NCBI GenBank assembly: GCA_022592445.1
Contig: JABYQR010000017.1
Span: 124,001 to 188,000 of the forward strand
Origin: Cytidiella melzeri
Lineage: Eukaryota > Basidiomycota > Agaricomycetes > Polyporales > Irpicaceae
Direction: 5' to 3'
DNA length: 64,000 nucleotides
Below the pieces are notes generated by a model. The model made no database searches and had not been told where the DNA came from. It saw only the letters and a program-made list of their open reading frames with translations. Positions 1 to 64,000 of this stretch are shown here, piece by piece (within the stretch, counting starts at the first letter, position 1; every line of letters begins with the position of its first letter). The position numbers were made by a program, and so were the translations under genes.

Positions 1-350
1 TGTCAATCACTTGAGAGTCAAACGACTCGAATTCAGCTCAACTTGACCTGGTTGCGACGTCAATTGCAGCGTCGATTCGCCCTCGTCGTAGACACGAACG
101 TCGATGTCGATAGTTAGTTCCGCTCAGATTACATCCTCATGCTAGCAGTGTGCGACGAGAGAGAACAACGCGAAGTGCCGCACCAACTCCCAACCGGTCC
201 GAAAGTCCTCACCCGCGTTACACTACGCCTAACCCGGGGCAGTTTGGTTGGCAACTAGGACGTGAATGGACTGCTGGGTTCACAGGCTTTGAAGATCGTT
301 TGTAACATAATCAAGACAGCTGTGACGAACGGGCAGGCGAAAAGTACATC
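1..350. other. 3' flank without a recognisable gene
   Basis: This stretch lies downstream of the stop codon of the minus-strand transporter-like gene. It has no long open frame on either strand and no repeat or terminal inverted repeat that I can see. It probably holds the 3' UTR of that gene and intergenic DNA. Confidence 0.5.
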
Positions 351-2648
351 TCAGAACGAGAAAATGGCAGCGTTCTTGCGTGTGCCAAACGCATATACGA
401 CTGCTTGGCTGACGAAAAGCCCACACGTTACACCAATAACGACAGCAATCATGGCTCCTCCAATATCAATACCGCTGCCTTGAGCTGTAATTCCACCAAC
501 TGCCGACAAGCCCGACTACAGAAGTTGTCAGCCCTGAAGGTTCATGTATCTTGTAGGAGAACTTACAGGGACCAGAAAGAGCACACCAGTCACCATGACC
601 GTGAAAGCGGTTCCATGCATCCTCCTCGAGTATAGGTTCCCTAGGATACCGACAGAAAAGGCTCCAATGAACGAGACGAAGTCAGATCTATTGGGAATGA
701 AGTGATTGGCGATCTTGTTCGTCGTGTACGATATGCAGGAAATAACGATCATCACTAGCATGTCCCAGGTCCATATAGGCTGGAGGTTCATGAGGGAGGA
801 GAGGAGCGAAAAAATCGGGACAATGATGAACTGCGTCCACCACGGGAAAGGCTGAAGATACCATGGCATGTTAGGTTCACGTAGGCAGCCCACGATGATG
901 TTTTCGTGTTGAACCGGGTCGACCAAGTCGAGGAATGTGAACGTCCCGTTCAGGGGATACCCGTTGTTGACGAAGGAGAATGTGCCGTTGCTGGGGACAA
1001 ACTCGCCGACGACAGACAGCTGCGTGTACACATGCGCGGCCAGCTGACCGAGATGGTCGCGAGCTCTGTGGTCTATGACGAGATACAGATCATTGCCGAT
1101 TTGGAGACCGAACCCCAGAAAGAAGGTGTATATCAGGGCGTACATCATCTTGATGCTGCCACATGCAATGTTCTTCGAAGCAAGCTCCAACGAGCCGCTT
1201 ACTGTAGTCACTGTCGGTAAGTGAAACGAGATTGGCGTACGAGATGTGACTTACAAATCAGGAAGCCCGGCAAGATGGAGACGATACTCGCAGAGGCAAC
1301 AGCATTGTAGCAGAAGATCCCTCCAGGAATACTGCTCAGAGCTCGTGCGGCGAAGGAGATGAGCATTACAACGCAAATCCTGTAAAAACTAGGTCAGAGA
1401 TTTGATACGAAGTCAGGAACAGAGAACGTACTCAAAAACATGGGCATACCACGCCTTTGCCTTCGCAATCACTCCATTCCGCATGATGGCCAAGAAAATT
1501 GCGAATACACCGGCAAGCCACATGTCAACCAGTGACCCACCGAAAGCGAGGGGACAGATCAAGGTAGCAATCCAGAACGAGAGGATGATCTGAGTCACAG
1601 AGCCGTAGATAGGTCTTGCCTCCAGTAGAGCGTCAAGTTGATGTCCCGCTTTCTTCGCGCTAAGCTCGTCGTGCACAACCCCGCGGTATATTTGGTGAAC
1701 CTCATGCAGTCGTCCTAGTGCCATTCGCCCTTTGCATCGAATAAAGTGCGTTTCTGATGTTTTCTCCTCTTCGTTGACAAATGAACACATGATGAGGTTA
1801 GGAACGTGGATAAACTCCGCTTTGAGTTCCAAGATACGAGCTGCAGATAGCAGCTGTGCTTCAATGCGGTGAGACGGTGCGCCAAAAGTCATCAGCGCTC
1901 TACCGAGTTTGACCAAGAACTTCTCGCGGTTGACGATCGCTAGCAAACTGTGCGTGAGCACCTTGACCGAGCAAGTCGAGAGAACATACACACAAGAGAT
2001 ATTGTATTGGATCTTGACAGCTCGGGCAGCTTTCCGGCGCTCCTTGTAGCTCATCTGTTTGTGCATCAAGTCTTCCAAGTCTTCGTAATCCTCGAGATAT
2101 TGCTTGCGTTTGTGAGTAATCAAAGGGTCATCCTGATCAACAACTTGCTCGTACAGCTTGTCGTCATGTCCGTTCTCGTCCTCGTCACTGGAAGGTTGTT
2201 GCTCCTCCAGGTTGTCCCAGTTATTATCCTCGTCGTGCTCGATGAAGTGCGATAGATAGCCCTGGTCTTCGTCCGCGCCAGGAGAAGACAGTTCCTTGTG
2301 CTGATAACGACCATTTTCCAGGTCGCTGGCATCTGCTTGTGATGTCTCAAAGGATAGTGGAGGGATGGAAGGTGGCATGTCACCATGGACAACACACGCG
2401 TCCTGGGGACGAGAGATTTCATCTGGATGACGATAGGACGACAGCGAGTACTGCTCGTCGTCGTACTGAATATGAGGTCGATCGACGCGGGCACTACCCA
2501 GACTTCCAACGAACGAATTGTGATACTCGTCTCGTGAGGCAGCTTCGTCTTGCTCCAGGGCAAACCGCACTCTGGAAGTGGAAGAACGGTTTGAAGTGAC
2601 AGAAAATTTGGAGCGGCGAGGGCCGTCAGGTAGCTCTGTGTAGGGCAT
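351..2648 (-). CDS. ThrE/Prm10-like (DUF1212) multi-pass membrane protein
   Basis: Spliced gene. The N-terminal ~230 residues are acidic, Ser/Asp-rich and probably disordered. They are followed by the DUF1212/ThrE domain, beginning around VNREKFLVKLGRALMTFGAP, a motif typical of the yeast Prm10 / bacterial threonine-serine exporter family. Several hydrophobic segments follow, and the protein ends GTRKNAAIFSF. Introns readable on the minus strand lie at 1431-1380 (GTACGT..ACAG), 1254-1211 (GTAAGT..ACAG) and 566-516 (GTAAGT..GTAG). A fourth, in-frame intron probably lies near 1990-1940, just before VNREKF. The frame joins cleanly across each intron, for example VLFLVP to SGLSAVGGITAQG. The family is known or suspected to move amino acids across membranes; the substrate here is inference. 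Start chosen as the first ATG of the long exon (MPYTELPDG). Confidence 0.82.
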
Positions 2649-3318
2649 GTTAACCAGATTACGCCTTTCCTAAGATCAAGGCAGCCAGGTACAGCAGCGT
2701 TCGTGGATGTGAAGTCTGCTTGGAAGCAGAGATGGAGTGAGCAGCTAGTCAAGGTTTCTGCAGGAGGCTGCAAGGACGAGGAACGAAAAGAAAGAATCGT
2801 ACGCTATACACATTCTGGTATCGACTGGCATGTGCAGGCTGACAATGGAATCTGCTGCGGCTGGCAGTTGATTGGCACTTGAACAAGTTCCAAGCCGCAG
2901 CGAGACGCCGAAAAGGGGCGGGAAGCCCTTCTAGAGAAGGCCGACTTTCTCAGACGTAGAACGCTTACAGTGGGCGGCGCCTGAACGTTCCAAATTCGGT
3001 GTTGTGGTACTATGACCTGTACGAATAGCGCCTGATCGTTCTCATGACTTGTTTAGCGTATTTCTTTGTAACGACTGACACAAACAATCATTGAGGATAA
3101 GTGATCAATTAGCTCCTATTCTCGTAGCTTACACATCTGTACAATACAAAAGGGATAAAACCCCTTGAAATATACAACTGTTACGAGCAGTATTCTCTCG
3201 CTCATTTTAACGCAAAAATCGAACTGCTCTTTGTCTGAAGTGAGTGGAATCACACTTGATCAAGTGTGGGGTCAGGCTAACTTTGCACATCCTCTCTTCG
3301 ATCAACCTCAAATCCTCA
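2649..3318. other. Upstream region of the ThrE-like gene
   Basis: No convincing gene. The first few hundred bases should contain the promoter of the minus-strand ThrE-like gene. A Copia insertion begins at 3319, after the target-site copy CCTCA at 3314-3318. No clear TATA box or other motif was recognised. Confidence 0.4.
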
Positions 3319-3545
3319 TGTCAGTTGGTGACCCGCCAGGGCATCTGGTTCAGGAAGGAAGCACATCAGTGCTAATGACTGTTGGAGTACCATACACGGA
3401 TATCCGCTGATCAGGGACATTTTGTATAAGGGGTCATTAACCAGTACAGGGGCACAGTATCTCTGTTAACCCTGTACCAGGTACACACACACGCACTGTA
3501 CCAATAGTATCTCTGTTGAACCTGTACCAGACTGTCTGATTAACA
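3319..3545 (+). repeat. 5' LTR of the short Copia element
   Basis: Copy of the 227-bp repeat, TGTCAG to TTAACA, about 90% identical by eye to the 3' copy. It contains repeated CTGTACC-type motifs around 3450-3530. Confidence 0.87.
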
Positions 3546-3557
3546 GGTTATGAGCTC
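3546..3557 (+). other. Copia primer-binding site (half initiator-tRNA type)
   Basis: GGTTATGAGCTC directly abuts the 5' LTR. It is complementary, with one mismatch, to the anticodon stem-loop of eukaryotic initiator tRNA-Met (GGGCUCAUAACCC). Drosophila copia and yeast Ty5 are known to prime from this internal half-tRNA rather than from the tRNA 3' end. Confidence 0.72.
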
Positions 3558-3644
3558 CGTACAGCGCATATCATAACAGATTCCCATCATTGAACATCAC
3601 CACTCTATTCATTTGTTACCCACATAAACCAACAATACATTGTC

Positions 3645-4876
3645 ATGTTAAATCTTCCCAAGGCTGACCCTTCTAATAACAAGTTGCTGAAACTTGACAA
3701 CAATGGGAGTGCCAACTCCTATGGGACGTGGGTAATGCAAGTCAAGGCAAAACTCAGATCTGTACACTTGTGGAAATATTTTGAAGGTCCCGATTCCATG
3801 CCACCCATTGTCCCCAAACTTCAAAAGACTTACAATGAAGAAGTTGAGGATCCAGACACCGGGGTGTGACAAATGGGATAAAGAGGGGGGATGAAGCTGA
3901 GGTCAAGCAAGCGATGAAGGACACAGAGCCTTGGTACAATGCCAACATCATGGCTATTGCCCTATTGCTCAAAGCCATCCCCCAGGCAAAAATTCATCTC
4001 ATAGACATACCAGGAGAGCAAAAGCAGCCTGGGCAATACTTCAGTAAGAATGTTGACCAACCAACAATCTGCGAGCCTCTTCGCTCTGTCAGAAACTGAT
4101 GAGTTTCACATGTAGGGATGAAATGAACGTGAGCAAATGAGTCAATAAGATGTGTGCTATCTACGCAGATCTGTGCAATCAAGATCCAAATCACATGGCC
4201 AACACAAACTTCACAACTACACTGGCCAACCTCATCCCCACCAACAACAGCTGGAGGATGTTTTCTAGAATGCTCCACTACGGTATGGGCATTGCTCACA
4301 GCAGCGGCAGACCAATGTCTTCATCAAGAGTAATTGAGCTCATCACAAAGAAGAAGACTGGGCGCAATCAAAGAATGACCCGGAGGTTATTGCGCAAATC
4401 TTCAAGACCAATGTGATCTACCGCAAGAGATCTGCCACTTTGAACACCGTTGAAAATCAAGCTGTTGGTACTGCCAAGAAGATGACTGAATGGTGCAACA
4501 ATCCTGACTGCCCACATCCCTGTGGCCATACAAGCAATAACTGCCTGTCCCTGGGGGAGGAAAATCCATTTCAGGATATGCCATGATCATCTACAACTTG
4601 CCAAATGCCTGGAGCTCAAAACAACAAGCAGTGGTGGCCCTATTGTTGTGCGAAGCTGAGTACCTTTCCTGTTCACATGCAGCATGCCAAGTTATTTGGC
4701 TCAGACAACTCCTCGGCAAACTTAGAATTCCCACAGACAGACCCAACCCCGGCAACAACAATGGAACCATCACCTGTACACACGACCCTCATGGGCACAC
4801 GAGGATGAAGCACATTGACATAAGGGCACACTTCATCAGGAATTGTGTGAATGATGGAAGGGTTGACGTCAGGTGA
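3645..4876 (+). pseudogene. Copia gag and RNase H remnants
   Basis: Fragmented coding sequence in several frames. The 74-residue piece from 3645 (MLNLPKADPSNNKLLKLDNN) looks like a Copia Gag N-terminus with the usual YGTWVMQVKAKL-type segment. Pieces near 3866-4416 continue Gag. A Cys/His-rich stretch near 4490-4580 may be a decayed zinc knuckle. The last piece (4583-4876) carries the Copia RNase H signature CEAEYLSCSHAACQVIWLRQ and ends MKHIDIRAHFIRN. The jump from Gag directly to the end of Pol shows that integrase and reverse transcriptase were deleted. Frameshifts and stops make it non-functional. Confidence 0.75.
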
Positions 4877-4984
4877 GTAGAAGGGAAGGAAAACCTTGCC
4901 AACGTATTCACACAGTCATAAACTTGAATACTACACACACACACAATGGGGATGCTGAAAATAGTAATGTGTCAAGGGGAGGGG

Positions 4985-5211
4985 TGTCAGATGGTGACCT
5001 GCCAGGGCATCCGGTTTAGGAAGGAAGCATATGAGTGCTAATGACTGTTGTAGTACCATACACAGATATCCGCTGATCATGGACATTTTGTATAAAGGGT
5101 TGTTAAATGGTACAGGGGCACAGTATCTCTGTTGACCCTGTACCATGTATGCATACACACACTGTACCAATAGTATCTCTGCTGAACCTGTACCAGACCG
5201 TCTAATTAACA
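4985..5211 (+). repeat. 3' LTR of the short Copia element
   Basis: Second copy of the 227-bp repeat. It is preceded by the polypurine tract at 4974-4984 and followed by the target-site copy CCTCA. Confidence 0.87.
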
Positions 5212-6312
5212 CCTCACCTCTCAACTTTGACTCTGTATAGGTGCACCGCACCGTCTGCTGCAGTGTACTAAGGTATATTGCTTTTTTAGGCCTATATAAA
5301 TTGACATCTGACTGGCCCTTCTGAAAACAGGGCACCACTCATAGTACCGCTGTTGCATGCACTATTACATACAGTGTTTACTATACTTAACTTACACAAT
5401 GGATCTGTTTCAAATCCTGCAGAACTACTTCCTGCCCAAAGCTACTGCAGCCCTGCAGCAGATCTTTACCACCATGACAAGTGAGCTACAGGATGCTTGG
5501 CAGCAAGTCCAGGCTGCTCAGAGCCAGCTGTTGACCCAGGAACAAAGTAGAAGTGGTATGCAAGGGGTAGAGGCTGTTAAGCTTTAAAGATGAGTCTTAT
5601 TTGTTACAAACGGTCTTCACACACTATTATTTTTCTTTACTTCTTTGATTGTCCTAGTAACTAGCTGTTTTCCTTACCTTTGCACTGACGATTCAACTCG
5701 TCCTTCCTCCCTCTTTCCTTGATCCTCATCACCTCCATTCAACACGGACTATTACATCATCAGCTTCCTTCTTGTTTTGATTCAAACCTCGGACCTAACT
5801 CCAATTGGTTGCCGTTGCCTTGGTTCTACCCTTGGCCTTTCCATACCTCTGTTACCGTTTCATGAGGTCCAACTCTATCTATCCCCTGTTTTGGGTCCAG
5901 CCCTGTCTATCCCCTGTTCCGGGTTCAACCCCTTTTCTATTGTTCTTTGACTCATGGTCCATCTTTCTCCAGTTCCTTGTTTTGGAGCCTTGACAGTCTT
6001 TTCCCCCATTGGCTTGCCAAAGTAGCTATTATTCTCTGTGTATTGTTTTATTTTTCCATTCCTCTAATTTGTTACCACTACGTCAGACTGGTCCAGAAGT
6101 AGTTAGGCCAACATGTATAAATAGCTGCTAGACATGGGGCTAGAACCTCAGTCTATCCACTTTGTATCGGTATTCCTTCTATTGATCCATCATTTGTCTG
6201 CCATTGTGCTTCACAGCAACTGCGCGGCCTAGACCATCACTCAACCTTATGTGTAGATACACCAAGGGGTTCTGACTTGACAACTTGTCTCTTGACAATA
6301 GCCGGTCTTAAC
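5212..6312 (+). repeat. Probable degraded LTR region with TATA boxes and a short ORF
   Basis: No conserved gene. A TATATAAA-like box occurs near 5291. An ORF of 62 codons at 5399-5587 (MDLFQILQNYFLPKATAALQ) could be a Gag N-terminal fragment. A second TATA-like box (GTATAAATAG) is near 6115, and the stretch ends in GTCTTAACA near 6311, like an LTR terminus. The following sequence contains Gag-like coding, so this may be an old 5' LTR. I found no second copy in the window to prove the limits. Confidence 0.35.
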
Positions 6313-7130
6313 AGGGCCGTATTCTGAGCTGTAATTTACATGCAACACTGTTTATATATATCTACGCTACACCTCCTAACTCTAGCTTTTCTCTGACTAA
6401 GTCCAACATGCGAGCAACAACTGAGACTTTAGGGCTGGTCAACCCAACAGAGGCAAATGTGACATAGTGACTCTGCAACAGCACGACACAGCCTGTATAT
6501 GGGTGGGGTACGGGATGCAACTCCTTAGCCTGAACCATTTTTGGCCTGCTGTGTATGTCGTGCAATGCTGATTGGAGAATGCCTGGCAGTCTGCAGTAGG
6601 GGTTGCCCTGAAACGAACTCGAATGCCAGAGGCTCACTGGTTTGTTTCACCATGGTCATGTGGGGTATTTTGCCGTCACAGATCTTAGCTGTTGCTGAGT
6701 TCTGTCTTGCCTGTAGTGGTCATGTGAGTTGCTTGCAAAGAGAGTTGCACCACAATCAGAGGTTGGGGCGCTGAGGCTGAGAAAGTCCTCAGACTGCCGT
6801 TCAAAGCTTCCGAGGTTTGGCTGATGGCCACTTCCAAAGCCTGTTGCTGTACTTAGGACTTTCTGCTACACCTCCCAGGCTGAGAAATTCCACGTGGTAG
6901 GGTCAGTCCACATGTCCATGCAATTTCTGGCTGTGACAACATGTATTGTTGGATCACAACTTTTTGCAACGCTGTTCATATGTCAGGAGTTCCACCCGAA
7001 GTGTAGATTCCAGCAGCTGCAACATGTTTGGATGACTTGGCTTAATCCTGGTATCAGGATCTTATCAATTGTCAGGCTGTCCTGGCAGACTGGGCCGCCT
7101 TTGAAGCACTCTTGCAGCAACACTTTGATA

Positions 7131-9864
7131 CAGTTGAACCCCTCTTAACCCATACCCCTTATACCCCATAACCTCTCGAAATACATATAATTCTCAGTTG
7201 ACTGACTCGGTCTGCAGAGAAATCCGGTCAAAAACCCATAACCCCCTGATACTCCATAATCCATGCCTTTTGGGAATGAAAACCCCATACTTTTGACATA
7301 TTTTCTGGCCTTCAGGACATATATGTGGTCTTAAATATATGTATCCATAACAACATTGTTTGGCTGCGAGCAGACAACATATGAAGTGTCTCGGGCAACA
7401 ATTTGGGGGCACACATAAGATACCAATGATGAATAAAACTGGGATAGCGTCAGGAATAAGTCCTGCTTACCTCTCGCAGTCGCTCAAACTCCAGCTGGTG
7501 GCATGGGCAAGCCAGTGAATATCTTGAAGAAAGGATACAAAGTCCTGCAAAACCGTGTCAAGATCCAAAAGGATAAACTGAAGGATTTGTTAGTGGCAAA
7601 GAAATCAATTTCAGCTGAGGACAAACAGTGGCTCAATGGGGAAGCTAACCTCGTTGACAAACAACGTGCTATTGATTGCGCTAGAGACTGCTTCTGATTA
7701 CAAGCGGGGCTTGAAGAAATTGGATATGCCGCAGCAAGAGGCTCTACAGCGGCTGCGAGAGGCTGCAGATGATTTACCCAAGGCTGTAGGCAATGGACGG
7801 AAGAGTTGGCCATTTTTCAGACACAATGATTTCAATTCTACTTACATTCCTTCAGGACCAGAACCAAACACCGTACCTTCCAAACCAAAGGAGCCAAAGC
7901 TGCCTATGTTCACCAAAAAAGAGAATGTGACCTTGAACCAGTGCATTGAAATACTCGACTGGCACCACAAGAACGGAGAAAATCAGTCAAAAACTGCAAG
8001 GCATTTTGACACAATTTATCCCAACTTACGGATCAAGCAGCCTCTAGTCTCCGACTGGCTCAACAACAAGGCACAATGGCAACACAAGTGGGATTTGGAC
8101 CGTTCTCGCTCTGCAAAATGGTTCCCGACAAACACAGCACCCAGTTGTTACGGAGATGATGGATCTGTGGGTGACTCAGGCAATGGCACATGGTGTTCTC
8201 GTGACAGGCAAGGTGTTGCAGCAGAAGTGGAAGGCCTTTGCAGAGCTGGCTGGTATCCCCGAGGATGAGCGACTGGGCCTCAGCAATGGGTGGCTTTCAA
8301 GGTACAAGGCCTACATGGGACTTAAGGAATTCAAGAGGCTGGTTTGGTGGATCTCAAGAGTGTTGAGAACAATCGGAAGCAAATCGAGGAGTTGATTGCT
8401 GAGTACAGGTATCAGCTGCGAGACATCTTCAACATGGATGAGACTGGCCTTTTCTGTGCGTACATATCTGATTTTTCTGGGTGTATCTTCATTTCTCATC
8501 TCTATCATAGACTACTGCCAGATTGCAGCCTTTCAAACAAGAAGCATTCAGGTGTCAAAGGAAGGAAGGTTTGACTTACCTATGCCTTGACAGCTAATGC
8601 AGATGGTTCCAAAAAGCTGCCTGTGTTTGTCATCGGTAAAGCCCACAAGCCACAACCTTTCAAGAATAAGACAGGCCCACAACTTGGCTTCAACTACACG
8701 AGCAATGTGAATGCCTGGATGACAATTGTTGTGTATCAAGAATGGATACGGCAGTGGGACACTGACCTTGGACGGCAGAAGCGCAAGATCCTCCTTCTTC
8801 AGGACAATTTTGCCTGGCATGTTGTTCAAGACAGCTTGGAGAATATCAGAGTCGTGAATTTTTGACCAAACCTCACGTCACACGTCCAAACAATGGACCA
8901 AGGTATTATTTGATGTTTCAAAGCTCACTACCGTGCCAGATACATCCAGCGCGCAGCTGACCGTTACGACCGCAGTATCACACCCTTACAAATCTACGAC
9001 ATCAACCAGCTTGAGGCGATGCACCTTGCTGAGGCCGCCTGGCACAAAGTCAACACAACAATCATCCGACACTGTTGATGCAAGGCCGGAATCCTCCCTC
9101 CATCATCTGCCAGTAGCCCTCCTGTCATCCCTTCAATACTGGTAGCTGCTCTCATCCATGCCACAAACATGAACCCACTTGGGAGCGTTGAACACAATCC
9201 GATCTAACAAGTTGAGAAGAAGGTTGAGGAAGCCCTTGATGAGCTCATTGCAACTGGCGCGCTGCAGAGTTGCAACCGTATGAACCTTGAGGAGTTGCTG
9301 AATCCGGAGGAGAAAGATATTGAAGCCATAATGGAAGGTACAGAGGAGGGGATTTGTGCCGCAGTGTTAGAATCATACAAGGCACAAGAAAACGCACCCA
9401 TCAATGGAGGCAACAACAACATTGACAACAACGCAACACACCAAGCCGTGCCAACTTGCAAGGAGGTTCTCGAGGCTGCCGCTATTATCAATAGCTACGT
9501 TCACGACATGAACAACCCTACCGCACGCAAAATGGAATCACTGTTAGCCTCCTTCCGTCGTCAACTTCGGTTGGACATGGTCCATTTGACAACTCCTACT
9601 CTAATCACATCTTATTTTCAGCCTAAGTAGAACATTCCTTCTTCTAAGCTCTCACTACATATTTCTCTACATCCTACATGCACTCTACAGGTGTACAATA
9701 GCATTACAGCTTGTTTAATGTTGAATTGCCCGACGAGCGCTTACTAGTTATCATGAATCACGCAACAAGCGCTTAGCGTGGAAGTCCCCTTGTACCCCAT
9801 AACCTCTAACAACCCATACCTTGAGCCCTATCCCAAGGGGTATGGGTTAAGAGGGGTTCGACTG
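7131..9864 (+). mobile_element. Pogo/Tigger-type DNA transposon
   Basis: The element is 2734 bp, bounded by terminal inverted repeats of about 28-30 bp. The left end is CAGTTGAACCCCTCTTAACC; the right end is its inverse with one T/C difference near the tip. It is flanked by TA on both sides (7129-7130 and 9865-9866), the target duplication of the Tc1/mariner/Pogo superfamily. CAGT termini are typical of Pogo elements. Subterminal repeats of ACCCCATAACCTCT type occur at both ends. It carries one decayed transposase gene and sits inside a Gypsy gag remnant. Confidence 0.9.
7503..9630 (+). pseudogene. Pogo-like transposase, inactivated
   Basis: The N-terminus is MGKPVNILKKGYKVLQ at 7503. A Psq/CENP-B type DNA-binding region follows (MFTKKENVTLNQCIEILDWH; then LVTGKVLQQKWKAFAELAG near 8200-8260). 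The DDE core reads IFNMDETGLFC (first Asp), then TANADGSKKLPVFVIGKAHK and ILLLQDNFAWHVV (second Asp). The C-terminus reads SYFQPK at 9613-9630. A 51-bp intron fits at 8460-8510 (GTACAT..CATAG). Damage includes frame changes near 7675, 8150 and 8340, and in-frame TGA codons near 8572, 8863, 8912 and 9079. Several of these lie where Arg (CGA) or Trp is expected. Not functional. Confidence 0.85.
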
Positions 9865-10460
9865 TAATTGCATCATCTTTGACCAAGTCCATGCCTGTAT
9901 GCATGCAACTATCTATCAAGGAGACATGGTCAAATTGTAAAAATGTTTCAGCTGCCCGATGCTCACATCCCAGACAATCAAATGACTTATCAAGACTGTT
10001 GATGGAACTTTCTCACTTTGCTCCCACAGCAAGCTCATCTGTATATCAAGGAAGCACTGTGTTTCAATACTACCCCAAACATGTTGCACTTTTACAAACT
10101 GGCTATCAAGTGGGCACAAAACTGTCAGCTCTCTGATCAGGCTCAGAGATCTCACCTTCTGCACATTGTCCTCACAAAAATGGACACCATGAACCTCAAG
10201 CCAAGAATCAAGCAAGGCAGGACACTCTGTTCCTGGCACTGGCTCCTCCTTTTTTGCAGACTGCAGGTACAAACAACAATGCCGCAGCCAATAATGACAC
10301 TGCAGGCCATACACCGATGGACCTTGATGCTATGCAACAGTCAAAAATGTTTGATGTTATTTGCAAGCACACTGGCACACTGGCACTAATGCTAACAAGT
10401 CATCACCTGTGTTGAATGGTTGATCAATTGGTCAGCAAACATTTGGAGCTCTGAGACAGC

Positions 10461-11551
10461 AACAAGGTCATACCTTTGAGATGGATACACCCAGACATCC
10501 TTTGAACAACAACAGAGATTTCTTCTCGCAAGATCTGCCTTATGGCTATATTCCTGCTCTAAATGATCTCAGGTTGCAAAAACCTGTTGACTCTTGTAAT
10601 TGGGTCTGTAGCTATGCTGTTGATGAGTACTTGGACAAAATCTGGACATCCATAAACTATGTATGTCAAGAATTTGTCCCAAAACTTAGCCATCCCTTAT
10701 CTCTTGTGGGAACAACTTTGGAAGTGGTTTTTTGGCATCTTCTGTCCAATCTACACCATTTCCCATACTCAGTCAGGTCAGAATAATACAGACGCACTTG
10801 CAGTAATATTGGTTGTGTTTGCTTGTCTGCAACTGTAGCTTTGTCTATGTGACTCAACCTCTGTGTGAGGATGCTTTGTGACAAGCCAAGTGGTGATTGA
10901 ACTTGTTGTGTAACAATAGCATCAATCTGTGACTGGAAAGGGGTACACTGTTGTTGAGTATTCTGTGCGCTTTTACTTGTTTGACAACTTGACACATTCC
11001 AGCATCCGTATATTACTTTCTGTTCCGTCTGTCATCTCATCTTGATGCTTCTGTCTTCTGTACGACTAGCCACTCACAGACACCATATATACAGACTGGC
11101 TGTGTACCAAACACCCCAGAGTTTCAACCTATACTCTGAGGTATTGACATGCTGTGTCATAAGGTCAAGTACGCAACTCCACTAGGTACATCAGAGCCAG
11201 CACATGTGAGCGCCCTGTGTACAGAAGTTTCTTGCTAGGACTTCTTTAGGTTATGAGCCCCGAGAGGCTCTGACCACCTCTCGGATTTGCTTCTTGTCTC
11301 TTGTATGTCTGACAATAAAGCCGTGTTGGACTACTCTTTCCTATTGTGCTATAGGCTACATCACTTCTACAACAAGCTCAAATTCTGCAATTGCCATGGG
11401 GCCCTGTCAGATCTGAACAATCTATGGGAGGTCTGCCAAATCTCTCCATGTCCAAACTGTTACAATATTGTTCTGTGGACTGACTTGCAGTCTGACTGGT
11501 ACGAGGACACCAACATTGGGAAAATCACTCAGATTCATCACAACACCCATC
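10461..11551. other. Degenerate repeat DNA, no intact gene
   Basis: Short open frames only. The minus strand near 10830-10960 carries SQIDAIVTQQVQSPLGLSQS, related in protein and DNA to a stretch inside the MITE at 39875-40609, so a decayed DNA transposon is likely. At 11249-11260 GGTTATGAGCCC matches the initiator-tRNA anticodon stem-loop complement exactly, so a Copia 5' LTR may end near 11248 (a TATA-like box CCATATATAC lies near 11083). The open frame from 11287 is unrecognised. Confidence 0.35.
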
Positions 11552-12182
11552 TGTCACAGATTTCCAATGTTTCTACAAGACTTGCCTTAACAGGCAACAT
11601 TATTGATGGGATGGTGATTGAACCCTCTAAGCACATATGGGTGCTTATCCCTGCACTTATTTTGGTGCTTATCAATTGATGCACACTCCGCCATGATGAT
11701 GCTCTGATGCGCTCCTTGCCTTATTTGTGTATCACATGATAGAACTCTCTGGAACCTTGTGGAACATGCTGGAACTATGATGTCATAGTTCCTAGAACCT
11801 TCTGGAAAAGTCTAGCCTTGTCTTGGAGCGAGCTAGAACAAGTCTAGCCTTGGGACTGGGTCATGGGGTCAGGTCATGGGGACAATTGCTATTGGTTGGT
11901 TATTGAAGTGGCATCACTAGGGCATAGGGCATGCTTAGTAAGGTAGATTACCTCACTTACTCATGTAGGTATTAGGGGTCTTAGGGTAGTACCTGGGGTC
12001 CTCCTCTTCATGTATATATAGAGGCACTCTTGAGGGCATATCCCCTCAGTCTTATCCACTCTGTTGATCAAGGACTACCTTGTACTCTCCAGTACTCACT
12101 CTCACCAACACTCTACTCTCTATCTCACCATCTCCCCCTCAAGTTTAACAACTATCTGGTGAGTGTAACCTCAACTGTTACA
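11552..12182 (+). repeat. LTR, family D, forward copy
   Basis: TGTCACAGATTTCC to AACTGTTACA, 631 bp. It matches in inverted orientation the solo LTR at 57258-57971. TATA-like box TGTATATATAGAGG near 12011. No target-site duplication matches its two flanks, so it may be the surviving end of a larger rearranged element. Confidence 0.7.
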
Positions 12183-12693
12183 TTTGACATTAGAATGTTC
12201 ATGATATTGTCCTTGGTGACACGGAGACAGGGCTCGATGTGACAAACAGGGACACAAAGTGGAAAACGACAAGGAGGTGGTGGCAGGCGTAGAGCACAAT
12301 GCTTTTACCAGCTATCAGACCTTGTTCAAGTTGCTAGCCCAGTAAAGACCAAGTTAGTATTATTACCACCAGCTATGTAGTACAAGAGGGAGTTTGCTTA
12401 CCTAGCCCAGCAAAGACCAAGAGGTCGAGATGGGGGGCTAGGAGCGTACATGCAGCAGTATATATAGACTTCAGGGACCTGCGCACAGACCATGTTAAGG
12501 GCAGGCTTTGCAAGAAGCTGTGTGAACAAAGAACAATAGAACTACCTAAAAGGAAACAATAGCTATTGTCTGGACTCTGCCAAGACCTCTAGTTGTGAGA
12601 GAATCTATCTAAAAGGAGACCAGTTATTGTATTCCATTCCCACACCTGTGAGAACACTCTTCCATTAAGAGAACAATAGCGAAAGAACAATAG

Positions 12694-13193
12694 TGTCAGG
12701 AACACAACCCAACTCTATGAAGAGCGAGGGAGTGACGACGAGGGGAGGAGGAACGACGAGCGAACTCGCGTGGACGATGACGACAGGAGTATAGGTGATG
12801 AGGAGGAGTGGAGACACGACGACGAGGGATCAGCTGACAATGAGCTAAAGACCAGGATATATTAGCACAGTGGTGAGACTAGTACAAGGTGAACGTCACC
12901 TAAAGACCAGGAGGTAGAATCTGAGGTCTTTAGGGAGCTACAGGGTGGGTTTATATACATCTCAGACAAGGACCCCTGGTACCGGGTCTGTACTCCTAAC
13001 ACTGCCGTGGGAACGTATGGTGTGCTATGGTGCGATGTTCTACAATGTTCCACAATGTTCCAGCACCTTCTATGATCATGTGACCAGTCTGTCACATGCA
13101 CTTGATCACATGCAGTAGCCATGTACCATCGATAAGATAAGATAAAGAAATTAAAAGGAAAAGAAAGGGAAAAAAGTGTGCATGTTCGTGACA
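12694..13193 (-). repeat. 3' LTR of the Gypsy element (family A)
   Basis: On the minus strand TGTCACGAAC to TCCTGACA. It contains the same TATATAAA box and AGATTCTACCT segment as the 5' LTR, and an AT-rich GATAAGATAAG stretch near 13133. Confidence 0.93.
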
Positions 13194-13204
13194 TTACCCC
13201 CCTC

Positions 13205-16200
13205 CTAAAGGCCTTTTCTCCGAAAGGCAGGAGTTGAGTCTTTTCCGTCTTCCCACAAGGATACGCGTCGTAGAGTTTCTGAAGGTAGCTTCTCAAAATT
13301 CTCATTAATTGGTCGGAAATTCATTGCCAAGAATAGAGATGCAGCGATTGGTCGTGGAGCTCCTGGGTGTCGTCTGTGGAAATCCTTTACGGCTTCATCG
13401 GCATGAGTGACGTTGGTGGCTGGTTCCCAGGAATTTTCTGATTCTGGGTATCCTTTCCACTTAACACGGTACTGAAACTCCTTCTTTCGCCCGAAGATCC
13501 TTGAATCAAGAATCTGTTCTACCTCGTACTCCTCTTCTTCTTCTACCACAATCGGCTCAGGTTCAGGAAATTCCCGGTTAGGGACCAAACTTGCCGTCTT
13601 GGCTGGTCGCAACCTATCCACATGGAATACCGGGTGACGCTTGTCCCGAATGGTAAGTTTAACCCGGTAATTCAAATCCCCAATCTTTTCTAAGATCTCA
13701 TAGGGACCATCTCGTTTTGGTGCTAGCTTTGCCACCGGCTGTTCCTTGGGATGTTTTTCACGTTCCACGTAAACTTTGTCACCAACTTCAAACTGCGGAG
13801 CTTTTGCAACTCCATGATCGTAGAACCGTTTCATGCGTTCTGCCGTAAGTTGTAGCGCAGCTTTAGCATCTTCTTGGGCTTCTCGTAATGCTCGAAGACG
13901 TTCGTCTGCTGCGGGAACATTGGACACTGGGTTCAAAGGCACCTGGAATTCCGGTAAATACCCATAGATCAGTTCGAAGGGAGCCTTCCCGGTGGACGAG
14001 TGTACTCGGCTATTAAGCGCAAACTCCGCAATCGGTAACCAATCTACCCAGTCATCCTGTCTGAAGGAGCAGAACACTCGGAGATACTGTTCTATCTCTT
14101 GGTTCATACGTTCTGTTTTGCCGTCTGTCTGAGGGTGATACGCGGTGGACATGGACGACTTTACTCCGAGTGCATCGTAGATAGCACGAAGGAACTTGGA
14201 CGCGAACACTGATCCACGGTCTGAGATCATCTGTCGAGGTACACCATGGAGTCGAAACACGTTTGCAATATAATCCTGCACGTGTTCGGGGGTTTTCATG
14301 CTTTCCCGTGATGGATAACAGTGCACCTGCGCGGTTGTTCGATCAACTGCAACCGTGATGGAATCGTATCCTTTACATGGCGGCAGCTTGACGATAAAGT
14401 CTGTGGTGACGCTTTCCCATGGAGCATTGGGCGGCTCTAGTGGATTGAGTGGACCGCGTGGTGGAGCGGGGTACGTCTTCGTTCTTTGACAGGTGTCACA
14501 TGTGTCTACATAATCATTGACAAAGCGTGTCATGCTGGGCCACCAGTAGTTCCGAGATAGCAGTTCCAGTGTCTTGTACCTGCCTGGATGTCCGGCGGCG
14601 GGTAAGTCATGATGTCTCCGAACCAGTTCCTTTCGGATTTCGTCATCTTTAGGGACATAAACTTTTCCCCGGAACAATAACAGCCCGTTCTCCACGTTCC
14701 ACTCTTCGAGTCCCCGACTAAGAAGACGAGGTCCGAGTTTCTTGACTTTGGCAAGTGCTTCTGCCACTTCAGTCTCTCGCAGAGAACATTCACGGATACG
14801 TTTTAACAGGTCTCTGTCTGGTTGTACGCTAGCTTGCCCCCGTTGAGAAGCAGCGGCTCGGAAGACCTCTGGTCCTAGGACTATTCGTGATAGATTATCT
14901 TCTTCGTCCTTGACCTCGTGTTGGCCTAGCCTGGACATAGAATCCGACTTTCCCATTGACTTTCCGGGCTTCGGAATGATTTCAAAGTTAAAACGTGAGA
15001 GGAACAACGACCAACGTGCTTGACGGCGTGTCAAGTTACGAGCTGTCTTCCAGTACTCGAGGTTCTTGTGGTCAGAGAAGATAGGGAATTTCTCTGGTAG
15101 CCCTTCCAAGTAATGACGCCAGTCTTCAAGGGCTCGTACAATTGCCATGAGTTCTCGGTCGTAGATCTCATAGTTTCGTTCAGTCTCAGTCATGCCTTCA
15201 GACCGATAGGCTACTGGATGCCACGTGCCGTCTTCGGCTTGTTGTTCCAATACCCCTCCCATTGCATACCCGGATGCATCCGTTTCCAAACGTGTGGGTC
15301 TATCAAAACTCCACATTGCCAACACCGGCGCTTCCACAAATTGTCGGCGGAGTTCATCAAACGCCGACTGTTCTTCAGGGCCCCATTTCCAAGGAACCTT
15401 GCCCGTGAGACGGTCTAAGGGTTTACATATTTTTCCGAAGTCTTTGATGAATCTCCGGTAGAAGTTTGCAAACCCACGGAATCGGCGAATATCGGAGACA
15501 TTCTGCGGTACAGGCCACTCAGCCACTGCCTTTACTTTGACAGGGTCCATGCGTAACTGATTGTGACCAATGATAACACCAAGATATTCTGTCTCTGAAC
15601 GCTCAAATTCGCATTTCTCCGGTTTAAGAAACAGATCATGTTGTCTGAGCCGTCTCAGAACTTCATGTACCACCTCGCGGTGTTCGGAGATCTCCTTGGA
15701 ATAGATGAGGATATCATCTAGGTAGACGGTGACCTTGCCTTCAGCAATAAGATCAGCAAAGATGTCGTTCATCATGTTCTGGAATGTGGCCGGGGAATTG
15801 GTAAGACCAAAGAACATGACCGTAGGTTCAAACAGTCCTCGGTTGGTGACAAATGCAGCTTTGTGTTCATCGCCTTCCTTGATGCGGACGTTATTGTACC
15901 CCCATCTGACGTCCAGCTTAGTGAAGAACTTAGCACCGCGCAATCTATCCATGAGTTCGGAGATCAACGGCAGTGGATACCTGTTTTTGATAGTGACTTC
16001 GTTCAACTTCCGGTAATCCTGCACTGGGCGTAACTTTCCATCCTTTTTCTTGACAAAGAAGAAGGGTGACGCCATTGGGGATTTCGACGGTCGAATGTAC
16101 CCTTTCTCTAGGTTCTCTCGGATAAACTTATCAAGCTCTTCTTGCTCAGGGTGTGACAGCGGGTAAACCTTTGCATGGAATCCTTTTGCCTCCGGAACTA

Positions 16201-17164
16201 ACTCAATTGCATGGTCGTACGACTTGTGTTCTGGCAGTCGTTGAGATTCCGTTTCAGAGAAAATGTGAGCATGTTGACGATATTGTTCAGGTACCATCTC
16301 CTCAAAGGTTTTGACTGGTTTAACCCGGTTCTCGACCTCAGCTAGTTCACTAGAGTATGTGTATCCCGCTAGAGTGAACAGGCGTTCGCCTTCCTGTATC
16401 ATAGGTGTCGGACGTGTACGTACAATGCGTCGGGGAGTTCCTTTTCCACCGAGCTGAGTAGTGGCCTGTGCCTGTAACTTCGGCAATTCGGCCCCATCCA
16501 AACTTCCTGAACCTTCCGTGGTTTCCTCGATGTCTTCTTCGGCCTCCTCCGTATCCACCGGCAAGTACGGAAGCTGTTCCACAACTTTCCGTAATCCCGG
16601 AGTTCTCTTCTTCCGTTTAGGCTCAGCTGTTCTCTTAGCTGCAGCCTCTCTCGCTTCATCAACCCGTTGCCTGGGTTTACATGCATCAGGACATCCATCC
16701 ATCCTGATGATGCCTTCGTACCAATCAATGGTGGGGTTATGATACCGCAACCAATCGATTCCTATAATTACGTCTTCGGGTCCAATATCAGTGACCGTGA
16801 AGATGGTCCTCTCCTCGTGGTCCCCTATCCTCATATTGAGAATGGCAACTTCGTCAATAGCCCCGTCTCGATTTGGGGTTCCGTCTATGTTGTACACCGG
16901 AATGGGTTGTTTCAACTTCCGGGTTCTGATACGATGCTCTCGAACAAACCGTTTATGAATGAATAGCGTCGAGGCTCCACTATCAATCATTGCTGCGACT
17001 TCTTTAGATCTCCGCACTCCTGAAACTGTGATGGGTACGTGAAAATGTTCCGATTCAGAACCAGTCTCTAATACATCAGACGCGAGTACGGAAAATCTAT
17101 TGTTACATGGTATACGCGGGGCACGTGCTTGCGCAGCTCGAATCACGGCCCGAATCAAAAACCC
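13205..17164 (-). CDS. pol: Gypsy Pol polyprotein with chromodomain
   Basis: About 1317 residues without a stop. Domains in order: aspartic protease (AAMIDSGASTLFIHKRFV, ~35-55); reverse transcriptase (VQDYRKLNEVTIKNRYPLPL, active site YLDDILIYS, ~350-500); RNase H (DASGYAMGGVLEQ, ~640); integrase with an HHCC zinc region (CDTCQRTK) and DDE core (VTTDFIVKLPPCKG, SDRGSVFASKF, AYHPQTDGKTERMNQEIEQY); C-terminal chromodomain (EVEQILDSRIFGRKKEFQYR then VKWKGYPESENSWEPATNV, ~1210-1260). Chromodomain integrases target heterochromatin marks in known chromoviruses. No ATG is needed: the frame opens only two codons before the slippery site at 17158-17164, so translation by -1 frameshift from Gag is expected. 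Confidence 0.95.
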   Translation of the reverse strand, partial: GFLIRAVIRAAQARAPRIPCNNRFSVLASDVLETGSESEHFHVPITVSGVRRSKEVAAMIDSGASTLFIHKRFVREHRIRTRKLKQPIPVYNIDGTPNRDGAIDEVAILNMRIGDHEERTIFTVTDIGPEDVIIGIDWLRYHNPTIDWYEGIIRMDGCPDACKPRQRVDEAREAAAKRTAEPKRKKRTPGLRKVVEQLPYLPVDTEEAEEDIEETTEGSGSLDGAELPKLQAQATTQLGGKGTPRRIVRTRPTPMIQEGERLFTLAGYTYSSELAEVENRVKPVKTFEEMVPEQYRQHAHIFSETESQRLPEHKSYDHAIELVPEAKGFHAKVYPLSHPEQEELDKFIRENLEKGYIRPSKSPMASPFFFVKKKDGKLRPVQDYRKLNEVTIKNRYPLPLISELMDRLRGAKFFTKLDVRWGYNNVRIKEGDEHKAAFVTNRGLFEPTVMFFGLTNSPATFQNMMNDIFADLIAEGKVTVYLDDILIYSKEISEHREVVHEVLRRLRQHDLFLKPEKCEFERSETEYLGVIIGHNQLRMDPVKVKAVAEWPVPQNVSDIRRFRGFANFYRRFIKDFGKICKPLDRLTGKVPWKWGPEEQSAFDELRRQFVEAPVLAMWSFDRPTRLETDASGYAMGGVLEQQAEDGTWHPVAYRSEGMTETERNYEIYDRELMAIVRALEDWRHYLEGLPEKFPIFSDHKNLEYWKTARNLTRRQARWSLFLSRFNFEIIPKPGKSMGKSDSMSRLGQHEVKDEEDNLSRIVLGPEVFRAAASQRGQASVQPDRDLLKRIRECSLRETEVAEALAKVKKLGPRLLSRGLEEWNVENGLLLFRGKVYVPKDDEIRKELVRRHHDLPAAGHPGRYKTLELLSRNYWWPSMTRFVNDYVDTCDTCQRTKTYPAPPRGPLNPLEPPNAPWESVTTDFIVKLPPCKGYDSITVAVDRTTAQVHCYPSRESMKTPEHVQDYIANVFRLHGVPRQMISDRGSVFASKFLRAIYDALGVKSSMSTAYHPQTDGKTERMNQEIEQYLRVFCSFRQDDWVDWLPIAEFALNSRVHSSTGKAPFELIYGYLPEFQVPLNPVSNVPAADERLRALREAQEDAKAALQLTAERMKRFYDHGVAKAPQFEVGDKVYVEREKHPKEQPVAKLAPKRDGPYEILEKIGDLNYRVKLTIRDKRHPVFHVDRLRPAKTASLVPNREFPEPEPIVVEEEEEYEVEQILDSRIFGRKKEFQYRVKWKGYPESENSWEPATNVTHADEAVKDFHRRHPGAPRPIAASLFLAMNFRPINENFEKLPSETLRRVSLWEDGKDSTPAFRRKGL

Positions 17165-18215
17165 TCCTCAAGTCTCTTCTTGAGGTCGGCGTTCTCCGCC
17201 CTTAACTTCTCCAGTTCTCCTAGCACGGCTTTGAGTGTTACTTCCGACACTCCCGACGAGTTCGACGCTTCTTCCTTCTCAGGCTTCTTTTCTTCGGCCC
17301 GAGAAGAAGATGCCTCCCATTGGTAGCAGCTACACGTGGTCCACGAGGAGGTGGACGAGGAACTGCAGGCTTGGTGCACGTGCGTGCGATGTGACTGGGA
17401 TCCGTTGTAAGTTCCTGGCAGTTATAACACCGCCGACCTTGTTGCATCTTGGAGGCGTCAACCTCCATAGGGACCGGACCGTTGGAAGCGCGAGGAACCG
17501 GAGTAAACCGGGGCTGGGACTGAGTAGGTCTCGACGTGGTCGACGAGGGAACAGACGGAATTTTCTTCTCCGTTGTTTCTCTGATGCGGGCATACGCAGC
17601 CGCCATTTTCAGAGACCTATCAATCCACCCCTGATAGTTCGTTGGCGGAGCTTCGGCAGTTGCCAATCTACCATAGATGTACTCTGGAAGGCCCTTGATG
17701 AAGCGGATCTCCTTGTCCTTGTCGCTTAATCCGGAGATGCGACCCACGTAGGATTGGAAGTCTGTGACATATGTTCCTACGTCACGCGCGTTCTTCTCCT
17801 TCTTCTCAGCTCCACAGAGCTTCTCCAACTCACGGATAGCAGTATCTTCGGGCGTTGCATCGCCGAAGTACTTCTTGAGCTCAGTTTTAAACTTGGCCCA
17901 GGTATCGAGGTTGGCCGGCAAGTTACCGTTGTGGTCAGCCATATGATCCGTGACCGGTATTGCCCATTGGGCGGCCTTTTCTGACAACCGGTAGATTGCT
18001 GTCAGGACCTTGGTTCTTTCATCGGCAATACTGGCGGTCACCCAGTAAGCCTCGCATTGTGACAAGAACCGTTCTAAGTCACGGCCATGTTCGCCCTTGT
18101 ATCTATCGGGCTTGGTGTCGTTATTGTTGACCGTGACTTGCGGTCTTGGCATTGCTTGTGTAACTGCAGCTACAATGGCTGCAATCAAGGCAGGATCGAC
18201 TGCGGGTGTTGTCAT
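17155..18215 (-). CDS. gag: Gypsy Gag polyprotein (one frame change)
   Basis: The first ATG of the predicted transcript is at 18215 (MTTPAVDPALIAAIVAAVTQ). The capsid-like domain reads KPDRYKGEHGRDLERFLSQC and WAKFKTELKKYFGDATPEDT. A zinc knuckle CYNCQELTTDPSHIARTC follows, with spacing CX2CX8HX4C, longer between Cys2 and His than the usual CX2CX4HX4C. The ATG frame stays open to 17238, but the convincing C-terminus (EASSSRAEEKKPEKEEASNS and the coiled coil LKAVLGELEKLRAENADL) lies in the -1 frame and ends at 17155. A 1-nt indel or a further -1 slip near AATGGGAGG (about 17310-17330) must join them. The gag frame is also open upstream of this ATG for 132 codons with no Met. Confidence 0.8.
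17158..17164 (-). promoter_or_regulatory. -1 ribosomal frameshift site GGGTTTT
   Basis: On the minus strand the end of Gag reads GAG GGT TTT TGA. The heptamer G GGT TTT fits the X XXY YYZ slippery rule and is followed at once by the gag stop codon. The -1 frame continues into pol, and that frame has a stop (TGA) just 6 nt upstream of the heptamer. Entry to pol from this frame is therefore possible only here. A downstream stem-loop or pseudoknot was not folded. Confidence 0.82.
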
Positions 18216-18614
18216 CGTGACAGGTGCGGAATTGATGGGGACGACGGTGGGCGCTTCAGGAGTTACCGGTGGGATTTCCGGTATGGTTTCGGGAATGATG
18301 GGATCAGGAATAATGAGGGTATCGTCTGGTGGAGCCGGTGGGTTTTCCGGTACAACTAAACTGGTATTGACCTCGACTTCTTCAGGAACTCCAACAATCA
18401 ACGGTATTTGACTGTTATCGCAAGCTACGTATCCACGGTATCGTTGTCCTTCTCTGAAATGACGGGATACTACAAACTTTTGATTTCGATTTGGACACGG
18501 CTGTTGTTCGCAGATTTCAATATATGCGTGGTCCTCTTCGTTATCGTAACAGTCCTGAAGATCGTCGGGATCAAAGACGTGGAAATGATTATCGCACTCA
18601 ATGATTGCTATTTA

Positions 18615-19436
18615 CTACAAAGGAAGTTTCTCAAAGTATCCTCCGTCCGCTACAAAAGCAACTCGACTCGTAACCTCCGTCAACCTCTTGCGCAATTGCG
18701 TGAAGTTGATCTGTCCCACTGATTGCAAGCCCCAGTTCAGTGCTTTGAGCTGGGCAGGCGTGCGCGTGGAGAGTACTTCCTCCGTGTGTTCTGTGAGGTA
18801 CAGAAGTTTGTCGTTGAGTAACAGGACTGATCTAACCTGTGAGTCGTTGCGGTCGCGAGTGAGTTCGATCAGGATCTTGAGGCGTCTGGTAGTGGCCTCG
18901 ATCTTCGGCTTGAGGATGCCGACTTGGTCCTTGATGGAAAACTTGTGGAAATCGAGCGTCACAGGTTTTTGTGCGTCTGGGCGAGGTGGCGGGGGTGCCT
19001 GGGAGACGCGGTCCTTGAGAGACGGTTTCTCAATTCGCTCCGCGAGGGTTTGCGCGCGTTCTGTGCGTGCACGTTCCTTGATGGACTCGTTGTCACGAGC
19101 AAACTTTTCGTGGTCGAAAGCAGGAAGCCTGGTGCCCAGGGGATGGTAGTGAGGGCGGCGTGAGACGTAGGATACGATGGCTTCAAGATCCTTTTCTGTG
19201 TAGAGACGAGGACGTCCTTGCTCGCGTAGTTCTCGACGAGCCTCAAAGAAGGACTCGGGTATGCGGCGACGAATGCGTACGTCCTTGGGCACTATAACCA
19301 CGAAATGAGATGTAGGATCAAAGGTTCGGGCCAATACAACGTACTGGTAAACCGGGGGGACTAAACTTTTATAAACTTTGGGGAAAGGGAATTTATGCGG
19401 TTGCGCGACGTCCAGGCGAGCGTACGGAGATTCTAC
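18615..19436 (-). CDS. Leader ORF upstream of gag, no ATG, unknown protein
   Basis: An open frame of 273 codons begins immediately inside the 5' LTR and ends in tandem stops TAG-TAA (18617-18612). It has no methionine and no cysteine codon. It looks like real protein: VVLARTFDPTSHFVVIVPKD, then Arg/Glu-rich helices (IPESFFEARRELREQGRPRL), a Pro-rich linker (APPPPRPDAQKP) and a further helical part (KIEATTRRLKILIELTRDRN). It is in the same frame as Gag. I do not recognise the family. It could be an N-terminal extension of Gag made from a non-AUG start, a separate product, or a former part of Gag cut off by two C-to-T changes (CAG CAA to TAG TAA). Expression is inference. Confidence 0.55.
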   Translation of the reverse strand, partial: VESPYARLDVAQPHKFPFPKVYKSLVPPVYQYVVLARTFDPTSHFVVIVPKDVRIRRRIPESFFEARRELREQGRPRLYTEKDLEAIVSYVSRRPHYHPLGTRLPAFDHEKFARDNESIKERARTERAQTLAERIEKPSLKDRVSQAPPPPRPDAQKPVTLDFHKFSIKDQVGILKPKIEATTRRLKILIELTRDRNDSQVRSVLLLNDKLLYLTEHTEEVLSTRTPAQLKALNWGLQSVGQINFTQLRKRLTEVTSRVAFVADGGYFEKLPL

Positions 19437-19438
19437 CT
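19428..19438 (-). other. Primer-binding site of self-primed type
   Basis: AGGTAGAATCT on the minus strand, starting 2 nt inside the 5' LTR. It is exactly complementary over 11 nt to AGATTCTACCT in the LTR (minus strand 19688-19678), about 35 nt after the first base of the TATA box, where transcription should start. Known Tf1/sushi elements prime cDNA from the first 11 nt of their own mRNA. I saw no match to a common tRNA 3' end. Confidence 0.72.
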
Positions 19439-19440
19439 AA

Positions 19441-19959
19441 TGTCAGGAACACAACCCAACTCTATGAAGAGCGAGGGAGTGACGACAAGGGGACGAGGGG
19501 GAGGAACGGAGGGGAGGAACGACGAGCGAACTCGCGTGGACGATGACGACAGGAGTATAGGTGATGAGGAGGAGTGGAGACACGACGACGAGGGATCAGC
19601 TGACAATGAGCTAAAGACCAGGATATATTAGCACAGTGGTGAGACTAGTACAAGGTGAACGTCACCTAAAGACCAGGAGGTAGAATCTGAGGTCTTTAGG
19701 GAGCTACAGGGTGGGTTTATATACATCTCAGACAAGGACCCCTGGTACCGGGTCTGTACTCCTAACACTGCCGTGGGAACGTATGGTGTGCTATGGTGCG
19801 ATGTTCTACAATGTTCCACAATGTTCCAGCACCTTCTATGATCATGTGACCAGTCTGTCACATGCACTTGATCACATGCAGTAGCCATGTACCATCGATA
19901 AGATAAGATAAAGAAATTAAAAGGAAAAGAAAGGGAAAAAAGTGTGCATGTTCGTGACA
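19441..19959 (-). repeat. 5' LTR of the Gypsy element (family A)
   Basis: 519 bp; identical by eye to the 3' LTR except for a 19-bp addition in a purine-rich stretch (about 19490-19520). Confidence 0.93.
19688..19723 (-). promoter_or_regulatory. Predicted core promoter of the Gypsy 5' LTR
   Basis: TATATAAA on the minus strand at 19723-19716; the predicted start of transcription is the A at 19688, 35 nt from the first T. The start is inferred from spacing and from the 11-nt self-primer match. Farther upstream in U3 (about 19898-19912) are GATAAG/CTTATC motifs. Confidence 0.6.
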
Positions 19960-20172
19960 AATAGGAGTCCATGTGGGTGGTATCTATGAGGTCAAACCCT
20001 AGCTATGGGCTGAGCCATGTGGTTGTAGCCATGTGGTCTTACATAAACTGAGTCACATGCCAGTGTGACATAGCAGCAAGTAATGTGACCATGTAGAGCT
20101 TTCAACCTGGTTTCAAAGGTAAAAACCAGAGGTAAAATGCAAAATAAGGGCTAGTCAGGCCATCCATGACAC

Positions 20173-20809
20173 TTGGAGTCAGATCCAGCTTTAAAATTTA
20201 AGTCGAAGAACTTGTCTCAGAATGCCGACTGGGCCCCCAAGAGTTTTGTTTGCTGATAGTGGATGGATGTTAATTTGAACCATCCAAGGGCAGCATTGGT
20301 GAGGCATGGAAACGCAAACATTACATGTTTATCTCCCAACTTTAATTTATTAGGGTTCAACCGGTAGTACAGCTCACATTGTATAAGGAAGTTTTGGGGG
20401 TCTGCTTGGGTCCGAGCTGTCAAAGGTATTGGGGACCCAGAACCTGATCAAAGCGGTGGTGAAGCTCTTCTGGTTGGCTTTTGTGATAGCTGCTGTGAGC
20501 TTTTGTACGCCTTGGTCCTCATCTCCATATTTGTTGTCACCATCCCTGTTACCTCCTCTGTCTTACCCTTATCCTTGCTGCCTTCTCGGGATTGGTATTG
20601 GCTTCACAGCTTATGTCTCCCAAGCTTTCTTGGAAAGCAACATCGGGACCGAGTTCAGAGTTGTTGTTGTTGCAGGACATGATGGTGGCTTGGCGGGCTA
20701 TGGAGGGTGCAGATGATGCAGATTCTTGGATGATGGTTTGTGACTGAGTAGTTATGCTTCTAGTGTCATACAAAATAAAAGAAAGTTCAAGGGGGAAGTT
20801 CAAACATAC
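20173..20809 (-). pseudogene. Gag remnant of an older Gypsy element (family B LTR)
   Basis: Read from the minus strand: PQNFLIQCELYYRLNPNKL, KHVMFAFPCLTNAALGWFKL, the common fungal Gypsy Gag pattern. The preceding part is rich in Asn/Ser. Family C inserted here (duplication CTTGG); joining its flanks gives SDSKDNIMNILMSN, so the gag continues to about 12183. It is truncated there and frameshifted. Its 5' LTR is at 20810-21921. Confidence 0.62.
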
Positions 20810-21921
20810 TGTTAAGACCTGTGCCTCTTGGATTTGATCATGCTTGGGACCAATTGACAACAAGGTTGTCAGGATTGAGATTGGTGAGAGGAGGTCGTAA
20901 GTGAGTCCTTGGCTTCAGCTAAGTAAGCTGCACCTTTTGATAACTCTCAGAATTGGATTTCAACTTAGCAGGGTCAGAGGTTCAACCTTTGATGATTGCA
21001 GTTGGATTTGGATTGGAATGTTGAGTCGGACAGGGAGCAGAGGTTGGGCAATGACAAATAAGACTACTTCAGCTAGTGAAGTAGAATGAAGCAGGATATG
21101 GATGTCACAAACATGCGCACTTTTTCTCTTCTTATTTTCCTTATCTTATCCTATCCATTGCACATGGCTCCTGCATGTAATCAAGTACATGTGACAGACT
21201 GGTCACACGATCATAGAAGGTACTGGAACATTGTGGGACATTGTAGAACATTGTGCCATAGCACATCATATGTTCCCACGGCAGTGTTAGAATTACAGAC
21301 TCAGTACCAGGGCTCCTTGTCTGAGATGTATATAAACCCACCCTGTAGCTCCCTAAAGACCTCAGATTCTACCACCTGGCATTTAGGTGACATCCACCTT
21401 GCACTAGGTCCATCACTGTATTGATATAACCTAGTCTTTAGCTCATTGTCAGCTACTCCCTTGTCTCTATCCCCTTTATCATCATCATCTCCCTCACTGT
21501 CATTGTCTACGCAAGTTCACTTGTTGTTCCTCTTCCCCGTCATCACTCCCTCACTCCTTGTTGAGTTGAATTGCGTTCTTGACAATGGAGAATGCAATTC
21601 AATACTCAAATTGGAGACTTCTACTGTACAAGTTGGGTCAGCCTATATTCTACAAGTCAGAAGTCCAATAGGAGGTGTGTATAGGGAGATGATATGGGTA
21701 AGTGTTCAGGAGTAGGTATCAGAATCGGATCAGAGTTGGGACACGGTTGAAGCGTAAAGTACAAGGTAAGGCTGAATGGAGATGATCATATGACAGGATT
21801 GTGAAAGGGTCCAGGGCTTGGTCGGGAGCATGTGGTGATGGATGTGCGGGGTAGCAGCGGGAGAAGGCCGGAGTGATCAGAAGTTGAGTCCTGATCACAT
21901 GATCCAATCTGCATTGTAACA
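20810..21921 (-). repeat. LTR, family B, with a nested solo LTR
   Basis: Plus strand TGTTAAGACC to TTGTAACA; it matches 61153-61817 along its length except for the insertion at 21103-21584. The gag remnant to its left indicates a 5' LTR of a minus-strand element. About 625 bp without the insertion. No target duplication can be tested because the other end is lost. Confidence 0.72.
21103..21584 (+). repeat. Solo LTR, family A, diverged copy
   Basis: 482 bp, in the opposite orientation to the full-length Gypsy element. Begins TGTCACAAACATGC and ends TTCTTGACA. A perfect target duplication ATGGA flanks it (21098-21102, 21585-21589). TATATAAACCC is near 21328. The AGATTCTACC motif is kept with one mismatch in 11. 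Older than the copies at 12.7-19.9 kb. Confidence 0.87.
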
Positions 21922-22652
21922 GACCATAATTATACACTGCGGACTGCTGCATAACTGATGAATAAACAATTCACAGTGTGCGGGAGGAAACTGTTCCTCA
22001 ACACACATAACTGCAAAAACAAATGGACCCACTGGAACCTCCACTGCGAGTTGTCATGTTGCATGTATGTTGTCACTGCCTCAAGCCCTTCGCAGTGTCT
22101 CAAGGCTCGGTGCAAATTGCAGTACTGTACTACAGCCACTTCCATCATGATGGGCGGGCATGTGTGAATCACACGGAGGCGGACTACGAGCTGGGTGGGA
22201 AATCAAAGTCGCCGACTACCCTCGCCCTGCCAAATGCAGCGCGACACTGCAATGCCGAGTAACTCTGATCATTGTTTGACGTACTCCGTCACGGTCCGCC
22301 TTGCGTGTAACATTTTACAACCCGCCCATACTTATGAAAGTGGCTGTAATACAGCGTGTGGAAAACTTGGACAAGATCACGCACTCACATCTTTGTACCC
22401 TCGTTGGAACTACTGCCATGTTCGAGCCAAAGCGCTCGTCACTGCAGAAAAGCGGAGTATGCTATCTTTGAGATCACATTGGCGATTGTTGGCAGTAAAA
22501 TAAAGCACGGCGGTAGGGTCCTAACAACTCTGTAGAAAGATTCAACAAAACTGTAGATGAACGCAAACCGAAACCATTGGATTTTCATGTCTCGCGCGCG
22601 CGAGAGTTGATTGCGAGGTGGAGGACGCTGTGGGAACTCGCACACGCGTAGA
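21922..22652. other. Boundary between repeat block and gene island
   Basis: No recognised gene or repeat. Short open frames only. It contains the downstream flank of SDS22, whose stop codon is at 22653-22655. A CG-rich palindromic patch (TCGCGCGCGCGA) is near 22593. Confidence 0.4.
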
Positions 22653-24166
22653 CTAGGACGCCCGAATATAGCTAGAGGAGTACAAGTTGAGCGCAGTCAC
22701 CGCACGTAGACTCCCAAATACTCACGTTGCGTCCAGCTGCTTGAGCTGAGGGAGAGCGAGGATGACCTTCCGGCGGTAGTGTGCGCCTTCCTTGGCCTGA
22801 ACGGGATTCCCTTCCAGATAGATGGTCTCGAGCGTGTTCATGCCTTTCAGTTCATCTTCAACATTTTGAAGGGAAGCAAGCTTATTGTGGCTGATCTGAA
22901 ACATTTTCAGCTGTGGGTTCACTGAGCACCGGAGGACAATACATACCCACAACTCCTCCAGATGTTTGAGATGCGAGATATTCTCTATATCAGATATGAA
23001 GTTGTTTCCGACATCGAGTGTGGTTAAGTTGGACTATGTGAATGTTAGCCGCGATCTAGGAACATACGAGTGCACTGACATTCTTGTCAAGGCCCTCCAG
23101 CTTCTTGATACCGTTGTGACTTATGTACAGTTCCTCTAGGCTTTCAAGGTTCTCCAGGCCTTCGAGTTTCTCTATCCGATTTGATTGTATAGATAAAATT
23201 TTCAGGTTCTTGAGAGTGTCCAGGTTCTGCGTACATGTGAGAAGAGCGGACATTGGACAACAAGAGGAGCCCATACCTCTAGTCGTGTGATCTTGTTCTT
23301 TCCGAGCCACAGCTCTTCGAGGTTAACAAGACCCTCCAAACCCTCTATCCGCTGTTAGACATTCTCAGCTTTGTGAGTATAGCTGCGATACAGGTCATCG
23401 ACGTACCCTGATCTTGTTACCTCCGAGCTCCAAGCTTCGTAACGATGACGCTGACCTCAATCCAGATATGTGTGCAATCTTGTTCTGCACAAAGTACACA
23501 ATGCGAAGGTTTTCGAACTGTGATATGCACGCAGGTACATGCTTGATGTTATTGAACGACAAATCGAGTACGCTGTGGAGTAGTCAATAATAGCGCTTGA
23601 CCAGCTAATACTTCCCGTACGAACCTCAATTTCTTCAGTTTATCCAGCGCGTCCCCGACGCGTTTGAGCCTGTTATCATACAAGTCCAACTCCTCCAGAT
23701 CCACAAGCGACGCAAAGTCCTCCGCTTCCAGCTTCGATATATGGTTCTGCCTCAAGCACAATTTCCTGAGCTTCTTGAACCTCGGTAGTCCCAACTTGCT
23801 GACAGACGTAAGCCTGGAATGTATGAGTTCTATTTCCTATCGTTCGTCAGGCTCACTGCATACGTTTGGTGGGCGAAGACGATAATGTGCACACCTCTGC
23901 ATCGTCCGGCAGGTCCTCTAAGATCTCAGAGTCATCAACGTCCAGCTCTTCCGTCTCCTCCTCCTCTTTTTCTTCGTCACTCGAATCCACATTTGTGGGA
24001 TGCTGTACAACTTGCACCCTGACAGACCTCTCCCTAGAGTCATGCGTACGCCGACAATCAGCGCCATGAATCCAATTCTGATTGGTAAGGGACAAAGGAC
24101 ATACGGGTTTGGTGCAACTTCAGCTCTCTCACCAAATGCCTTGTTATCTATAGCTTCGCTCGGCAT
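22653..24166 (-). CDS. SDS22: Protein phosphatase 1 regulatory subunit SDS22
   Basis: Leucine-rich-repeat protein built from about 11 short LRRs of the SDS22 type, e.g. KLRKLCLRQNHISKLEAEDF, DLEELDLYDNRLKRV, NLKILSIQSNRIEKLEGLEN, SLEELYISHNGIKKLEGLDK. It ends in an LRR cap (TIYLEGNPVQ) and ALPQLKQLDATYIRAS. The last residues are supplied by a short 3' exon after an intron (GTGAGT..CTCTAG) at about 22670-22725. The N-terminus (MPSEAIDNKAFGERAEVAPN) continues after an intron into an acidic stretch (SSDEEKEEEETEELDVDDSE). Short introns separate the LRRs. In yeast and animals SDS22 binds the PP1 catalytic subunit and acts in its maturation and mitotic function. Confidence 0.9.
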
Positions 24167-24914
24167 GCTGTCTGAGTAGTGGGAAAACAGGAGATATAGC
24201 TGAGAGGGAAACTTCAATGACGACCCGTGCGGCTCTCAATGACTCGGGCGCCGAAAGACGGACGCCCATTAGTGCACGTGACAGACGCGACGCGTAACGT
24301 CCGTCGCGATCGTAACGTAACGTAACCGTGCGTTTTCGGAATACCCTCTGATTCGCATCCCAGCTCGGCCTGATCGTTGTGTACACCGGTTGTTCGGCAA
24401 CGATGAACCTTGTGTAAGTAGGTAGATACAGATTAGCATAGGGCAGATTGCATTCCCTCTTTTTTTCCGTTTACGACATGATCGATCAGCCAACGCCTCG
24501 GGACGTTCTTGCGCACACGTCGTGGCACGTCGACAAGCTATTGCTGTTAAGCTGCAGCCAGAAAACAATTCTGCTCGTATATTAAACACATTCTATAAAA
24601 TGTTTTCTCACGACCATGCTGACAAGAAAGCTATGGGCAGACTATACACCTACATCCCAGAACGCGCTGTCAAAAGACACGCCTTCCTGAGCTCATACAT
24701 GAACAAACAGGCACCACAGCTCGGCTATAGACACAGGTTGGGAGACGAGATTAAATACATACCGAGAAGCGGGACAAGGAAAATATGCGGATAATAAACA
24801 AGCGTGGCAAAAAAGGCGGTAAAAGACGAAAAACAGACAAAATCAGTCGGAATATCTGTTATTCAAAGAGAGAGAAAGGGAGCTGGAGAAAACGGGGAAC
24901 AAACCGCGAAAGTG
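24167..24914. other. Intergenic, SDS22 promoter side
   Basis: Contains the upstream region of SDS22 and the 3' flank of the GATA-factor gene. An open frame of 90 codons at 24522-24794 on the plus strand has no recognisable domain and is not called. A repeated TAACGT-type motif lies near 24295-24325. Confidence 0.4.
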
Positions 24915-27483
24915 TTAAAACTTCCCCGGTCCTGTTCGAGCATCGGCGGAGATGGGGGTAGGGGGCAACACCATGTGTTCCCGGTCCTTGTTCATGTGGC
25001 GCTCCCTCTCATACGATGACGGTTGGGAGAAGTGGCCCATGGGCATAGGGGACGGGGAAGAGCTGGGTACCCGGCTTGGAAAAGGCATGCCCGTTATAGG
25101 GTCCAGCCGAGGTTGTGTCGCGGAGGAGCTGCCGTGGTGCATGGTCGCAGACACAGGCGTTGGAAGGGAGTAAAACTGCGTATAATGGCTGTGTGCACGC
25201 TCTGCCTGCGGGGTTTGGTGCTGCTGTACTTCAGACTGCTGCTGAAAGCCCGCGAAGCCGCTGTGGCCGCCTGACACAGGAGGCGAAGGTGGCATTCCGT
25301 TCTGGCCAGGCATTTGTGATGCATGTGGAGGTGCGTGCTCTTGCAAATGCGGATAAACTTCGTTCCCCGGGTCGGTAGAGTTCTCGTCATATCCACTTCC
25401 TCTTTGCATACCGTTAAGCGGAATGTTGATAGGGGCTAGGGCTGGCGATGCTGATTTATTCGACATCGCGGCAAGAATCTTGTCCTTCCTGCGCCGTGTG
25501 GTACCGCCTTCCTTCTTGGCACGGGAACGAGCATAACGAAGACCACATCTAAGATCCATGAAATGGCAGAGCCACACATGTTTTGCGTCAATAGCTGCGA
25601 CAACGCACGCACACACGTTTCGAAGATCAAACTCACGCGTTGCACAGATCCTTCTTGCCGCTCGGACCCTTCCGCCATTCAGGACTTTGAGTGACTTTGC
25701 AGCTAGAGCACTTCATGACACCGGCAGGTGGGTTGCCTATGTTTCTGCTAACACCAAAATGCTCTTTAGTCGCACGACGACCTGTACGAGCGGCAGGAAC
25801 AGCATCTTCTGCTACAGAAGACGGCGGATGCTCAGACCCCGGCGTGCCAACGGACGAGGTACCGCTGTACTGCGTTCCAGACGGGAAGTATCCTGGAGTG
25901 CCACCAGACTCCATGTATGCAGAAACCGGGGGCTGAGAGGACCACTGGTGTTGAGGTTGTGATGGGTGCTGCGATTCTTGTGACGGCTGTGATGAATACG
26001 AAGACGAGCGGATACTGCTGACGGAGGGTGATGAGGATATGCCGGTGTGCTGGGGATTCCAATGCCCATACGTATGCTGACTGCTGTCAGAGCCTGACCA
26101 ACTCTGCGGCGCATAGTGAGTAGCAGCTGGATGCGCTACATATGCTGCATTAGAGTATTCTGGCGGCGCGGTCATGGGAGGGAGATTATACGGTGAGTGT
26201 GCGTAGTATTGGGAGGAGTGATGCTGGATGTAACCATTACCAGCCTTGCTGGAGTTAGGGGTGTCGACTTTATGACAGGCAAATATGATAGAACCTTCGA
26301 CGGGTATGAAAAACTGCTCAGAGACGAAAGGAAAAGATGTTTGCTCACCATAAGGTATGAAAATACTCTCGACATCCCTATATCCGTCGACACCGTACGA
26401 CATTGTTTGATGAGCCTTGTAACGTCTCGTACAGCTGGTTTTTGCCTCTGAGGGGCCGTCGGACTGATTTCCAAGGTTGACGTTTACAGCAAGCTTTGCA
26501 AAGTCTTTAGATATGGGACCGCCTTGCACCTGCTGGCGGTCGGGAGGCCAACTGACCCACAAAGGCCGGTCTGGCCGGTTAAGCAGAATTTGAAAGACCC
26601 GATCCAGGCTTTCTGCTGGCGACATAGCGTTACAGAGACGCTGGAAAAGTAGACTGACTTCATCCTGGCTCATGTGTGGCGTGCCACACCAGTTGGTCCA
26701 GCCTGTCTTGTGAAACTCGTCGTTGTCGCGAGGTTCCAGGTCTACGACAGCGTGGATGAAGCACAGCACGACACGGTCCGCAGCCCAATTGATAACGATG
26801 TCGACGGCCATGTAGGACTCGTCCACGGCGATCTTATCTGCGTGGGACCAGTCCACAATGTCACGGGCTCCAAGTTCGCGACGAACGCGCGATAGGCGTG
26901 AAAAGCGGACGCTGGATTTAGAAGAAGCCACGCGCTCAGCCGAACTGCACAGGGGCGATGAGAGAAGTGCATACCGAGTTACGCTGCCATGCAAAGTTCT
27001 GCTCTCCAACACCCCACCCAAATCTTGCTCTGCAGATGCCTGTTCATCGGGGTGGACGAATTGCAAGAGGGATTTGCCAATGAGCGCGGCAGCCTGTTCC
27101 TGCAAGTGGTAGGCGAGTACGGGATCGAGGTAGAGGAAACGGAGGTCTGTAGACAGCAAAGTCCAGTCTATAAACGAGAAAGAGAGACAGTGAGCGGCGG
27201 CACATGGTGGGCAAGTAAAAATAAGAATGATCGATTCACGATCACTCCGGAGACACAAGAGTCACGTACAGCAGCGAGTCTGACCAATTTCCGGCAAAGC
27301 GACGCGTGAACGATCGGTGAGGTGTGGCTGCTGGCTGTGAGGATGGTGGATGAGAGGATGCATGGGGGGCTGAGAGACGTTGATGAAGGGGTCGAGGGGG
27401 CCGACGGAGGTGCGGCGGAGTTGGGCAAGGTCGGGATGCGAAAGGGGGTCGTAAGTGCGGGGAGCAGTGCCGAGATAGCTCAT
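24915..27483 (-). CDS. wc-2: WC-2-like PAS / GATA zinc-finger transcription factor
   Basis: The N-terminus is MSYLGTAPRTYDPLSHPDLA. The PAS region starts after intron 1 (WTLLSTDLRFLYLDPVLAYH, LIGKSLLQFVHPDEQ). A conserved middle region reads TSCTRRYKAHQTMS and VESIFIPYG. A long Ser/Gln/Tyr-rich linker follows. The GATA finger is CSSCKVTQSPEWRKGPSGKK then DLCNACGLRYARSRAKKEG, that is CX2CX18CX2C with the WC-2 type basic tail. The C-terminal tail is Pro/Gln/Ser-rich. Introns read as GTACGT..TATAG (after exon 1), GTATGC..CCAG, GTGAGC..GAAG and GTGAGT..CTTAG; the last falls inside the finger between NA and CGL. In fungi WC-2 partners the photoreceptor WC-1 and controls blue-light genes. The photoreceptor is not in this window. 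Confidence 0.88.
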
Positions 27484-28586
27484 GGAGAGCGATGGGTAAG
27501 GTACGTCTGACTAGACTGGAACAAGTAAAGTAGAAGGAGACGAGCTGCGACTAGAGGGATGCTATGGTAGAGGTGAGACGTTGGTGGTGGTTTGCTGTCA
27601 AGACTGGCCCATGCAGCTCTGAAAAGGCGGAGGAAAGTTTGCTGGATCTGGCGGTGCCGTGTTTGCGGTCTGCGACAGGGGGGGAGGAGGGAGACAGGGG
27701 TGCATAAAACCGAGTCGGTCCGCCATGAGCCACCGGTGCGATCGCCCATCAACTCACTATATCCCGACGTGCTCGTCCATGCCCCATTCTAATATTTCTC
27801 CTCATTTTTCAAGACTAGTAGTAGTACGTACTACCGCACACCCTGTTGCTCAGCCCGCCGTGGCCAGCTCAGGGCTGCATTCCGAAACAGGCTAGTCCGA
27901 CTGGTTCAGGGAGGCTGTGACGCGTGATAAATCCATAATTATTGCTTATTGCTGTGAGTCCTGAGCCCCGCCGTGCCTCGCTGTTGCTCAGGACGATGCC
28001 TGTGTACACAGTTGCATCCTCGAGGCTGGATACTTAGGCCTTAGGGCGGTGCTAACGACTGGGAGGATCAGCCTGGCCGTTTTGGGTAGTGGCCACTTGG
28101 GCTGATGCCAGATCCAATGCTCCGATTGTAAGATCCGCTTCTCTAGATCAAGCATTATTGCCACTTTGTATCATTATTATAAACCCCGGCAGAAAGCTTG
28201 AAGCCGGCCGAGTACTATGGCCTTGCCTTCAAGCCTGCAGCTACTCTCTTGCGCTTTTGTGCTGGACAATGTCCTTGCAGCCTTTGACGACCTGCGTTCT
28301 CAACGCAGGACCGGTACTGTACAAGTCCGGTAATCGCCGCGATCGATCACCCATGCAAATCATCCTTCCCGCGCGCCGGTGTCTCTCAGCTCACCGCCGC
28401 CACTGACGCTTTACTCGTTAGCATCTCTCACCAGATGGCATCAGTGGCTGCACTGTTTCTCACAACTGGTAAGCTGTGGTTCCTATCAGTAGTACAACAA
28501 GACAAATGAGCTGCAGTCGCAATCAAGACGAGCTTCCTGCTCCCACTTCTCCAGGTATTTCCACACCATATGTTACATCCAGCCAG
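27484..28586. other. Intergenic region upstream of the WC-2-like gene
   Basis: About 1.1 kb with no supported gene. Its left part must hold the promoter and 5' UTR of the minus-strand WC-2-like gene. I saw no repeat or RNA gene. Confidence 0.45.
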
Positions 28587-29950
28587 TCACAAACCTCCTT
28601 TGCGCAGGTTTGACATCGTCCGTAGTTCAACCCTTCTCGACCCGTGTGTCGCATCACGACAAGCAGAGTCTCTCTTGCAGATGCCACCTGTCGAGCCATG
28701 GTCGTTGACTGGAACCCAACCGCCGACAGACATCGTGACTCACCTCTTCCGCCGACGCAAATTCTGGGAGATGGCCAGGTAACACGGACTTCATCGCAGA
28801 GGCAATAGTCTGGAACATCTTGAGTATATCAAGTAGCGTATCGTATGCTTCCTGTGGAATCTCAATAATCTCCCAACGGAAGATCGCCACAACTACACTC
28901 ACTGAGATTGTCTCCTGAACTCTCTCCGCGTTGACTCCCGCTAAAACTCCCTGGCACTGCTCTCCGATGTCCTCAGCAGCGCGTATGAGCCGAAATACAG
29001 CTCCGCATATTCTCAAGCACACTTTGAACGCTACGACTATCAAGCGTATCCGCATTAGTGACAACGCACGATTGAACAAACAACCGAAAAACTCATACAA
29101 TTAGCCATGTCAATGGCCCACACCTCCGTCCGATAACTCATCTTCACTCGCACGATGTCGTTCTTGATCATCAACGGTCCCGTCTGGATCGTGCACAGCG
29201 AGTCAAACAGCTGGCAGATCAGACCCCTAGCATCTCCAAACGCAGCTATCGCACTGTCGTGTCGCGCATCTCCCATCTTGCGCTTGGCGAGTTGCAGCTG
29301 CGCGCCATTGACGCTGAGCAACGTATACGTCGCAATCAGCCCGGATGAGCACATGATTTCTCTAAAGTTGTGCTCGCGGCGGAGACGATGGAAAAGGAAC
29401 GCGTTCGCGTAGAGATGTCGCACAAGTTGGATACGCGCCCATGGTTTGCTCTTGAGACTACCCGAGCAGTTCGTGTGTCAGTAAGTGAGAACGTATTGGG
29501 CTTGGTGTTACGTGCATACCGTTGTATACCGTCATCCACTAGCTCGATGTCAAGAACGTCCGAGAGTACTTTGAGCGTGGTCGCACGTATCTTCGCCCCC
29601 GTCCGCAGGAGAGAAATAAGCGGGTTTCCCTTCTCCAGGTCAGGGTCTGCACGCAGAGATATCGTCGCAGGCCATCCGGGCCCAGCAGTACCTGCTGCGG
29701 TACCATTTGCGGGAGGGGGTAGTACTGGCGGCAACACCTGCACGACGACATCTGCGTGATCGCCGCCAGCCTGTTCAGCTGTCATGAGATCAATGTTGGC
29801 AGCAGGAAGGGCGAGCGGTCCTGCGATCAGGTCGTCGAGGTACTCGGACACGACGTGGGAGACGATGATATGAAGGAGTTCCACAGGAAGCTGTGCTTCA
29901 CGTTGAGAGACATGACTGGTGGTAGTGCTGGACAAGACGGAGGAAGACAT
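28587..29950 (-). CDS. Hypothetical protein, possibly F-box-like N-terminus
   Basis: Spliced gene of unknown function. The N-terminus contains QREAQLPVELLHIIVSHVVS, resembling the LP-x-E-LLxxI pattern of fungal F-box-like proteins, but this is weak. Exon 1 joins to exon 2 across GTATGC..GGTAG to read IQRLKSKPWARIQLVRHLYA. The middle is helical (NGAQLQLAKRKMGDARHDSA, AAFGDARGLICQLFDSL). After an intron it continues FKVCLRICGAVFRLIRAAED and, after another, EAYDTLLDILKMFQTIASAM. The last exon is uncertain: a strong donor (GTGAGT) at about 28741 suggests splicing to an exon ending at 28587; without splicing the frame stops at 28654. Confidence 0.6.
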
Positions 29951-30240
29951 CGTCGAGAACTAGTCAAAGTGCGAGAAGACAGCCTCAGGTGCAGTGTCAA
30001 TCGCAGAGTCGTAGCGGAAGGCTATAGTACATAGCCGTGGAATACAGTGCGCATGATGAGTTGGACTCTAGGCGACCTTTGTGGCGCGGGTGGGATCTCG
30101 GCCCGGTCATCATATGGCCGCGGCTTGGATTGCATGATATGAATCCTAATTTCTCTTCCTACTGAGTAACTTCAACCTCCCACCAGAACGACTCTGCTCA
30201 ACACATTAGTCAGTCTTGCATAGCTTTCCTTGGAGGAAAA

Positions 30241-31266
30241 ATGCCTGTCCCTACAAAATTGCGACAAGAGAAGAATATATGGGTCGCTGCAAGCGACGGT
30301 GACTTGCAACGCGTCCAGGTGTGTGCTACTTCGCAGCAGGTCTGTCTATCGGACTTAACAACGACAACACCCCAGGAATTAGTACAATCTGGTGCGCTCA
30401 ATGACCGAGCACCCAGTTGTGCTACACAATCTCACATTGTTGCCCGCAGGATTGTCGGCCAACATCCCCGACCCAAATACTTACACCCCCATGTATGAAT
30501 ATTCGCTTTGAACTTCCACTCAAGACTGACTACAAGGACGAACATCACTTGGATAGGCATGCTGCAGCATCTTACGGCCACGTCAATGTGCTCGAGTACC
30601 TGATCACTCAAGGTGGTTGATTGCCACTCTCGCGTGTGAAGCCTGACGAAATTCAAAGGACATTTTGCCATTCGTTGCGGCCAATAAATACAGGTGGTGA
30701 CGTAAATATCACAGACGAAGATGGAGATACTCCGCTTTATGCCGTAGAGGAGGTTGCGACCGCGCGATGGCTGGTGGAACATGGGGCTGACATGAACAGG
30801 AGAAATAGTGAAGGTGTTTCTGTGAGTGGGTAACTCTCACACAAATTTGCATAGCTAATGCGATGTCTTGAAGCCCGCAGAGCACCTACGAGATGATTTT
30901 CCAGAAGTAGCATCGTACCTCGACAGCGTTGTGTCCTCAGAAGCTCCTGCCAACACCGTATCTCACCCCCCTGCTACAAATCACACGCCATCGCAGTACG
31001 CGCAAAATGAAGCATCCGAAGAACTCACCTCTGAGCTGATGCAATCCGTACAGGAGATCATGCAGCGGGCAGAGGCGGAAGGGAGAGATCCCGATCCAGA
31101 ACTGCGAGTGCTGGTTGGGAGGACGGTCTTGCAAGGCGTGGCGACGGGTTATGAATTGAGCGTGGATCCGTCTGAACGGAGAGACGAGGGTGACGACGTG
31201 CGTGAGAGGGAGGGGCTACATGGTGCGAAGAGGTCGAGGACGGACGATAGTCCTGAGACGCAGTGA
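30241..31266 (+). CDS. Ankyrin-repeat protein, Yar1-like
   Basis: Starts [20 protein letters not shown]. After introns the frame reads [12 protein letters not shown], then the ankyrin repeats [40 protein letters not shown] and [20 protein letters not shown]. The C-terminal half is acidic and helical ([20 protein letters not shown]) and ends with a basic patch ([14 protein letters not shown]). Five short introns fit GT..AG and keep the frame. The compact ankyrin core with an acidic tail resembles yeast Yar1, an Rps3 chaperone in ribosome assembly; this assignment is by family resemblance only. The exon junction near 30400-30460 is the least certain. Confidence 0.72.
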
Positions 31267-31623
31267 ATCGTAACATGGATTTATCTGTTCATATGTAGCG
31301 TGCGCCATCTGCGCCCGCCGCACCAGTCATGCCGATGCTGAATATCAACGCACTTCGACTCAGCATGTAGGCAGTACAACATAGCTACTCGCCCGTACTG
31401 TGACTGTCTCGTGAGCAGATTCTGTTTTCTCTGATTATACCCGCACAGCGCTCAGTGCTCAGTACTCAGTGACTGGTATGCCCGCGTCAGAATGATAAGT
31501 AGAAAGGGAGCCATCAGATATTTGGACAGAGCATACTTCTTCTCCCTCTCTTCTCATTGCGCTCCTCTCAAGCCTGACATTGTCCTACCTGGGCTCGCCT
31601 CGTATACCCGCCAATCCACCCAC
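31267..31623. other. Intergenic / PRMT5 upstream region
   Basis: Short spacer between two plus-strand genes. An upstream in-frame ATG exists at 31492 and would add 44 residues to PRMT5, but the added stretch has no family resemblance, so the start at 31624 is preferred. Confidence 0.4.
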
Positions 31624-34600
31624 ATGTCGGCCTTCATCAGCCATTATACGCTTGAGCACCTCGCCCGACTCTCTCAGCTCAATGAATCAGATCTAAGCGA
31701 GCGGACGCCCAGCCTCAAAGCCCTAGCAGGGGCGCGCGCAAAAGGCTATGACGGTATATGCTTACCCCTCACGAATGACAAGTGGAAGGCACGATGGAGG
31801 AGCTTGTGTTTACTTCCAGACGATGAAAACCCTGACAAGGCTGCATTGGAGCAACGTGCGGAACAATGGAGGGCAAATCCTGCGTTCTCGAGAGACGAAG
31901 TAACTATCACGCAGTTAGGTGCGTATGTCCGAGCCTGTACCCATACCTGACGCCTTTCTCATATCATCGTGCCCACTGGTGTACACAGATGAGGCCGAGA
32001 ATGCTGTGATCCTCTTGTCAGACTGGCTAGAGCTCGACGCACTAGACGACTGGGTACGCCATGATGCAGAGATTGTATGTCCAACCTTTCCTCTCAAGAT
32101 GACGGCTCGAAGTCTTCTCACCGTCGACTTACGTGTCCGCCTTCTCCGCCACCCTGAATTGCCCCCGTTTACCAGTGATGTTCTCTTGCGTCTATTTGAT
32201 AGGCTCTCCTGCAAGAATTGGCATACGCCTCGTATCTGAACGTCCATACCGCTATTCTACCTCCCCCTCGACACCGTGACCACATTGCGTCGTATGCACG
32301 AGCAGTCAACGCTGCGTTGGCTTCGGTGCCATATATGCAGCTTTCGGTGAGACTGCCGATATTCGACCCTACAATGATCCAGTTAGGGCAGACTCCGACG
32401 ACACCAGTGTTTTCAAAACACACCTCATCGTTCCCTCCAGCGCCCCAGCCTACCACGGCCTTGGTGGATGACCAAACTTCGATGGCAACTTGGGAAATGT
32501 GGGATGTGATACGGTCTATATGCGAGCATCATCATCGCCTGAGTCTGAGTACGTTGTCAGCATTTGCACTGTAAAGTCTGGCTGAAAATATTTCACTCCA
32601 TCCCGTCAGCTCTCGATCTTCCGCCTCTATTGCCGTCTGAGCTGGATGTTCTGAGCCAATGGGTCGCTGAACCCACGCGATACATTTTCCTGCCTGCTTC
32701 TTCATTCATTGCGAACGCGAAAGGTTACCCTGTGTTACATAAAGGGACGCAGTCTTTTATCAGGGATATCATGAAGGCAGGGTCGACTTGTTTGTCTCAA
32801 ACACCTGCTTAAGACTCATCAAGCCGCAAACAGATTCGGCCTGCGGTCATTCTCTCTGGCACGGACACCGGTAGGCATAACAAAGGTGGAGAGGCTGCGT
32901 ATTCGCAATATGTGCGGCACCTTGAGAAGACCAGTCCTGCCGTGAAAGCTATGAAAACTGCAGGGACCGTAGAAAACTTTTCTCAAGGGTATCACGACTA
33001 TTTGCAAGCACCATTGCAGGTAAGTGGGTATTTTCCGACACAAGCTACAGTAAGGGCTCATGGAGAGATAGCCTCTGATGGACAACTTGCAAAGCATAAC
33101 GTACAACACGTTCGAGCAAGATCCAGTCAAGTACCAAAATTATGAGGAGGTGAGAGGCGATGTACCACCAGGTCACCACTCGACGACTGAGCATGTTCAG
33201 GCAATATATAATGCACTGATGGACTCTCCGGCCTCGGAGCGCGTGTATGCACTTTACATGATTTGCTTCGCAGGTGACTGATATTTCTCGCAGATTGATT
33301 TGTGTTGCAGGAGCTGGTCGCGGTCCTCTCGTGGCACGATCTTTGAATGCTATCAAGCGTGCGAACAAGAACGCGTTCGTATACGCCATAGAAAAGAACA
33401 AGAACGCCTTTGTGACGTGGGTCTTTTCACAAGTTAGAATCCATGCAAACGTCTGACAAAGTCTCATGGCAGTCTCCAAGAGAGGCAAGCCACGGAATGG
33501 GGGGATGACAAGGTACAGCTGCTCTTTGGTGATATGCGCACCATGGACATACCAGAACAAGTCGACATCCTCGTGAGCGAGCTTTTGGGCTCTTTCGGCG
33601 ACAACGAGCTGAGTCCAGAATGTCTGGATGGTGCAATGCGGTTCTTGAAACGTACGCTCCGTGTTCATACGCTTACTCGCTGGCTCGATAACGCTCTGAT
33701 TACCCGCGCAGCCGACGGAATCTCGATACCGGCATCGTACACAGCGTACCTCGCTCCCATTTCATCGTCAAAGCTTCACATAGAAGCACATGCAGCTAAA
33801 GATGAAAAAGGGCCAGAAACGCCGTATGTGGTCATGCTCCAGGCTATCAACATCTTGAGTGGTGAGGGGGGCGGCATAAGCGGGAGATGCGGGGCTCAGG
33901 TGCAAGGGTGTTGGGATTTTGAGCATCCTAGGAGAGATGCTGTGCTCGATTTACAAGGTAGAGCCACGTTCGATCTGAACTATACCTTGTCAAACACACG
34001 GTTTACGTTCGTAGGCTTGCCTTTCACCAACAGTCACAACACGAGGTCCGCCAAGCTTCGATTCCATATTCCCCATGGAGGCGCATTACACGGGTTCGCT
34101 GGCTACTTTGAGGCTGTTTTGTACGGAAATGTCGGTCTCAGCATACATCCCCAGCGGAAGGACAAGATTTCCAAAGACATGCTTAGTTGGTTCCCTTTGT
34201 TCTTCCCACTCAAGGCACGGGAGAGTCTTACCAAGGGTGCACATCTACTGATAACGCTACTTTGTTACCAGGAGCCTCTATATTTACCTAGCAAATGCGA
34301 GCTCCAAGTATCGTTATGGAGGCTTACAAGCCAGCGACAGGTCTGGTACGAGTGGTATGCTGAGGCGTTCCTTCCGTTGCCTGGCACCACCTCTTCGCTA
34401 CCACAGACTCCGCCACAACAAATTCTGAAGCTGCAAGTACCAATACCTCATCCTGTAGGAGAAAATAGCCCGATGATCGATGCTATTGACGTCATGGACG
34501 CCGACGTAGAACGCACGAGCAGAGCTTCGAGCGGGGTCGAGCACCGTGGAGGCGCAAGACTGGTGAAGATTGGCCAGACGACGTTGCACAATCCTCAAGG

Positions 34601-34625
34601 GCGGAGCAGTTGGATCGGACTGTAA
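31624..34625 (+). CDS. PRMT5: Protein arginine methyltransferase 5 (Skb1/Hsl7 family)
   Basis: N-terminal TIM-barrel region (MSAFISHYTLEHLARLSQLN, GYDGICLPLTNDKWKARW). The Rossmann SAM-binding domain has motif I VAGAGRGPLV, post-I AFVYAIEKNKNAF, and the double-E loop SELLGSFGDNELSPECLDGA, the PRMT5 signature. The C-terminal beta-barrel includes HGFAGYFEAVLY and SWFPLFFPLK, and the protein ends GRSSWIGL. Ten introns restore one frame; two have GC-AG borders (32777-32833 and 34215-34271, each after AAG). PRMT5 makes symmetric dimethylarginine on Sm proteins and histones; fission-yeast Skb1 and budding-yeast Hsl7 also act in cell-cycle control. No WD-repeat partner lies nearby. Confidence 0.93.
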
Positions 34626-34973
34626 ACGACGCCTTGCTGCCGTATTCTACTGATCAGCATTAATTCTTCACAAAGGCTCGTTCTCATGTAATTTATGCGT
34701 GTGTACTTGATCTGTTATAATCCAGCCAGAGGCCAAGCGGACACCATTCATACTACAGTTTTTTCACCCAATCCGTTTCTGGGAGGTGAGAATCTTGAGT
34801 TTGAACTCCGAAGCGTTGAATAAGGCAGGTTCTCTCGATCGAGTGCTTCTCGACGCAGCAAGTTGAACGTCGCCCTTCCACATCTCTCTTCCCCTCTGAC
34901 CACCACCACCTCTCGTCTGAATACGCTCTTACACGCTCTTTACAACTTGACCACTCTCTTCTCCAGTTCAAAC
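34626..34973. promoter_or_regulatory. Promoter / 5' UTR of the GPI-anchored protein gene
   Basis: Spacer of 348 bp. The last ~100 bases before the ATG are pyrimidine-rich (CACATCTCTCTTCCCCTCTG and later CCACTCTCTTCTCC), typical of leaders of highly expressed fungal genes. No clear TATA box. Confidence 0.4.
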
Positions 34974-36026
34974 ATGAAGACTGTCGCTGCATTCGTTGTC
35001 CTTGCCTGCGCTGCTCCCGCCATTGTGGCACAGCAGATGATGGTCAACTCCCTGTAAGTCGTCGACGCGACATCTGCCATACGAGACCTGATGCACAGCG
35101 ACGCGCCATTGGAACTACAGCACCGATGTCGTTCAGTGTCGTAAGTCCTTCTAAAGAGTTGTAGTAGTGTTCTCGCTGATGCACATTGTACGCGGCTTAG
35201 AGCCTGCTCAGATCACCTGGCAGGGCGGAGCCCCTCCGTACTATGTATCACTCATTCCTGGTATGTCTCACTGCCTGTGTAGGCTGTGTCGTCGCTGAAG
35301 CGAGCGTCCCCAGCTGGTCAGCCAAGTGCTTCACCCGTATGTGCAGGTCCGATGGATCACCTCAGTACCGCTTGCTGACTTCAACACCAAATAGATCAAG
35401 CAGTTTGATCAGCAGAATGGAAACAGCCTTACATGGACGGTTGATCTTGACCCCGGAACTGCTTTGTAAGTAGTTATGGTTCCTCCAAGTTGAATCATGC
35501 TTGAACATCCCTTGCAAATATAGCACGACGGAGTTGAAGGACTCGACTGGCGCTGTAGTCTACTCAGGTGAACAGACTATCATGAGCGGCGGTTCGGATG
35601 TTAGGTAAAGTCTTTAGAAAAGGGTAAATGATGTTTTGCTCACATAGGTCGTCATAGCTGCACTAGTAGCTCTATGTCCATGTCCATGTCCATGTCTGCC
35701 ACCAGCGGATTTACTGCAAGCTCCGCATCTTCTACGCTTCCTCCTGCAGCATCCCAGGGAGCGTAAGTCACAGCGATCTTGTCTTTCAAGACGTCACTGA
35801 TTTTGATTCATTCTGTAGTGCATTCGCTGCCACAACGTCTGCGTCCAGTGGCGCTCCCACTGCGTCACGGTCAATGAGTGCCAACGTGACTACTTCTCAT
35901 ACCTCTAGTAGCGCTGCGACTACTGCGACCCAAGCCACCAAGAACTCTGCGTCTGGCGGGTACGCTACTGTGGGCGTCATTGGCCTTACTGGCTTGTTGG
36001 GTTTTGTCGGCTACGCTATGTTCTAA
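34974..36026 (+). CDS. Secreted GPI-anchored Ser/Thr-rich protein (Kre9/Knh1-like domain)
   Basis: Signal peptide MKTVAAFVVLACAAPAIVAQ. The domain of the Ser-Thr-rich GPI-anchored membrane family begins CQPAQITWQGGAPPYYVSLI, continues IKQFDQQNGNSLTWTVDLDP and ends STGAVVYSGEQTIMSGGSD. A Ser/Thr/Met-rich low-complexity stretch follows (SSSMSMSMSMSATSG). The end is hydrophobic (YATVGVIGLTGLLGFVGYAM), as expected for a GPI-anchor signal. Six introns of about 50-80 bp join in frame, e.g. NSL-TDVVQC-QPAQ. The protein is likely attached to the cell wall or plasma membrane. Role otherwise unknown. Confidence 0.83.
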
Positions 36027-36351
36027 GCGGCGTCTCGGACATTCTATTGGTGTCCCCTTTCCTTCCCCACAATTACTATACTTGTAGCGATACACGCCAA
36101 CTTGGATTAACTATTCGCCATGTATGTTTCTGTATCCCTACGTCCTGAGTTGTTATGTTCATACACCGGCTTGTTTGACATTTGACACTAGTCACTGTCG
36201 GAGAACTGAAATGTTTATGTCTTAACTGTGGCGCCCTCAGTGTACTCTCAAGCGCCAGATCCTCGTTCTCTGCGCATGCGACCACTACCTTGACATTATT
36301 CCCGTTACTGGCACTTCTGCAACTATTACTAGCGTAGCAACTGCTATAGTT
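36027..36351. other. Intergenic spacer
   Basis: Contains the 3' flank of the GPI-anchored protein gene and the promoter of the CCDC174-like gene, both on the plus strand. No repeat or other gene seen. Confidence 0.4.
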
Positions 36352-37783
36352 ATGGCGCCTTCAAACAAGGCCAAGGCTGCAGGTGTCAGCGCCAGCTCCT
36401 TCTTGGACCTGAAGGCAGAGCTATCGCGAAAAGAGGAACAACTCAACAAAGCGAAGGCATCCGGGAAGACGGTCAAAGCAGTAAAGAGGCCAGACAAGGT
36501 GAGTGAGGTCTCAGATAATACATATCTCTATTGTGTATTTTACTTGTAGTGCACTACGTAGAAACCGACGATATGGGCGAGGCCGAACAAAGGCGTCGAA
36601 GCCAGAGCGACGAGGGACGCAGAATCAGACGAAGTCAGCAGGTCCACGCTTGAGAGCGCGAGAGAAAAGCTGGAGCGCAAGTCAAAGATATATGAAAAGT
36701 TGAGCAAAGGGAAGAGTGGAGGGCTGAGTGACAAACAATACGATGCGTTACTTGTGGATGTGAGGCTGTTTTTTCTGGTTGCTAACAGTGGTTGCATTGG
36801 AACTGAGCATAGGCAGTTTGATTCGAAACCGATTGGCGCGTACGAGTCGGACAGTGATGATGTTGACGAATCGTTGACTGTGCCAAAGCGTCCGGACGAC
36901 AATGTGAGCTACTCTGCCGATGTTTGCAAACCTTCATTCATGCTTCTCAGGATGACCCTATCGTCGAATATGAGGATGAATTCGGGCGGGTGCGTACAGG
37001 AAGACGCTCCGAGATCCCTCGACATTTATTGCAACCTGAGGAGGAGGAGGAGGATTTCGAGTGAGTGTGGTTCACATACGCAGCGGAGCTCATCGTTGAA
37101 TGTCTCCTTTCACAGTCCATATGTCATTCGTGAGCTACTACCATACACTTCAGACGAGTTCAAAGCTGACACGGACTGGGATAGACAACCCCGTCAACCA
37201 CTTCCCAACGTACGAGCCAACCGAAGAGAGAAAAGCTGCCATCCAAGCTCAGCTAGAAGAAGAAGAGAACCCGCTTAGGCTGCACTACGACGCATCTCGC
37301 GAAGTGCGCGCCAAGGGAGCAGGTTTCTACCAGTTCTCCGAGGACGAGGAAACGCGCAGAAAGCAGATGGAGGAGCTCAAGAACGCTCGAGCGGAGACCG
37401 AGAAGACGAGAGCGGAAGTGGGCGCAGTGGACTTGCATCCTGGTGAGGTGGAGGGAATGCAGCTCGGGGAAGGGACTACTATTATCTCGACGAAGAGCCG
37501 TGCCATGGAAAAGCGAAAGCGTGAGTTGGAGGAGAGGAGGAAGATGCTGGACGCCAAACGTCGCAAGAAGGATCCAACGTCAGCTCCTGCTGATTCGGTG
37601 CATGAATCTTCACGTCAAGCAGGCTCTAGATCGCCCTCCAGCGGTCCTTTTGCAGCTTTGGGAGAACAATCTTTGAAGGTGCTCAGTAAGCCTGTGCCGA
37701 TGAAACTGGAGAAACCTATGGATGCGGCCGACGCGTTCCTGGCCACTTTGGAATCCGCCATATTGCAAGGCAAACACATTTAA
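36352..37783 (+). CDS. CCDC174-like protein (DUF4078)
   Basis: Starts MAPSNKAKAAGVSASSFLDL. After the first intron (GTGAGT..ACGTAG) it reads KPTIWARPNKGVEARATRDA, then KLERKSKIYEKLSKGKSGGL and DFDSKPIGAYESDSDDVDES. The next exon gives DPIVEYEDEFGRVRTGRRSE. The last exon holds the DUF4078 hallmark AKGAGFYQFSEDEETRRKQM, a long charged coiled coil (EKRKRELEERRKMLDAKRRK) and the C-terminal motif DAADAFLATLESAILQ. Four introns join in frame. Human CCDC174 is a nuclear protein linked to the exon-junction complex and splicing; the role in fungi is inference. Confidence 0.85.
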
Positions 37784-37842
37784 TTGGTATTCGATCGTGA
37801 GTATTTGCAAGCATAGAGCCCGATGGACTACCGTTGAAAGCG

Positions 37843-39232
37843 TTACGATATAGACAAGGTCTGCTGTGCTTCACGCACCAGACGCTCTGGACATGCCAAG
37901 CTGAACCACTGATTATCCTGGATGTACTCCACGAACGTCTCCCCTCGTTTCTCAGAACGACGCCGGACCGGCTCTCTGCCTTCCAACACATTTATCATGA
38001 ACGACTTCGCACCGGAAATGACCTTTAGCGCCGGCTGTCCAGCAGTGACATGACCACAGCACACTTTCACCTCCTTTCTGCCCACCAGTACCAGCAGCTT
38101 GTCGACGCTCTTCAGCCATGTCACAATCGACCCTTCGGCCGGAAAGATGATGGGCTCCCATTCATAGAGTGTATCCCCCACGTATAGCATTTGCTCGCCA
38201 GCGTCCCAGATTGCAAGCTCGTCTGGTGTGTGACCTGGGGTATGAAGAACCTGAAGCCCCGTCCATGGGCTATCATTTTTCGCCTGGTCCATGCGAATGT
38301 AGTGCTGATGCGGAACCAGTATTGGCTTGTATGAGGGGACAGGGATATTGAGGTATTTGCAGAGACTATGGGTAGGCATGTTGTCGGGATCGAGGAAGGA
38401 AGGCGAATGGCTGGATGCTAGGATCTGAGAATCTTGAGCAAATTCCTCGACGCCCACTTGGCGAACACAGCGACTATGAGCGGCATGCGTTCATGGGGTA
38501 CAATGCGAGACTTACAAATGTGGTCGTAATGACAATGGCTCAGGACCACTACATACTGCATTCTTCCTCCATTGTTTAACGGTTTCCCGCCGTTATCTAT
38601 AACTGGTACGGTCTCCAAGAAAACCCTCAAACTCTTGAGGTCAATTTCTGGGTCTTGCGTTGCGCCACCACAGCCAGTGTCAATAGGGTCGCTCAGAGTT
38701 GGCGCAGCGCCGCCGCGAGCAGTCCGCAGCTCCGGCGTCAATCACCCCAAAGAGGAAGGTGATGTAAGCAGTCACAGTCTGTCACAAATGTGCTTGCAAT
38801 TGTTGTGGGATTTTTTTGCTTGTGCTCAAGTAGCTTACATAGATCAGCCTTCAGAATAAAGAAGCATTTCATAGTTATGAACCACATCAAGAAACACAAG
38901 GTTTAAGTAATAAGAAAGCTAGACTGTTACATCTTCGTGACTACCTAATGCGACAAGCGCCCCTCGGACCGGTCCCATAGCCGGCGCTGCGAACTGCGAG
39001 CTGCGCCGCTGCGCCAACTCTGAGCGACCCTAATGATGACAATGGTCGCTATCTCCGCGCATATTTTTGTGTATAAGAGGGGATGCTCGCCGTAGCTGTC
39101 TGCGAATTCGCGGACGACAAACGTGCTGAGAGTAAGTCGAGATGCTTTGAAAGCTGGTTTACGCCACGAGGAGGCCACAGTGCTGGCCTCTGAGCCTGCG
39201 GTGGATGATGATACCATGGGGGTAACGTTCAT
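37843..39232 (-). pseudogene. Metallo-beta-lactamase-fold hydrolase, split by a MITE
   Basis: The 3' part reads DTGCGGATQDPEIDLKSLRV, then the metal-binding motif SHCHYDHIL, formed by splicing out an intron near 38515-38460 (GTAAGT..CCAAG). Further motifs are VLHTPGHTPDELAIWD and YVGDTLYEW, then a C-terminal helix and ACPERLVREAQQTLSIS. The 5' part (39232-39033) reads KASRLTLSTFVVREFADSYG and EHPLLYTKICAEIATIVII. Between ATIVII and DTGCGG lies the MITE 38686-39030 with its duplicated TA. Through the MITE the frame runs RVAQSWRSGAARS and stops at 38945. No GT-AG intron that removes the MITE and keeps the frame was found. It is therefore probably a null allele unless splicing rescues it. Substrate unknown. 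Confidence 0.8.
38686..39030. mobile_element. 345-bp MITE with TA duplication
   Basis: Left end GGGTCGCTCAGAGTTGGCGC, right end its inverse; the inverted repeats extend imperfectly to about 50 bp. TA dinucleotides flank it (38684-38685 and 39031-39032). It has no coding capacity. Size, TIRs and TA target fit a non-autonomous Tc1/mariner-type element. It interrupts the hydrolase reading frame exactly at the TA of ..ATCATTATTGAC. Confidence 0.88.
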
Positions 39233-39474
39233 TGTAGGCGTCCAGCAGGGCAAACAGTCTGGCGAGAATGCCTGAGAGAACGACGAACGCGATTAGCAGA
39301 TTCACGGCCATGGGAGAAATGGAGTGCATTCAACGCCAAATGGTGTACTTTGCCGGTATATTGTAAGTGATTACAAAGCCTCCGACTCGGATAATGTCAC
39401 TCGAACTGTGTGAACGACTTTCCATCTCCTCTCCCCACTCCCCCCACACCCACCGTGACCGCCTCGAGAGCTTC

Positions 39475-39756
39475 CTACCCACCAGAAACTGGACAAATGA
39501 CCGCGACCTCCTCGCCACCCTTGAGCACGATGGCAGAGACGTCGTCCACCATCTCTTCGTCCACACTCCATTGGCTCGTGGCGAGAACTCGACCAAGATC
39601 TGTACTGGCATGCCTCGTGGCGAGCACCTGAGCTAACGAAGATAAAGGCAGGCCGTCCACAGCGGGGATGGGGATGCGCTCAGAATCCAGACGCGTCGCT
39701 GTGGCTGCAGCTGCGAAGTAGAGTACAGTGATCTCGGGTGGGTGTTCGAAAGACAT
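39475..39756 (-). CDS. MOCS2A: Molybdopterin synthase small subunit (MoaD/MOCS2A)
   Basis: 93 residues, the expected size, without introns. Beta-grasp fold sequence: MSFEHPPEITVLYFAAAATA, middle GLPLSSLAQVLATRHASTDL, and the end EEVAVICPVSGG with the diglycine at the very C-terminus. In this family that terminus is adenylated and turned into a thiocarboxylate that donates sulfur to precursor Z. The start is the first ATG in frame. In basidiomycetes the large subunit MOCS2B is a separate gene; it is not seen here. Confidence 0.9.
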   Translation of the reverse strand: MSFEHPPEITVLYFAAAATATRLDSERIPIPAVDGLPLSSLAQVLATRHASTDLGRVLATSQWSVDEEMVDDVSAIVLKGGEEVAVICPVSGG

Positions 39757-39874
39757 GGTTGTTCAAAGTTGAACAACAATCCAAAGTTGTGACCTCTGCA
39801 TTGGCGCTGACGATCTAATGGTACATGCCGCCGAATAGTAAACTACAGAGAACTCGAGAGGTATGCTACAGATA

Positions 39875-40609
39875 CTGTGCTGTGGGGTCCTTTGCAAATG
39901 CGGGGACTTTTGCAAATCCTCTCCAAGACTCACTCACACAACAGTTTGCGTACCGGTAAAGGTTTAGTTATATGCAGCTATTCACTACATTGGTATACAT
40001 GTACTTTTTGTAATATTTGAAGGAGGGACGCAGCCTACCGAGAGTTACCGGCGTGGTTTAGGCCATCTCTTAGGCCTATATCTGACCAGATTCGACCAGA
40101 TCCCAATGATGCTGTCGGGCGGTCAGCTCAAAAATTCTAGACAGGTTTCTTGAATAGCATTGCTACGTGTCAGTGAGTTTCGATCGAGTGCTGGGGACAC
40201 GGGTGTGCTTGGGACGGGGAAGTTTTGCATCTGCGTGACGAAGAGTACAAACAGAGTGACGAGAGCTTGAACTCCGCTCGATCCGAGAAACTAGCGGTGC
40301 AAATGACACACCAGACGTCGTAGAGCGCTACACGCTATGCCGAGCGGTGCTTCAATTTGCCGCGTGACAATCCTATCAATCTGTGACGGAAAGAGCAGGG
40401 ACTTTTGCAAAACATGACTCTCGACGACGGCAACGTGCCGTCCCTCGTTAAACACATCTTTTCGTCTAGAAACCCTCCGGAAAACATACATTAGATGCTA
40501 TTCTACGGAGTAGTCAAAAAATTGATAATTTTGAGTAAGTATTTGAGTACCTGTGTATTTTACAATCTGTCTCATGCCGATTTTTTTTGCAAAGGACCCC
40601 ACAGCACAG
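39875..40609. mobile_element. 735-bp TA-flanked DNA element with 24-bp perfect TIRs
   Basis: Perfect 24-bp terminal inverted repeats: CTGTGCTGTGGGGTCCTTTG plus CAAA at the left, the inverse at 40586-40609. TA on both sides (39873-39874, 40610-40611). Subterminal GGGACTTTTGCAAA repeats occur near 39894 and 40397. The minus strand at 40390-40291 encodes SQIDRIVTRQIEAPLGIACS, related to a stretch near 10.9 kb, probably a relic of the parent element. It inserted 26 bp beyond the stop codon of the thiamine pyrophosphokinase gene. Confidence 0.87.
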
Positions 40610-40635
40610 TACACTTCTAGACACCGTCGAAGTGG

Positions 40636-41706
40636 TCAGAGATTATTCGCTTTCAGCTCTACCGTCCAGACGATTGGCTTGCTAGTTTTGATGTACACCG
40701 TCGGCTCTTCTGGAAGAAGATGGTTGGAAGTCGACACCATACCGTCAAAGGAAGACTCTGTGTCAGCTGTACAAGCGGCAGGAGTTGTCAGCGGTGAGGT
40801 ATACAGCATAGCGAACGCGAAAACATACTCAAATTCCATTTGAGGCCTTGCGTTGTCAAAACAGCGGTGTCAATGCCCACTGGAAGGAGTCCACAAGTCT
40901 GACCAAGGTACCTGTGATTGATGATTATGCGATGCTCTCCCTGTGTTGAAGGGTTAAGAGCAATGCTCGATATACAGCGTATTGATTACTGACTGTGTCC
41001 AACAACCAAGCTACGTTCTCGTCTGTGGCAACAAATACGCGTTCGCGCACTTTGCGCAGTTTGTGCAGGTAAGAAAGAGTATGAATGGTCTGATCAAGAC
41101 GTCCCGAGAGCCCGCCTAGAATAATGATGTCGTACTATTGAGCAGGCGGCTGAAGTGAACTACACACTCATAGGGAAGCAAAGCGGACAGACCTTTGTGT
41201 CTTCATTCTGTTCCTTCTCTGCAAGTGCACAGACACACTTCATGAGATCGGTCGAGTACTGATCATGGTCCTGTACAATCGCAACCCCCTAACACGACTC
41301 TGGTTACCCTTGTTTATTCGCACAGGCAGCTGCGGCTTTGTTACCTGAGATAAGTAGATGTCTTTCACATCAAGTCGTAAAGAATCCAAATCGCCTTTGA
41401 TAAGGTCTGGCAGGTATCTAGCATGCTCTTGTACTTCAGTGGATAATCGTAAGGCATTTCGAGTCTACAGAGGACGACGACTCACGCGATCTCTAGACTG
41501 GTGCTCTTGGATTGCTCGATGGACTGTGTTCTTACACTGTCCAGTAACCGATTCGCCCCTCCGTCTGCGCAACAGCGCCACGACGACCTTTGCCACAGGC
41601 GATGGAGAAGTTGGTAGGAGAATGGCTGGTTCAATATTATGAGTGCATATTTCTGCGTGCTCGTTGATTCTGCCTCGAGGAAAGGCAGGTCCCAGTTGAG
41701 AGCCAT
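40636..41706 (-). CDS. THI80: Thiamine pyrophosphokinase
   Basis: Starts MALNWDLPFLEAE; then YALIILNQPF, CADGGANRLLD and, after intron 1, YLPDLIKGDLDSLR (the Asp-rich catalytic region). Next come GVAIVQDHDQYSTDLMKC, then YDIIILGGLSGRLDQTIHTL. The C-terminal beta-sandwich has SFDGMVSTSNHLLPEE and PIVWTVELKANNL. Five short introns join in frame. The enzyme transfers pyrophosphate from ATP to thiamine to give thiamine diphosphate in the cytosol. All key motifs (DGGANR, GDLDS, STDL, GGLSGRLDQ, STSN) are present. A MITE lies directly downstream, probably within the 3' UTR. Confidence 0.93.
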
Positions 41707-42105
41707 CCGACGAGCGAGAGCCACTGGCACAGTGGCCACACGGAGCGCCCACCGCCAGCGTTCATAGTTCCTCACGTGACCCCTTTCTTGTGTATGGGCG
41801 CTTGTACTAGATTAGCTCACGTCGCTGCCAGTGGGGATTCCACTTATAATTACACAACAGTTGCAATTCTATCCGCTCTGTTTCCTACCCTCACCATCTA
41901 TGCCAGTCACGACATTACCCGCCCTTAGTTTGCCGTTTTGACCTGCCGACAGCCACAAGAAACTTGCCTCTGCAGCCCTGCCACAGCAGCTCACAGCATA
42001 GCTACATCCGGGTTCGAGAATCAGTGCACGTAGGCTTACCGGCCTTTGCAGCAACCTTTTAAAGGAAAGAAGAGAAATCAACGCGTAGGGGATAGTTGTA
42101 ACAAA
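41707..42105. promoter_or_regulatory. Shared divergent promoter region
   Basis: 400 bp between the start codons of thiamine pyrophosphokinase (minus) and the CS-domain gene (plus). It must hold both promoters. No TPP riboswitch consensus (CTGAGA) was seen here. Confidence 0.45.
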
Positions 42106-44004
42106 ATGCAGAGAGCGCAGGACTATGCACAGTCTTATTCATGGCATCAGGTGTGTGTATATACGTCTTTAGCCGACTTTGCAAACTGGTTAACAAGCAT
42201 TGTTGGTTACTCAAGTCACACGACCAGGTCGGTAGACTCGATGTCTACGCTCTGTATCCATAGCCACAGCTAATAATTTGGTAGGCCACAGTTCTTCTCC
42301 TTGTTCCATATGATATAGCCGAAGAAGACGTGACTGTGAGTCTCGCAGTTTAAGCTCACTATCATGCATTTCTCATACCCTTGACAGGTAATATTTGACA
42401 ACACCCATTTAGTAGCTGGTGTACGAGGACATCCACCAATTGTGAAGGTATGTCTTCCGCACCAGACCGAATTCAGCTTTGAGAGAACTCACAGCGCTAA
42501 TCGAAGGGTCGCCTTTATGGGCGTATTGACGTACCAAACTCATCGTGGCAGCTTGAGCCACGAGCACCACACCTGTCAGCCCGAGAGCGTACAACATCTA
42601 CAACATCTACCACGTCTACACAATCATCTTTTGCGTTTGTTTCCGAAACGGAAATGTCAACTGGCCTGGCCGCCTCAACAGACTTCGTCTCTGAGTTCGA
42701 AGACTCATTGTCCTCACCTGCCCTATCCTCACCGGTGTCGTTAGCGGCAGAGGACGCATTTGGATTTCCGCTGCAGAATGTCTCGAGAAGACGACCTCAC
42801 TTTACGACTTCTCACCCAGTATCGCCGTATCATTCCGGTGCATCGCTGAGTAGACCGTCGTCCATCTCGTCATTGGAATCGTTGCATACTGGCATGGGAC
42901 GTCTATTGACCATACACGTTGAAAAGGCTGAATCAATGATTTGGCCTTCTCTCGTTGTGGGCCCTGTGCCAGAAGTCATGTCCCCCAGTGGCAGTACCGT
43001 GTATCCATGGAGTTCATCAGGCGGCGAAAGCAACTACAACATGGACCCCACCAGTTTGGTATTGATTGGGCTAGATCTCTTTGATATACGCAGCGACACG
43101 GAAGCGGCCTTTGAATATTTTGTGTGGGTTTTTCTTCTTCCAGTCACCGTGTCGCGCTTGACTTGGTTTCGTTTTCTTTAGCCGCGCGTGGCATCAGGCT
43201 CACGTTCCCTCAGCAATCGCCCGCTTGTCATCCCATTACTTTCCCTGCAACATTGTACCTGCAGAGATACTATCCGACGCAGAAAACGTGAAATCACCAG
43301 CCACACCTACCATCGGTTCGGCACCTGCACTATCATTTGAGACTACTCCCCTCGCCAACGATTCCTCCGAGTCGTACATAGAGCAACAATCTCTGCGCCT
43401 GACATACTACTTACAACGGCTGGGCGGCCGAGAGGCTCTTGCTCAATTGTACTTGGAAGCAGGTCTTCTCTTCCTGGAAGGCAGCGCAGCAGGTCTTCTC
43501 TCGTCGTCATACGCCGGTCTGTCATCATTGCGGACACCTACGCAGCTGCGTGAGGTCTCCAGTGCGGCTCATGCACCCTCTACCAATGCCGCAGAGACCT
43601 GGAGACGCGACCAAGACGTCGCGAGACGCTTCTTCGACCGCGCAAGACAACTTCGTCCAGAGCTAGACGTCCCTCTCTTGCCTAGCTCCGCCCCTGGCTC
43701 TGAGCATGGCTCTAACGCCACTCCTCCATCCGCTGGAGTGGGTGGTCCGGAGTATCAGCTGCAGATGCCTGCGATTGATCTGTCGGCTTCGCAAGAACTG
43801 CTTGACAGCCAGGTGCGGCGGAGGAGGAAGAAGGAAAATCATAGTGTGCCGCCTAGCTCGGTCTCAGCGGTGGAGGATCGGACGGTAGCAGACGAGGACA
43901 ATACGTGGTACCTCTACTTGCCTGGGCTGGTAGGAGCGGGTACGGCGTTGTTGGTAGTTGGGTTTCTCTCATTCACTTCGTGGCGCAAAGGACAAGGATC
44001 TTGA
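42106..44004 (+). CDS. CS-domain protein with C-terminal transmembrane helix
   Basis: Starts MQRAQDYAQSYSWHQ; after two introns ATVLLLVPYDIAEEDV and VIFDNTHLVAGVRGHPPIVK, then GRLYGRIDVPNSSWQLEPRA. This is the p23/NudC-like CS fold (V-x-V-x-DNTHLV-AG-PPI-GxLY-SSWQLE). A Ser-rich linker follows, then MDPTSLVLIGLDLFDIRSDT and RLTYYLQRLGGREALAQLYL (helical, TPR-like). A basic patch QVRRRRKKENH precedes the hydrophobic helix WYLYLPGLVGAGTALLVVGF; a short cytosolic tail ends KGQGS. Such a tail anchor suggests an ER or mitochondrial outer membrane location (inference). A co-chaperone role is possible from the CS domain only. Confidence 0.7.
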
Positions 44005-44516
44005 ATGATATCACGATTTTGACGACTTTTTTGCACCATGTACAGTACTCGGTTCTAACCAGAACTTTTCTCAATTGTCACCATCTCTGACTACTTTTAC
44101 GTGATGCGGGTTTCGTCTAATAGTACTCAAATATGGAACATGGTCATTCCAAATCACACTACGAACAAAGGAGGACGCAGCTCAATCCTACTACGAGAGA
44201 AAGGCAATGAAGCTATAGACGTTACAACCAAGCAAAGACGGTCAAGCTGAAGAGCAACTAGTGGAAACGAGCGTGGGCACAGTACGATGACGTGGGGGGG
44301 GGGGGGAGGAAGTTAAGGGTATGGCATTACAAACTTTAAGTGATTTTCCTATCGGATGATGGCTTGAAAAGGCAGAAGGAAGTGTGTGAATGACGCGTGT
44401 GAAGTGGCGAATGAGAAAGAGATAAACAATCGTAATGAAGACAATAAAAAAGCAACGATAGCAAGAAAAAGAGATATCATGGAGCGATCCAAATATACGC
44501 TGTAGTAGCCCAATAA
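44005..44516. other. Convergent intergenic region
   Basis: Lies between the stop codons of two convergent genes. It contains a run of 13 G at 44294-44306 and an A/G-rich stretch near 44400-44480. No gene. Confidence 0.45.
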
Positions 44517-47500
44517 CTAACTCTTTGCAGAAGAAAGGTTGTTTGTTATCCTCTTGATTGTATCCCGCTCGGCTGCCATATGCTCTAGTACCATTCCATC
44601 GAGCTTCTGCAAAGAGACTCTTTGACCAGCCCGGAGTTTTTCCTTTGCACCGCCTGACGTTGCCGGACGACGGGATGTTGATTTGGAGCGCGTTCGTGGC
44701 ATGCTACTCGAAGCACGAGGGGGTGAAAACATTGGAGCGGCCGATGGCAACTCTAGGGGTGGCGGAAAGGTCGCCTGTCCCTTGCTGCTCTTCTTCCGAG
44801 ACCGTGCAGTGAAGAATGTACCCTTATCAGGGATATTGCCGATAGGTTTTCTAGGATCTGGGACGTCAAACGCAGGGAACGTCCTTTCCTGATCGCCAGA
44901 GCTGGACGTCAAATGAGGGCTGGAGTGATTTCCGAGACGCATGATGGACAGTCGTGCGCTGCTTTGCGAAAATCGAGCAAATGCGTCCTTTTCCACAGAT
45001 CCGGAGGACACTGGAGGCATCGGAAATGGAGATGGTATAACTGCAGCAGGCACCGGGCGTGCTGACACTTCTTCATCACGGTCGCTCTCATCAGACGTCT
45101 CCAGGTCGTCCATGGCGTTGGGATGGGACTGAATCCTGTCAAAGAATGCAGTGGGTGAAGCAGGCGCCGGCGCAGAGTGAACAGCAGGAGAAGTGACTTC
45201 AGTAGGAATCTGTAAGGACAGTAGGATGGGAAGACCACGTCGCTCTACGAGGGCTGATCTAGGCGATCGGTCTATTGAGGGAGAGCGCGATAGTGAGAGG
45301 TTGGATATCATTTCGTTTCGATGTTTCATCTCTGAATACAGAGGGGCTGACATATCAGTGCCAGCGGTGTGAGTCGATAAATGAGATGATGCGGTTGAGG
45401 GTCGATATATTGGCTTTATGGCGGGAGAACGAGGTGGAGGAGGTAGTACGGTACCAAACGTCGACGAGTCTCGCGGGGGTGGAGTCACAGTCATATGCCG
45501 GGAGACGAATGGTGGTCGTGTCGTAGGCGGGGAACTAGGCGAGATGGAGCTCGGATGACTTCGCCTTACACGGAATGGCGACGGCGATCGACAGCTTCCG
45601 AAAACTGCATCTTGTAGGATGGCATCTTGAAAGGCTGACGCAGTAGGTGATGGCACTGAATACTCTGTCAATGACTGCCGTCCTATCGTCGGTATTGAAA
45701 GCGTCGTGGAAGGTCTTGAATGCGGCTCGTCGTCCATCTCGTCCATGGGTGTAGCGTATGAAGCATCATCGTCATCAGAGAGTAACGGTGAAGCGCGCGA
45801 GAGGTTGAGTGTCGGAGCGCGAGTTGACCAAGTCTTCCGGTCCTGAGCAGCAAGGTCAAGTGGGGACATTACCGCCAAACGTTGCCCAATGGATTCCGAT
45901 GAAGTTACGCATGCAGGAACATTCGAGTCCTGGTCATGAACAGCAGACAACCTAGGTGAAGAAATGGCTCGACGCAGGGAACGGACAGCCATAGATTCTA
46001 GTTCCAAATTCGACGACTTGCGTAGGTCATCTGTAGATATCGAATGCTGCGGAGCAAGCAACGTCTTACGCAGCGGAGGAGGGGTCAAAGGCTGGGTCAT
46101 TGCAGGCGTCTCAGCCCGAGGCGGGTTCAAAGTTGCTCGCCACGGCTTTTCGGCTTGTTCAGCAGCAAGTTGGGTATCACCACCTGAAGACGGACCGGAG
46201 GGAAGCGACCGAACGCCGGTAAGAGGTGACAGCGACGTCGCATCTTGCGTAGATGAATCAAGTCGTAAGGGTTCCATAATCCTCTGACCTATGAGCGCAG
46301 TAGGCTTAGGAGTCGTGGGTGAAGCAGGCTCTTCAGCTTCAGTTTTACCCTCACGATGTAATCGAAAGGATTTTGGTGACGTGGGTTCTGGCGAACTAAG
46401 TGTCACAGTAGAAAGCGACTGATCTGGGGATTCGCTCAGGGAGAGACTAACGGCTTCTTTGAGGATTGCCTTCCGCCATGACTCCTCTTCAGAGCTCATC
46501 GACCACATTCCTGGGCTAGGAGGTAGTTGATCAGCGAGAAGGTCTGCGCCCATTGATTCTCCGGGTCCAAGTCCGTGTAGCGCAGATGTCTGCACAGTAA
46601 AGGGATAGGCAGTCGAAGGAGGGAGGTCAACAGCATCTGTCGGATCAATGATATCGTCGTAAGTTGCCTTTGGCGACGTCAGACTCTTCGCTTTGCGCCC
46701 ATTGCCGCGTGACTTGATGTCTCGCTCAGCTTGTTTGGCAGCGGCCATCAAATCGTCCATCCTTTCACGAAGTACCACCACCCTAGACTGACTTGAGCTG
46801 TTGGCTGTGCCCACGGGCATCTGCAATGTAGGTACTTCTGGCGGCCGTTGCACATACCCACCAGCTGTGGTTGAATTTGAGGTAGTTCCGAGAAGCGGAG
46901 GCGGGTTGTCCAAAGCTGGCGGACTTGAGCAAATCGGTGTCACCGGCTTAGACTTCGCTTTTCCCATCCGGAGAAAGTCGAAAAACCCAGGAGAGACAGG
47001 CTTAGCAGCTTTCTGTGCCTGAGATGGAATTTGCGGAGTCAGAGAGAGGGGAGACGGTTTGTGATGCGCCGGGGGTAGGAAATAGTTGTTGTTTACCAAC
47101 AAGCGTAACCTGTAGGAGACGTCGTCCACGTCAAAGTCGGAACTGGTAACGATACGTGGAGCAAAAGACGACTCCTCGCCGCCTTTCTCTTTGGGAGAGT
47201 GAAGTAGCGAAGACTCGGGGAAGGATCCGCTTGAAGTCGATGCCGGGTACAGCGACGACGAGCTGGATATTAGAGAGTCTCTGCCTGTCGCCTGTGGATC
47301 TCCCCGCGGGAAACGAACGAACGCGGCCTCGTTGAAGTCGGTTGGGGTTCGTGGACTCGCCTCCGAAGACTCGTCGGACGACGCAGCATTCCTGAAGGCA
47401 GAACGAGGTAGACTAACCCCTCGATTTTTGCGGTTAGTCTAGAGAGATGTCAAAAAAGAGGAACTGAGTCAATTTGCACTTTGCACTTACGTTTCTGGTC

Positions 47501-48157
47501 GACCCTCCGTCAGAGTGTGAAAGTCGACCACGACCAACCTCTGCCGGCACGTCACGTATTTGTACAGCACTATACCTTCGCTCTCTAGCAGTCGGAACAA
47601 CTATCAGCTGAGCACCAGAAGGTGCATCCGCAGTGGGAGCGAGCGGCCTTCGCGGAGAACGCGTTGGTATTGGCGGTGGGTGGTCAATTCGCGACGGTCG
47701 AGTCACAACCGCACTCTCGCCTTTCTTTACGGACTGATGTTCGCACATAAGGCTTACAAGACACTTCAACAATGATGACACTCACTGGTTCTTGCTGTGA
47801 AGCTCCTCCTGGTCCTGTGCTACGCCCCCGTCGCGCCGAGTTGGTCAAAGTCCTAGTTCTCGTACGAGCACGTCGCCGCAGAGAGACACCGCTGCTCGCG
47901 CTGTTCGTTGATTTTATTGAGTTTGAACGAGTGACTGAGGACGCTGCCTGAGAAGGCTGAGTTGGAACGACGGGGGACATAGGCTGGGCCATGGAGGCCG
48001 TGAAGGAGGTTGCATGAGAGACTCGCCAACAAAACCGACCCCGACCCAGTTGCTCGCTTACTCCGAAGACCTTCCTTTTCTGGTAAGGATCCCGTCCATC
48101 ACGGCCTTCCCCGGAGAAAAGCGCGTCCAGCCGGAGCGCCTCCTGCGTGGCGGCCAT
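44517..48157 (-). CDS. Large Ser/Pro-rich disordered protein, unknown function
   Basis: Four exons by reading frame. Exon 1 starts MAATQEALRLDALFSGEGRD and ends GRSTGPGGASQQEP. Exon 2 starts SVKKGESAVVTRPSRIDHPP and ends HSDGGSTRN. A third segment (TNRKNRGVSLPRSAFRNAAS) joins directly to the long final part. The protein has well over 1100 residues and is dominated by Ser, Pro and Thr. Few ordered patches are visible: DDVSYRLRLLVNNNYFLPPA, SRVVVLRERMDDLMAAAKQA (helical) and the C-terminal helix LQKLDGMVLEHMAAERDTIK. SP and TP motifs are frequent, so phosphorylation by proline-directed kinases is possible. No known domain recognised. Confidence 0.75.
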
Positions 48158-48646
48158 ATGCCGAACGGCTAGCGGCGATGTTTAATTGACGCACGGCCGT
48201 GTCAACAGTTCTACTGAGTTACTCTGCTACAGAAAAAGTAGTACAAATGCTCCGGTAGTCAGTTGCTACGCGAACTGCTAGTCGTAAGTGTCGACGATAC
48301 TACTCGAGGATAGCATGGGTCAACGAATGTTGGATAAAACTACGACATGCCTAGGAAAACACAAATGCAGTCTGCGCCGATACTCAGACCATAGCATGGG
48401 ACTTGAAGCAAAACGCAACGGAGCCTGCGAGTGTCAGGATCAGTGACTTTAGTTGTCTCGCCCAAATCGCCTCATACCTCACTTAACGACGAGTCGCCTG
48501 TGCGCCCCTCAACCGAACGTTTCCGTTGGGCAAATATTCCGTGATAACAGGGCTAGCAGCGGGTCTGAACTGGTATTCGTCCGAGTACCTACCTGAGTGA
48601 TCAGCTCGCACACGGCGGGTATGCAAGACAGATACGCACTGCCAGC
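48158..48646. other. Intergenic region
   Basis: Upstream region of the large disordered protein gene and 3' flank of the small membrane protein gene. No gene or repeat recognised. Confidence 0.4.
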
Positions 48647-48904
48647 TTACCGCTGAACCTGCACGGTTTCTGGTGCTTGTGCCAACGTCTTTCGCAGAGT
48701 TACAGCAAAGTACATGAGGCAGATTACAAATGCTACGAGGGCTGCTCGTGTCCAGGCTGAAGGTATAGGGGGGTTGAAACGAGGGTCAGCTCGAAGGCGG
48801 GTATGGAGCTCGTTGACGTCGCTCGTTGGTGGGAGGCGTACGCGAGGAGAAGGAGCGGAAGGCGGCGAGTCAAAGTCGACGAGAGGCTTTTCGTCGTCAG
48901 ACAT
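48647..48904 (-). CDS. Small single-pass membrane protein
   Basis: 85 residues from MSDDEKPLVDFDSPPSAPSP. A conserved-looking segment HTRLRADPRFNPPIPSAWTR is followed by one hydrophobic helix ALVAFVICLMYFAVTL and a short tail ending VQVQR. N-terminal cytosolic orientation is likely from the acidic/basic distribution. The stop codon overlaps GTAAGC, a possible splice donor, so a further 3' exon cannot be excluded. Function unknown. Confidence 0.6.
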   Translation of the reverse strand: MSDDEKPLVDFDSPPSAPSPRVRLPPTSDVNELHTRLRADPRFNPPIPSAWTRAALVAFVICLMYFAVTLRKTLAQAPETVQVQR

Positions 48905-49653
48905 AGTGGTCGGAGTGTGAGAGGAAAGAATGTGCATCCCGCAGCAGTAAGCGGCCTTCGGAGATCGCCCGTTTGTATGTATTTGAGGGCGACCTTTCCC
49001 CGTCTGGTCCTTGCTGCCATCTTACCCCCTCGGCGACATGCGGGATTGGTTGTTTGTACTTGAGCTGCTGATCCGAAAGTCCCTGCACGACGTTGGCATC
49101 TCGCGTCTGGTATGCCCGCCCAGCGATCCGATGGCCCAGTAAACCTGATAACTTTGACTTGCTATGTCAACAAGTAACGAAGTAAGCAAAGTAAGTAAGC
49201 AGCATAGTGGAACATTAAGCAAGAGCAGAAAATCAAATGGGCGCGAGTCGGAGATAGTCGAGACGAGTAGGTGAAGATGTTCTTCTTTCTTTGGGTTTGG
49301 AAGGAAAAAAAAAGGGAGATGTGAGTTATTTGTATTCTCCTGAACAATACAGTAGCGGCAAAAAGTCTTGCGACACCGCAAGCGCACAACTCTTTGCTCT
49401 TCGTTTGAGCTCAAAACTGCATATTCTATTCAATCTTTTTGTATACATTGAGTATTGTATGTATAGAATATGTCTACAATGAAAACAAAATATTTGTATA
49501 CAATACATTGTACACAATCCGCAATGTCGTGGCATTAGGCACCTGTCATGCACATGACCACTAATTGGGTTTGTTTTGTTTCTTGATCCTTCCACTTCAT
49601 CACTCTCGTGCTTTTTTCCATACCACCCACTCTCCCAACTCTAGACCACACAT
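48905..49653. other. Intergenic, edge of the right repeat block
   Basis: Upstream region of the small membrane protein gene, then AT-rich DNA (49240-49560) with short TTTGTATACA-type repeats near 49438-49500. No supported gene. The Tc1 remnant begins at 49654. Confidence 0.4.
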
Positions 49654-49790
49654 ATGGTGCAGTGTATCCCTACTAAAAAGGCCCGAATTTGGTCTCTGCA
49701 CAATGAAGGTGCCAGTGTGGCTGACATTTGCAAGAAAGTCCCCGTCCACCGGTCCACCATCTATTGCACCATCAAAAACCTATCACATTT
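49654..49790 (+). pseudogene. Tc1-type transposase, N-terminal fragment
   Basis: MVQCIPTKKARIWSLHNEGA, then VADICKKVPVHRSTIYCTIK: the paired helix-turn-helix DNA-binding domain of Tc1/mariner transposases. Cut at KNLSH by the Copia element starting about 49791. The rest continues at 56819-57091. Confidence 0.78.
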
Positions 49791-50156
49791 TGTAGGGTTA
49801 CAAGCAGCTCAATCTGTAGTGCACAAAGGAAATGTAAACTCAGTCAGCCTCAAGTAGTGCAAGGAAACTAATATATTCAGTATCTAACCTGTAGTGTGTG
49901 AAGCGAATGTAAACTACAACAAGTCAGCTACTGTAAGAGTTCAAAGGAGAGTATAAATGTTGTACCTCAGTCAGCCCCGAGTAGTGCAAGGAAACTGAGG
50001 TGCGCAAGTCTGTGTGCCAGCACAATATCTGCGTGATTACCTAATCATGCCACTATACAGTAACAACGCTACAAAGCTCTTGAGTCTGAAAAAGGTGTGT
50101 ACAAAAAAGAGCGAGTGAGTCCATGCCTGATGAACTAAAGGGAAATAAAAACAACA
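49791..50156 (-). repeat. 3' LTR of the nested Copia element
   Basis: Left copy of the 366-bp repeat. Internal side at 50157 shows GAGTGGGTG on the minus strand just before TGTTG, a weak polypurine tract. Confidence 0.8.
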
Positions 50157-50337
50157 CACCCACTCAGCGGGTGTGGACTTCACAACTGACCCATACCAAG
50201 CAAGAAGCGGTTGTACTTCTCGCACGCGAGAGCCTTTGTCAAAACATCGGTGACCTGATCTCTGGTAGGAACATACTTGGGAAAAATGAGGTTGTCATTG
50301 TAAGTGTCATGAATGAAATAATGGCAGACTAGTAGAC
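50157..50337 (-). pseudogene. Copia RNase H C-terminus
   Basis: Minus strand reads YFIHDTYNDNLIFPKYVPTR then DQVTDVLTKALACEKYNRFL, the standard Copia Pol ending (HxxRE..TxxQxADxLTKAL). Broken upstream by an LTR fragment; reverse transcriptase is absent. Confidence 0.75.
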
Positions 50338-50589
50338 CTTACCCTCCCTAGCTCTGCATCTTGACCTCTCTGTCATTTGCACTGCTAGGTGAGTTACTGC
50401 ATGTAACTTGGTATCATACCATATTAACTCTGTCATTTGCACTGCTAGTATACGGCCTCTGTGCCTGCTTGCCTGCTTATCATCAACTCTGACCTTGTTG
50501 TCGTCGTTGGAGATCCCTTTCCTCTTCCACCATCATCTATCCCACCCTTGTTTAGGGTTTATCAGCATAAAAGCAGTCGCTTCGTGACA
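50338..50589 (+). repeat. LTR fragment, family E
   Basis: Matches the 3' part of the LTR at 62108-62810, including two copies of CTGTCATTTGCACTGCTAG and the end GTCGCTTCGTGACA. Truncated on the left. It replaces the Copia reverse transcriptase region. Confidence 0.72.
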
Positions 50590-52025
50590 CTTGCAATGCT
50601 GCTCATCAGAAATATGGACATGGGCAGTGCAGCCGAAGATGTGTAGGTGAGCGACCAAAGGTTTGTTGCCAGTGAACACTCCATGAGGAGTAAGGCCGTC
50701 GAGGACACGAGTAGGAACACAGTTGGGGATGTAGGCAGCATAGAGAACTGTGTACCCCCAGTATTTTTTAGGAAGCTTGGTGTTGTTCAGCATTGCACGC
50801 ACCATCTCAACAAGAGTGTAGTTCATGTGTTCTGCAATACCATTCTCCTGGAGGGTGTAGGTTGTCAGGAACACAACCAAACTCTATGAAGAGCGAGGGA
50901 GTGACGACAAGGGGGGGAGGAACGACAAGCGAACTCGCGTGGACAATGGCAACAGGGGTAATAATGATGAGGAAGGAAAGAGAGACGACGCCGAGGGAGC
51001 AACTGACAGTGAGCTAAAGACCAGGATATATCAGTACAGTGATAGACCTAGTACAAGGTGGACGTCACCTAAAGACCAGGAGGTAGAATCTGAGGTCTTT
51101 AGGGAGCTACAAGGTGGGTTTATATACATCTCAGACAAGGACCCCTGGCACCGGGTCTGTACTTCTAACACTGCCGTGGGAACATATGGTGTGCTATGGT
51201 GCGATGTTCTACAATGTTCCACAATGTTCCAGCACCTTCTATGATCATGTGACCAGTCTGTCACATGTACTTGATCACATGCAAGAGCCATGTGCCATCA
51301 ATAAGATAAGATAAGGAAATCAATAAGATAAGATAAGGAAATCAATAAGATAAGATAAGGAAATCAATAAGATAAGATAAGGAAAATAAAAGGAAAAGAA
51401 AGGAAAAAGTGTGCATGCTCGTGACATAGGTGTTTGTCTTCTCATGGTGTATACCCTTGGAGCGAAGGTACTGCTCAAAACTCTTTGAGCCGTACTTGCC
51501 ACCACCATCACTGCAGAAGTAATCCCTGTGTTTGCCAGTCTGAACCTTGGCACAAGTGTAGAAGTCCTTGGCACAAGCCTTGGATTTGCTCTTGGCATTC
51601 ATGAGGGAGACAGCTAGCTTGTGCAAGGTGTCATCGAGGTGGGTGACAAAGTACTTGTGACCTTAAGGGGCCTGAGTTTCCATGGGACTGCAGACATGAG
51701 AGTAAACACAGTGAAGGACTTGTGTACTCTTTTCATGGGTCTCCTTAGGGATAGGGTGACACAACTGCTTTCCCTCGAGACAAGGGACGCAGAGTGTTTG
51801 AGGTCGGGTAGTCTCACCGACAATCTCCATGCCATTGACCATTCCCTCCCAGACCATCTGAAGGACGTAGTCCACATTGATGTGACCGAGACAACGGTGC
51901 CAGGTGGTGACATCGACCTTGGCTGAAGGTTGTGCTGTGACCTTGAAAGCAAAAGCGTTGGTCGGATGATCAAAAGAAGTGTTGCCCACTGAAGCGATAA
52001 ACATGCAAAGTGAGGGAACAGGCAA
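50590..52025 (-). pseudogene. Copia GAG-pre-integrase and integrase, interrupted
   Basis: Minus strand from 52025: LPVPSLCMFIASVG, then WHRCLGHINVDYVLQMVWEG and CVPCLEGKQLCHPIPKETHE (pre-integrase zinc-type region). A stop (TAA) follows METQAP. Then YFCSDGGGKYGSKSFEQYLR (integrase core Asp). The frame breaks at KTNTY, where a solo LTR inserted, and resumes TLQENGIAEHMNYTLVEMVR and LPKKYWGYTVLYAAYIPN. Confidence 0.82.
50863..51426 (-). repeat. Solo LTR, family A
   Basis: Same orientation and sequence family as the LTRs of the full-length Gypsy element. Plus strand TGTCAGGAAC to CTCGTGACA, 564 bp. Perfect target duplication TAGGT (50858-50862, 51427-51431). It is longer because a 22-bp unit containing two GATAAG motifs is repeated about four times at 51298-51386. 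It keeps AGGTAGAATCT and the TATA box. Confidence 0.92.
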
Positions 52026-52613
52026 TGAGTCAAGAATGTTACAATTCCTGAGGAATGAAGAAGAATTGCTCCAGTGTGCTCCAGCACATTGATGCCTTTT
52101 CAGATGTGACCTTTTTGTCCCCCAAAGTGTGGGAAATTTGATGGCAGAATACAGACAGTAACAGTGTCAATAACAAAACAATGAATACAGCTGATGGCAT
52201 CACACTGGCCTTGTTATGAGCTGTTTCCAACTTTGTATCAGATCACTTTGCAATTGAACTGCACTTTTACAGACTGCATATGGGTACAAATATGTACATA
52301 TAATACACCATTTGATAGCCCTATCTTGTGGCAACATCATGCTACAAACATCCTGTCAATTGAAGTGGAATTGAGCATGTTATGGCCAGTCTACTGAACA
52401 AAGTCATCCAGACTCAGATTCAAACTCCACTCCTGCTGGCAAATGATGCCAAACTCTGGTCAGGTTGATGTGCAGCAATCTACAGACATTGCTTACTCTC
52501 TGAACAAGAAATACAATTAGAAAGACATGCCATACATAGTGTTGGCTCTGAGCAAGACTTACCAGTACTTTGGAAGCTAACTACAAATTCTCAACCCCTA
52601 CATTCTTGGACAA
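52026..52613. other. Left part of a block inserted in the Copia element
   Basis: Unrecognised AT-rich sequence between Copia protease and pre-integrase. A short inverted match (TACAATTCCTG near 52040 and its inverse near 55090) may mark the ends of a DNA transposon spanning about 52026-55133, but no target duplication was found. Confidence 0.35.
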
Positions 52614-53377
52614 TGTAAATTTGTGGATGGCCCGACTAGCCCTTAATTTTCGCAATTTACCTCTTGTTTTTATCTGTAAAACTCCTGGCTGCAGCTCAGT
52701 TGCAATCTTCTCTGCATAAACTCCCTTTTCACATCTATTAAGCGCCCGTATCACGTGGCTTAGACGCTCCACATGGTCACATTACTTGCTACTATGTCAC
52801 ACCGGCATGTGACTTAGCTTAAGTAAGACCACATGGCTACAGACACATGGCTCAGCCCATAGCTAGGGTTTGACGTCATAGATACCGTTCACATGGACTC
52901 CTTTTGTTCTTTCCCTATTGTTCTCTTTATGGAAGGATGTGCTCACAGGTGTGGGAATGGAATACAATAGTTGGTCTCCTTTTAGGTAGATTCTCTCACG
53001 AGTAGAGCTCTTGGCAAGGTCTAGACAATAGCTATTGTTCTTCTTTAGGTAGTTCTTTTGTTCTTCGTTCACACGGCTTTTTGCAAAGCCTGCCCTCAAA
53101 CATGGTCTGTGCGCAGGTCCCTGAAGTCTATATAAACAGCTGCATGTACGCTTCTATCCCCCATCTCGACCTCTTGGTCTTTACTGGGCTAGGTAAGCAA
53201 ACCCCCTCTTGTACTACATAGCGGGTAGTATCAATTCTAACTTGGTCTTTACTGGGCTAGACATCTGCATAAGATTTATAGCTGGTGAGAGTATTGTGCT
53301 TCACGCCTACCACCACCACTTCGTCGTCATCCACTTCGTGTCCCTGTCTGCCGCGTCGAACCCTTGTCTCCACGTCA
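52614..53377 (+). repeat. LTR, family C, forward copy
   Basis: 764 bp, from TGTAAATTTGTGGATGGCC to CTCCACGTCA. Matches the split copy at 12217-20172 and the copy at 62811-63494. TATATAAACAG near 53129; several CTATTGTTC motifs. The start is diverged and no target duplication is clear. Confidence 0.75.
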
Positions 53378-54350
53378 TAAGCAGTGAGTGCTGCATCTGA
53401 TTGTTCCACAAGTTTCACAACTGTTAATTGCTCTTTAAGCAGGAGTTACAATCAGAACACAGCCTGTGGCAGTTCCAAATTGGGGCTGAGGCAGTTCAGA
53501 CATCAACAGTACATGGTTGCATCAGCAGCAAGCACTGCATTAGATTGTTGTGCAAAGTTCCACAACCATTAGTTGCTCTCTATGGAGGAGTTAAAATCAG
53601 AACATAGCCTGTGGCAGTTCTGATGGGGCTGAGGCAGTTCAGACATCAACAGGCGGTGGTTGCATCACCATAGAGCAATGCCTTTGATTCTTCCATACAG
53701 TTTCACAACCACCAGTTGCTCTATAAGCAGGAGTTACAATCAGAACATAGCCTGTGGCAGCTCTGATGGTAGTGAGGCAATGCAGACATCAGCTAGACAT
53801 GGTTTCACTAGCAGCCAGCAGTGCATTCAATTGGTCCAAAAAGTTTCACAACCACTGAATTCCAAGCAAGAGTTACAGCTGTGGCAGTTTCAAGTGGGGT
53901 GAGGCAGTTCAGACATCAACAGTGCATGGTTGCATTGGCAGAAAGCACTGCATTTGATTGGTTCACAAGGTTTCACAGCCACTACTCTCTATGCAGAAGT
54001 TACAGTTAGAACACAATCTGTGGCAGTTCCAATAGGGGTGATGCAGCTCAGACATCAACAGGACATGGTTGCATCAGCAGCAACCACTGTGTCGGATTGT
54101 TGCACAAAGTTTCACAACCATGAGTTGCTCTCTAAAGAGGAATTAAAATCAGAATATAGCCTGTGGCAGTTCAAATGGGGCTGAAGCAGTTCAGACATCA
54201 ACAGGATGAGGTTGCATCAGCATAAAGCACTGCCTTTGATTCTTCCGTACAGTTCCACAACCACCAGTTGCTTTATAAGCAGGAGTTACAATCAGAACAC
54301 AGCCTGTGGCAGCTCCAATGGGGGTGAGGCAGTGCAGACATCAACAGGGC
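53378..54350. repeat. Tandem repeat, about 143-bp unit, about 7 copies
   Basis: The motif CAGACATCAACA (or close variant) recurs at 53497, 53640, 53783, 53910, 54049, 54192 and 54335, a spacing of 143 bp in most units (127 and 139 bp in two). Each unit also contains CACAACCA, GTTGCTCT, GGAGTTAMAATCAGAAYA and AGCCTGTGGCAGTTC. Units are roughly 75-90% alike. No coding potential. Confidence 0.87.
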
Positions 54351-55121
54351 ACATGTAACACTTTCTAGCAATTGATCTAGTGAGACACCCTCAAGCCCTT
54401 AATTTCTTACGCAAGCAATTTTCTGTCATCAGCAGTGAACACTGCACTAGATTCATGATAAGATATATGAAGCCCCTTGCCACCATTAGTGACTACCCTC
54501 ATCAATGTATGGCTCGTTTTCCCGCAACCAGACTTATCATTTGTAATACAGTCACTTTATCCCAGATCAAGTTGCCTATCAACGGTGTCACCAATAGAAA
54601 ATGCCCGTAATACAGTCAATATTCATGACCAGATGGCTTGGCAAGGTCCTTACCAGAAACAGAGTTGTTGACTGAGGTTCTTTTTGGTAACAAAGTCACA
54701 GGTGCAATTAACTATTTCATGCTATGTAATTTATTCAATTTGCTTTTCATGACATAATTACTTGTAACCCTGCTCCTGTAGTTTACCAAATTTTATCTAG
54801 ACTATTTCACATAGTTCAACACCATTAAGAAGAAGACACATGTCAAACAATCTTTATCCCCATGCTCTGCTCCACAAGCTTGTTTTAATCCTGTACTCAC
54901 ACCCATTGTTGCACTTTGAACAATAAAGCACAGTCCCTCCTCTTTCATGAATGATTGTGTGCTCCAGTGAAGAAAAACCACCAACTTACTATACATTACT
55001 CATTGAAGAAGCTATTCCCAACAAAATTACTTGTTCAGGCTGCTACCAGACCCACATTTACTTACAAATCTGGCTCAAAAAGTACAGGAATTGTACTTGC
55101 CACTTGCCGGCCTTGCTAACG
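54351..55121. other. AT-rich sequence of unknown origin
   Basis: No gene recognised. A minus-strand frame at 54996-54802 has Cys pairs (GVSTGLKQACGAEHGDKDCL) but no clear family. It belongs to the block inserted into the Copia element. Confidence 0.35.
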
Positions 55122-56403
55122 CTAGTAGAGACCTTTGCCAGACGGACAAGCAGCACAACCAACGGTCTTCCCATCGGAGCAAAGAACGCTGCAGGTGTTG
55201 CCCTTGAACGCGACATTGAAGCCCTTTTTGGTAAGAGGAGAGACTGAGAGGAGGTTACTGTTTAGGTCCGGAACAAGATAGACATTGGAGAAGACTGATC
55301 TGGTGGTGGTGTTGCCAATGTGCATGTTGAGAACGACGCATCCTACGCCTACGGCGTCAATAGAACACTCGTTACCGAGCCAAATCTGGATGGGGGAAGC
55401 GAGGAGTTGATAGGTGACAAACCAGTGGCATTGCGAGCTCATGTGCATGGAGGCACCTGAGTCAACAATCCACCTGGTGGGGAGGCCGGCACAGCCGGCG
55501 TGATCATGCACCATGAAGAGCTGGAGGGCATTGTCTTGCGTGTCCGCAACAGCTACCTTCGCATGCTCACCTCCTTCCCCTTCACCTTTGCTTCCTTATC
55601 CTTCTCCTCCTTGTTCTTCTTCATCTTCCTGTACTCATCAGTTGTGTGTCATTTCTTCTTGCAGTACATGCAATGTACATCCAACTTCTTCTTCTTCGGC
55701 TTGTCCTTCTGACCTCTGGTACCCTTTGCGCCGGCCTTCACAACAAGGGCAACCTGCAAGGAGTCGCCGCAAGTCTTCTCCTCCATGAGGATGAAGTTCA
55801 TGACGGCATCAGTGGTGGGATTGTCAGACAAGAACATGAGGATAGTCGAGAGGACAGAATAGGAAGGGGGGAGAGACATGATCATGGCTGAGGCAATGAC
55901 GGTGCCATCGAGTGATTAACCAAGAGAGGTAAGGACGAAGCTTTTTTGCCGCATGGCATTGAGCTGAGGTCAAGTGGGAAGTTGTCCAAAAAGGTGCCGT
56001 GGAAGATCTTGTTTAGAAGCAGTACAATAGTCTGCTTACCCTTTCCCTTGTAACGGGTGTGCAACTTGTCCCAAGTGTCTTTTGCCGAGGTGGTGTAGAG
56101 GACACCATTGAGGAGTTTGTCCTTGAGGATGAGGGGGATCTGTGTGCGGGCTTCCCTGTTGAGCAGATTGTATTTGCCAATGGCAACTGTGTCGTTTGAA
56201 TTGGGAGGGGACCGCAAACCATTGACAATGTTGATTAAACCGCATAGTTCAAGAACCGTCAAAATTCGGAACTTCCACGTCTGAAAGTTTGATCCATTGT
56301 CTTCAAGCACTTGGATGTTGAAGAGCCAGCTGGATGCGTGGGGTGGCAAACAAGCAGGGTAGATAGTGGTCATTGTCAATAAACAAATATAAGCTTGTAG
56401 CAC
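55122..56403 (-). pseudogene. Copia Gag and protease remnants
   Basis: Gag from 56403: FQTWKFRILTVLELCGLINI and TAKDTW-like SAKDTWDKLHTRYKGKGKQT (UBN2-type Gag domain). A shifted frame follows with SLPPSYSVLSTILMFLSDNP and a zinc-knuckle-like VHCMYCKKK. Protease from 55514: TRWIVDSGASMHMSSQCHWF (catalytic DSGAS), ending GFNVAFKGNTCSVLC. Three frames are used, so it is not functional. Confidence 0.8.
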
Positions 56404-56453
56404 AATTAGAAAGAGTGTCGGTTAGCAATTAGAGCGTGAGGATCAGGACCTTT

Positions 56454-56818
56454 TGTAGGGCTGCGAGTGGCTCAATCTGTAGTGCGCGAAGCAAATTTAA
56501 ACTCAGTCAGCCTTGAGTATTGCGAGGAAACCAATATATTCAGTATCTAACCTGTAGTGTGCAAAGCAAATGTAAACTACGACAAGTCAGCTACTGTAAG
56601 AGCTCAAAGGAGTGTATAAATGTTGTACCCCAGTCAGCCTTGAGTAGTGCGAGGAAACTGAGGTGCACAAGTCTGTGTGCCGGCACAATATCTGCGTGAT
56701 TACCTAATCATGCCACTATACAGTACCAACACCACAAAGCTCTTGATCCAAAAATGGTGTGTACAGAGAAGAGCAAATAAGTCCATGCCTGATGAACTAA
56801 AGGGAAATAAAAACAACA
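56454..56818 (-). repeat. 5' LTR of the nested Copia element
   Basis: Right copy of the 366-bp repeat. On the minus strand it ends CCCTACA followed by AAAGGTCCTGATCCTC; this primer region matches neither the initiator-tRNA half site nor its own LTR. Confidence 0.8.
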
Positions 56819-57091
56819 TCCCACAATCCCAATTTCTATGCAAACAAGCCCAATACAGGCTGCCCTCGTGTTTTACAAGACCGCAATCTCTGTCACACCA
56901 CTTTACTCCTGGCACAGCAAGGGGCCCGCAACACTACGGACTTGCAGTGCAAGGCATTCCCACAAGTGGCTGCCCGGACAATGTGTCACAACCTTGCAGC
57001 AATTGGGCTGAAGGGATATGTGTGTCAACAAAAGCCGTCTCTGTCTGTAGCTCATGAAAAGAAGCACAAGTGGTGGGCTGGATGTTAAGGC
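56819..57091 (+). pseudogene. Tc1-type transposase, continuation after the Copia insertion
   Basis: Reads NPNFYANKPNTGCPRVLQDR, NTTDLQCKAFPQVAARTMCH and NLAAIGLKGYVCQQKPSLSV, the second helix-turn-helix of Tc1 transposases. Joined to 49654-49790 it gives KNLSH-NPNFY. Ends at a stop near 57090; the DDE domain is missing. Confidence 0.72.
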
Positions 57092-57257
57092 AGGCGCCAT
57101 CAGGAACAGCCCCCCTTACATAAGCAGAAAGTCACGCCACTTGCAAACCTATCAGCAATCACACCATTACACTTAGCTTCAAAGCACTTAATATGTTGGA
57201 TGAGGTCTTTACAGAGCTTTGATTTGTATTAAGAAAAATTCTGCTACCTATAGTACA
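57092..57257. other. Unassigned repeat-block sequence
   Basis: Short spacer between the Tc1 remnant and a solo LTR; nothing recognised except the target copy GTACA at 57253-57257. Confidence 0.4.
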
Positions 57258-57971
57258 TGTAACAGTAAAGGTTACACTCACCAGATAGTTTTTAAACTTG
57301 AAGGGGAGATAGTGAGATAGAGAGTAGAGTGTTGGTGAGAGTGTGTACTGGGGAGTACGAAGTAGTCCTTGATCAACAGAGTGGATAAGACTGAGGGGAT
57401 ATGCCCTCAGGAGTGCCTCTATATATACATGAAGGGGAGGACCCCAAGTACTACCCTAAGACCCCTGATACCTACATGAGTAAGCAAAGTAATCTACCTT
57501 ACTAAGCATGCCCTATGCCCTAGTGGTGCCACTTCAATAATCAACCAATAGCAATTGTCCCCATGACCTGACCCCATGACCCAGTTCCAAGGCTAGACTT
57601 GTTCTAGCTTGTTCTAAGACAAGGCTAGACTTTTCCAGAAGGTTCTAAGAACTATGACATCATCTAATGGAATGTTCTATACTATGACATCATAGTTCCA
57701 GCATGTTCCACAAGATTCCAGAGAGTTCTATCATGTGATACACAGATAAGGAAAGGAGCGCATCAGCGCATCAGAGACAGAAGGCGCATCAGCGCATCAA
57801 TTGATAGGCACTGAGAATAAGTGCCGGAATAAGCACCTGATAAGCACCTGATAAGTGCCTAAATAGACTCCGGATAAGCGCTGGATAAGTGCCTGATAAG
57901 CGCTTAAATATTCCCAATAATACCGTTGCCTGGTAAGGCAAGTCTTGTAGAAACATTGAAAATCTGTGACA
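57258..57971 (-). repeat. Solo LTR, family D
   Basis: 714 bp, TGTAACAGTAAAGG to ATCTGTGACA, inverted relative to 11552-12182. Perfect target duplication GTACA (57253-57257, 57972-57976). The stretch 57815-57905 carries about seven imperfect repeats of GATAAGCGCCTG/GATAAGCACCTG type. TATATATACATG near 57421. Confidence 0.88.
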
Positions 57972-58125
57972 GTACATACCTTCCCAATACAGAGTTTTTG
58001 ATTTTTTTCATGAGCTGTTTTTGGTGTTTTCACGTTGATTCACGCAACAATGGGTCCAGGGAGGTCCAATATTCAGTGTGCTACATAATCATTACATAAG
58101 TAGCACGTGATCTATAAGGCACATA

Positions 58126-60797
58126 TTGGAAGAGCAGAGGAGGTGGAAATACTCCCTACAACTAATTTCTACAATGACTCCAAAGTCTCAAGTTGCTCCG
58201 GCCCGTGCTAAAAACCTTGCAAAGGCAAGAGAAGCCTCCAAGGTCATGCTCGAGGAGGTCCCAGACCCACAGCACAAATGGCTTCTTCCAATTGACGAGG
58301 AAGCAGAAGCAGCTCCTCCGGAATGGTCTGACTTTGAGGAAGAGAGTGGAGAGGATTTGGATGAGGTGGAGAAAGGCTGGTTGCATGAACACAATGAGTC
58401 AGACGTCACTTTTTTTGCCCAAGTACTCACTGCTGCTCAGCCAATGGCTGTCAAAGCTGAGAATGCAAAGCGGAAAACAAATCAAAAGTGCCGCTACACA
58501 AAAAACACTGCCAGTACCATTTGAGGACATGCCACAAAGCAACGGGCCTTTACTGCGAGGGGCGGTAAACTCATTAAATCTTGGTTCAAAAGCGTGAAGT
58601 CCAGCTCCCCTTCCAACTCACCTGTGTCAACTCCGGAAACATTTGGTCCTTTGATCAACCCTTTGGCATCCACAGAGATACCTGAACAAGCCACGCACAA
58701 AGATGACTGTGACTTGGAGACAAAACTGAGTGAGGTTGTTCTAGCTGCAGTAGACATTGTGGTGCACATTGACAGGCTCTGCAGCATCTCATAGCCGCAA
58801 GAGGTCAGTTCTAATTCCTCACTGTACTTTGGTAAAGCTCACCCAGTAGCGGCAGAATTTACACAATATCCCAGGTGTTTACCACAGCACTCCAGAGTCT
58901 GCAGGTATCTCAAGTGACTTGGTCTCTGACTCATTGATACCAAAGCCACTTACGTGTGCATAAATAGCGCAGCTGCTTCTCGAGATCGCTCAGAATGAGC
59001 AGCTGCCAGATGAAGGCAGAAAGATGTCGCCTGCGGAAGAGAAAAGGCAAGATCAAGCAATAGAGGCCTGGAAAGATATATCCAAGCTTTGCATAGCACG
59101 TGCAAAGCTTGCCATACTCACCAAGAACAAGAACATCGACATTGTGTATTGCGCACAGATCACAGCTATGCTGGGCACCTTGAATTTCTTTCTCAATTGT
59201 CAGCTCGGGTACACCTGGAGACAGTTGTCAGTATTGGCTTCAAAGGCGCAGGATCACAGTGTAAAATATGCACAAACAATACGGCGCTGGCTGCTTTGTT
59301 ACCTGAAGTCTGACTGTAATACTGAAACACTGCCGTTCTATCAATACAGCCGGTTCAACTCCTCTATTCTGACTGACGAGGACTTCACTTGTGACATCCA
59401 GACATTTCTTCTTGAGCGCGGCTGAGTTGGATACATCATGGCATCTGACCTTCTTCATTACATAGCCGAACCGGCAGTGCAAGAGAAGTTTGGCTCCAAA
59501 GCACAAAGAATCTCTGAACAGACAGCTCAGAGATGGCTTCAGATGTTGCAGTGGTGCTACAAGAAAAAAACAAAGTCAATGTACATTGACAGTCATGAAA
59601 GAGAAGATGTTATTGCATATTGTGAGCAGTTTGTGGAGAGGTGAAAAGAGTATGAGAAGCAAATGGTCACTTACAACAATGATGGGGAGGTTCTCATCAC
59701 TCCGGTTGGCTTTCCTGTGGCACAAGATCCCCGTCTCCGGCTTATTCTTGTAACTCAAGACGAGCCCACATTTTATGCCAATGATCATTGGATGACGGTT
59801 TGAACCCATAAGGATGCTGTAACACTAGACACTAAAGGTGAAGGACAATCCATCATGATTCCCATTTTTCTTACCTCGGAGTGGGGTCGTCTTAAGCTTG
59901 ACGATAACAAAGATGCTTGTGTCATCTTCAAGGCAGGAAATGCTCATGACGGCTGGTTTACTGGAGATGACCTCATGAAGCAGATTGAGCGTGCCGTTGA
60001 TGTCTTTGAATCAAAGACAAATGGCTTTGCAACAGGGTTGTTCATGTTTGACAATGCCACCAATCACTGCTGGTGTGCTCCAGATGCTTTATCTGCAAGC
60101 AGGATGCCAAAGCGTCCCAAGCTAGGATTGAAGCATATTACTGGTGGACCTCGTATGCGCAGTGCTTTCTTTGACAGTTCTTCACAGCCACTCTATTTCT
60201 CTGATAATCATCCCACAATGCCTGGCTGGTTCAAAGGCACCGAGCAGATTCTTACGGAATGCCATCTATACCCCGTGTCTGGACTCAAAGCTGTGTGTTC
60301 CTCTGATGCTGGCAGATGTAGAAAGGACGCAACTGACTGCTGCTGTCGGTGTTCGATGTACAACTAGCCAGACTTCATCGCGCAGAAGTCTCATCTCGAG
60401 GAGTACATTGAAAGCCGTAGTCATCTTTGCAACTTCTACCCAAAGTATCACTGTGAGCTCAACTTCATTGAGCAATACTGGGGCCGAGCAAAGCTGCTTT
60501 ACTGTGTCACTCCACAAACAAGCAGTATTGATGACATGGAGAGCAATGTTCTTTCATGCCTTGATAATGTTGATCTAACTTTCATCAAGCGGTAAGCTCT
60601 GATTGACTTGTTGACGTGTTTATACTCACACAGCCCTTTTTTTCAGGTATGCTAACTGCTCAGCTTGCTTCATTCATGCATATTGCGAGGGCCTGACAGG
60701 CCCCAAGGCTGCCTGGGTTAATTGGCGGTACCATAGTCAGCGGACTCTCCCCGCCAGTTGGATTGAAAAAGCTGAATCAGCCTTTATTTCTCAGTAA
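58126..60797 (+). pseudogene. Decayed DDE transposase of an Agaricomycete family
   Basis: Plus-strand pieces in order: TPKSQVAPARAKNLAKAREA; an acidic region; LGYTWRQLSVLASKAQDHSV; FNSSILTDEDFTCDIQTFLL; SEQTAQRWLQMLQWCYKKKT; then the catalytic part TGLFMFDNATNHCWCAPDAL and CELNFIEQYWGRAKLLY (second Asp and Glu of a DDE triad). The last exon after a 55-60-bp intron (about 60593-60647) reads YANCSACFIHAYCEGLTGPK and ends FISQ at 60797. Stops and frame changes occur near 58523, 59424, 59642, 59803 and 60366. The pattern is that of a large transposon family I recall from mushroom genomes, IS630/Tc1-like in its C-terminal motif. No clear terminal repeats were found. Confidence 0.75.
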
Positions 60798-61152
60798 TCT
60801 ACATGTAATCCAGCTGCCTTGATATACTTAATAATGTTTACTTCATACCTTTCCGAGATATGCATAACTACTTCATAGGCCAAAAAGTTGCTCTTGACAT
60901 GTACGTAGACGTCTCAGTGGTGCAACACGCAGCCAATTGCAATAGGACAGTTGCCATATTGAGTAAATAGCAAATGTGCTTTCAAAAAGTGCCAAGAAAC
61001 AATGATGCAATGAAAAGGCGTAAACTGGTGATCTGTGACTTGTAGGTTTTGATAATGTCACACCGGGTTGTAAAATCAATATTCAGCACTATGTCATGTC
61101 ACGTCACGTGTGATGTCATGATTACATAAAGGGGCCCTATCTGCATGTTGTC
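60798..61152. other. 3' flank of the decayed transposon
   Basis: No gene. CAATATTCAG near 61077 also occurs near 58067 in direct orientation, a possible trace of the element ends, but this is weak. CACGTCACGTG-like palindrome near 61100. Confidence 0.35.
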
Positions 61153-61817
61153 TGCCTTAAGACCCGTGCCTAATTGGGTTGGGTCTTGCTCAGGGCCAAT
61201 CAACAACAAGAATGTCAGGATTGGGATCGGGCGAGAGGGGTAATGAAGTGAGTCCTAGGCTTCAGTTAAGTAAGCTGCACCTCTCGAGAAAACTTTTGTA
61301 TTTGGATTTGGACTTAACAAGTTCAGAGGTTTGACCTCTGAGTTCTTGGAATAGGGATCAGATTTGGATTGGAATATTCAGACAGTGAACAGAGGTCGGG
61401 CAACGACAAGTAAGACTACTTCAGCTAGTGAAGTAGAATGAGGAAGAGTGGGGACTAAATCAATGTTCAAACTTTAGACTTCTACTGTACAAGTTGGATC
61501 AGCTTATATACTACTACATGTTAGAAGTCTGATAGGAGACGTATATACGGAAAGTTCTCTGGGTAAGTGTTCAGGAAGGTTACCAGAATCAGATTGGAGT
61601 TGTGATACAGATGAAGCGGAAAGTACAAGGTAAGTGTCGGATGTGGATGGGTATGGTGACAAAGTTGTGAAGGGTTTGGGATATGTTTGGGAGCATGGGT
61701 TGAGGGTTTGGAGTTAGCTCAGGAGCATGTGATGGTGAGTACAGGAGGTATCAGCAGAAAGATGCCGGAGTGATTGGAAGTTTGGTCCCAATCACTGACC
61801 CAATTCAGATCATAACA
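61153..61817 (-). repeat. LTR, family B, 3' LTR
   Basis: Matches 20810-21921 along its length without the nested insertion. Ends ATCATAACA. On its right side the minus strand shows the polypurine-like AGAGGGAGGTAC and the end of a pol frame, so this is the 3' LTR of a minus-strand Gypsy element. Confidence 0.7.
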
Positions 61818-62016
61818 GTACCTCCCTCTTAAGGATCAAATCACATGAGGCCATGGCTTCTCCCAAGGTGAGATTGAAGATCAGATAGTGACTCATATAA
61901 GCCTTGGTAGGGGTCCAATTTTGTGACTTTGCACTTTTCCCCTCAACTACCACTACCACTTTTTTCCACCTGTTGTTTTTCCTTTTGACACATGTTGTCA
62001 CGGAGACAAATGACAT
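61818..62016 (-). pseudogene. Gypsy pol C-terminal remnant
   Basis: Minus strand reads YMSHYLIFNLTLGEAMASCD then LILKREVLL and stops just before the polypurine tract, like the end of Gypsy Pol. The rest of the element is lost to the family E LTR side. Confidence 0.45.
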
Positions 62017-62107
62017 GGATAGTCCAACAGAGACCGGATTTTTCCAACATTGTCACAAGTTTGCAGCCATAGGCACCTATCTAGAGCGCTTATTTTTTGG
62101 CTAGGAG

Positions 62108-62810
62108 TGTTACCAGACCTAACCCTAACCAGGGTCACGTGACATCCTGCCTTATTTATCAATAGTCCAGACCCAAACCCTAGACTCAATCTGGAGCGGT
62201 TCCAGATCAACCTAGGCTATTGTTCTATTGTTCCTCTTCCATTGATGGGGATTCCCCAGGGATTCCCCCAGGTCTTATTGTCCTATTGTCTTTCGACTAT
62301 TGTCTTCTATCTATTGTTAGGGATTCCCCAGGGATTCCCCCAGTTTCTATTGTTCTATTGTTCCTATTCTATTGTTCTATTGTTCTATTGTTCTAGCTCT
62401 ATTGTTCTCTGTACCCTGGTCCTTGACAGTTACTCAGGTCCTTGACAGTTACCCTGGTCCCTTATTGTTCTATTTTTACTCCAGCCCCACAGTTACTCCA
62501 GTCCCTAGTGTGGGAACTGGTGCACAGACCACCTAGACACAGTATATATAGTACCCCTTACCCTCCCTGGTTCTGCATCTTGACCTCTTCGTCATTTGCA
62601 CTGCCAGGTGAGTTACTCAATGTAACCTAGTATTAGTCTGATATTAACTTCGTCATTTGCACTGCCAGTATCCGGCCTCTGAGCCTGCTTGCCTGCTCAT
62701 CATCGACTTTGGCCTTGTTGTCATTGTTGGAGATCCACTTCCACTTCCACTCCCCCTCTTCTTCGCCCTTGTTCAGGGTTTAGCAGTATAGCAGCAGTTG
62801 CTCCACGACA
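62108..62810 (+). repeat. LTR, family E
   Basis: 703 bp, TGTTACCAGACC to CTCCACGACA. It contains long runs of CTATTGTT(C) (62217-62410), two copies of GGGATTCCCCAGGGATTCCC, a TATA box AGTATATATAG near 62540 and the paired CGTCATTTGCACTGCCAG motif. Its 3' part recurs at 50338-50589. No matching target duplication. Confidence 0.65.
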
Positions 62811-63494
62811 ACAAAGCTTGACGCAACAAAGAGGGACACAATGTGGACAACAACAAAAAGGTGGTGGCAGGCGTGAAGCACAGTGCTCTCACCAGCTATC
62901 AGACTTTATGCAAATTGCTAGCCCAGTAAAGACCAAGAGGTCAAGATGGGGGGCTAGGAGCATACATGCAGCATCTTATATAGCTTCAGGGACCTGCGCA
63001 CAGCCATGCTAAGGGCAGGCTTTGCAAGAAGCCGTGTAAACAAAGAACAATAGAACTACCTAAAGGAGAACAATAGCTATTGTCTGGACTCTGCCAAGAC
63101 CTCTACTTGTGAGAGAATCTATCTAAAAGAAGACCAGTTATTGTATTCCATTCCCACACCTGTGAGAACACTCTACCATAAAGAGAACAATAGCGAAAGA
63201 ACAATAGAAGTCCATGTGAACAGTATCTATGACATCAAACCCTAGCTATGGGCTGAGCCATGTGGTTGTAGCCATGTGGTCTTACATAAGCTGAGTCATG
63301 TGCCAGTGTGACGTAGCAGCAAGTAACGTGACCATCCAGAGTGTCTAAGCCATGTGATTGGGCACTTAATAGACGTGCAAGGGGTTTTGCAGAGAGGGTT
63401 GCAACTAGGTTACAACTGGGTTTCAACCAGTTTTCAAAGGTAAAAACTAGAGGTAAAATGCAAAAAATAAGGACTAGTCAGGCCATCCACAACA
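62811..63494 (-). repeat. LTR, family C, reverse copy
   Basis: Matches the copy at 12217-20172 in the same orientation, ending GGCCATCCACAACA. Contains several GAACAATAG motifs (63048, 63071, 63187, 63199). Left end overlaps the end of the family E LTR. Confidence 0.72.
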
Positions 63495-63944
63495 AATGTC
63501 TTCCCAAGGTGTGTATTGGAGTTGGGATTGGCTTCCTTGTATAACTGACCTCTCTGTTAGGTACTGCTGCTGCTTGTAAGGTTGAGAGGGAGAGGCAGAA
63601 GAGAGAGGAGAAGGCCAAGATGGCTCAACTCGAGGCAGAAGCAGAGGGAGGCCGAGGCTGAGGCTGAGCGGTTGAGGGCCAAAAAGGAGAAGGCAGCGAG
63701 GGAGAAAGCTGCAAAGGCAAAGAAAATGGCGGAGAGATCCCACTTCATTGCCATCTGCCAAAGCTTCAGGAACAAGTGGGGTTTCTCGTTAGACGCAATG
63801 TTGTCTTGGAGGCATTTGGAAAGGCCGTTGTAGTGCTGGAAGGAGCACATGCTTGTCCCATCCTGTTCAGAACGCATATCGAGTGAACTGAAGGTTGTAC
63901 AAGAAGATCAATTTGTCATACAGCATCTGGATGCTAGTTAATTT
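63495..63944 (+). other. Lys/Glu/Ala-rich coding-like segment between inverted family C LTRs
   Basis: Plus strand carries VERERQKREEKAKMAQLEAE and, in a shifted frame, RLRAKKEKAAREKAAKAKKM followed by AERSHFIAICQSFRNKWGFS. This is a charged coiled-coil pattern broken by a frameshift near 63650. Family unknown. Confidence 0.4.
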
Positions 63945-64000
63945 TGTCATGGATGGCCTGACTAGCCCTTAATTTTCGCAATTTACCTCTTGTTTTTATC
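63945..64000 (+). repeat. LTR, family C, cut by the window end
   Basis: TGTCATGGATGGCCTGACTA matches the start of family C. Only 56 bp lie in the window. It is inverted relative to the copy at 62811-63494. Confidence 0.75.

Follow-up and report, generated by a model that had tools for sequence, protein, structure and literature searches.

A candidate one-intron translation switch in the AUG-free leader of a Ty3/Gypsy chromovirus from Cytidiella melzeri

Results

We analyzed a 64-kb window of the Cytidiella melzeri genome (the whole stretch of 64,000 nucleotides; coordinates are those of the window), which contains a whole LTR retrotransposon at 12694..19959 on the minus strand, the strand of all features described here, with the 5-bp duplication AATAG on both flanks. 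Its 5' LTR (519 bp, 19441..19959) and 3' LTR (500 bp, 12694..13193) are one mismatch and one 19-nt gap apart. The Pol frame (13205..17167) encodes protease, reverse transcriptase (RT), RNase H, integrase, and a chromodomain (RVT_1, 2.9e-36; RT_RNaseH, 9.2e-36; Integrase_H2C2, 3.2e-22; Chromo, 1.4e-15), and this order, ending in a C-terminal chromodomain, identifies a Ty3/Gypsy chromovirus. Ogre, in the Ogre/Tat (OTA) lineage, likewise has an extra ORF upstream of gag, but the chromodomain rules out membership in that non-chromovirus group. Gag, read from its first AUG (17238..18215), closes after 325 amino acids in this element and is 353 amino acids long in nine of the 17 family copies listed. 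A putative −1 frameshift site, G_GGT_TTT, was read directly at 17158..17164, and it immediately precedes the TGA in those nine copies.

The first-pass annotation placed the transcript start at 19688. This position is well supported because the predicted RNA 5' end, AGATTCTACCT (19678..19688), is exactly complementary over 11 nt to the primer-binding site AGGTAGAATCT (19428..19438) directly after the LTR, and because a TATA box read directly at 19716..19723, TATATAAA, lies 28–35 nt upstream. Such complementarity between the RNA 5' end and the sequence beside the 5' LTR characterizes self-priming elements; the self-primer of Tf1 is 11 nt. We refer to this element and its close relatives as family A. 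In a second family of the same genome (family B), a 10-nt complement was present in copies L063 and L065 and was not found in L067 and L070.

From 19688 to the Gag ATG at 18215, the minus strand contains no ATG in 1474 nt, as had been noticed earlier, against 12.8 expected under a first-order Markov model or 17.7 from base composition. The uninterrupted ATG-free run extends over 1511 nt (18215-19726), and elsewhere in the window such runs do not exceed 530 nt (plus strand) or 422 nt (minus strand). We compared 46 distinct family A copies from one genome, in 39 of which the Gag ATG could be located by motif. The leader was ATG-free from the start site to Gag in 27 of these 39, and the other 12 carried 1–12 ATGs; the highest count, 12 in L021, is an overestimate that stems from the choice of an upstream start motif. 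In at least four of the seven copies lacking the Gag motif (L017, L018, L061, and L062), an earlier leader ATG is present. The family B leader is also AUG-free over 1129 nt in L065, and the first 1100 nt of that in L069 contain no ATG (8.2 expected); the leader of L067 contains ATGs.

Both open frames described in the first-pass annotation exist in this leader. The longer one runs from stop to stop over 273 codons (18615-19436); the other comprises the 132 codons that precede Gag in its own phase. In the longer frame, about 49 codons correspond to the primer-binding site, exon 1, and the intron described below. The remainder, ORF1 (18615..19291, plus an A at 19345), would encode M followed by 224 amino acids and ends with TAG, then TAA. 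ORF1 is under strong purifying selection (pN/pS 0.08 pooled and 0.16 by distinct variants in family A; 0.14 between L065 and L069 in family B), and its length is 222–226 amino acids in 42 of the 46 family A copies.

The 273-codon frame had been proposed to be a non-AUG-initiated extension of Gag, and this proposal does not hold. Gammaretroviral glyco-Gag starts at a CUG and is continuous with Gag, whose frame is open upstream of its AUG. ORF1, in contrast, ends at an in-frame stop in every one of the 38 copies that the motif could read (eight of the 46 were unreadable), as a tandem pair in 37 of them; its homologues are stand-alone proteins; and the DNA points to an AUG made by splicing. For these reasons, we regard ORF1 as a separate conserved protein, as judged from sequence, and not as part of Gag. 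We rejected a continuous ORF1-Gag fusion by readthrough on account of the same stops, after which L021, L031, and L050 also shift frame by 1 nt. We also rejected a second intron that would delete the stops: no good in-phase donor was seen by eye, and L063 misses only one intron up to its position 2007, beyond its Gag ATG.

The predicted N-terminus, MPKD, matches the start of five of ten ORF1 homologues (P0001, P0004, P0005, P0006, and the annotated Irpex lacteus protein P0008, all beginning MPK); a sixth begins MPA, and four start elsewhere. For homologues from metagenomes, the given start may be a GTG call. AlphaFold2 modeled ORF1 as an all-helical protein (pLDDT 78, pTM 0.48). Fold searches against PDB and BFVD found nothing at E ≤ 0.001, the Pfam search gave no family at E ≤ 1, the best matches among PDB sequences were at E 0.7–0.8, and no relatives were found among viral and prokaryotic contigs.

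The predicted AUG of ORF1 is split in the DNA by a putative intron that the first-pass annotation does not mention. Exon 1 (19345..19688) contains no ATG and ends with an A (19345), which is followed by a 53-nt segment with the features of an intron, GTACGT ... TTGAT ... TTATAG (19292..19344), and then by TG. Its removal would give ACC-AUG-CCC, with A at −3, and this AUG would be the first of the RNA. Among the 46 distinct family A copies, the donor reads GTACGT in 44, GTATGT in one, and GTACAT in one, with GT in all, and the acceptor TAG|TG is present in every copy. Divergence is 0.7% at the donor and 0% at the acceptor plus TG, against 4–7% in the remaining intron and exon 1. The branch motif, at 4.8% divergence, is no better conserved base by base than its surroundings among these copies, and every variant fits YTRAY. 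Families A and B share the donor GTACGT at the same codon position, despite an ORF1 identity of 32–36%. A search of this genome for family A copies lacking the intron found none: 138 donor sites lay within three mismatches, and no true junction within two mismatches.

Alternatively, ORF1 might begin on unspliced RNA at a near-cognate codon, such as the conserved GUG (19292-19290), with most ribosomes passing it by leaky scanning to reach Gag. The in-frame GTG precedes PKD in all 46 family A copies and is also found in the family B copies read that retain the intron, an AUG-free ORF1 suits leaky scanning, and near-cognate starts with AUG-free ORFs are described in the account of rice tungro bacilliform virus (RTBV) given in PMC5902531. 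We consider this quite unlikely, because the GTG is simply the 3' splice site (AG|TG), the donor and acceptor are conserved together, and intron-less family B copies open with ATG after exact loss of the GT..AG segment; the GUG start was set aside once this loss was revealed.

In family B, L069 (intron kept) and L063 (intron absent) are identical at 1103 of 1123 aligned bases and, apart from two short gaps (1 and 2 nt), differ by one exact 72-nt segment, GTACGT..CTAG. After loss of this segment, L063 reads GACG-ATG-CCT, so that ORF1 opens with ATG. A junction-pattern search of family B found seven intron-less places (six exact and one with one mismatch), compared with 297 donor sites at up to three mismatches, and backward-pattern controls gave none. 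In all seven, the intron is missing at the identical point. These copies are best explained as reverse-transcribed spliced RNA, and the family A intron would likewise be removed from RNA.

The seven intron-less copies fall into several sequence groups. L080 and L081 are alike at 293 of 300 positions, and seven copies may not equal seven events. The downstream part of L070 is close to L063 (203/209), and its upstream part to L079 (201/209).

It is very improbable that the intron-less copies arose by unrelated deletions and that the AUG-free leader reflects a base-composition bias in an untranslated region. In favor of such a bias, the codon use of ORF1 itself makes ATG rare: with its own codons shuffled, only 0.70 are expected (P = 0.44), and ORF1, which has no internal ATG, is thus not significantly ATG-poor on its own. 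Under Gag plus Pol codon usage, the expectation is 3.7 (P = 0.006). Against it stand the purifying selection on ORF1, the 14 ATGs in Gag of the same element (13.4 expected by codon shuffle), and the depletion directly before Gag, where it is strongest (none in 132 codons, 5.1 expected by codon shuffle, P = 0.0002). Unrelated deletions are difficult to reconcile with an identical GT..AG loss in all seven copies across several sequence groups.

The strength of ATG depletion thus varies along the leader. The earlier suggestion that AUGs had been purged for scanning while a coding frame was kept stands in part: the leader is AUG-free in many copies and in a second family, and its frame is truly coding, in line with a need for ribosomes to scan as far as the Gag AUG. 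A per-variant test among family A copies showed no deficit of ATG-making changes (10 seen against 8.0 expected, 19 against 15.6, and 11 against 14.4), with many changes sitting in decayed copies and the scoring based on the window background.

The 132 codons before Gag (18216..18611) could be translated as a non-AUG N-terminal Gag extension, perhaps from an AUU at 18602, whose context has A at −3 and G at +4. This tentative reading, which we hold to be possible but on balance doubtful, would be compatible with an intron switch. The first ~80 codons are under moderate constraint in the Gag frame (pN/pS 0.36), length changes downstream are mostly in-frame, bases 18605-18594 are almost invariant (one change among 43 copies), ATG is most clearly absent here, and a remnant of the stretch is kept in family B. 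Conversely, constraint is below that of ORF1 or Gag, and over the last ~50 codons it is almost absent (near-neutral pN/pS of 0.70). Several copies are frameshifted in the stretch, including one frameshift common to L008 and L012; the family B copies read have it shortened or with stops; and no homologue was found at E ≤ 0.01 among 140 candidates. No second split AUG serving the stretch was found by eye. The analogy with glyco-Gag survives, as a possibility, only for these 132 codons.

Discussion

The leader lacks AUG, contains a conserved ORF1, and carries conserved splice signals at a split codon; the same layout recurs in family B, some of whose copies in the genome lack exactly the intron. 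From these observations, we propose, with a probability of about 0.87, that the leader is a one-intron translation switch in which splicing chooses between ORF1 and Gag. The primary transcript would begin at ~19688. If the intron is kept, the 1.47 kb that span exon 1, the intron, ORF1, and the pre-Gag stretch would offer no AUG, so that scanning ribosomes would traverse the entire leader, reach the AUG at 18215, and make Gag, with Gag-Pol produced through the putative −1 frameshift. If the intron (19344-19292) is removed, A would join UG to form the first AUG, and the 225-amino-acid accessory protein ORF1 would be made instead of Gag. The absence of AUG would be selected because ORF1 separates the cap from Gag in the genomic RNA. 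It is also conceivable, albeit unlikely, that ORF1 feeds back on its own intron by promoting retention or export of unspliced RNA, giving an early/late program like that of complex retroviruses, possibly with an AUU-started long Gag as a third product.

An intron inside the start codon would explain simply why a 1.5-kb leader has no AUG: one transcript could yield either Gag or an accessory protein. Such an arrangement, if confirmed, would be a compact natural switch in which intron retention decides the fate of a retroelement RNA in a fungus. The split-codon arrangement was seen in the DNA of one genome, and intron-less copies, which record splicing at the level of DNA, could be sought in other genomes. 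A strongly conserved putative accessory protein upstream of gag is thereby added for self-priming chromoviruses, and the role of such upstream ORFs becomes directly testable. A literature phrase search for split start codons, with most subscription papers outside its scope, matched two papers, the one listed not being about retroelements.

Known systems share parts of this layout. In RTBV and badnaviruses, as outlined in PMC5902531, ribosomes pass by leaky scanning through AUG-free ORFs, and P4 is made from spliced RNA. The fungal element resembles RTBV in its upstream accessory ORF without internal AUG on the genomic RNA (~900 nt of such ORFs in RTBV) and in the proposed use of splicing for another protein; in that account, however, RTBV ORF I is initiated at an AUU without a change of RNA, and what splicing does is to link the distal ORF IV to a uORF in the leader, whereas in the fungal element, splicing would build the AUG itself. 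The plant Ogre elements are Ty3/Gypsy elements with a 550-codon ORF between the LTR and gag (PMC1142308) and known partial splicing, but they are non-chromoviruses, and their intron is located elsewhere; the portions of that 2005 paper bearing on this point state that an intron upstream of gag was then unreported for any LTR retroelement. The Drosophila MDG1 group has sORF1 and sORF2 upstream of gag with low non-synonymous change, but these are short and separated by a predicted site of early polyadenylation, and no split start codon features in the relevant sections of PMC11952523. In the Ty1/Copia elements EVD and BARE1, splicing or intron retention sets the protein made; there, spliced RNA gives Gag, BARE1 is spliced close to the end of gag, and the sections concerned describe no new start codon (PMC8892269, PMC3735527). 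Finally, Tf1/Sushi and Tcn1 combine a chromodomain with self-priming as this element does, and differ from it in that the corresponding parts of PMC6317226 and PMC2864245 describe no intron-split upstream ORF.

The window element is an LTR retrotransposon (12694–19959, minus strand) with a 5-bp target duplication; a single mismatch and one 19-nt gap separate its two LTRs (519 and 500 bp). Its Pol frame contains RT, RNase H, integrase, and a chromodomain, which makes it a chromovirus. Two features support the predicted RNA start at 19688: a TATA box approximately 30 nt upstream, and 11 nt at the RNA 5′ end that are complementary to a site adjoining the LTR (19438–19428), an arrangement like that of self-priming elements. 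The 19-nt stretch at about 19512–19493 (5′ LTR) is missing from the element's own 3′ LTR and wholly or nearly missing in the other copies compared, and an inverted LTR-like segment at 21121–21465 shows 87% identity to part of its LTR. At the Gag stop (17164–17155), G_GGT_TTT followed by TGA, with Pol in the −1 frame, is likely a −1 frameshift site; a 353-aa Gag ending at G_GGT_TTT_TGA was found in 9 of the 17 copies whose Gag translation was read. The window copy's Gag (17238–17330 region) has 325 aa, not 353, as in three others of the 17 (L006, L012, and L013).

We compared the element with its many copies in the same genome (G000, 49.7 Mb). Copy counts are lower bounds, since scoring covered 40 of 153 candidates in the DNA search and 150 of 792 in the protein search. 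Dropping loci with identical core sequence and keeping the window's own locus left 46 distinct copies of its family (family A). All 1474 nt of the leader (18215–19688, minus strand) are free of ATG, as the first-pass annotation stated, whereas dinucleotide content predicts 12.8 and base content 17.7; the full ATG-free run is 1511 nt, and the runner-up on either strand of the 64-kb window is 530 nt. The Gag ATG was found by motif in 39 of the 46 copies, and 27 of these 39 have no ATG between the start site and Gag; the other 12 carry 1–12 leader ATGs. At least four of the seven copies without the motif hold an earlier ATG. In a comparison of the 39 copies with 30 or more substitutions relative to the window, in which common ancestry makes the copies non-independent, 24 had no ATG in the aligned leader, where random placement of the same substitution kinds predicts averages of 1.3 to 5.6; L045 has one ATG in the start-site-to-Gag count once inserted bases are included. 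Gag and Pol codon usage predicts 3.7 ATGs in ORF1, a 225-aa frame upstream of Gag (P = 0.006), 5.0 in ORF1 of a second family, B (P = 0.001), and 4.7 in the 132 codons preceding Gag (18216–18611; P = 0.001). Two results run against ATG avoidance: ATG-making variants were not in short supply among family A copies in a per-variant test, and shuffling the codons of ORF1 itself gives an expectation of only 0.70 ATGs. Separately, a 55-nt deletion between two TCCTGGTCTTTAG repeats (19678–19624, leader +10 to +65) occurs across subfamilies, in L002, L011, L013, and L023.

The leader's open frame is conserved: pooled pN/pS against the window was 0.08 for ORF1, 0.05 for Gag, and 0.57–0.59 for upstream parts in the ORF1 frame; counting each variant once (43 copies; L025, L062, and L064 left out) gave 0.16 for ORF1 and 0.10 for Gag. 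Seven metagenome homologues share 45–58% identity with ORF1, and a profile search added three, including annotated proteins of Irpex lacteus (42%) and Cytidiella melzeri (31% over 41%); of these ten, five start with MPK, one with MPA, and four elsewhere. The frame had been proposed to extend Gag, but an in-frame stop closes ORF1 in all 38 family A copies readable by motif (8 of 46 were not), as a tandem pair in 37. Together with the homologues and low pN/pS, this indicates that ORF1 is a separate protein. The 132-codon stretch is AUG-free and under moderate constraint (pooled pN/pS 0.36 against the window; counting each variant once in 43 copies, 0.36 for the first 80 codons and 0.70 for the remainder). 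Bases around its ATC-ATT-GAG are nearly invariant, and the family B copies read have a reduced version of the stretch; on rare occasions it may be translated, from AUU, as an extension of Gag. Relative to window 19289–17331, L008–L013 show 1–6 differences in ORF1 and approximately 125 synonymous ones in Gag, whereas L015, L016, and L019 show approximately 77 differences in ORF1 and 4–9 in Gag; such mosaic subfamilies likely reflect recombination between ORF1 and Gag.

In all family A copies, GTG precedes the conserved PKD of ORF1. Family B ORF1 is 32–36% identical to that of family A, and in one B copy, L063, it begins GACG-ATG-CCT. Nearly every other B copy aligns to L063 in two pieces with approximately 72 nt between them; L069 agrees with it at 1103 of 1123 aligned bases and, gaps of 1 and 2 nt aside, differs from it by one exact 72-nt segment, GTACGT...CTAG. 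This exact difference indicates that GTG is AG/TG, a 3′ splice site, with the A supplied by exon 1 (19345–19688 in the window). Family A shares the split (intron 19292–19344): TTTACCA/GTACGT...(53 nt)...TATAG/TGCCCAAG, which would join as ACC-AUG-CCC-AAG. Of the 46 copies, 44 have GTACGT as donor, with GTATGT and GTACAT in one copy each, and the acceptor TAG and following TG are unaltered in all. The branch motif (TTGAT, TTGAC, or CTGAT) always fits YTRAY, with per-base variation (4.8%) as high as its surroundings (4–7%).

A whole-genome pattern search found 138 A and 297 B donor sites (each at ≤3 mismatches) and seven intron-less B places; controls with backward patterns gave 0. No intron-less A junction was found genome-wide at ≤2 mismatches, the sole match disagreeing with the ORF1 codons. 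The seven B copies (L063, L070, and L079–L083) lack the intron at the identical point, L083 with an adjacent single substitution. Since they fall into several sequence groups, more than one loss is likely, though not proven. L080 and L081 match at 293/300 bases, L070 is similar to L063 on its downstream side and to L079 on its upstream side, and L063 is identical to intron-bearing L069 over 299/299 downstream bases, indicating a recent loss in L063. These copies are most simply read as reverse-transcribed spliced RNA. Elsewhere in family B, L065 has no ATG over 1129 nt from predicted start to Gag and, like L063, a 10-nt self-primer; L067 has donor GTACTT and leader ATGs.

The DNA holds the components of a proposed translation switch. 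RNA keeping the intron would have no AUG ahead of Gag; its removal would create a junction AUG that has A at −3 and from which ORF1 would be made. We infer two products, Gag from unspliced and ORF1 from spliced RNA. Exclusion of AUG from every frame across ORF1 and beyond would follow from such a switch.

Our literature search found no described LTR element with a start codon split by an intron, which is not proof of absence. The 2005 Diaspora paper describes an intron upstream of gag as unreported in any LTR retroelement, and the same source notes an ORF upstream of gag in Ogre (PMC1142308). In EVD and BARE1, Gag is set apart from Gag-Pol through splicing (PMC8892269, PMC3735527). In RTBV, ORFs I and II lack internal AUG, which lets ribosomes reach ORF III by leaky scanning, and P4 is produced from spliced RNA (PMC5902531).
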